From contig JASHTA010000453.1 in NCBI GenBank assembly GCA_030040795.1, positions 1 through 37,044 of the forward strand: 37,044 nucleotides of DNA, given 5' to 3'. The notes under the pieces were generated by a model, which saw only the letters and a program-made list of their open reading frames with translations, had not been told where the DNA came from and did no database searches. Position numbers and translations under genes: made by a program. The stretch is from Gammaproteobacteria bacterium (GTDB lineage Bacteria; Pseudomonadota; Gammaproteobacteria; Steroidobacterales; Steroidobacteraceae). This document shows, piece after piece, positions 1 through 37,044 of this stretch (the first letter of the stretch is position 1; each line of letters begins with the position of its first letter).

Positions 1-2
1 AT

Positions 3-1838
3 GAGAGCTGGCCGATCGGTCCGGCACCGGCGCGGAAGAGCTATCTCAACGGACGCGCCATGCTCGACGTGGCGCGGAAATGTGGCGCGGATGCGATTCA
101 TCCCGGATACGGCTTTCTCTCGGAGAGCGCCGAGTTCGCAACGGCCTGCGCGACCGCCGGCATCGTCTTTGTCGGACCTTCGCCGGCAGCGATTGCCGCG
201 ATGGGAGAGAAGGCGGCGGCGAAGGAGCGCATGCGTCGCGCAGGCATCCCGGTGCTGGCGGGCTACCACGGTGAGGATCAGGCGCTCGCCGCGCTCGAGC
301 GCCGCGGGCGCAAGCTCGGGTTTCCGCTCATCGTCAAGCCGAGCGGCGGCGGCGGCGGAAAGGGCATGCGGATCGTGCAAAAGGCGGAGGAGCTGCGCGG
401 GGCGCTCGAGGCGTCGCGCCGCATCGCGGAGAATGCGTTTGGCGACGAACGGCTGCTGCTCGAGCGCTATCTGCCTGCTGCACGACACGTAGAGGTGCAG
501 GTGCTGGCGGACCAGCGCGGATCGGTGTTGCACCTCCTCGAGCGGGACTGCTCGATTCAGCGCCGGCACCAGAAGCTGATCGAGGAAGCGCCGGCGCCCG
601 GCCTCGATGAGCGGCTGCGCTCCGCCATGGCGAATGCGGCGTGCGCGGTCGCGCGCGAGGTCGCGTACACCGGCGCGGGAACCGTCGAGTTTCTACTCGA
701 TGGAGCAGATTTTTATTTCATGGAGATGAATACCCGATTGCAAGTCGAGCACGGAGTGACCGAGGCCGTGACGGGGCTCGACCTCGTCGAGTGGCAGCTT
801 CGGATCGCCGCGGGCGAGCCGCTTGCGCTCGCGCAGGAGGAGATTGCCGCACAGGGCCATGCCATCGAAGTGCGTGTGTGCGCGGAGGACCCTGCGCAGG
901 ACTTTCTTCCGGGCTCGGGGCGCTTGCGGCTCGCGGCCTGGCCGCGCGCGGACGCCGCCGTGAGGGTGGATGCCGGATTCGACACCGGCGATGTCGTTCC
1001 TCCCGATTACGACTCGCTCCTCGCGAAAATCATCGTCCACGGCCCCACGCGCGCCGCAGCCATTGCGCGCCTGCGCGATGCGCTCGAGGAGACGCGCATT
1101 GCCGGCGTGCCGACGAACGTCGAGTGGCTCGCGGCCGCGCTCGAGATTCCGGCGTTTCGGTCCGGAGCGTTCAGCACGGAGTTCGTCGCGCACCATCACA
1201 CCTCGCTCATCGCGCGCTCGGACGACGGCATGCTTGTGCCATTTGCCGCAGCGGCCGAGGCTTTTACCCTGCAAGGCGCGGGTGCGCCGGCCTCGCCGTG
1301 GACCTTGGCCGACGGATTTCGCCTGGGTGAGGCCGCGCCGATCGAGGTGCGGCTGCTCGCGCCGGCTGGCGGCACGAGCGCCGAGGTGTGGGTCCGCGGC
1401 CGGTCGAGCGTGGAGGTGCTCGCGAACGGAGTCGCCCTGAGCATCGAGAGGGTGCCGACCGACGGCAAGCTTCTCGAGATGAGGTCTGAAGTGCGCGGAG
1501 GATTTGCGCAGGCGCTCGTGGTGTCGGATCGGATCGATGTTTGGCAAGGCAGCCGCCACGTGGAATTCCGCGTCGTGAATGTGGATTCCGCCGGCTCGGC
1601 GGCACGCCATCCGGTCGGTAGCCTGGCGACGGCCTTGCCCGGCGTGGTCGTTGCCGTGAATGTCGCCGACGGGGAACGCGTCTCGGCCGGTCAGCCCCTG
1701 CTCGTCGTCGAAGCGATGAAAATGGAGCATGCGATCTGCGCGCCGCGGGCCGGCGCCGTCGCCGCGGTGCACGTCCGGGTGGGTGATCGGGTGAAGGAAG
1801 GGGATACGCTCGTGACCCTGGAGCCCCCGACGCAATAA
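3..1838 (+). CDS. Biotin-dependent acyl-CoA carboxylase alpha subunit (biotin carboxylase + biotinyl domain), 5' truncated by the window edge
   Basis: The frame is open upstream of the listed Met at 60 (ESWPIGPAPARKSYLNGRAM...). Contains HPGYGFLSE, KPSGGGGGKGM, MEMNTRLQVEHGVTE and the biotinylation motif VEAMKMEH near the C-terminus; methylcrotonyl-CoA carboxylase-like. Confidence 0.93.
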   Translation, partial: ESWPIGPAPARKSYLNGRAMLDVARKCGADAIHPGYGFLSESAEFATACATAGIVFVGPSPAAIAAMGEKAAAKERMRRAGIPVLAGYHGEDQALAALERRGRKLGFPLIVKPSGGGGGKGMRIVQKAEELRGALEASRRIAENAFGDERLLLERYLPAARHVEVQVLADQRGSVLHLLERDCSIQRRHQKLIEEAPAPGLDERLRSAMANAACAVAREVAYTGAGTVEFLLDGADFYFMEMNTRLQVEHGVTEAVTGLDLVEWQLRIAAGEPLALAQEEIAAQGHAIEVRVCAEDPAQDFLPGSGRLRLAAWPRADAAVRVDAGFDTGDVVPPDYDSLLAKIIVHGPTRAAAIARLRDALEETRIAGVPTNVEWLAAALEIPAFRSGAFSTEFVAHHHTSLIARSDDGMLVPFAAAAEAFTLQGAGAPASPWTLADGFRLGEAAPIEVRLLAPAGGTSAEVWVRGRSSVEVLANGVALSIERVPTDGKLLEMRSEVRGGFAQALVVSDRIDVWQGSRHVEFRVVNVDSAGSAARHPVGSLATALPGVVVAVNVADGERVSAGQPLLVVEAMKMEHAICAPRAGAVAAVHVRVGDRVKEGDTLVTLEPPTQ

Positions 1839-1969
1839 TCCCGGCCGCGGGTCGAGCTGCCCGTAGGAGCCTGTGGGGGAGGTCCGCAGGGGCGAGGGGC
1901 TATCCCTGGGCCCCACTTTGCGCATAATCGTCTCTCGCTCCTCGCGAGCGGCAGGCATCGAGGCGAGCA

Positions 1970-3442
1970 TTGAGCCAAGTCATTCCAATCGACGATCTCG
2001 TGGACGAGCAGAGGATCGGCTGGTTCAACATCAACCTGCTGGTCTGGTCCTTCCTCGCGATGTTTGCCGACGGATACGACATCGGAGCGCTGTCCTTCGC
2101 GCAGCCCGCGCTCGAGAGGCTGTGGCACGTGCCGAAGGCCGCATTCGGGCCGGCATCCAGCGCGAGCCTCTTCGGCATCCTGCTCGGCGCGCCGCTCCTC
2201 GGATTCATCGGCGACCGGTACGGCCGCAAGGCCGCGATCATTCTCGGAAGCGTCATCTACGGGGTGACCTCGATCGCCGTCATCTGGACGCACAACATCG
2301 ATCAGGTGATCGGGCTGCGCTTTTTGACCGGCATCGGCCTCGGTGGCCTGATGCCGAACACCATCGCCCTCAACTCCGAGCTGGCGCCGAAGCGCTTGCG
2401 CGCAACGCTCATCACGCTCATGTTCGTCGGCATCACGCTCGGCAGCAGCGCCCCGGGGCTCACCGCCTATGCGCTGATGCCGCGTTTCGGATGGAGGGTG
2501 CTGTTCCTCATCGGCGGGCTCGTTCCGCTCACCGTCGCCGCGTGCCTCGTGCGCGCGCTGCCGGAGTCGGTCAAATTTCTCGCGCTGCGCGCCGATCGGT
2601 ACCGGCAGCTGCTTGCAACCGCGCGCGACCCGCAGAGCGTGGACCGCTTGACGCGCCTTGCTCGCGACAATGAGCTGCAGCTCCTCGATACGGCGCGCAA
2701 GATGAGGCGGGATTTGCGCCTCGCGGAGGCGGTCAGATTCGAGCTTCCCGCCGCTGTCGACACGGCTGCCGATGCGGTGGGCTTGCGGAAACTCTTCACC
2801 GGTGGGCTCGCCTGGATCACGCCGCTGCTGTGGCTGTGCTTTTGCACCGCGCTGATGTCCAACTACTTTCTCAACTCCTTCCTGCCGCTCATCTTTCGCG
2901 ACAGTGGGCTGCCGGCCGGAAAGGCCGCGCTCGCCGCGACTCTCTATCACGTCGGCGGAACCGTCGGCGGATTGCTCGTGAGCGTGCTGCTCGATCGCTT
3001 CGGCTTCGTCGTGACCGCGATACTGTTCGTGGCCGCGGCGCCCGCGATCTGGGCGTTAGGCCTCGTTCAAACAACATTCATCGCGCTGGCGCCTTTTGCG
3101 GGCGCCTCCGGTTTCGCCGTTCTCGGCGCGCAGTTCGGCAACAACGCGGCTGCCGGGCTTCTGTATCCCACCGCCGTGCGCTCGAAGGGCGTCGGTTGGG
3201 CGCTGGGGATCGGGCGCTTCGGCGCCATCGTCGGGCCGCTGCTCGGTGGCGTGCTCCTTGGCATGAACCTCCCTCTGCGGCAGCTCTTTCTCGCTGCCGC
3301 GGCACCGATGCTGGTCGGCGCGGTTGCGGCGGTCGTGCTGGTGCGGCTGTGCTATGCTCGTCTCGGTGGCTTGCGCCTGGGGGACGTTCCTGTCAGCGCA
3401 GAGCCGCAAGTTCGCGGAGCCGGTGCACCAATACCGGACTGA
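1970..3442 (+). CDS. MFS transporter, aromatic acid:H+ symporter (AAHS)-like
   Basis: 490 aa from a TTG start; about 12 hydrophobic segments; MFS motif GFIGDRYGRKAAI; DGYDIGALSFA N-terminal motif. Confidence 0.88.
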   Translation: MSQVIPIDDLVDEQRIGWFNINLLVWSFLAMFADGYDIGALSFAQPALERLWHVPKAAFGPASSASLFGILLGAPLLGFIGDRYGRKAAIILGSVIYGVTSIAVIWTHNIDQVIGLRFLTGIGLGGLMPNTIALNSELAPKRLRATLITLMFVGITLGSSAPGLTAYALMPRFGWRVLFLIGGLVPLTVAACLVRALPESVKFLALRADRYRQLLATARDPQSVDRLTRLARDNELQLLDTARKMRRDLRLAEAVRFELPAAVDTAADAVGLRKLFTGGLAWITPLLWLCFCTALMSNYFLNSFLPLIFRDSGLPAGKAALAATLYHVGGTVGGLLVSVLLDRFGFVVTAILFVAAAPAIWALGLVQTTFIALAPFAGASGFAVLGAQFGNNAAAGLLYPTAVRSKGVGWALGIGRFGAIVGPLLGGVLLGMNLPLRQLFLAAAAPMLVGAVAAVVLVRLCYARLGGLRLGDVPVSAEPQVRGAGAPIPD

Positions 3443-3446
3443 TCGT

Positions 3447-3998
3447 ATGGAAACCGCCGCGATTGCCCGCCGCCGCCGGCCCTTCCTCGCGCCGATCTGG
3501 CTGACGGTGCTGCTGCTCGTGATCGCAGTCGTCGTTGCGCTCGAGGTGTACCAGGCGGCCGCGACGACTACCGTCGTCGTGGTGCGGCCTGCCGAGAGCG
3601 CTCTCGGGAGCATCCAGGACGCGCCGCTGGTTCCTGAAGGAGAACAGCGCGCCGAGCGCCTGGCGGAACTCTTCGGAGGTACCGCGGCACCGGGGCGCAT
3701 AGCGGCCATTTACGTGGCGGCGACGCGGCAGACGCAGCAGACGGCGGCGCCTCTTGCTGCTCGGCTCGGCCTTCATCCGATCGTCGTTCCCGCGGCGGAT
3801 GTGGATGGAACCGTGGCGCGCGCGCTGAACGATTATCGGGGCGAGACGGTGATGATCGTCTCCGGCGCGATGGACCGCGTCGTCGAGGCGCTGAGCGGGA
3901 GCAAATCCGGCGCGCCCGCGGCCAACGACTACGGGAACATCTACATCGTGAGCGTGCCGATGTTGGGGAGTGCCGGCGTCGTGCAGCTGCACTATTGA
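3447..3998 (+). CDS. Membrane-anchored histidine-phosphatase (phosphoglycerate mutase)-like protein with degenerate catalytic motif
   Basis: N-terminal TM (PIWLTVLLLVIAVVVALEVY), then VVVVRPAES...PLVPEGEQRAERLAELF...IAAIYVAATRQTQQTAAPLA, which resembles SixA/PGM layout. Start taken at ATG 3447 inside the listed 3324-3998 ORF. Confidence 0.65.
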   Translation: METAAIARRRRPFLAPIWLTVLLLVIAVVVALEVYQAAATTTVVVVRPAESALGSIQDAPLVPEGEQRAERLAELFGGTAAPGRIAAIYVAATRQTQQTAAPLAARLGLHPIVVPAADVDGTVARALNDYRGETVMIVSGAMDRVVEALSGSKSGAPAANDYGNIYIVSVPMLGSAGVVQLHY

Positions 3999-4028
3999 AC
4001 GGGCTGCTGAACCCGCTACTGAACCGGC

Positions 4029-4487
4029 TTAGCGGCCGCCGGCCGCGGCGAGCTGGGCGCGGATGAACGTCTCGTGTCTTCCGATGCGGAAGTCCGCGAG
4101 GACGGCATCGCGAATGACGCGCTCCCCGTCGATGAGGAATGTCGCCCGCCGCAGACCCATACCAAACGGCCCCGCCACGCCGTACAGGCGCGCGACGGAC
4201 TTGTCGGGATCCGACAGCAGCGTGAACGGCAGGCCGTACTTGAGGCGAAAATTCCGATGGCTCTGCGGCGTCTGGGGGCTCACACCCGCGACGGTGAGCC
4301 CCGATCGCGCGACATCGCCGTGCATGTCTCGAATTGCGCAGGCCTCCCGCGTGCAGCCCGGCGTGAAATCGGCCGGGTAGAAGTAGAGGATGAGCGCACC
4401 CGTGCCGAGCAGGCTGGAGAGGGAGACCGGCTTGCCATCCTGATCGGGCAGCGTGAATTCGGGCGCACGAGCTCCCCGGCGCAGCAT
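4029..4487 (-). CDS. bcp: Peroxiredoxin, Bcp/PrxQ type thiol peroxidase
   Basis: APEFTLPDQDGKPVSLSSLLG and FYPADFTPGCTREACAIRD motif. Confidence 0.9.
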   Translation of the reverse strand: MLRRGARAPEFTLPDQDGKPVSLSSLLGTGALILYFYPADFTPGCTREACAIRDMHGDVARSGLTVAGVSPQTPQSHRNFRLKYGLPFTLLSDPDKSVARLYGVAGPFGMGLRRATFLIDGERVIRDAVLADFRIGRHETFIRAQLAAAGGR

Positions 4488-4622
4488 GACTGTCGGCTCC
4501 GAGCGAATGAGCGCTGATCATAGCCTCGGCGGTGCGAGCTTGTCAGGAGGTTTGCCCCTCGGGCGGCCGATGCTAGAATCGCGCGCCTCTTCGCCGGTCC
4601 TGGTCGGCCAGGCGGCTCGTGT

Positions 4623-4698
<76 letters not shown>

Positions 4699-4736
4699 TT
4701 CAACCCTCCGGTGCTATCCAAGCGCGCAACTTCGCC

Positions 4737-5543
4737 ATGACCGCATCTTCGCGTCGCTTCGAGAGCACGGTTCCGTACTACGCGCGCTATCGACTCGGCT
4801 ATCCGACTCGGCTCATCGAGCGGGTCATCACGCTCGTGGGACTCAGGCCGGGCGATGCGGTCTTGGACCTCGGGACGGGCCCTGGACTCCTTGCGGTCCC
4901 GTTCGCGGCCGCCGGCTTCCGAGTGACTGCCGCGGATCCGGAGCCTGCGATGCTCAAGGTGGCCGGGGAGGCGGCGAGCGATGCGGGCGTGGCCTTGGAG
5001 TTATGGCTCGGGGGATCTAACGAGCTGACTCCCGGAATGGGCCCCTATCGCTTGGTCACCATGGGTCGATCGTTCCATTGGATGGATCGTGCCAGCACGC
5101 TCGCCCTGCTGGATCAGCTTGTAACCCCGGACGGGGCGGTAGCGCTCTTCCATGACGATGCTCCTAAGACGGCCGAAAACGCTTGGCGCGAGGTGCTGCG
5201 CGAGGTTTCGGACCGCTACGGCCGAGGCGCCGAATCCCACGTGGCGGCCTTCCATGCGCCCGATTATCGCACTCACGTGTCCTACCTCCTTGACTCGGCG
5301 TTTTGCTTGCTCGATGGCGTAAGCGTCGTGATCCGCCATTCGATCTCGATCGATGAGATCGTCGGCCGTGCATTCTCAATGTCCACGTGCTCGCGCGAGA
5401 AGCTCGGCGACCGCGCCGCCGCATTCGAGGCTGAGCTGCGCGCAGCGCTGGGTGAACGTTCCCCGAGCGGCATGTTCGTGGAGATCGCGGAGCTCATCGC
5501 GCTGGTCGCGACTCGGCCGAGAGAGGCCTTTACTGCTCGCTGA
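4737..5543 (+). CDS. Class I SAM-dependent methyltransferase
   Basis: Motif I VLDLGTGPGLLAVPFA, RVTAADPEPAML, and MGRSFHWMD. The stop codon lies inside the left copy of the direct repeat. Confidence 0.85.
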   Translation: MTASSRRFESTVPYYARYRLGYPTRLIERVITLVGLRPGDAVLDLGTGPGLLAVPFAAAGFRVTAADPEPAMLKVAGEAASDAGVALELWLGGSNELTPGMGPYRLVTMGRSFHWMDRASTLALLDQLVTPDGAVALFHDDAPKTAENAWREVLREVSDRYGRGAESHVAAFHAPDYRTHVSYLLDSAFCLLDGVSVVIRHSISIDEIVGRAFSMSTCSREKLGDRAAAFEAELRAALGERSPSGMFVEIAELIALVATRPREAFTAR

Positions 5544-5627
5544 GAGCCCGGCTCACGGGCATGCGGCCTGCGTGGATCGCGGGCAATAGCCCGCCGAGCA
5601 GGCCGATCGCCAGAGCTCCTGACATCG
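5531..5627 (-). pseudogene. Fragment of ABC transporter permease 3' end (duplicate of 6520-6616)
   Basis: On the minus strand encodes MSGALAIGLLGGLLPAIHAGRMPVSRALSEQ*, versus MLGALAIGLLGGLLPAIRAGRMPVSRALSEQ* of the intact gene. Confidence 0.9.
5531..5627. repeat. Direct repeat copy 1 (~97 bp, partner 6520-6616, 3 mismatches)
   Basis: tactgctcgctgagagcccggctcacgggcatgcggcctgcg(t/c)ggatcgcgggcaatagcccgccgagcaggccgatcgccagagctcc(tg/ca)acatcg. Confidence 0.95.
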
Positions 5628-5700
5628 ACTGTCTTCCAGACTTGACCCGTATATCAGGGATGCGGGACAATAAGAGGCGTAAAAGCATATTGCTGTATTT

Positions 5701-5970
5701 ATGCGAACTACCTTCGATCTCCCGGATGATCTCATGAAGCGCGCCAAGATCGTGGCCGTAAGGCGCGGTTCGACGCTCCGAGATCTCGTTGCCGAAGCCC
5801 TGAGAAAGCTGCTGTCGGACCAGGGTTCGCCGGAGCGGAGGCGGATGAATGACGCTCCCATCAAGCTGCCGGCTGGACACACGATTCCGGTTCGGTCCAA
5901 TGCCGAAATCGCCCGGCTGTTCGAGCAGGAAGACGTGGCGCATCTGAATGACGTGTATCGCGGACGCTAA
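5701..5970 (+). CDS. vapB: VapB-like ribbon-helix-helix antitoxin
   Basis: MRTTFDLPDDLMKRAKIVAVRRGSTLRDLVAEALRKLL N-terminal RHH; overlaps the PIN toxin ORF by 23 bp. Confidence 0.83.
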   Translation: MRTTFDLPDDLMKRAKIVAVRRGSTLRDLVAEALRKLLSDQGSPERRRMNDAPIKLPAGHTIPVRSNAEIARLFEQEDVAHLNDVYRGR

Positions 5971-6388
5971 CGTCCTATTCCCGCTGCTGGTTCGGGGACA
6001 CTCGGCGCACGAGGTGGCTATGGAGTGGTGGCAAAAGCAGTCGGACAGAACTGTGGGTACTTGCCTTCTCACACGTCTTGCGGTGTTGCGCCTGTTGAGC
6101 AACCGGGTTGCCATGAACGGCGATCCGGTCAAGCCGGAAGAAGGCTTGGCGGCTTGGCGACAGCTTTCGGATGATCCGCGATCGACCCCTATCGATTCCG
6201 AGCCCACGACTCATGAGCGTCGCTTCGCCTCGCTGGTCACAGGGCGCCAACCGACGCCTAATCTTTGGACGGATGCGTGGCTCGCGGCCCTGGCGTTGTC
6301 ATTGGATTATGAGGTGACGACCTTCGATCGTGGATTCAGGTCTTTTCGTGGCCTGCGCGTGAGGCTCCTGACGCTGCCGGATCGGTGA
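5948..6388 (+). CDS. vapC: VapC-like PIN-domain ribonuclease toxin
   Basis: IADANVLFPLLVRGHSAHEVAMEWW...TCLLTRLAVLRLL...WTDAWLAALAL...VTTFDRGF: PIN-domain acidic residues. Confidence 0.87.
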   Translation: MTCIADANVLFPLLVRGHSAHEVAMEWWQKQSDRTVGTCLLTRLAVLRLLSNRVAMNGDPVKPEEGLAAWRQLSDDPRSTPIDSEPTTHERRFASLVTGRQPTPNLWTDAWLAALALSLDYEVTTFDRGFRSFRGLRVRLLTLPDR

Positions 6389-6518
6389 TGCGCACTCTCG
6401 ACAGCCGCTCATGTGGCAGAGAATGTCATGTCCATGGCGCGCGTTTGCATGCGCATCTCTTGTACTTGCAACACACCTGGGGGTTTGAACTGGCTGGCTC
6501 GAAGATCCTTTCTCCCGG

Positions 6519-7691
6519 CTACTGCTCGCTGAGAGCCCGGCTCACGGGCATGCGGCCTGCGCGGATCGCGGGCAATAGCCCGCCGAGCAGGCCGATCGCC
6601 AGAGCTCCCAACATCGCCTCGAGCATCAGACGGGCCGGGACCACGAACTGGAACGCGAACTGCGTATCGCCCAGGAAGTTCGTGTTCGCCTGCAAGTTGT
6701 TCAACGCCAGATAGATGATCCCCGCGCCGAGAACACTCCCCGCCAAGGCGAGCAGCACCGACTCGCCGACGACCGCTGCGCCAACCGGGATGGCCCCGTA
6801 GCCGATCGCTCTTGCCGTTCCGATCTCCCGTACACGCGTGGCGATGGCACCGTACATCGTGTTGAGAGCGCCGAAGATCGCGCCGATGCCCATGATGATG
6901 AGCAGCGGCACGCTGAAGAATCTCACCGTACCCAGCAGGTCGCGCGCCCTGCGCTGGTAGTACTGCGATTCGGGCAGTGCGTAGACGCCCAGGTTGGGAG
7001 CTGCCTTCAGTGCGGCCTGAAAGCGCGCCACAGCATCCTTGCCTGAGAGCTTCACGCGCACGCTGTGCACGCCGGGTCCCAGACGAAATGCCGCCTGCAG
7101 GACAGGCAGATCGGCCCACAGCTCCGACTCGATGGCACCACCTCCATCTTCGAAGACCCCGACGATCGGCCAATCCGAATCCGCCAGACGCAATTTGTCG
7201 CCGACTTCCAGGCCCGCAAATTGCCGTTGGCTGCTGCGGCCGACCAGCAACTCGAATTGTCCTGGGATGAGGGCTCTGCCGGCGATGACCTTCAGGCCGC
7301 TACGGATTCTGAAAGCGGCAGGGGTCACGCCCCGAACCGAAAGATCCACGTAATCCCCCTGGCTGATGCGCTTGACGCTGACTGGACGAGAGCTCTCGGC
7401 CGAGACGATCGCGCGCGGGTCGGCAGTCGTCGCAAGTCCCTCCACGGCGGCAGTCGTATCCCTGTCCAGATTGCTTTGGTCCTCGGAGTCCTGACCGGTC
7501 TTGAGAACCACGAGAATCCCATCGTTCGAGCTTGCCATCAGCAATGATCGAAAGCTTGCGGCGATGGAGAACAAGCCGACGAAAACCGCCACGATGCACG
7601 CGACGCCAAATGCATCGATGGCCGCGCTCGCCCACCGTTGCGGCAAGGTGAGCAGGTTCAGCCGCAAGAGCGTCCACATCTGTCCGATCAT
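6519..7691 (-). CDS. ABC transporter permease (FtsX/MacB-like)
   Basis: Start at MIGQMWTLLRLNLLTLPQRW; C-terminal FtsX-like domain ...GALNTMYGAIATRVREIGTARAIGYG...; ATG overlaps the preceding stop (ATGA). Confidence 0.87.
   Translation of the reverse strand: MIGQMWTLLRLNLLTLPQRWASAAIDAFGVACIVAVFVGLFSIAASFRSLLMASSNDGILVVLKTGQDSEDQSNLDRDTTAAVEGLATTADPRAIVSAESSRPVSVKRISQGDYVDLSVRGVTPAAFRIRSGLKVIAGRALIPGQFELLVGRSSQRQFAGLEVGDKLRLADSDWPIVGVFEDGGGAIESELWADLPVLQAAFRLGPGVHSVRVKLSGKDAVARFQAALKAAPNLGVYALPESQYYQRRARDLLGTVRFFSVPLLIIMGIGAIFGALNTMYGAIATRVREIGTARAIGYGAIPVGAAVVGESVLLALAGSVLGAGIIYLALNNLQANTNFLGDTQFAFQFVVPARLMLEAMLGALAIGLLGGLLPAIRAGRMPVSRALSEQ
6520..6616. repeat. Direct repeat copy 2 (3' end of intact permease gene)
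   Basis: Same 97-bp string as 5531-5627, offset 989 bp. Confidence 0.95.
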
Positions 7692-8845
7692 CGCCGCTCG
7701 GTCCTGATGGCTTCGATGACCGTCAGGCGCGCAGCGCGTCGGGCCGGAAACCAACCGACCAGGCATCCGCTCACCACCATCAGCGCGACGCCGGCCACGA
7801 GTTGTGTGCTCGATAGCCGGATGTTTCCGAGCTGCCTCTGTGCCACGTGAACGAGCCAAAAGGCCGCCAGCAGCCCGAGGCCGCCTCCTGCAAGCAGCAA
7901 CACGTTGGCCTCTGTCATCACGAGCCACCAGATCCGCCGCGGCCCGAAGCCGAGGGCCTTCAACGTGCCGATTTCACGGGTGCGCTCGCGGAAGCTCTGC
8001 GTCATGCTGTTGCCGGTCGCGAGCAGCATCGTCAGGAAGACCGCCGCGAGGATCAGATAAGCGATGAGGGTGATGTTGCCGATACGCCTGAAGTAATCGC
8101 GCCGCACGCCGTCCTGGGTCCCCGACGAGGTCTCGGCGCCGGAGTTCATGAACAGCTGATCCACCGAGTGAGCAAATCGGGAGGGGTCCACGCCGTTTCT
8201 CAGGATTGCGACCATGAAATCGATGGTGCCCCGCTCGGTGGCCCGACTCTCGTCGAGGTACGTGTAGTGATAAAAGAGCTGCTCGTGGCCCTCGGCGGGG
8301 TCACGGTAGCGCCAGATGCCGCGGATCGTCACGTAGAAGACATGCGTGCCGTCCAGCTTGGTGATGCCGGGCATCGTGATCGGCACCACGTCGCCGAGCT
8401 TCCAGCCGTACTTCTTCGCGATGAACTCATTTGCGAGGGCGCCCTGGCGGTCGGCGCGAAAGGCTCGCACCTGCTGCAAGTCCCAGACAAAGCGGCCTGT
8501 CGGATCCGGCGCGTGGGGAAAATCCTCATCGATGGCCATGGGGTCCAGCGGGTTCTTCGGGTCCCGGTAGTACCCGCCCCGCTCGACCGCGAAATCCACT
8601 TCGTCGTCTCTCAATCCAGGAAGGCGGTGGACCTTCTCCACGTCGCTCAGCGGGAGCGTGTCGGTGTACTTCGGATCGATGAAGATATGCACGTTGTCGG
8701 AGAACCGGTATCCGCCGCGGAAGAAGACCGCTACCGCGGACAGCGCGCCGAACAGCATGAACGCGCTGATGATCGACACGGCCAGAAACAGCAGCCGTGT
8801 CTTGTCGCGCATGATGTTCGCGAGGACAAATCCCAGGTATCTCAC
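7688..8845 (-). CDS. ABC transporter permease (FtsX/MacB-like)
   Basis: Likely GTG start VRYLGFVLANIMRDKTRLLFL (ORF extends to 8887); FtsX motif SFRERTREIGTLKALGFGPRRI. Confidence 0.86.
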   Translation of the reverse strand: MRYLGFVLANIMRDKTRLLFLAVSIISAFMLFGALSAVAVFFRGGYRFSDNVHIFIDPKYTDTLPLSDVEKVHRLPGLRDDEVDFAVERGGYYRDPKNPLDPMAIDEDFPHAPDPTGRFVWDLQQVRAFRADRQGALANEFIAKKYGWKLGDVVPITMPGITKLDGTHVFYVTIRGIWRYRDPAEGHEQLFYHYTYLDESRATERGTIDFMVAILRNGVDPSRFAHSVDQLFMNSGAETSSGTQDGVRRDYFRRIGNITLIAYLILAAVFLTMLLATGNSMTQSFRERTREIGTLKALGFGPRRIWWLVMTEANVLLLAGGGLGLLAAFWLVHVAQRQLGNIRLSSTQLVAGVALMVVSGCLVGWFPARRAARLTVIEAIRTERR

Positions 8846-8996
8846 CGGGCCCCTTTCTGCATCCCCCGCGGGACAGGCACACCACAACTCTTGTTCCGAT
8901 TTGGATTTAGGATAGTACCCAGGGGTTTAAGTTGCAGATTCGCTGTTGTTTTTGACCCCGGGCCTCCTCTTGCGGGGGCGTACCGACCGGCAAGTC

Positions 8997-9830
8997 TCAC
9001 GCTTTCCAGGCCATGTAGGCCGCCATCGCGGTCACGATCGTAATGAGGACTGCGCGCAGCACGGTGGGACTGACGCAGTTGGCGGCGCGAGCGCCGGCAT
9101 CCGTTCCGGCCCAGAGGCCGACGATTACTGCGGCGAGGATCGGCCAGGACGGCAGGAGTCCCTCCCGCCAATACACGTAGGCAGCGGGCAAGGTCGTCGG
9201 AATGATCGATAGGAGGAGACTCAGCATCTGTGCCTGGTGTTGAGGCACTTTCAATGCGGCAGTGAGGCCGGCGACGATCGCAAGACCGCCGCCGATTCCG
9301 AGGTATCCTGAGGACAAGCCCGCGAGCAAGCCAACGGTGAGCAGGGCAGGCCCGCGAATGCTTTCGGCCCCGGAAGCGGTAGCAGTGGACCCCGGCACTC
9401 CCCGGGCTATTGCACGACGGATGATCAACGCGTCGAGAGCGCCCAGGTAGACGACGTAGCTCCACTGCAGGATCGAGCTCGAGACATGCGCCGCGCCGAT
9501 CGCGCCCGCAGCGCCGCCGACCAGAAAACCCGAAGCGAGCCACGGCAGCCGGGTCCTGCCGCAGCGGCCTCCCTGCGCTTGGTAACGCCTGACGGCCGTA
9601 AAGCCGGTCGGAGGGATCTGGGCGGCGAGCGAGATACCCTGACTGACGTGCTGCTCGACCCCAAGCAGCAGCGTCGACAGTACCACCAAGGCCCCTCCGG
9701 GGCTGACGCCGCAGAGACCCGAGGTCAGACCTCCGATCAGCCCCACGCAGGCGGCAAGGAGCAGCGCCGACGGATGGGACGAAGCGGTCGAGGCGGACTC
9801 GAGCAACAGGGGAGTAGACAGAAGGGTCAT
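8997..9830 (-). CDS. TauE/SafE family sulfite exporter-like membrane protein
   Basis: Multi-TM, VGLIGGLTSGLCGVSPGGALVV and SGYLGIGGGLAIV duplicated glycine-rich motifs. Confidence 0.85.
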   Translation of the reverse strand: MTLLSTPLLLESASTASSHPSALLLAACVGLIGGLTSGLCGVSPGGALVVLSTLLLGVEQHVSQGISLAAQIPPTGFTAVRRYQAQGGRCGRTRLPWLASGFLVGGAAGAIGAAHVSSSILQWSYVVYLGALDALIIRRAIARGVPGSTATASGAESIRGPALLTVGLLAGLSSGYLGIGGGLAIVAGLTAALKVPQHQAQMLSLLLSIIPTTLPAAYVYWREGLLPSWPILAAVIVGLWAGTDAGARAANCVSPTVLRAVLITIVTAMAAYMAWKA

Positions 9831-9844
9831 TCCTGTTAATAATG

Positions 9845-9858
9845 ACTGACTAGTCAGT
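9845..9858. promoter_or_regulatory. Candidate TetR operator: perfect 14-bp palindrome ACTGACTAGTCAGT
   Basis: Perfect self-complementary string in the 47-bp divergent gap between the exporter and the TetR gene. Confidence 0.75.
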
Positions 9859-9877
9859 TTTTATCAAGGGGGCTCCA

Positions 9878-10492
9878 ATGCCCAAGATCAATGCGCAGCA
9901 GCGCGAAGCGCGCCGCGACCGGCTACTGGCGGCGGCTCTCAAGTGCTTTTCGCGCGATGGGTTCCATCAGACGACGACGGCGGATATCGTTCGCGAGTCG
10001 GGAGTGAGCCAGGGAACGCTCTACCTCTATTTCAAGAGCAAGGACGACCTCATCGCCGCGCTGGCGGACGACCGTCACCAGCACGAGGCGGCCCTGAACG
10101 CGCTTGCAGAGCACGAAGAGGACCCTTTGAAGAGTATCCTCGCGCTGGTGAGGCTGTATGCAGAGCGGCTCTCGGACATCTCCCAGAGCGATGCCCTGAG
10201 GGTCGGCCTACAAGGCTGGGCCGAAGCGCTGCGAAACGAGCGCGTCAGGATCGGCGTATTGGACGGTGTCTCGCTTGCGCGCACGGCGCTGGTTCGCGTC
10301 ATCCGGCGAGGGCAAAGAACGGGTGTGTTCAGGAGGGATCTCGATGCTGAGGCCATGGCGAGCCTGCTCGTGGCGATCTTTCAAGGCTTCGTCTTGCGGG
10401 CCGTGTGGGAGCCGAGGCGGGATCTCGAGCCGTGCTTCAAGCTGGTGAGCGAGCTCGTGCGCAATACGCTGATCCACGCGAGGCCGGATTGA
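9878..10492 (+). CDS. TetR/AcrR family transcriptional regulator
   Basis: RDRLLAAALKCFSRDGFHQTTTADIVRESGVSQGTLYLYFKSKDDLI HTH. Confidence 0.95.
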   Translation: MPKINAQQREARRDRLLAAALKCFSRDGFHQTTTADIVRESGVSQGTLYLYFKSKDDLIAALADDRHQHEAALNALAEHEEDPLKSILALVRLYAERLSDISQSDALRVGLQGWAEALRNERVRIGVLDGVSLARTALVRVIRRGQRTGVFRRDLDAEAMASLLVAIFQGFVLRAVWEPRRDLEPCFKLVSELVRNTLIHARPD

Positions 10493-10525
10493 GGGAGCAG
10501 TCGACTATTCACGAGGTGAATCAGC

Positions 10526-11062
10526 ATGGATCCTAAACTCGTCACCCCGCTTATGGTCGCCGCCCTGGTGGCCTGGGGAGTCTTTCGGCGCGTGCGGCGG
10601 ACCTTCGGCCGCCAACGGGTCAACCCCGGTCGGATTTGGTTCCGTATGGGCGTGCTCGCACTGGCCGGAGCGGTCGTTTTCGCAACGAGCGCGGCGCGGA
10701 ACACCGACTTGCTGGGCGCCGTGATCGCCGGTATCACCTGTGGTGCGGCGTTCGCGCTTGTCGGGCTGCGGTACACGCAGTTCGAAGCGACGCCGGAAGG
10801 CCATTTCTATATCCCGCACACCTACATCGGCCTGGCGGTGACCGCCTTGTTCCTCGGCCGCCTGCTGTACCGGTTCCTTTATCTCTCCTCCGGCGCACAC
10901 GCGATGACCGGTGCGAACCAGGATCTCGCCTCGTATCAAAGAAATCCGCTGACTATCGGGATCTCTGCGGCGTTCATTGGCTATTACGTGGTCTTTTATG
11001 CAGGCGTGCTCGTCAAGACCCGAGCACTGGCGCTACCGATCAGAGCGGGTACTACCGAGTAG
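10526..11062 (+). CDS. Small multi-TM membrane protein (possibly DUF1453/CcdC-like)
   Basis: About four hydrophobic segments, GLRYTQFEATPEGHFYIPHTYIGL; family name is a recollection only. Confidence 0.55.
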   Translation: MDPKLVTPLMVAALVAWGVFRRVRRTFGRQRVNPGRIWFRMGVLALAGAVVFATSAARNTDLLGAVIAGITCGAAFALVGLRYTQFEATPEGHFYIPHTYIGLAVTALFLGRLLYRFLYLSSGAHAMTGANQDLASYQRNPLTIGISAAFIGYYVVFYAGVLVKTRALALPIRAGTTE

Positions 11063-11097
11063 GCTCACGTCGAAGCGTACTGAGATGAGGGTTGTCC

Positions 11098-12303
11098 ATG
11101 AAGATTGCGGAGTTGAAGACATACGTGGTCGATCCTCATGGCTTCGGGGGCAGAAATTGGGTGTTTGTCGCTCTGACGACCGACGAGGGAATCAAGGGGG
11201 TCGGCGAGGCGTTCGAGATCCCGTTCAACCCTCATGCGGTCGCGAAGCTCATCGAGTCGATCGGGCAGCGGTTCGTGATCGGCTCCGATCCATTCAATAT
11301 CGAGTCCATGTGGAGGAGGATTTACGCGAGCGGCTACGATCAGCACCCGGACCTGACCAAGGTGGCGATCATCAGCGCGTTCGAGATCGCCTGTTGGGAC
11401 ATCATCGGCAAGGCGACTGGCCAGCCCATCTATAACCTGCTCGGTGGCCGGTATCACGAGAAGATCCGGACGTATACCTACATCTACCCGGATCCGTCGC
11501 AGCCGAGGCAGGGTTACATGCGAGGCGAGCCCCACGCCTTCGGCGAGCGCGCCGCGCATTACCTCAAGGAGGGCTTTACCGCCCTGAAGTTCGATCCCGT
11601 GGGTGTCGCGTCCGTGCACGCTCCCTTCCAGCTCACGCCGGCGACTTTGATGCGCGCCGAAGCGATCACCAAGGCGGTTCGAGAAGCTGTCGGAGACAGG
11701 TGCGACATCATCATCGGGACCCATGGTCAGATGACCACCTCCAGCGCGATTCGTCTGGCCAAGCGATTGGAGAAATACGATCCGCTCTGGTTCGAGGAGC
11801 CCACGCCGCCGGAAAACAAGGAGGAAATGGCTAGGGTCGCTCAGTCGACCAGCATACCCGTCGCTTCCGGGGAGAGACTTTCCACCAAATACGAGTTTCG
11901 CGAGTTGCTCGAGAGGCAAGCCGCGAGCATCGTGCAGCCGGCCGTGGCCCGTGTCGGCGGAATCCTCGAGGCGAAGAAGATTGCGAGCATGGCCGAGACG
12001 CACTATGCGCAGCTCGCACCGCACGTCTACTCAGGACCCATCGAGGCCATGGCGAGCATCCATGTCGCCGCATCCTGCCCCAATTTTCTCATCACCGAAG
12101 GCATCGAGAAGTGGTCTGGCTTCTATGATCGGATCCTGACGGAGCCGTTTCGGTGGGAACGCGGCTACATCATCCCGCCCGAGAAGCCCGGGCTCGGCAT
12201 CGAGCTGCGGGAGGATGTGCTCCTGGCGAACGCCTATCGAGGTAGCGACCCCGCGATAGACATCTCTTACAAGAGTACTGACGACGACTACCCGAGCTAT
12301 TGA
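11098..12303 (+). CDS. Mandelate racemase/muconate lactonizing (enolase superfamily) dehydratase-like enzyme
   Basis: MKIAELKTYVV...IISAFEIACWDIIGKATGQPIYNLLGG...YLKEGFTALKFDPVG...WFEEPTPPEN...VASGERL. Confidence 0.9.
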   Translation: MKIAELKTYVVDPHGFGGRNWVFVALTTDEGIKGVGEAFEIPFNPHAVAKLIESIGQRFVIGSDPFNIESMWRRIYASGYDQHPDLTKVAIISAFEIACWDIIGKATGQPIYNLLGGRYHEKIRTYTYIYPDPSQPRQGYMRGEPHAFGERAAHYLKEGFTALKFDPVGVASVHAPFQLTPATLMRAEAITKAVREAVGDRCDIIIGTHGQMTTSSAIRLAKRLEKYDPLWFEEPTPPENKEEMARVAQSTSIPVASGERLSTKYEFRELLERQAASIVQPAVARVGGILEAKKIASMAETHYAQLAPHVYSGPIEAMASIHVAASCPNFLITEGIEKWSGFYDRILTEPFRWERGYIIPPEKPGLGIELREDVLLANAYRGSDPAIDISYKSTDDDYPSY

Positions 12304-12335
12304 AGCGAGCCGCAGCACTGCAAACCCGCCGCTGC

Positions 12336-12602
12336 CTACCGCAGTTGGCTGTCCTTGCTCCCGCGCCGGTTGTATCCACTGAAGGATCCGGCAGTGCGAT
12401 CTGCCGCGTCTTGGCACGCCACACACAGGCGCACGCCCGGCATCGCGATACGGCGCGCCTCCGGAATCGTGGCGCCGCACTGCTCGCACTGTGTGCGGGC
12501 AGGGCCCTGGGGCAGCCGGCTCTGGACGCGCGAGATGCCGTCCTGCACTGTCGCGTCGATCTGGTCCTGAACCGCACCGTCACCTGCCCAGCCCGTCGCC
12601 AT
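12336..12602 (-). CDS. DksA/TraR-type C4 zinc-finger protein
   Basis: CEQCGATIPEARRIAMPGVRLCVACQ four-Cys finger. Confidence 0.88.
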   Translation of the reverse strand: MATGWAGDGAVQDQIDATVQDGISRVQSRLPQGPARTQCEQCGATIPEARRIAMPGVRLCVACQDAADRTAGSFSGYNRRGSKDSQLR

Positions 12603-12695
12603 CTCTCGCTCCGTATTCGCCGCTTCCGTATCTCATGATTCTATCCCTGAACGGGGATCCCGCCGAGCGGCTTGCAGGGAGTATGATTCCGCCCA

Positions 12696-12890
12696 ATGGA
12701 GAAACGAAGCCATGGCATCAGCCACGCCGCGCTCCGCTGGGTACCTCTGTTAGCGGCCGTCATCGGAGCCGTGACGCTGTCGGCCGTGCTCTGGGAGCGG
12801 GCTCCCAGGTTCGCCGGTGCGGCCGACACGGTTCTGGTCCTCATGGTGCTGACGACCCTGCTGCGAGAGCAGTTCAAGCGCTCGAGGTGA
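12696..12890 (+). CDS. Small membrane protein, unknown
   Basis: 64 aa with two hydrophobic segments; immediately upstream of the DUF1614-like gene. Confidence 0.5.
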   Translation: MEKRSHGISHAALRWVPLLAAVIGAVTLSAVLWERAPRFAGAADTVLVLMVLTTLLREQFKRSR

Positions 12891-12900
12891 CCGACGACGC

Positions 12901-13677
12901 GTGCTGGCTGTCCCGGGCTGGAGCGCCCTGAGCGGGATCATGTATCCCTCCAACCTGCAGTATTTCCCGGTCGCCTGGCCGTTTCTGCTCGTTCTGCTCG
13001 CTCTGTTCGGGGTAGCGGTCGCTGTTGTCGCGACGGGTCTCGTGAGGTTCGCCTCGGCGAGCATGGGAATCAGCGCCGGATCCATGCTCACGGTGCTCCT
13101 GCTCGCGCTGCTCGGCAGCTACATCAATATCCCCGTCGCCTACTTGCCTGAGCGTACCGTCAGGGTAGCGGAGACCATTACCTTTTTCGGCGTGCCGTAC
13201 GTGGTCCCCGTGATCCGGGAGTGGCCGTCCACAGTCATCGCCGTGAACGTCGGAGGCGCAGTGATTCCGGTGCTGCTCTCTTTGTATCTCATCGCGAAGA
13301 ACGGGCTGTATGCGCTCGGCTTGGTCGGGATCGCGATCGTGACGGTCGTGTCCCATCTCGTTGCTCGGCCAGTTGCCGGACTCGGCGTCGCGGAACCGGT
13401 TTTCATACCGCCGGTCGTGACGGCGGTGGTCGCTGTCGGCTTGTCACGCCGTTATGCCGCGCCGCTCGCCTACGTGAGCGGTAGCCTCGGGACGCTGGTC
13501 GGCGCGGATCTGCTGAACCTGGGCGAGATTCAGGGACTCGGCGCGCCGATCGCCTCGATCGGGGGCGCCGGGACTTTCGATGGGATCTTCGTGACCGGAC
13601 TGCTCGCCGTGGTGTACGCCGGGCTCGGCATGCACCTTGGCGCCGAGCGCCGCTCGGCACGCGCGTGGTGGCGCTGA
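12901..13677 (+). CDS. DUF1614-like membrane protein
   Basis: GTG start; ...NLQYFPVAWPFLLVLL...SRRYAAPLAYVSGSLGTLVGADLLNL..GGAGTFDGIFVTGLLAVV. Confidence 0.7.
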   Translation: MLAVPGWSALSGIMYPSNLQYFPVAWPFLLVLLALFGVAVAVVATGLVRFASASMGISAGSMLTVLLLALLGSYINIPVAYLPERTVRVAETITFFGVPYVVPVIREWPSTVIAVNVGGAVIPVLLSLYLIAKNGLYALGLVGIAIVTVVSHLVARPVAGLGVAEPVFIPPVVTAVVAVGLSRRYAAPLAYVSGSLGTLVGADLLNLGEIQGLGAPIASIGGAGTFDGIFVTGLLAVVYAGLGMHLGAERRSARAWWR

Positions 13678-13955
13678 TCGGGGGCGTGGCAGGCACTGAC
13701 CGGCGGCGAGTGGCCGGCGCCGAGTTCCCTTGTCTTGGCGGCCTGCTCGATGATAAAAGGGACGGGCGAACTCGATGACGAGGACAGACCCCTCGGAGAG
13801 GTTCCCCCGAAACCGAAGCCCGCACGGGCAGGCGCGAGTAGAGGGAAACGCAGAGCGCGGCGACACAGCGCGAATGGAGCGCCGGCCCCTGGCCGGAAGC
13901 TGGATGGCACCGCCGCGCACAGCGGCTCCAGCAGGCACCGTCGAGAGGTGTTTGC

Positions 13956-15260
13956 ATGGCCACTCAGGCGACTCCGCGCGTCTTCATCGAGACCCTCGGC
14001 GAGTCTGCATCTACCGAAGTCGTGCTGAAGGGTTGGGTCTACCGGCTGCGGATTCTCGGCAAGACCGCCTTTCTGATCCTGCGTGACTGCACCGGTGAGG
14101 CGCAGTGCGTCCTCGCGGCAGAAGCGTTGAGGAAGCATCGGCTCAAGGCCGAGGATGTGGTGGAGGTCCGTGGGACGCCTCGGCCGGAGTCTCGGGCGAA
14201 GGCGGGCTGTGAAGTGCACGTATCGGCCATCCGGGTGCTCAATCGTGCCGCGTCTAATCTTCCGTTCCTTTCCTCTCACGGACTGGAATCGGTCGGCCTC
14301 GAGACCGTGCTCCAGTATCGTCCCCTGGCGCTACGGACCGATTCTGTCGGCGATATTTTCCGGGTGCAGGCCGCACTCCTCGCGGCATTCCGCCAAGCGC
14401 TCGATCGCAGGCACTTCACCGAGATCGTCACGTCCAAGATCGTCGGCGGTGGAACGGAAGGCGGAACGAACCTGTTCGCGATCGACTATTTCGACCGCGT
14501 GGCGTATCTCGCCCAGAGCCCGCAGTTCTACAAGGAGCACGGGGTCGCCGGCTTCGAGCGAGTGTACGAGACCGGCCACGTTTATCGGGCGGAGCCCCAT
14601 GCCTCCAGCCGACATTTGACGGAATACTACTCGCTCGACCTGGAGGTCGGCTTCATCGACGGGCCGGAGGAAGTGATCCAGCTCGAGCGGGAGCTGCTAA
14701 CGGAGATGTTCGAGATGCTCAACAGCCGGTTCGGTCCGGCACTGCTCAAATATCGCTCGGAGCGGCTGCCGTCCATGCTCGATGTCCCGTGCTGGGAATT
14801 CGCAGAGTGCCTGGAGAGGCTTCGCGAGGCGTTCGGTCGTTCCGATTTGACCGAAGATCTCGACCCGCAAGCGGAGCGGCAGCTGTGCGAGCTCGCGCGC
14901 GAATCGGCCGGCATTCCCGCTGTATTTGTGCTCGGATTTCCCTTGTCTGCGCGGCCTTTCTACACGGCACCTCGCGGCATTGCGGGCGCGGCAAACAGCT
15001 TCGACCTCCTGTTCGAGGGAATCGAGATTACAACAGGTGGACAGCGGCTCCATCGGCGGCAGGATCTCGAGGCGGCCCTGCGCGCCCGTTCCATCGATCC
15101 AATAGGCTTCGAGAGCCATCTCGCGATCTTTGATCTCGGCATGCCACCCCACGGCGGACTTGCGATCGGGTTGGAGCGTCTGACGTGCCAGGCGATGGGC
15201 CTGCCCAATGTGCGGCAGGCGGCCCTTTATCCGCGCGACCGATACCGCCTCGCGCCGTAG
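13956..15260 (+). CDS. Archaeal-type (AspS2-like) aspartyl-tRNA synthetase / Asp-tRNA(Asn) ligase
   Basis: 434 aa; OB fold GWVYRLRILGKTAFLILRDCTG; TEGGTNLF, YLAQSPQFYKE, VYRAEPHASSRHLTEYYSLDLE (class II motif 2), MPPHGGLAIGLERL (motif 3). Lacks the insert of canonical bacterial AspS. Confidence 0.88.
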   Translation: MATQATPRVFIETLGESASTEVVLKGWVYRLRILGKTAFLILRDCTGEAQCVLAAEALRKHRLKAEDVVEVRGTPRPESRAKAGCEVHVSAIRVLNRAASNLPFLSSHGLESVGLETVLQYRPLALRTDSVGDIFRVQAALLAAFRQALDRRHFTEIVTSKIVGGGTEGGTNLFAIDYFDRVAYLAQSPQFYKEHGVAGFERVYETGHVYRAEPHASSRHLTEYYSLDLEVGFIDGPEEVIQLERELLTEMFEMLNSRFGPALLKYRSERLPSMLDVPCWEFAECLERLREAFGRSDLTEDLDPQAERQLCELARESAGIPAVFVLGFPLSARPFYTAPRGIAGAANSFDLLFEGIEITTGGQRLHRRQDLEAALRARSIDPIGFESHLAIFDLGMPPHGGLAIGLERLTCQAMGLPNVRQAALYPRDRYRLAP

Positions 15261-15354
15261 TGGGGCGGTGGAACTTGCCTCGCATGTCTTGGTCAATCGA
15301 GAGGGCACGGTGAGCCGTCGAGACTCGATCGAATTCTGTCCGCGGGAGGGCAGC

Positions 15355-15975
15355 ATGAGAAACGGTGCGATCGCCCTGGCATGCGCTGTCCTGCTGGCGT
15401 TCGCGGCAGATCCGCTGATTTCGGGGGCCGCTCAAACGGGTACGGCAAAGGGCGGTGCGGCCGCGGGCGCTGCGGTGCAGGCTGCCGGCGAGCCGGCGGC
15501 CTGGATTACCCGCGATGTCGAACTCAATCTCAAAGATCTGCCCAAAACCTATTCATGTGATGACCTCTGGTACAAGCTCCGCGGGATCTTACTTGCGATC
15601 GGTGCGCGCGAGTACATGGCGATCACGCCATATTCCTGCGGTCACGGCGCTGCGAACGACGGCCGTTCGCCCACCCTGGAGCTGAAATTTCAAACACTGC
15701 GGGCGCTCAGCGCGGCGCAAGCACGGTGGGCCGATACCGAAGCGGTCACGCGGATCGTGCGGCTCGGTCCCGGCGAGCCCAAGATTCTCGACTCGGGGGA
15801 CTGCGCGCTGCTCGAGCAGGTTGAGGACACCGTGTTCTCGTATCTCGATATGCCCGTCGTCGAGAAAAACTTCGACTGCTCGGCGCCAAGCGGCTCGTCG
15901 CCGCGTGGCGCGACTCGCTTCGCCCTATCGGTCCGCGTGCTCCTGCAGAAGTCCGGTCACTCGTCATCGACCTGA
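15355..15975 (+). CDS. Putative secreted protein, unknown function
   Basis: Signal-peptide-like MRNGAIALACAVLLAFAADPLISGAAQ; four Cys in the mature part; no family recognised. Confidence 0.55.
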   Translation: MRNGAIALACAVLLAFAADPLISGAAQTGTAKGGAAAGAAVQAAGEPAAWITRDVELNLKDLPKTYSCDDLWYKLRGILLAIGAREYMAITPYSCGHGAANDGRSPTLELKFQTLRALSAAQARWADTEAVTRIVRLGPGEPKILDSGDCALLEQVEDTVFSYLDMPVVEKNFDCSAPSGSSPRGATRFALSVRVLLQKSGHSSST

Positions 15976-16074
15976 TTCGTCACTTTCTCGCCGACTCGGG
16001 GTAACGGAAAGCTCGACGGTTTTCGTAGGGCTCTTCACGACGTCCTCTTTCGGACTCGCCGCGGCTACCGCACG

Positions 16075-16105
16075 CGCATTTCGATAAATTTACGCTCGAA
16101 ATGCG
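16075..16105. repeat. Perfect 9-bp inverted repeat CGCATTTCG-N13-CGAAATGCG upstream of the T4SS operon
   Basis: Read directly; AT-rich spacer ataaatttacgct; ends 62 nt before the virB2 ATG. Confidence 0.8.
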
Positions 16106-16167
16106 GCTGGTCATCGGCCGCGCCTTCTGGTGGCATTGCGCTCCCCAAAGCCATCCTGGAAGCCGCC

Positions 16168-16473
16168 ATGAATCAAGCCCGCTGCCTCGCGATTCGCCGC
16201 GTCGCGCTCCACGTCGGACTACTCGCTATCGCAACATTGCCCGGCCTTGCCGGCGCTCAATCCTCTCCCTTTCTCACGGGCGCCACCGCGCTGCAATCGA
16301 ACATACTCGCGTGGCTCACGCCGATCGCGGTCATTCTGGTCATGGTGCTCGGCGCCATGGCGATGGCGAATCGGATGTCGTGGGGATGGTGCCTCGGCGC
16401 GATCCTGGGTATCGCCCTCGCGTTTGGCGCATCTCAGATCGTCTCCTGGGTTCGCGGCATGTTCGGTGTTTGA
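16168..16473 (+). CDS. virB2: T4SS pilin-like protein, VirB2/TrbC family
   Basis: Small, signal peptide plus two TM segments, first gene of the virB-order operon. Confidence 0.82.
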   Translation: MNQARCLAIRRVALHVGLLAIATLPGLAGAQSSPFLTGATALQSNILAWLTPIAVILVMVLGAMAMANRMSWGWCLGAILGIALAFGASQIVSWVRGMFGV

Positions 16474-16480
16474 GACGGCA

Positions 16481-16879
16481 ATGAGCGGGCGTAACACGGG
16501 ACTTGCCGCCGATCCGCTGTTCGTCGCGGCAACGCGGCCGCCCATGCGGTGGGGCGTCACGTATTCGGCACTCCTATTCAACCTGGTTTTCACCATGGAA
16601 GTGTTTCTGGTCACGCGGAACCTTCTGACGCTCCTGATCGCGGCGCCGATCCACGGCGTTGGAATGCTGCTGTGCGCGCGCGATGCTCGTTTCTTCGATC
16701 TGCTGCTGTTGTGGGGGCGGACTCAAATGCCGGCGCTGCTCGGAAACCGCGGCTACTGGCGGGCGAGCAGTTACAGTCCGCTCGCGCTCGCTTTGCGCAC
16801 GGCCAGTCGCCGGAATCGGCGACGCCCAGAGTGCTGGCTCGGTCCATACGCGAAGGCGGGTGGCTCATGGCAGCGCTGA
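16481..16879 (+). CDS. virB3: T4SS protein VirB3
   Basis: MSGRNTGLAADPLFVAATRPPMRWGVTYSALLFN...: ADPLFVAATRPP is VirB3-like. Confidence 0.87.
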   Translation: MSGRNTGLAADPLFVAATRPPMRWGVTYSALLFNLVFTMEVFLVTRNLLTLLIAAPIHGVGMLLCARDARFFDLLLLWGRTQMPALLGNRGYWRASSYSPLALALRTASRRNRRRPECWLGPYAKAGGSWQR

Positions 16880-19350
16880 GCCGCGCGGCGCAGATCCGGC
16901 GCGAGTCGGAGCTCGCACAGCGCATTCCCTACGCGGCGCACGTTGCAGAGAAGGTCGTCCGGACGACACTCGGCGATTACGTGCAGATTTTGCGCCTGTC
17001 CGGTGCGAGCTTCGAGAGCGCGGATGACGTTGAGCTCAACGGCTGGCACGAGCGCCTGAACGTGTTGTGGCGCAATGTGGCGAGCCCGCAGATCGCGCTG
17101 TGGACTCATCTGGTACGGAGGAGGGAAGGCATCTCGGCGGGCGCGGGCGGCGGGGCGGGCTTCGCGCGCGAGCTTGCAGAGAAATACCAAGGAAGGTTGG
17201 CGGGCGAGACGCTCATGGTCAACGAGCTTTACGTTTCCGCGGTGTACCGGCCGGTATCCGGCGCGGCTTCCGGCTGGATCTCGAAGCTTCTGTCCAAGAC
17301 GCAGCGGAGCGCATTCGAGCTCGAGCTGCGGGATGCGCTCGATGCATGCGAAAAGCTCGCGCAGACGCTGTGCGCTTCTCTCGAGCGGTACGAGCCCGAG
17401 CCGCTCGGAATATTCCGAGCTGGCGGTCGCGTCCAGTCGCGCCTTCTCGAGCTGCTGTCGTTTCTCGTCAGCGGTGAGACGGGACCGGTGCCGTTGCCGC
17501 GTGCGCCGCTCTACAGAGCTCTCGGTACGACTCGACTGTTCTTTGGAAACGAGGCGATCGAGTACCGCGGCGCGGCTCACACGCGGCTCGGGGCGATGCT
17601 CGGCATCAAGGAGTATGCAACACCGAGCGTGGTCGGCATGTATGACCGGCTGTTGTCGGCGCCGTTCCCGTTCGTCCTCACTCAATCCTTTGCCTTCCTC
17701 ACCAAGGCTGCCAGCCAGGGACTGCTGCAACGGCAGTCCAATCGCATGGCGAACGCGGGGGATTTTGCGATCTCGCAGGCGCGAGAGCTGAAGGACGCCC
17801 TGGATGCGCTGACGAGCAACGATTTCGTGATGGGTGACCACCATTTCTCGCTTCAGGTCCTGACGGACATGAGCGACGGCGGAAGCGGCGGTGGGGATGG
17901 CCAAGTCATCAGGTCTCTCAACGATCGCGTAGCCCTCGCGCGCAGCCTGCTCGCCGACACGGGAATGACTGTCGCGCGCGAGGATCTTGCGCTCGAGGCG
18001 GCGTTCTGGGCGCAGCTGCCCGGAAACTTTCCGATGCGCCCCCGCAAGGCCGCGATCACTTCGCGCAACTTCTGCGCGATGGCTCCGCTCCACAACCATC
18101 CCTGCGGACGCGCGGCCGGGAATCACTGGGGCGATGCGCTCGCGCTGCTGATCACGAGCGCACGCTCGCCGTACTATTTCTCGCTGCACGCGAGCGATCC
18201 GTCGGCTGCAGACGGCGGCAGCCGCAAGGATACCGGACACAGCTTCATCTGCGGGCCGACCGGCTCCGGCAAGACGGTGCTCATCGGCTTTCTTCTCGCG
18301 ATGCTCAGCCGGCAGGGCGTGACGCAGGTGGTCTTCGACAAGGACTGTGGGCTCGAGATCCTCGTGCGGGCGCTGGATGGGGAATACCTTCCGCTTCGCA
18401 ACGGCGTGCGGACGGGATTCAATCCGCTGCAGCTTCCCCGTACGGCGAACGACGAGGAATTCCTGAAAGTATGGCTCGGCGCCCTAGTACGGCCGCCGGG
18501 CGGCCGGCCGTTGAGTGTCCGGGAGCAGGGGGACCTCGACCAGGCATTGCGAGGAACACTCGCCCTCGAGCCCCGGGAGCGCCGCCTGTCGCGCCTCGTG
18601 GAGTTTCTCGATCCGACGGATCTCGAGGGGGTGCACGCGCGTCTGGCCCGCTGGTGCGAGGCGCGGCGAGGCGATTACGCCTGGGTGTTCGACAACATCG
18701 AGGATACGGTGGTCCCGAGGCTCGACGGGCGTCCGGTGATCGGTTTTGACGTCACGGATTTCCTGGAGAATGAGGTCACGAGGCCGCCGGTCATCCTCTA
18801 TCTGTTCCATCTCGTCCGTCGGCTGCTCGATGGGCGGCGCCTCGTATGCTGGATGGACGAGTTCTGGCGACTGCTCGCCGACCCGGCCTTCGAGCGCTTT
18901 GCCAAGGACGGACCGAAGACCTGGCGCAAATTGAACGCCGTCATGTGCCTCGCGACCCAAAGCGCGAGCGACGTGCTGCAAAGTCCGATCAGCCGCACGA
19001 TCGTCGAGCAGACGCCGACGAAGATCTTCTTTCCGAGCGTCGACGCGAATGAGGAGGACTACGTTGGCGGCCTTGGACTGACGGAGCGGGAATTCAAGCT
19101 GGTGAGGCAGCAGCTCCTGCCGGGCTCGCGGTCTTTTCTCGTGAAGCAGGGTCATCACAGCGTGGTCTGCCAGCTCGATCTTAAGGGTTTCGACGCGGAG
19201 CTCGCAGTGATTTCGGGACGGATGGAGGAGGTCGAGCGTATGCGTCGAATCATCGAAGAAGTCGGTTCCACCGCGGCGCAGTGGCTGCCACGGTTTCTCG
19301 CACCGCTGGCGGCTGCCCGATCGTCCGGCTCCCAGCGCTCTCATCCGTGA
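16867..19350 (+). CDS. virB4: T4SS ATPase VirB4
   Basis: 827 aa from ATG 16867; Walker A GPTGSGKTVL, Walker B region LVCWMDEFWRLLADPAF, ...CLATQSASDVLQSPISRTIVEQTPTKIFFP. Confidence 0.95.
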   Translation: MAALSRAAQIRRESELAQRIPYAAHVAEKVVRTTLGDYVQILRLSGASFESADDVELNGWHERLNVLWRNVASPQIALWTHLVRRREGISAGAGGGAGFARELAEKYQGRLAGETLMVNELYVSAVYRPVSGAASGWISKLLSKTQRSAFELELRDALDACEKLAQTLCASLERYEPEPLGIFRAGGRVQSRLLELLSFLVSGETGPVPLPRAPLYRALGTTRLFFGNEAIEYRGAAHTRLGAMLGIKEYATPSVVGMYDRLLSAPFPFVLTQSFAFLTKAASQGLLQRQSNRMANAGDFAISQARELKDALDALTSNDFVMGDHHFSLQVLTDMSDGGSGGGDGQVIRSLNDRVALARSLLADTGMTVAREDLALEAAFWAQLPGNFPMRPRKAAITSRNFCAMAPLHNHPCGRAAGNHWGDALALLITSARSPYYFSLHASDPSAADGGSRKDTGHSFICGPTGSGKTVLIGFLLAMLSRQGVTQVVFDKDCGLEILVRALDGEYLPLRNGVRTGFNPLQLPRTANDEEFLKVWLGALVRPPGGRPLSVREQGDLDQALRGTLALEPRERRLSRLVEFLDPTDLEGVHARLARWCEARRGDYAWVFDNIEDTVVPRLDGRPVIGFDVTDFLENEVTRPPVILYLFHLVRRLLDGRRLVCWMDEFWRLLADPAFERFAKDGPKTWRKLNAVMCLATQSASDVLQSPISRTIVEQTPTKIFFPSVDANEEDYVGGLGLTEREFKLVRQQLLPGSRSFLVKQGHHSVVCQLDLKGFDAELAVISGRMEEVERMRRIIEEVGSTAAQWLPRFLAPLAAARSSGSQRSHP

Positions 19351-19380
19351 GCTCTCTTGATATCCACGAGGGTCGCCGTC

Positions 19381-20097
19381 ATGCCTCCGAAGTTCTCAGT
19401 CTATCTGCGTGCCATGGGTTTGCTGCTGCTCCTCGGGGTCGCTCCTGCTGCGCGCGCGCAATGGGCGGTGGTCGATGTGGGCGCCATCGCTCAGCTCATC
19501 CAGGAGGTCGAGCTGACGGAACAGGCGCTTGCGACCGCGCAGGGACAGCTGCAGCAGGTCGAGCAGACCTACCGCGCGATGACCGGCGACCGGGGCATGC
19601 AGTCGCTGCTGAGCGGAACGGTACGCAATTACCTGCCGACCAGCTCGAGTGAGCTGCAGGCCGCGCTCGGCCAAAGCGGCACATCTTATGGTGCGCTTGC
19701 GACACTCATGCAGAGCGCTATCGCCACAAATACGGTGCTGACGCCGCAGCAGCTTGCAGTCCTTCCGGCCGATGCCGCCGGTTTCCTGCAAGCCGCTCGA
19801 CGCACGACCGCGCTGTTGCAGGCGATCGAAGGAGACGCGCTCGCCAACTCGAGCGGTCGGTTCGCCTCGCTGCAACAGCTGATCGACGCGATCGGTACCG
19901 ACACCGACCAGAAGGGCAGTCTCGATCTCAATGCCCGAATCTCCGCTGAGCAGGGCATGTTGCAGAACGAGCAGACCAAGCTGCAAGTGCTCTTTCAAGC
20001 GCTCGTCGCTCAGCAGTGGTCCGATCGGCAGCGAGAGCGCGAGCAGGTCGTCGCCGACCACGGCGACTTCAGCACGCGCTTCGCGCCCACGCCGTAG
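19381..20097 (+). CDS. virB5: T4SS minor pilus protein, VirB5-like
   Basis: Signal peptide; ...VVDVGAIAQLIQEVELTEQALATAQGQLQQVEQTYRAMTGDRGM; position in operon. Confidence 0.8.
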   Translation: MPPKFSVYLRAMGLLLLLGVAPAARAQWAVVDVGAIAQLIQEVELTEQALATAQGQLQQVEQTYRAMTGDRGMQSLLSGTVRNYLPTSSSELQAALGQSGTSYGALATLMQSAIATNTVLTPQQLAVLPADAAGFLQAARRTTALLQAIEGDALANSSGRFASLQQLIDAIGTDTDQKGSLDLNARISAEQGMLQNEQTKLQVLFQALVAQQWSDRQREREQVVADHGDFSTRFAPTP

Positions 20098-20111
20098 CGG
20101 AAGGGGGCGAG

Positions 20112-21020
20112 ATGGGATTCTTCGAGACATTCTGGAGCTGGCTCAATACGCAGCTCTCGAGCTATATCGGCCAAAACACGGCAACGGTCGCGGAGACCCT
20201 CGAGCCCGCGGTGGTCACGCTAGCGACGATATACGTGATGGTCTGGGGTTATCTGCAGCTCACCGGCCGAGTCGAGGAGCCGGTCACGACGGGACTCAGG
20301 CGCATCGTGATTCTCGTGGTGGTTATCGGGGGTGCCTTGCATCTCTGGCTCTACAACACGGTCATCGTCGATACCTTCTATAACGCACCCGTGGCGCTCG
20401 CGGGAGCGGTCGTCGGCACGGCGAATCCGGTCGCAACGGTCGACTCGATCTGGGAGAGCGGAGGACAGGTCGCGGGCTTCCTCTGGAGCAAGGGCGGTGT
20501 CTTCGGCGGAGACGTGGGTTTCTACGTCGCAGGCGCAATGGTCTGGCTGCTGATGGGGCTGCTCTGCGTATACACGATGTTCCTGATCGCGCTCTCGAGC
20601 ATCGCCTCCGCGGTATTGCTCGCTCTCGGACCGCTCTTCATCGTCATGTTGCTGTTCGACTCCACGCGCAGGTACTTCGAGGCGTGGATCGCCCAGCTTG
20701 CCGCCTACGCCCTGATCACCATTCTCACCGTTCTCGTCGGGGCGCTGCTCTTGCAGCTCGTAAGTGCCTATGCGCAGCAGACTGCCGCGCGCGGGTCGGC
20801 GATCGTCACCGTCGATGCTCTCAACATGGTTCTCGTCGCCATGGTGGTGTTCCTGCTGATGCGGCAGGTCATGCCCATCGCCGCCGGCCTCGCCGGGGGT
20901 GTCGCGCCGAGCACCTTTGGCGTCGTCAGCCGAACGATTGGATGGGGCCTGGGTCGCGGACGCTCAATGGTCTCCGGCGCCGGAGCTCAAACGGTCAATT
21001 CTTGGATCGGTGCGCGTTAG
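20112..21020 (+). CDS. virB6: T4SS polytopic inner-membrane protein VirB6
   Basis: About six TM segments; operon position; FFETFWSWLNTQLSSYI N-terminus. Confidence 0.85.
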   Translation: MGFFETFWSWLNTQLSSYIGQNTATVAETLEPAVVTLATIYVMVWGYLQLTGRVEEPVTTGLRRIVILVVVIGGALHLWLYNTVIVDTFYNAPVALAGAVVGTANPVATVDSIWESGGQVAGFLWSKGGVFGGDVGFYVAGAMVWLLMGLLCVYTMFLIALSSIASAVLLALGPLFIVMLLFDSTRRYFEAWIAQLAAYALITILTVLVGALLLQLVSAYAQQTAARGSAIVTVDALNMVLVAMVVFLLMRQVMPIAAGLAGGVAPSTFGVVSRTIGWGLGRGRSMVSGAGAQTVNSWIGAR

Positions 21021-21049
21021 ACGCCTCGTCCACGCCTGAAGGAGAGGTC

Positions 21050-21223
21050 ATGAGGGTGCTGATTCTGCTGGTTTCGTTTGGGCTCGTGAGCGCCTGTGCC
21101 GCGCCGCATGCGGTGAAGGTTCATTGCGATCGGCACTTGGTACCGATCAACACATGGGCCGCCCCGAAGGCCAGCCAATCTTCGGTCACCGGACAGAGCG
21201 CGCCGCGGAGCGTGGTGCAGTGA
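21050..21223 (+). CDS. virB7: VirB7-like small lipoprotein
   Basis: 57 aa, lipobox LVSAC; position between virB6 and virB8. Confidence 0.65.
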   Translation: MRVLILLVSFGLVSACAAPHAVKVHCDRHLVPINTWAAPKASQSSVTGQSAPRSVVQ

Positions 21224-21969
21224 GCGTGGATCCCGACCTCGAGGCGTACTGGCGAGAGGCCGCCGCGTGGGATTTCGACCGCGTGGCCCAGCTCCGGCGC
21301 GGCGAGCAGAATGCCTGGCGCGCCGCAGCGGTGGCGGGTCTCTGCGCGCTGCTCTGCGCTTGCGCGCTCGTACTTCTCGTCCCGCTCAAACAGCTCGTGC
21401 CGTTCATCGTGCGCGTGGACAACACGACGGGGATCGTCGATGTGGTGCCGGCGATGACGCGTGCCATCGATCCGGGGCAGGCCGTCACGCGTTACTTACT
21501 GACGCACTACGTGACCGTCTGCGAGCGATTCAATTTCGCGACGGCCGAAAGCGACTACATGGAGTGCGGCGCATTCCACTCTGCGAAGCGCAACGAGGAG
21601 TGGTATGCACTGTGGAACCCGGCCAATGCGTCATCGCCGCTGAACCGTTACAAGGACGGCACGACCATTCGTGCGAGCGTCGAATCGGTGAGCTTCTTTC
21701 GCCGTGCGAGCGGAATCACGGATCTCGCCCAGGTGCGATACATCAAGCGGCTGCGGCACGGGGGCGGCGGAGAGGAGGAGGTGACGCACTGGATCGCAAC
21801 CATCCAGTACGCCTACGCCCGGCCGTCGAACGACATTCGGATCCGGAGCCTCAATCCGCTCGGATTCAAGATCCTCGACTTTAGTACGGAGCCCGAGGTG
21901 ATCGGGGAACAGGCGACCGGCGCGGGGAGCGCTGCATCGAGCCCAGTCGGTGAGGGAGTGCACAGATGA
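21220..21969 (+). CDS. virB8: T4SS protein VirB8
   Basis: GTG start; YWREAAAWDFDRVAQLRRGEQNAWRAAAVAGL, single TM, then VPFIVRVDNTTGIVDVV. Confidence 0.9.
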   Translation: MSVDPDLEAYWREAAAWDFDRVAQLRRGEQNAWRAAAVAGLCALLCACALVLLVPLKQLVPFIVRVDNTTGIVDVVPAMTRAIDPGQAVTRYLLTHYVTVCERFNFATAESDYMECGAFHSAKRNEEWYALWNPANASSPLNRYKDGTTIRASVESVSFFRRASGITDLAQVRYIKRLRHGGGGEEEVTHWIATIQYAYARPSNDIRIRSLNPLGFKILDFSTEPEVIGEQATGAGSAASSPVGEGVHR

Positions 21970-22802
21970 GAGCGGAACAGCGTGCCGGGTGGATTCGCGT
22001 TCTCTCTTGTGGCCTGCTTGCGCTCGCCGGGTGGCAGACGCCGATGTCGCAAGCGGAGGTCTACCCGTCGAGGAGCTCGGGTGATGCGCGAATCCGCACT
22101 GCGATCTACGATGCGGATGAGGTCTATCGGCTCCACGGATTCGTCGGCTTCCAGATCGAGCTGGATTTCGCGCCGGGCGAATCGTTCGTTGGGCTCGCAT
22201 CGGGCGACATCGAAGCCTTGTCTTTCGTTGCCCAAGGGAACCATCTGTTCCTCAAGCCGCGAGTTCCGTCGGTGGGCACCAATGTCACCGTTCTAACGTC
22301 GCTCCGCCAGTACCATCTCTACTACACGGCGACCGCGGCACAACCTGATCAATCGGACCCCGATCTCGTCTATGCGGTGAGATTCGAGTACCCCTCTGCC
22401 GCGCAATCCAAGGCGGACGCCGCACGTGTTGCGATCGAGAAGCGGCTGGATGCGGCGTCGCGCACACGCCCGCAGAATCTCGACTATTGGTACTGCGGCG
22501 ATCCGGCGCTGCGGCCGGTGGAGGCCTCCGACGACGGCGTGCACACGCGTTTGAAGTTCGGCGCACAGGCGGAGCTGCCGGCAGTCTTCGTGCGCAACGA
22601 CGACGGGAGCGAATCGCTGCTCAACTTCGACATCGAGGGGGGCGTGATGGTGATCCACCGCGTCGCACGTCGATTCGTTCTGCGGCGCGGCGCCCTGACG
22701 GGCTGCATCGTCAATAAGGGGTACGGCGGAACGGGTGCGCGCCTGGACTCGGGCACGGTGTCGCCGGATGTGGAACGGGTGCGTAAAGGAGCGGCGCCAT
22801 GA
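21966..22802 (+). CDS. virB9: T4SS protein VirB9
   Basis: IRTAIYDADEVYRLHGFVGFQIELDFAPGESF...LKPRVPSVGTNVTVLTSLRQYHLYY. Confidence 0.92.
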   Translation: MRAEQRAGWIRVLSCGLLALAGWQTPMSQAEVYPSRSSGDARIRTAIYDADEVYRLHGFVGFQIELDFAPGESFVGLASGDIEALSFVAQGNHLFLKPRVPSVGTNVTVLTSLRQYHLYYTATAAQPDQSDPDLVYAVRFEYPSAAQSKADAARVAIEKRLDAASRTRPQNLDYWYCGDPALRPVEASDDGVHTRLKFGAQAELPAVFVRNDDGSESLLNFDIEGGVMVIHRVARRFVLRRGALTGCIVNKGYGGTGARLDSGTVSPDVERVRKGAAP

Positions 22803-24190
22803 GCCTGCTCGGGAGGCTCGGGCCTGGCGGAGCGTTGGATCCGCCGCAGACGGGCGGCTCTCAAACGGTAGCAGGAGAGCGGAGCGACGCAGTCGTTCAT
22901 CGGGTCCGCTCGCTGGAATCGCGGATCGGCAACATCTTGGCGCTCGGGCTGATATGCGCACTCGGGTTTGGGCTGCTCGTGTGGTACTACAGCACCGCGC
23001 TGAGGAGACCCGTCCGCGCGGCTCGGAGCGCACAGGCGCTCACGGCGAGTCGGGCACAGAGTGAGATGCCGCTGCCGCCTCTCGGATCCATCCCGCTCGA
23101 GGGACCTCCCATCCTCAGTGGACATCGGAATGTTCCGCCCCAGGCGGCGGTATCCCCGCAGGCCGCACCCGCAGAGCAGCCGCCGGTGCGCCCGTCACCC
23201 GTGATGCCGCAACCGCCCGCGCTGTCGATGCCGCAGCTGCCGCCGGTTCCAGCATTGCCACCGCCGCTCGCTTCCTTGCCGTCAATGGTTGGACCCGGGC
23301 CGATGATTCCGCTCGCTTTGACGGGCACCCCTTCGTACAGCTGGCGTGCTCCGTCGCCAGGCTTGTCGCGAAGTCCTCCGGCACTGAGTCCGCATCAGCG
23401 GACCTTCGAGAGGCTGCTATCAGGGCCCGTCTTCGCCGCACAGTCGGGCGCCGTCGAGTCGTCCGGTCCGCAGACCGCGACGGGTGAAGCCCCTGTGGTC
23501 GCCGGTCCGGAAACCTCAGTGTCTGCCACGGCGCCTGCGCCGAGCAGCGAATCGCGGTCCGACGGCCTCGCTCAGTTGCTCACCCCTTCGGCAACGCCAG
23601 CAGCCTCCGCCCGCGTGCTGCCCACGCGCAGCCTGCTGCTTCCGAAGGGCGCCTTTATCGACTGCACGCTCGAAACGGCGATCGACTCGACACTGCCCGG
23701 TATGACGACGTGCATCACTGCGACCGACACCTTCGGCGCGGATGGCAAGGTGGTTCTGCTCGAGCGCGGATCGAAGCTGATCGGCGAGACACGCGGCGAG
23801 GTCCAGCAGGGCAGCGCCCGGGTATTCGTACTTTGGACGGAGGCGCGTACGCCTACGGGGGTGGTGATTCCACTCGCATCGCCCGGCACGGACGAGCTCG
23901 GCCGCTCAGGCCTTCAGGGCGAGGTCAATCGGCACTTCTGGCAGCGTTTTGGAGCGGCAATCCTCGTCTCGATCATCGATGCCGGCGCCGAGGCTGCCGT
24001 GCAGTCGGGAAACGGCACGGTCATCTACGATCCGACCACGACGCAGGACGTGACGAGCGAGGTGCTGAAGCAAACGCTGAACATTCCGCCGACGGTCGTC
24101 AAGAGCCAGGGAGATCGGATCCAGGTGCTCGTCGCGCGCGACCTCGACTTTCGATCGGTCTATGAGCTCCGCGCCTCGGCTGAGCGGTAG
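22799..24190 (+). CDS. virB10: T4SS protein VirB10
   Basis: Single TM, proline-rich periplasmic linker, TrbI/VirB10 C-domain (LLLPKGAFIDCTLETAIDSTLPGMTTCI...). Confidence 0.93.
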   Translation: MSLLGRLGPGGALDPPQTGGSQTVAGERSDAVVHRVRSLESRIGNILALGLICALGFGLLVWYYSTALRRPVRAARSAQALTASRAQSEMPLPPLGSIPLEGPPILSGHRNVPPQAAVSPQAAPAEQPPVRPSPVMPQPPALSMPQLPPVPALPPPLASLPSMVGPGPMIPLALTGTPSYSWRAPSPGLSRSPPALSPHQRTFERLLSGPVFAAQSGAVESSGPQTATGEAPVVAGPETSVSATAPAPSSESRSDGLAQLLTPSATPAASARVLPTRSLLLPKGAFIDCTLETAIDSTLPGMTTCITATDTFGADGKVVLLERGSKLIGETRGEVQQGSARVFVLWTEARTPTGVVIPLASPGTDELGRSGLQGEVNRHFWQRFGAAILVSIIDAGAEAAVQSGNGTVIYDPTTTQDVTSEVLKQTLNIPPTVVKSQGDRIQVLVARDLDFRSVYELRASAER

Positions 24191-25223
24191 CCCGTCCGCC
24201 GCGGACCCCCGTGCGGGGAATACCTCGGCCCTCGAGCTGACTCTGCGCCCGTTGCGGCCGCTGCTTGCCGACTGCGATGTGACCGAGCTGTGCATCAATC
24301 GGCCGGGCGAGGTCTTCATCGAGACGCGCGCGGGCTGGGGGCGCAAGCCTTTGGAGTTCGCGGACTTTGACTGGTGCCTGCGCCTCTCGAAGCTGGTCGC
24401 GAATTTCAGCTGCCAGCGCATCGACGAGCAGGCACCGCTGCTCTCCGCGTCTCTTCCGGACGGCGAGCGCATTCAGATCGTCATACCGCCCGCGACGACG
24501 AGTCAGACCGTCGCGGTCACGATACGGCGGCCGTCCGCGGAGCTGTGGTCTCTCGAGGATCTCGCGCTGCGCGGCATCTTTCGGTCCACGCAGCGCGCGA
24601 GCGGCTCGCTCGACGAGGTCGAGACGGAGCTGTTGCGTTTGCTCGAGGCTCGTGACTACGAGCGCTTCATGCGCCTTGCCGTTCGAAGCCGCAAGAATAT
24701 CCTGGTCTCGGGCCCCACGGGCTCGGGCAAGACGACCTGGACCAAGGCACTCATCCAAGAAATTCCCGCCGACGAGCGCCTGATCACGATCGAGGATGCT
24801 CGCGAGCTCGTCCTCGATCGCCATCCGAATCACGTGCGGCTGTTCTATAGCAAGGACGGCCAGGGGCTCGCGCGGGTCACTCCCAAGCAGCTGCTCGAGT
24901 GCTGTCTGCGCATGAAGCCGGACCGCGTGCTGCTTGCCGAGCTGCGCTCCGAGGAAGCGTTCGACTACCTCCGCAACGTCAACTCGGGACATCCGGGCTC
25001 CATAACGAGTGTGCACGCCGCATCGGCGGAGCTCGCCTTTGAGCAGCTGGTGCTGCTTGTCAAGCAAAGCCGCGCGGGATCGGAGCTCGCGCGGCGGGAT
25101 ATCAAGAGCCTGCTCTACATGCTCGTCGACATCGTGATTCAGTTCGGCGTCGAGCGTCACGAGCGCTTCATCAAGGAGATCTGGTACGAGCCGGAGCGCA
25201 AGCGCCGAGGCCGCAGTCCCTGA
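24162..25223 (+). CDS. virB11: T4SS ATPase VirB11
   Basis: CDVTELCINRPGEVFIE; Walker A SGPTGSGKTTWTKALI; LLAELRSEEAFDYLRNVNSGHPGSITSVHA. Confidence 0.95.
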   Translation: MSSAPRLSGSPSAADPRAGNTSALELTLRPLRPLLADCDVTELCINRPGEVFIETRAGWGRKPLEFADFDWCLRLSKLVANFSCQRIDEQAPLLSASLPDGERIQIVIPPATTSQTVAVTIRRPSAELWSLEDLALRGIFRSTQRASGSLDEVETELLRLLEARDYERFMRLAVRSRKNILVSGPTGSGKTTWTKALIQEIPADERLITIEDARELVLDRHPNHVRLFYSKDGQGLARVTPKQLLECCLRMKPDRVLLAELRSEEAFDYLRNVNSGHPGSITSVHAASAELAFEQLVLLVKQSRAGSELARRDIKSLLYMLVDIVIQFGVERHERFIKEIWYEPERKRRGRSP

Positions 25224-25241
25224 GGCCGGGACGCAACGCAC

Positions 25242-25736
25242 GTGGATGAGGCGACAACACAGGCAGGTCTTCTGATGGAGGCGGCGCAGCAGCATCAGCA
25301 ACAGGCGCAGATTGCCATCGAGCGGCTGACCGCCATGGCGCAGGGGCTCGATCAGGTCGTGCGTCAGGAGATTCGCAGCGCCTTTGCGGAGGAGTTCCAG
25401 ACGCTCGGTGTCGCGAGCCGCCACGCCGCGGAAGCCCTGCACTCGGTGAGGCGAGCCGCGAGTGTGCGTTTGGCGCTCTGGGCCATTGCGGTGATTGCCG
25501 CATGCTCTGCGATTCCGGCGGCCATCGCGTGGACCGTGCTGCCGTCGCGCGCAGAGGTCGCGCAAGCGCGGCAGGAGCGCGACGAGCTCGCGGCAACCGT
25601 GGCGCGCCTGCGGGAGCAGGGCGGCGCGATCGATCTGCGGCGGTGCGGCTCGGCGGGCCGGCTCTGCGTGCGAGTCGAGCGCTCGGGTCCCGCGTACGGT
25701 ACACACGCGGACTACCTCGTCGTAGCGGGCTACTGA
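25242..25736 (+). CDS. Unknown coiled-coil plus single-TM protein in the T4SS operon (possible conjugation accessory)
   Basis: GTG start (alternative ATG 25275); Gln/Ala-rich helix, TM (LALWAIAVIAACSAIPAAIAW), C-terminal helix and two Cys. Confidence 0.6.
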   Translation: MDEATTQAGLLMEAAQQHQQQAQIAIERLTAMAQGLDQVVRQEIRSAFAEEFQTLGVASRHAAEALHSVRRAASVRLALWAIAVIAACSAIPAAIAWTVLPSRAEVAQARQERDELAATVARLREQGGAIDLRRCGSAGRLCVRVERSGPAYGTHADYLVVAGY

Positions 25737-25737
25737 C

Positions 25738-27162
25738 GTGCTCGAGCCATCCGTGATGCTGCGAGGAGGATCGGGATGGCCTACCGTGGTCGCGAGTATC
25801 CTCGGCGCACTCGGAATGATGGTCGCGCTCGTGCGCAACGGCGCGAGCGCAGAGGAGCACCGGCGTGGAGCGGTCGTTCGAACTCCTCGGCTGAGGAGGC
25901 GCTTCGCGAGGCCAGGGCGGAAAGTCGCGGGCTGGATGCCACTGATGCTGGGTGGGGTCGTTCTCCGTCCGGAGGATGAGCCGAAGCACTTCAAGCTCGT
26001 CGGCACCACGGGCACCGGCAAGACGACGGCCATCTGCGCGCTTCTCAGCGGGGCTTTGGCGCGTGGCGATCGCGCCGTCATCACAGACCCGGACGGCACT
26101 TATCTCCGGCGCTTCTACGACCGGTATCGCGGCGATGTGATCCTCAATCCATTCGAGCCGCACTCCGCTAGGTGGGATCCGTTCTCCGAAACCCGCAATC
26201 CCTATGACTACGAGGCGCTCGCTCGGGGGCTGATCGCCGAGAGCGATGACACCTCGGGGCGCGAGTGGCGGGCCTATGCGCGCACGTTTGTCTCGGCGGT
26301 GATGCGGCGATGTAGCGAGTCTGGCGTTCGCGATGTCGCGGACCTGTGGCGCCTGCTGGGCGTCGCTGGAACCGACGAGATGCGGCAAATGCTCGCTGGG
26401 ACGCCGGCGCAACCGTTTCTCGATCCGGACAACGCACGGATGTTCGGCTCCATCCGTTCGATTGCCGTGTCGGCGACCGCGGCGCTCGAGCACGTCGCGG
26501 CGCAGCGAGGCACGCCGCTATCGGTTCGCGATTGGGTCGGCCGAGGACGCGGCGTGCTGTTCATTCCATATCGAGCGGGCCAGATCGCGGCCCTGCGCAC
26601 GATCATCGCGACGTGGACTCGGCTCGCCATCTTCGAGGCCATGAACGAGTCCCGAAGCGAGGACCGGCGGCTGTGGTTCGTCGTGGACGAGCTCGATGCG
26701 CTCGGTGCGATCGATGGATTGAAGGACGCTCTGGCTCGGCTCCGGAAGTTCGGCGGCCGATGCGTGCTCGGCTTCCAGTCGATCGCTCAGGTCTCGAGCA
26801 CCTATGGGGCTGGCGACGCCCAGACCATTGTCGAGAACTGCGGCAATACGCTCATTCTGCGCTGCTCGGGAGGCGAGCACGGCGGTACCTCGTACTTCGC
26901 GTCACGCCTCATCGGCGACCGCGAGATCCTGCGGCGGCAGATCTCCCGCGGCCGGGATCGCGGTGGGCTGTTCTCGCCTGGCGGCCCGCGCCGTTCCACT
27001 CACGTGAGCGAGCAGCTCGCCACCGAGCCCGCAGTGATGCCATCGGAGCTGGAGCAGCTTCCGGACCTCATGGGATTTCTGAAGACCGCCTCCTCGCCGC
27101 ACTGGGTGCGGATTCGCCTTGCGCAGGACTCCCGTCGATGGCGATCTACTACCTTGGCATGA
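25738..27162 (+). CDS. Type IV coupling protein (VirD4/TraD-like ATPase)
   Basis: FKLVGTTGTGKTTAICALL, ITDPDGTYLRRFYDRYRGDVILNPFEPHSARWDPFSE, LWFVVDELDALGAIDGLKDAL. Confidence 0.92.
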   Translation: MLEPSVMLRGGSGWPTVVASILGALGMMVALVRNGASAEEHRRGAVVRTPRLRRRFARPGRKVAGWMPLMLGGVVLRPEDEPKHFKLVGTTGTGKTTAICALLSGALARGDRAVITDPDGTYLRRFYDRYRGDVILNPFEPHSARWDPFSETRNPYDYEALARGLIAESDDTSGREWRAYARTFVSAVMRRCSESGVRDVADLWRLLGVAGTDEMRQMLAGTPAQPFLDPDNARMFGSIRSIAVSATAALEHVAAQRGTPLSVRDWVGRGRGVLFIPYRAGQIAALRTIIATWTRLAIFEAMNESRSEDRRLWFVVDELDALGAIDGLKDALARLRKFGGRCVLGFQSIAQVSSTYGAGDAQTIVENCGNTLILRCSGGEHGGTSYFASRLIGDREILRRQISRGRDRGGLFSPGGPRRSTHVSEQLATEPAVMPSELEQLPDLMGFLKTASSPHWVRIRLAQDSRRWRSTTLA

Positions 27163-28214
27163 GGACCTTCGGCCGCGCCCGCGGCAAGCGCGGCAGCCGA
27201 GCGACGAGCGGCGCCGCCTATCGTTCGGGCGAGCGCATCCGGGACGATCGCAGTGGCGCCGTGTACGACTACCGGAACCGCCGGGATGTGCTTCACAAGG
27301 AGATTCTCCTGCCCTCGCGGTTTTCCGCCGTTGGGTCCGATCTCGATTGGGCACGTGACCGCTCCGCGTTGTGGAACGCCGCGGAGACCGTGGAACGATA
27401 CAAGAATGCCCGGGTGGCGCGCGAGTTCACGGTTGCGTTGCCCCACGAGCTCAGCCCTGAGAGGCGAGCGGCGCTCGCCCGGCGGTTCGGGCAGGAGATC
27501 TCCGATCGCTACGGAAACGCCGTCGATCTCGCCATCCACGCTCCTCGAGGAGATCCACGAAACTTTCATGCCCATCTGTTCACGACCACCCGCGAAGTGA
27601 CGCCGCAGGGCCTCGGACCGAAAACCACGCTCGAGCTCTCCGGCACGGAGCGCCATCGCCGCGGCCTATCCCGGTGGGCCGAAGAGCTGGCATACCTTCA
27701 TGAGCGCTGGGCCACGCTGGCGAACGAGACCTTGAAAGAGGCTCACATCGAGTCGCGCCTTGCGGCCATCAGCCGTACCGAGGCGCTGAGCCGCGCAGCG
27801 GTGCCCCGGTTGCCGCTTGCGGCCTATCACATGGAGCGGCGCGGCCTGCGTAGCTTCGTCGCCGAGCGCATTCGGGAGCGGCACCGCGCCGAGCTCGCGC
27901 GGCAGGTTGGCCTTTCACAGGCGACCCACCGCGAAGAGGCGCACAAAGGTTCAATATCCCAGGCGAACGATCGGGCCAGTGATCGGGCGAGTGGTCGAGT
28001 GAGCGATCGGACGAACGATCGCGCGAGCGAGGCGGCTCGCAAATGGGCCGCGGACCGCGGCACCGCGCGGTGGGGGCCTGTGAAGTCAACCGAAGACCTG
28101 CGGCGTGAGGCCGTGCGCAACTGGCTCGAGCACCGACAGCCGACACATCGGGAGGAGGCGCCGGAGCGGGAACGGACAAGGACGCCATCGCATGATTACG
28201 ATCTGGGACTGTAG
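27138..28214 (+). CDS. MobA/MobL (MOBQ) family relaxase
   Basis: MAIYYLGMRTFGRARGKRGSRATSGAAYRSGE N-terminus; VDLAIHAPRGDPRNFHAHLFTTTREV His-rich motif III. ATG 27138 overlaps the coupling-protein stop. Confidence 0.9.
   Translation: MAIYYLGMRTFGRARGKRGSRATSGAAYRSGERIRDDRSGAVYDYRNRRDVLHKEILLPSRFSAVGSDLDWARDRSALWNAAETVERYKNARVAREFTVALPHELSPERRAALARRFGQEISDRYGNAVDLAIHAPRGDPRNFHAHLFTTTREVTPQGLGPKTTLELSGTERHRRGLSRWAEELAYLHERWATLANETLKEAHIESRLAAISRTEALSRAAVPRLPLAAYHMERRGLRSFVAERIRERHRAELARQVGLSQATHREEAHKGSISQANDRASDRASGRVSDRTNDRASEAARKWAADRGTARWGPVKSTEDLRREAVRNWLEHRQPTHREEAPERERTRTPSHDYDLGL
27963..28034 (+). repeat. Imperfect 12-bp tandem repeat (about 6 units) in the relaxase C-terminal region
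   Basis: gcgaacgatcgg/gccagtgatcgg/gcgagtggtcga/gtgagcgatcgg/acgaacgatcgc/gcgagcgaggcg = ANDR ASDR ASGR VSDR TNDR ASEA. Confidence 0.85.
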
Positions 28215-28223
28215 GGGGCAACA

Positions 28224-28652
28224 ATGAAGGATGACGAGATCTCCAGCGAATTCTCGATCGTTTCCGACGAGGGGTACGTAGTCGGTACCCGGGTGCATTG
28301 CTGGAGATGCCGCGCGGTCATTGAGGTGATTTGCATTTACTGCGCGGCTGGCGATATCTGCGGCGACCGCTATGAGGATTTCACCGTGTCGAACATCACG
28401 GCGGTCGATGAGGCATTGCGGGGGCAGCTCGAGCGGTGGCCGCTCTTTCGCTTTGCGTACAGCAAGACTGCAGGCGGACGATACCTTGCCAACCACTGCC
28501 CGCACTGCCGAGCGCTGCAGGGCGACTACTTTCTCCATTGCGAGCCCAGCGGAGCATTCTTCAGCCTGAAGGGCGCGCCGCCGGGTTCCGTCGTGCTCAC
28601 TCCGCTCAGTGGCCGGATACGCTTGAGTGGAGACGAGGGCTTCGAGCCGTAG
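28224..28652 (+). CDS. Cys-rich unknown protein (putative zinc ribbon), last gene of the T4SS operon
   Basis: 142 aa; HCWRC, CIYC, CPHC, HCEP Cys pairs; starts 9 nt after the relaxase stop with a purine-rich RBS (aggggg). Confidence 0.65.
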   Translation: MKDDEISSEFSIVSDEGYVVGTRVHCWRCRAVIEVICIYCAAGDICGDRYEDFTVSNITAVDEALRGQLERWPLFRFAYSKTAGGRYLANHCPHCRALQGDYFLHCEPSGAFFSLKGAPPGSVVLTPLSGRIRLSGDEGFEP

Positions 28653-28713
28653 CCGAGCGTCCGAGTATTCCGGCCGCAAGGGCGGGCGAGCTACGGTAAA
28701 CTGCACGGGCGGC

Positions 28714-28789
28714 GCCCCCGTAGCTCAGTGGATAGAGCGACCGCCTCCTAAGCGGTAGGTCGTCGGTTCAACTCCGGCCGGGGGCGCCA
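28714..28789 (+). tRNA. tRNA-Arg (anticodon CCT)
   Basis: gcccccg...cgggggc acceptor, anticodon stem-loop accgc-ctCCTaa-gcggt, T arm gtcggttcaactccggc, encoded CCA. Confidence 0.95.
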
Positions 28790-28834
28790 ATGAAATTACG
28801 AAAATAATACAGTAAATTCAGGAATGTCCCGCGG

Positions 28835-30694
28835 TCATCGCCCTCGGATGGGGACGCTGCGATCGCGGCAGAATGATGCGCCGACTCCGGAGCCTCGGAA
28901 GCTCAAAGGACCTCCTGCCTCGTGCTTGTATCGCGCTAGCACGTCGGGACAGACGATATCGGGCTTCTCGAGATCTCCGCCGCAGTGGAAATTGGCCGCG
29001 TCGTCGCTGCTACCCGTGCCGTTGTAAATCGCGGTCTGTGGATAGGGACAGATCGGGCGCGTGCGTCCCGAGGCGGGAGCCGCAGATCCTCCCGCCGCCA
29101 AGAGCCATGCGGGAGCGGTGCCATGCTCGACCCACTTCACCAGAGCTCCGAAGGGGTCGACGGGAACCGGCCCCGTACTGCCGAATCCGCAATGACCGAC
29201 GCCAGGGGCGCGGAACAGCCGGTAGAAGCGCTGCAGCTCCTCAAAGTCCGGCTCGTCCGTCCGGCTGTAACGCAACGCCATTGCCCGGTAGTAGTTGATC
29301 ACGCCCCGCGGATAGATGAACTGGTCATTCGAGCCGACGAAGGTGATGAGCTTGCCGCCGTGAGCACGGAAGGCATCGAGCGGGGCGACCGTGTCGGTGA
29401 CATCGGCGATGTTGCGGGAGCCGTTCTGAGCGACCTTGGCATACCCGGCGAGCGAGACCGTCCGCCAGTCGAAGCTGCGATCGTGCTCGTCCCAGTGAAA
29501 CTGAGTTACACCGAGCGCGAAGGGTATCGCGCCGTCGAGGACGCGGAAGTCGCTGCCTCGGTCGAGGCCGAACCAGATCCTCTCGTGGCGCTCGTTCCGC
29601 GGTCCATCCCAGATGAGATCGATCGCGTTCGCCTCCGCGGGCGTGAGACAGTTGCTCGCTGGCGCCCTCGGACCACCGCAAATGTTGGTCCGCGCATCGA
29701 AATGGCATCCGCGAGGATCGTCGATGATGCCGTCCGTAACTCCGTCTGCGGCGTCGCAGGCGGCCACGGCCGAAACGCGAGTCTGATCGAGCTTGGCCGC
29801 CGAGATCGGTCCGCCGACGAGCTGCTTCATGACGATCTGGCCCCACATCTGCGCCGTTTGGAAACGGGTCCAGTAGATCGCTGGGGCATCTGCGAGGATG
29901 CCGTCGAGCTGATCGCCGAACTCCTGCGCGAGCAGGTATCCTTGTCGCCCGCCGGTCGAACAGCCGTTCCAGTAGTTGTATACGGGACGGACGCCGTAGT
30001 AGATGAGCGCGATCTTCTTCGACCAGAGGACCTGCTGTTCGATGGCGGTGCGGATGAAGTCCTGGATGAATTGCAGGTTGTAGGTTCCGTTCGGGTTGAC
30101 AGCGGGCTCGCAGTTTCCGCCGGCATGTCCGAGATCCGTCCCGGAGCCTACATATCCCTTGTCCACCGCGGGCGTCACGCCGAGATTTCCCGCGCAGCCG
30201 CCGCCTCCGAGACCCTCGGTGCGACCATTCCAGGCGCCCTGGGCGCCGCCGCTCCCACCGTCGCCGGCATTGAGCGGCAGACCGACGACGATGCGGATAT
30301 TCTGGCCGGGGCTGGTGCCGTAGACCAGGCTCACCTTGCAGTAGGAGCTATCGTGTCCCGCCGCGGGGACCACGACGCTCGTTGCGGATTTGATCGAGGG
30401 GTTGCCCGCGATTCCGTTCGCCGGGTCGGTGGCGAGCATCGCGCACCGCGGTGCAGTGGCCGGGCTTGGGACGGCTGCGGCAGAGGATGGCGCGGCGTGG
30501 ACGCCAACCAGAGCCGCGAGCAGCGCGGCTGCGTATCGTATTGGAGATTGAAGCGCGCCTGAAACGAGGGATCTTTCGGTATCGGACTTTCTCAGCGGCT
30601 CGAGGTGCCCGTCCTCGATCTCGTCGACTCGTGCGCGCAGGATTGCGCGCAGTAGATTGCCTCTCGGCTTGTAGTGGTGGTCGTAGGGAATCAT
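28835..30694 (-). CDS. Tannase/feruloyl esterase family alpha/beta hydrolase
   Basis: ...YYGVRPVYNYWNGCSTGGRQGYLLAQEFGDQLDGILADAPA (CS-x-GG nucleophile region) and GVGHCGFG near the C-terminus. Start uncertain: a shorter start before LVSGALQSPIRYAAALLAALVG would give a signal peptide. Confidence 0.9.
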   Translation of the reverse strand: MIPYDHHYKPRGNLLRAILRARVDEIEDGHLEPLRKSDTERSLVSGALQSPIRYAAALLAALVGVHAAPSSAAAVPSPATAPRCAMLATDPANGIAGNPSIKSATSVVVPAAGHDSSYCKVSLVYGTSPGQNIRIVVGLPLNAGDGGSGGAQGAWNGRTEGLGGGGCAGNLGVTPAVDKGYVGSGTDLGHAGGNCEPAVNPNGTYNLQFIQDFIRTAIEQQVLWSKKIALIYYGVRPVYNYWNGCSTGGRQGYLLAQEFGDQLDGILADAPAIYWTRFQTAQMWGQIVMKQLVGGPISAAKLDQTRVSAVAACDAADGVTDGIIDDPRGCHFDARTNICGGPRAPASNCLTPAEANAIDLIWDGPRNERHERIWFGLDRGSDFRVLDGAIPFALGVTQFHWDEHDRSFDWRTVSLAGYAKVAQNGSRNIADVTDTVAPLDAFRAHGGKLITFVGSNDQFIYPRGVINYYRAMALRYSRTDEPDFEELQRFYRLFRAPGVGHCGFGSTGPVPVDPFGALVKWVEHGTAPAWLLAAGGSAAPASGRTRPICPYPQTAIYNGTGSSDDAANFHCGGDLEKPDIVCPDVLARYKHEAGGPLSFRGSGVGASFCRDRSVPIRGR

Positions 30695-30903
30695 TATGGC
30701 GGCATCCGCGCGGACCTTCCCGCTGGAAGCATATCATCTAGGATGGCACCGAAGCCGGCCGCGGATTGCCGAAGGCGGGGTCGGAACCGAGGAGATTCTC
30801 GTTGACTTGGCGCTCACGTTCCCCTCGGTCCCGAAGGCCGACTTTCGTCATGCGAGCGCGCAGCTGCGCGACCGGCGCCGCCGCTCCCCATACTTGCGGG
30901 TCG

Positions 30904-31458
30904 TTACGTTTTCGACGGCCGCTTGGCGAGCTTTCTCTGCAGCGTCCGGCGCTGCATTCCGAGAGTCCGCGCGGTCTTCGAGACATTGCCCTCGTGGTCG
31001 GCGAGCACTCTTTGGATGTACTCCCACTCCAGACGGCGGACGGAGGGGCGCTCGAGAGGCCGGTCCCGGAGCGCGTGAGACCGGCCGCCCCTCAGCGCCT
31101 CGAGTATCTCCGTCACCCCGACGGGTTTCGCCAGGTAATCGCTCGCGCCCCTCTTGATCGCCTGGACCGCGGTGGCGACGCTCGCATAGCCGGTGAGCAC
31201 GAGAATGCGGATCCCAGGATGCCGGTCCACCAGCGGCGGCACGAGCTCGAGGCCCGATTCCCTGTCGAGCCGCAGGTCCACGATCGCCGCTTGCAGCGGC
31301 CCGACCGCGCTCACCTCAAGAGCCTCTCGAACCGACGCCGCCGTTTCCACGAGATATCCGTGCTTGCCGAGAGCGCGCGCAAGCAGTCCGGCCGCCGTGG
31401 GATCGTCCTCCACGATCAACAGGCGATCGCCGGCCGGGGCCTCTTCAGTCGAGGCCAT
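30904..31458 (-). CDS. regA: RegA/PrrA/ActR-type response regulator (Fis-type HTH)
   Basis: LLIVEDDP...AAIVDLRLDRESGLELV...VLTGYASVATAVQAIKRGASDYLAKP; C-terminal LEWEYIQRVLADHEGNVSKTARTLGMQRRTLQRKLAKR. Confidence 0.9.
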   Translation of the reverse strand: MASTEEAPAGDRLLIVEDDPTAAGLLARALGKHGYLVETAASVREALEVSAVGPLQAAIVDLRLDRESGLELVPPLVDRHPGIRILVLTGYASVATAVQAIKRGASDYLAKPVGVTEILEALRGGRSHALRDRPLERPSVRRLEWEYIQRVLADHEGNVSKTARTLGMQRRTLQRKLAKRPSKT

Positions 31459-32731
31459 TCGCCGCCTCGCTCGCCTGCGCAGGCATGAAGATCGTCGTGC
31501 GCGTGCCGCCTCCGGGACGTGTTGCGAGAGTCAGATCGCCGTTGAGGCGGTTCAAGTTGGCGTGCGAGAGCACGAGGCCGAGGCCGAACCCCTTCGCCTT
31601 CGTCGTGAAGATGGCCTTTCCGGCGCGTTGCTGCACGTCGGCGCCCAAGCCCGGCCCTTCATCGTCGATGCAGAGCCGAACGCCCCGCTCATCCCCCGAT
31701 ACCGCCACCTTTACGACGACGGAGCCCATCGAGGCGCTCGCCTCGCCGGCATTGTCGAGCAAGTTCGTCAGGGCCTGCGCAAAACCGGCGTCTACGATCA
31801 CGTGCGGATCGCCCGCGAGCGCCTGCCACTCCACCTCGAGCCGGATCGCGGGCCGCACGATGCTCCAGCTGTCGAGGACCCCCTGCAGCACGCCGCGCAC
31901 CGGTGCGGCATGCCGCTCGAGAATGCGCGGCCGGCCGGCGGCCTGCAGGAGCGTCGTGAGCTTGTCCTTGCAAACCCGGATCTGCTTCTCGAGCAGAGAT
32001 AGATTGTTGCCGAATTCCTCATCTATCTTCCTCGCCGCTCGCAGCTCGGATGCGAGTATCGCCATCGATTGAAGCGGTGTGCTCAGCTCGTGGGCCGTGC
32101 CGGCCGCGAGCACGCCCATCGCGTTCAGGTGCTCCTGCTGCATCATCTCCTCGCGCAGAGCTGCCATCGCGCTCTCCCGCCGGCGCATCTCGGACGCCAT
32201 GATGGACAGCGCCGCCGCGAGCAGCAGGGCGCTGATCGCGAACGTCACGTGCATGCCCGCCACGTGCAGGTCGAAGGCGCTCTCGAGATTCATGCGCATG
32301 AAGGTGAGCGTCGTGAAGCGGTCTATGAGCCACACGTAGCATCCGAGGCACGCCGCGGTGATGATCGCGGTGTATCGCCACGCGAGGCCACCCGCCGACA
32401 GCGCGACAGGCAGAAGATAGAGCGATGCGAAGGGATTGGTGGTGCCGCCGCTCAGGCAAAGCAGCGCGGTGAGCTCGGCGATGTCGATGAGAAGCTGGAA
32501 GGCGACCTCCACCTCCGTGGCCGGTACCTTCGTGCGCAACCGTAGCCCGGTCAGCACCACGGTCGCGGCAAGCCCCGCTATGACGCCCGCCATGACGGCG
32601 ATCGGCAGCTCGATCCCGAGCCATCGGTGAATCACCGCGATCGTGATGGATTGCCCGACGATGGCGAACGTCCGCAGCCAGAGCAGCAGTTGCAGGAATT
32701 TACGGGGCGATGCGATCAGCTGCAGCTGCAT
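31445..32731 (-). CDS. regB: RegB/PrrB/ActS-type redox-sensing histidine kinase
   Basis: Six-TM N-terminus with LSGGTTNPFASLYLLPVAL (GGxxNPF), H-box AAGTAHELSTPLQSM, Cys in QIRVCKDKL, N/G boxes LLDNAGEAS and GLGLVLS. Confidence 0.9.
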   Translation of the reverse strand: MQLQLIASPRKFLQLLLWLRTFAIVGQSITIAVIHRWLGIELPIAVMAGVIAGLAATVVLTGLRLRTKVPATEVEVAFQLLIDIAELTALLCLSGGTTNPFASLYLLPVALSAGGLAWRYTAIITAACLGCYVWLIDRFTTLTFMRMNLESAFDLHVAGMHVTFAISALLLAAALSIMASEMRRRESAMAALREEMMQQEHLNAMGVLAAGTAHELSTPLQSMAILASELRAARKIDEEFGNNLSLLEKQIRVCKDKLTTLLQAAGRPRILERHAAPVRGVLQGVLDSWSIVRPAIRLEVEWQALAGDPHVIVDAGFAQALTNLLDNAGEASASMGSVVVKVAVSGDERGVRLCIDDEGPGLGADVQQRAGKAIFTTKAKGFGLGLVLSHANLNRLNGDLTLATRPGGGTRTTIFMPAQASEAANGLD

Positions 32732-32794
32732 GTCTGCTCATCTCGGGACGGTATGCAAGATCCGCGGGTGCAAGAGCGAGCGCCGCAATTCCAC

Positions 32795-32815
32795 GCTGCG
32801 TCAATATGACGCAGC
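32795..32815. promoter_or_regulatory. Candidate RegA/PrrA box: GCTGCGTCA-ATA-TGACGCAGC
   Basis: Perfect 9-bp inverted repeat with 3-nt spacer; contains GCGTC-N5-GACGC, in the divergent regB/TonB-receptor gap. Confidence 0.7.
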
Positions 32816-32976
32816 TTCCGTGACGGCCCCTGTCGCTAGAATATCTCCAATTCGGCTCGAGATCTCGCATCACTCACGGCGGCAGCCTCTTGCGGGGGCC
32901 GGCGTCCTGCGTCCTGCGCGATCTCAACCGGCGAACTGCGGTCAGACGGTCTCGAGAGGGTTGGGGTCCACCGCTC

Positions 32977-35211
32977 ATGAAAGCTCGTCATGCGGCACGC
33001 CTGTTGCTGATCGCGGCGGTCTTTGCGGCCTCCGCGGCGGTCCGCGCTCAAGAGGCCAGCTCGTCCGCCGATCTCGAGAGCGTCGTGGTGACGGCCACTC
33101 GATCGGATACGACGCTCGAGAACATGCCGCTCTCCACAACGATCATCTCGCGGCAGCAGATCGAGGCGTCCCCGGCGACCACAGTGGATCAGTTGCTGCG
33201 CCAAGTGCCCGGGCTGCTCGTGCCCGGATCGCCGTTCTATACCACCGATCCGACGGGCTTCAACATCACCCTGCGCGGCTTGAGCAAGAACGTGCTGGTA
33301 CTGGTCGACGGCGTGCCGATCATGGACCCGTTCTACTCGACCATTCAGTGGTTCCGCGTGCCGCTCGGCGACATCGACCACATCGAGATCGTGCGCGGAG
33401 GCGGCTCCGCCTTGTGGGGCAACCTCGCCGTCGTCGGCGTGATCAACATCATCACCAAGCGCCCCCGGACGGACGACGGTGACGTCTCGTTCACCGGTGC
33501 CAGCCTGGGCACGTACACCGCTGCGGTGAACAAGAATGAGGAGGTCAACGAGGCGCTGAGCTTCGATCTGTCGGCCGACACCTTCCAGAGCAAGGGATAC
33601 GACAATGCTCCGGAGAGCCTGCGTGCGGCATTCTGGCCCGGGCGGGACAACTCGGCATCGAGCAGCCAGAACGTGCGGCTCGGCGCCTACTTCCAGCCGA
33701 CCGATGATCTCAGCGGCTTTCTGCGTGCGGGCTACCACGTGCAGGACGAGGACATCGGCGGCTACGCTTACGGAGCGAACGATCAGAAGGGGCCGGACTT
33801 CCAGGGCGGCTTGACGGAGAGATTCGACGCTGCGAGCCGCCTGGCGGCGACGATCTACGGACAGGACGTGAATTTCACCAAGTACAACGGCGCGGGATGC
33901 TACGAGGCGGCCACTTTCGCGTGCGGGGCATACGTATCTGGCGCCGGCGCGTCGATCGCGCAGCAAGCCGGCCAGGTGCTGCAATACGCCACCTCGTACG
34001 ATGAGAACCCGTACCGCGAGCGCGGTGCCTCGCTGGTTTACTCGCACGAGTTCGCGGGCATGCTGAGCGATGCCGAATTCGGCGTCGACTACCGAGGGCT
34101 CGTGGCCGAGGACTCTCAACAGGCGTTCCGGGCTCCGACCGTCGCGCTACCGGAGGTGCTGCGCGTCCAGCGCACGAACTACGGCGCGGGCACTCAAACC
34201 TTCCTCGGCGTGTTCACCCAGTTCAAGCTGCAGCCGCTCCAACGGCTGGACATCACCTTGAGCGCTCGCGAGGACCGCTACGTGAGCGACGACGGTGCGG
34301 CGATCCAGACCGATTATTCGAACGTGGCGGCGCCCGTTGCTGGCGCCCCGCTCGGGGGCCCGGTTCCGAGCAACAGCACAACCCGGTTCGATCCAAGCCT
34401 CTCGGTGCTGTATCGGGCGACCGGCGAGCTGAGCTTTCGCGCCGCGGCATACGAGGGATTCCGCGCACCCGGCTTGAACAACATGTATCGCACGTACGGC
34501 AGCAGCTCCATCTCGATCGCGAATCCCCTGCTTGGTCCGGAGACCCTGGTCGGCGAGGAAGCCGGCTTGGACTGGCGGCGCGGTGATTTCGACATCAGCG
34601 TGACGGGGTTCGAGGAGAACGTGAAGAATCTCGTCGCCACCTACTACATCGAGCCCGGAGCGGTGATCCCCGCGGCGGTCCTCGCGATCTGCGGCGCCGG
34701 CTACACCGGCGTCGCAAATACCTACTGCCCGGGCACGGTGACCTTCTACACGAACGGGCAGAACGAGCGTTCAAAGGGCGTCGAGCTGGAGGGCGGATGG
34801 AAGATCTCGAGCACGCTCCAGCTCGAGTCCTACGTCACCGAGACGAGCGCCTACTATACGTGGACCGACACGGGCGATCCGACCGGCCAGCAGCTGCCCT
34901 TGGTGCCCCGCTACGTCGGAGGCGGCAGCCTTACCTGGAACACGCTTGACACCTGGACACAATTCCTCGACGTTCGCTATAACGGCGCCATGACGCTCGG
35001 CAGCCTCACTCAGGCGCCGCTGTTTCGCCAGGGCGGCTACACGGTGCTCGACTTCAGCAGCACGTACAAGTTCGGTCATGGCCTGAGCGTGAGCGCCTCC
35101 ATCCAGAACATCCTGAACAAGGTGTACACGGACAGCAGCGCGAGCAACCTGCAAGGCGTGACGATCGCCATGCCGCGCGCGATCAGCGTCACGCTGCGGC
35201 ACAGCTTCTGA
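32977..35211 (+). CDS. TonB-dependent outer-membrane receptor
   Basis: Signal peptide from ATG 32977; TonB box-like LESVVVTATR; plug GFNITLRGLSKNVLVLVDGVPI, IEIVRGGGSALWGNLAVVGVINIITKRP; C-terminal VTLRHSF. Confidence 0.93.
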   Translation: MKARHAARLLLIAAVFAASAAVRAQEASSSADLESVVVTATRSDTTLENMPLSTTIISRQQIEASPATTVDQLLRQVPGLLVPGSPFYTTDPTGFNITLRGLSKNVLVLVDGVPIMDPFYSTIQWFRVPLGDIDHIEIVRGGGSALWGNLAVVGVINIITKRPRTDDGDVSFTGASLGTYTAAVNKNEEVNEALSFDLSADTFQSKGYDNAPESLRAAFWPGRDNSASSSQNVRLGAYFQPTDDLSGFLRAGYHVQDEDIGGYAYGANDQKGPDFQGGLTERFDAASRLAATIYGQDVNFTKYNGAGCYEAATFACGAYVSGAGASIAQQAGQVLQYATSYDENPYRERGASLVYSHEFAGMLSDAEFGVDYRGLVAEDSQQAFRAPTVALPEVLRVQRTNYGAGTQTFLGVFTQFKLQPLQRLDITLSAREDRYVSDDGAAIQTDYSNVAAPVAGAPLGGPVPSNSTTRFDPSLSVLYRATGELSFRAAAYEGFRAPGLNNMYRTYGSSSISIANPLLGPETLVGEEAGLDWRRGDFDISVTGFEENVKNLVATYYIEPGAVIPAAVLAICGAGYTGVANTYCPGTVTFYTNGQNERSKGVELEGGWKISSTLQLESYVTETSAYYTWTDTGDPTGQQLPLVPRYVGGGSLTWNTLDTWTQFLDVRYNGAMTLGSLTQAPLFRQGGYTVLDFSSTYKFGHGLSVSASIQNILNKVYTDSSASNLQGVTIAMPRAISVTLRHSF

Positions 35212-35274
35212 TGTGGGCTCGTGCGCTCGGCTCCCGGCAGCAGCAACTCGAGCGGTGTCCCGAAGGTTAATGAC

Positions 35275-36801
35275 ATGGACACGCCCACAGCCGACCCGCG
35301 CACGCCGTGGCTGAACTTCAGGACCATCTGGCGGTGGCATTTCTATGCCGGTTTGTTTTGCATTCCCTTCATCTGGTGGCTCGCGCTGACCGGCTCCATC
35401 TACCTCTTCAAGCCTCAGCTGGAAGCGTGGCTCGATCGCCCCTACGCGCATCTGGCCCCCGCCGGGGCACGGGCTACACCCCAAGCGGAGGTCGAGGCTG
35501 CACTCGCGGCAGAGCCGGGCTACGTACTCGACGCGTATCAGCTGCCCCGCGAGCCGGGCGATGCGGCGCAGATCTTGGTCGGTCGCGGCAGTGACGAGAT
35601 TCGACTGTGGATCGACCCGCGGCTGCCCACCCCGCGCGTTCTGAAGGCCGTCCCCGAAGACGAGCGTCTGATGCAGGTCATTTTTCATCTGCACGGGGAG
35701 CTACTGCTCGGAGATCGCGGCTCGATGATCGTCGAGCTCGCGGGCTCTTGGGCGATGGTGATGATCATCACCGGCCTGTACCTCTGGTGGCCGCGCGACG
35801 CGCAAGGATTCGCCGGCGTGCTGTACCCCCGCCTGGGGCGTGGCCGGCGGGTGTTCTGGCGGGATATCCACGCGGTCGCCGGCATCTGGGTTTCCGTCAC
35901 CGCGTTGCTCATGCTGGCGAGCGGCCTTCCATGGGCGAAGAGCTGGGGCGGCGATCTCAAGGAGATCCGTCATCTCGCAGAGCATGGCGTCGTACACCAG
36001 GACTGGTCCACGGGACTCAGCTCCGAGCTCGCTCAACGCGCGGCGCTGAGCGCCGGGAGCCTGGCGGGCGCGAGCAGGCGTGCGCCTGAGGAATCCACCG
36101 GTACGTCCGGGACGGCCGGCGTGTCCGGGATGGCCGGCATGTCTGATATGCCCGGCATGAGCGCAGGTCGCGGTTCCCCCGGCCATCTATCGAATGGACA
36201 TCGCTCAGGCCACCGAAGCCGTTCGCAACGCGCTGTACCGCCGGGCGCCTATTCCGAAATCGACCGGATGGTCCCCGTCGTCGCGAGACTCGGTCTCGCT
36301 TACCCCGTCTTGATCACGCCGCCGATGGAGCCGGGTGGCCCGTGGGGCGCGCGCTCCGACGCCCAGGATCGCCCGCTTCGCGTGAACCTGACCCTGAACG
36401 CACAGACTGGGGCCGTGCTGAGTCGCACGGGTTTCAACCAAAGGGACTGGGTGGACCGCGTGGTGAGCGTCGGCATCGCCGCGCACGAGGGGCAGCTGTT
36501 CGGCTGGCCGAATCAGCTGATGAACCTGCTTACCGCCTCGGGCTTGTTCACCGCGAGCTTGAGCGCGGTGATCCTGTGGTGGCGCAGGCGGCCGCAAGGC
36601 GTGCTCGGCGCTCCGCTGCCTACCGCGCCGCTGCGTTTTTCCGCCGGGCTGCTCGCGATCCTCCTCGTCCTCGGCGTGTTGCTGCCGCTGCTCGGCGCAT
36701 CGCTGATCGCGGTGCTCCTCGTCGAGCGGCTCGTCTTCAGGCGCGTTCCCGGCATCCGAACGTGGCTGGGGTTGCGCGAGCCCGCCCCGCTTCAAAGATA
36801 G
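35275..36801 (+). CDS. PepSY-associated TM helix protein (PiuB-like)
   Basis: WRWHFYAGLFCIPFIWWLALTGSIYLFKPQLEAW; VIFHLHGELLLGDRGSMIVELAGSWAMVMIITGLYLWWPR; FWRDIHAVAGIW. Confidence 0.9.
   Translation: MDTPTADPRTPWLNFRTIWRWHFYAGLFCIPFIWWLALTGSIYLFKPQLEAWLDRPYAHLAPAGARATPQAEVEAALAAEPGYVLDAYQLPREPGDAAQILVGRGSDEIRLWIDPRLPTPRVLKAVPEDERLMQVIFHLHGELLLGDRGSMIVELAGSWAMVMIITGLYLWWPRDAQGFAGVLYPRLGRGRRVFWRDIHAVAGIWVSVTALLMLASGLPWAKSWGGDLKEIRHLAEHGVVHQDWSTGLSSELAQRAALSAGSLAGASRRAPEESTGTSGTAGVSGMAGMSDMPGMSAGRGSPGHLSNGHRSGHRSRSQRAVPPGAYSEIDRMVPVVARLGLAYPVLITPPMEPGGPWGARSDAQDRPLRVNLTLNAQTGAVLSRTGFNQRDWVDRVVSVGIAAHEGQLFGWPNQLMNLLTASGLFTASLSAVILWWRRRPQGVLGAPLPTAPLRFSAGLLAILLVLGVLLPLLGASLIAVLLVERLVFRRVPGIRTWLGLREPAPLQR
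36103..36156 (+). repeat. Three imperfect 18-bp tandem repeats inside the PepSY gene
   Basis: acgtccgggacggccggc/gtgtccgggatggccggc/atgtctgatatgcccggc = TSGTAG VSGMAG MSDMPG. Confidence 0.85.
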
Positions 36802-36868
36802 CTCCTTAGGAGAAGCGCTTGAGCGTCCGCAAGCGCACCAGGCGAACGCTCATGGCCAGCATCATGCT

Positions 36869-37042
36869 GGTCGCTACCCCGCCATCGCGCTCGACCACGA
36901 TCAGCGCAACACGCTGAATCTCGGGTCCAACGTGAACCTGACGGGACAGTTCTTCACCGGTTCCAACCTGTCGGTCAATTCGGGACGTTCCAACGGGTTC
37001 GCGGAGCGGCCGACCTACGAGCCGAGCCGCCTGCCGAGCTAC
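36869..37042 (+). other. C-terminal-barrel fragment of a second TonB-dependent receptor (start-less in this window; possible remnant)
   Basis: Frame reads GRYPAIALDHDQRNTLNLGSNVNLTGQFFTGSNLSVNSGRSNGFAERPTYEPSRLPSY, typical of TonB-receptor barrel strands; runs off the window. Confidence 0.55.
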
Positions 37043-37044
37043 GT

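Follow-up and report, generated by a model that had tools for sequence, protein, structure and literature searches.

When a prophage or island integrates at the 3' end of a protein-coding gene, as e14 does in icd, the gene stays intact, with its 3' end at one boundary of the insert, and a displaced 3' fragment that has diverged slightly is found at the other. The same arrangement is found around a vapBC toxin-antitoxin (TA) pair in the window studied here (the whole stretch of 37,044 nucleotides from a gammaproteobacterium of the family Steroidobacteraceae), but in this case the insert amounts to 0.9 kb without an integrase and the displaced copy carries derived bases. The pair resembles other type II VapBC systems (TIGR00028) in its gene order, its overlapping genes and a PIN toxin that scores above the family cut-off, and it is ordinary apart from its wandering distribution. 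Little is understood of the way in which small TA pairs that lack their own recombinase move between chromosomes.

Cis-mobilizable elements (CIMEs) are decayed elements that keep attL and attR (PMC5704250). The window locus is similar to them in that attL/attR-like direct repeats are present at both ends of the insert and at the 3' end of a gene, one of them completing an intact permease gene, in that no integrase or transfer genes are found inside, and in the tandem accretion seen at the related locus L309. It differs from CIMEs in that it contains a TA pair only, in that no parent element or integrase is known for the permease target and in that the inner edges of repeats at protein genes have no dyad. 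As argued in PMC11023631 and papers cited therein, TA cassettes help to keep integron cassette arrays, and the window locus likewise has a small self-promoted TA pair between repeats which may hold neighbouring DNA in place. In contrast to integron cassettes, however, the window repeat is gene coding sequence and not attC, and there is no integron integrase. An integron cassette was therefore rejected, the repeat being permease coding sequence shared with the congener G002 and GTTRRRY sites occurring at chance level. From its anatomy and by analogy we lean towards the view that vapBC inserted alone, as a TA pair, where the permease gene ends, duplicated this target and works like a cis-mobilizable element.

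The repeat pair and the vapBC insert

A repeat search of the window revealed a direct repeat of 96% identity (5531-5630 and 6520-6619) with a longest exact run of 46 bp between the copies; in 30 Markov-resampled windows of equal size the longest exact repeat was 17 bp. Alignment of the copies confirmed the claim of a preliminary description that a 97-bp permease gene end (6520-6616) is repeated at 5531-5627 with 3 mismatches, which are located at 5573, 5620 and 5621, and no other repeat in the window comes near this pair in strength. Since the mismatches at 5620 and 5621 are at the inner edge, a clean core can be delimited at 5531-5619 (89 bp, 98.9% identity, one mismatch). A third good copy was not found in the source genome assembly (3.9 Mb, 565 contigs, 77% complete). 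The repeated piece is the permease 3' end. It begins inside the permease stop codon, which is TAG in the right copy and TAA in the left, a small correction to the boundary given earlier for the left copy.

Both copies are read on the minus strand. The right one (6520-6616) belongs to an intact FtsX/MacB-type permease gene (6519-7688, minus strand; Pfam MacB_PCD and FtsX), of which it forms the 3' end, and the left one (5531-5627) is the displaced copy. Up to position 5628, stop codon included, the copies differ at five sites. At four of them the right copy has the base of G002, the fifth being uninformative in this comparison, and therefore the left copy is the derived, unconstrained one. On its left, the displaced copy runs into a convergent methyltransferase gene (4737-5543, plus strand; Pfam Methyltransf_25), which has lost its native end and takes its last three codons and stop from the copy. 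At the METHYLTRANSFERASE end, sister-genus homologues of this methyltransferase (L158-L160) finish in ...ARRP followed by stop, seven residues before the window gene, which runs past ARRP as REAF and then TAR-stop. As TAR-stop lies inside the left copy, the earlier proposal that this copy supplies the final codons and stop of the methyltransferase is borne out.

The permease similarity of the left copy stops sharply at 5619-5630. This bears on the two readings offered originally, an acquisition that duplicated its target or a collapsed gene duplication. A decayed full-length permease duplication around vapBC would account for a left copy that is permease sequence with coding-compatible changes, but similarity would not be expected to end so sharply, and neither between the copies nor in the genome assembly was any further fragment of a second permease found; we rejected this reading as highly improbable. 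Acquisition with target duplication is favoured by the derived state of the left copy, by the recurrence of the arrangement with other TA pairs and other genes and by the empty sites, described below, that a comparison of two other genomes of the family shows. An artefact of assembly is hardly credible either, even though the assembly is fragmented (565 contigs, 77% complete), because the copies carry diagnostic mismatches and share no exact run above 46 bp, which is shorter than usual assembly k-mers, and because the same architecture was met in independent genomes as well, among them G029 (L278), whose genome is a single contig.

Between the copies only vapB and vapC were found, and the open reading frame list agrees with the earlier statement that they are the only complete genes there. 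The antitoxin gene vapB (5701-5970, plus strand, 89 amino acids; an open reading frame with a weak Antitox_RHH match below the Pfam cut-off) lies directly upstream of and overlaps the toxin gene vapC (5948-6388, plus strand, 146 amino acids), whose product has a PIN domain (Pfam PIN, 42.1 bits) and reaches 91.8 bits with TIGR00028, above the cut-off of 73.6 bits. A probable promoter, read from the sequence, is located at 5642-5671 on the plus strand (TTGACC, 18 bp, GACAAT). DNA matches in L149-L154 and L137 define an itinerant vapBC unit at 5641-6425 (plus strand), which begins at the -35 box and ends a short distance beyond vapC. The remaining 94 bp of the insert, from this unit to the right copy (6426-6519), gave no match. 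Neither an integrase nor an integrase remnant was found between the two copies, and a transposon or insertion sequence was rejected, there being no terminal inverted repeats at the cassette ends and, with only vapB and vapC inside, no transposase.

According to the favoured reading, the insertion would leave the permease intact on the right and duplicate about 90-97 bp of the 3' end of its gene, and the displaced fragment on the far side would be the one now ending the convergent methyltransferase. A cassette without a recombinase of its own would then be surrounded by an attL/attR-like direct repeat. We infer that vapBC itself made the duplication here, by a recombinase that probably acts in trans. 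A deletion of 989 bp would result if the copies recombined with each other, and loss of the antitoxin together with a lingering toxin would be expected to select against such a deletion.

Inspection of VapC by eye also suggested that the stretch LTRLAVLR, common to all close relatives, is without an acidic residue at a place where PIN toxins often carry one.

Genomic surroundings and distribution of the vapBC unit

The left part of the window is syntenic with the congeners G001 and G003, and synteny with G001, G002 and G003 breaks at a tRNA-Ala(cgc) gene (4623-4698, plus strand), which was recognised by ARAGORN and which synteny and relatives mark as the edge of a variable locus. Directly behind the same tRNA-Ala, G103 has a long tyrosine-integrase reading frame, and G119 has an integrase remnant together with a vapBC remnant behind it; the locus is therefore a variable, integrase-visited site. 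The tRNA-Ala itself was rejected as bracket of the vapBC insert, because a second tRNA-Ala 3' end is absent from the window.

To the right, the intact permease (86% protein identity to its G002 counterpart) is followed by the second permease of a pair (7688-8887, minus strand; assigned by Pfam, the start of its open reading frame possibly lying further in). The pair shows 85% DNA identity to that of G002, where it is found at another locus, ending beside glmS and with ccdAB on the other side. In G002 the permease 3' end is single and vapBC was not found. As no ABC ATPase gene was noticed adjoining the pair in the window or in G002, it may be an orphan. A close permease orthologue exists only in G002, with different neighbours on both sides, and neither the permease nor vapBC was found in the other two congeners, so that the empty site expected among close relatives is not available for the window's own locus. 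Recurrent integration at the 3' end of this permease family was examined with 80 homologue loci, about 4.9 kb downstream of each, and was rejected as only four weak short matches were obtained; an integrase for the permease 3' end was not found.

Two further observations concern these genes. The permease pair (6519-8887 in the window; L138 and L136 in G002) occupies different loci in two congeners. In the source genome, a second glmS 3'-end stretch is located at a contig edge near ABC transporter genes (L128 5-115; G000:C189), and it may represent either a paralogue or a further gene end that was displaced.

The vapBC unit recurs with 70-83% DNA identity at unrelated loci in several sister-genus genomes. 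In all close copies conservation starts, on the left, at the -35 box, and their flanks have nothing in common. Three of the copies (L150, L151 and L154) share their stretch with C-terminal tyrosine-integrase remnants, the Pfam match in L151 being weak, and several adjoin other TA pairs. Direct repeats directly bracketing the sister-genus copies were not detected, and the repeat was therefore rejected as a fixed property of the vapBC unit. A search of phages gave no match for the window vapC, its plasmid relatives are restricted to Thermus (about 40%), and viral contigs yielded one weak partial match.

These data have to be considered together with the possibility that the repeat is a rearrangement scar without relation to vapBC mobility, in which the permease pair moved here and duplication followed by partial deletion placed a permease end next to the methyltransferase and caught vapBC in between. 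That the pair is placed differently in G002, between other genes, would fit such a history, as would sibling vapBC units without repeats and the vapBC remnant of G119 behind the same tRNA-Ala, by which vapBC could be an older resident of the site. However, a scar would require that the duplicated piece starts in a stop codon by chance, and it would leave unexplained that the same layout recurs with other TA pairs and other genes. We consider a scar unlikely.

In G107, L154 5588-8494 harbours a series of three TA pairs, two RES-Xre and one vapBC, with near-identical tRNA 3' fragments between them and a C-terminal integrase remnant. The TA islands of this array form a chain at a single type of tRNA.

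Bracketed TA pairs in the family

A first parallel was met by chance in G031, where a higBA-type pair lies between two copies of a tRNA-Ala region. We then surveyed 121 TA-centred loci (about 104 unique) of the TIGR00028 and PF05973 families in stretches of genomes from the same bacterial family, whose genomes are mostly fragmented assemblies, L278 (G029) being from a single-contig genome. Ten of the about 104 unique VapC or HigB-type loci (L278, L292, L296, L303, L308, L309, L216, L222, L228 and L236) are enclosed by direct repeats of 45-151 bp with little else inside, and in most of them the insert is TA-sized (713-1438 bp). Among 60 longer stretches (1.04 Mb), 14 local repeat pairs were detected and 6 of these enclose the targeted TA pair compared to 1.0 expected (P = 1.7e-4), a P value that is indicative because the permease-centred control (0.90 Mb, mixed taxa; four such repeat pairs) was not taxon-matched and some loci (L303 and L222) are non-independent. 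The enrichment test was framed after the pattern had been noticed, with two toxin families scanned. Three further repeat pairs enclose another TA pair (twice in L309 and once in L270). A description of TA-only bracketed inserts was not found in the literature (open-licence papers).

Two types of target can be distinguished. At six loci (L303, L222, L278, L308, L296 and L236) the repeat covers the 3' part of a tRNA, starting at or next to the anticodon loop and reaching the tRNA's 3' end, and the tRNA is intact on one side. Attachment sites of tyrosine integrases have this geometry. The repeats in the window, at two sites in L309 (18622 and 9645), in L216 and in L228 consist of a 3' end that belongs to a protein gene or a predicted gene, the genes at the 9645 site and in L228 having no Pfam match, and the outer edge of the repeat lies between about 4 bp before and about 70 bp after the stop codon. 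Unlike at the tRNA sites, an anticodon-like dyad is absent from the inner edges of the protein-gene repeats, and the mechanism may therefore differ. The repeats of L292 resemble the 3' part of a tRNA, but since neither ARAGORN nor Rfam recognised an intact tRNA gene, this locus was counted as bracketed with its target unnamed.

Empty sites were obtained from a comparison of G041 with its congener G023. In G041, a 61-bp gene end is present in two identical copies at 18622-19456 of L309, with a 713-bp higBA insert between them, and at the same site G023 has a single 61-bp copy with flanks that are 97-98% identical on both sides. Similarly, at 8774-10568 two TA inserts are present in one target in G041, and both are absent from G023, where the target segments lie side by side. 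An empty site of the kind proposed earlier as a check for the window is seen here for equivalent insertions in another genome. These sequences show that in this family TA pairs do insert alone, duplicating the 3' end of a gene and causing no other loss, and in G041 this was recent. Where TA-only inserts are bracketed by target ends and related empty sites exist, the ends, the target choice and the length of the duplication can be read directly. Such inserts also provide natural cases in which an addictive pair may keep a deletable direct repeat in place, and loci for telling TA-only mobility from the last remnant of a collapsed island.

With regard to the latter, a larger integrase-borne island might have entered the permease 3' end, with the two copies as its attL and attR, and decayed to vapBC alone. 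The locus is integrase-visited, sibling vapBC units adjoin integrase remnants, a repeat that reaches the gene 3' end with the gene kept intact is the pattern of an attachment site, and decayed elements of this kind are what the term CIME denotes (PMC5704250). However, the 900-bp insert shows no further island trace, its inner edge is without a dyad, most bracketed inserts are of TA size, and the inserts of G041 are young, as indicated by the flank identity with G023, yet already TA-only. A decayed island therefore seems rather unlikely to us. Returning to TA-only insertion, we tentatively extend it to the family, where type II TA pairs might possibly be a class of recombinase-free mobile cassettes, about 0.7-1.5 kb in size, each inserting by itself at the 3' end of a tRNA or protein gene, duplicating about 45-150 bp of this target and leaving the gene intact; the protein-gene cases, with their long and variable duplications, might then follow an unrecognised mechanism.

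Some of the bracketed loci display additional features. In G041, L309 accommodates three TA inserts within 11 kb (8774-10568 and 18622-19456), each with its own repeat of 59, 88 or 61 bp. Near-identical vapBC pairs are found in two species at tRNA-Pro(tgg), upstream of a folD-like gene (L303 9447-10315 and L222 1159-2340), and their tRNA-end repeats have diverged to different degrees. In G031 (L192 4812-6626), the copies of the tRNA-Ala(cgc) region that surround the higBA-type pair comprise about 410 bp with 93% identity, and the displaced copy has the 5' part of the tRNA without its 3' end, which is the reverse of an integrase site.
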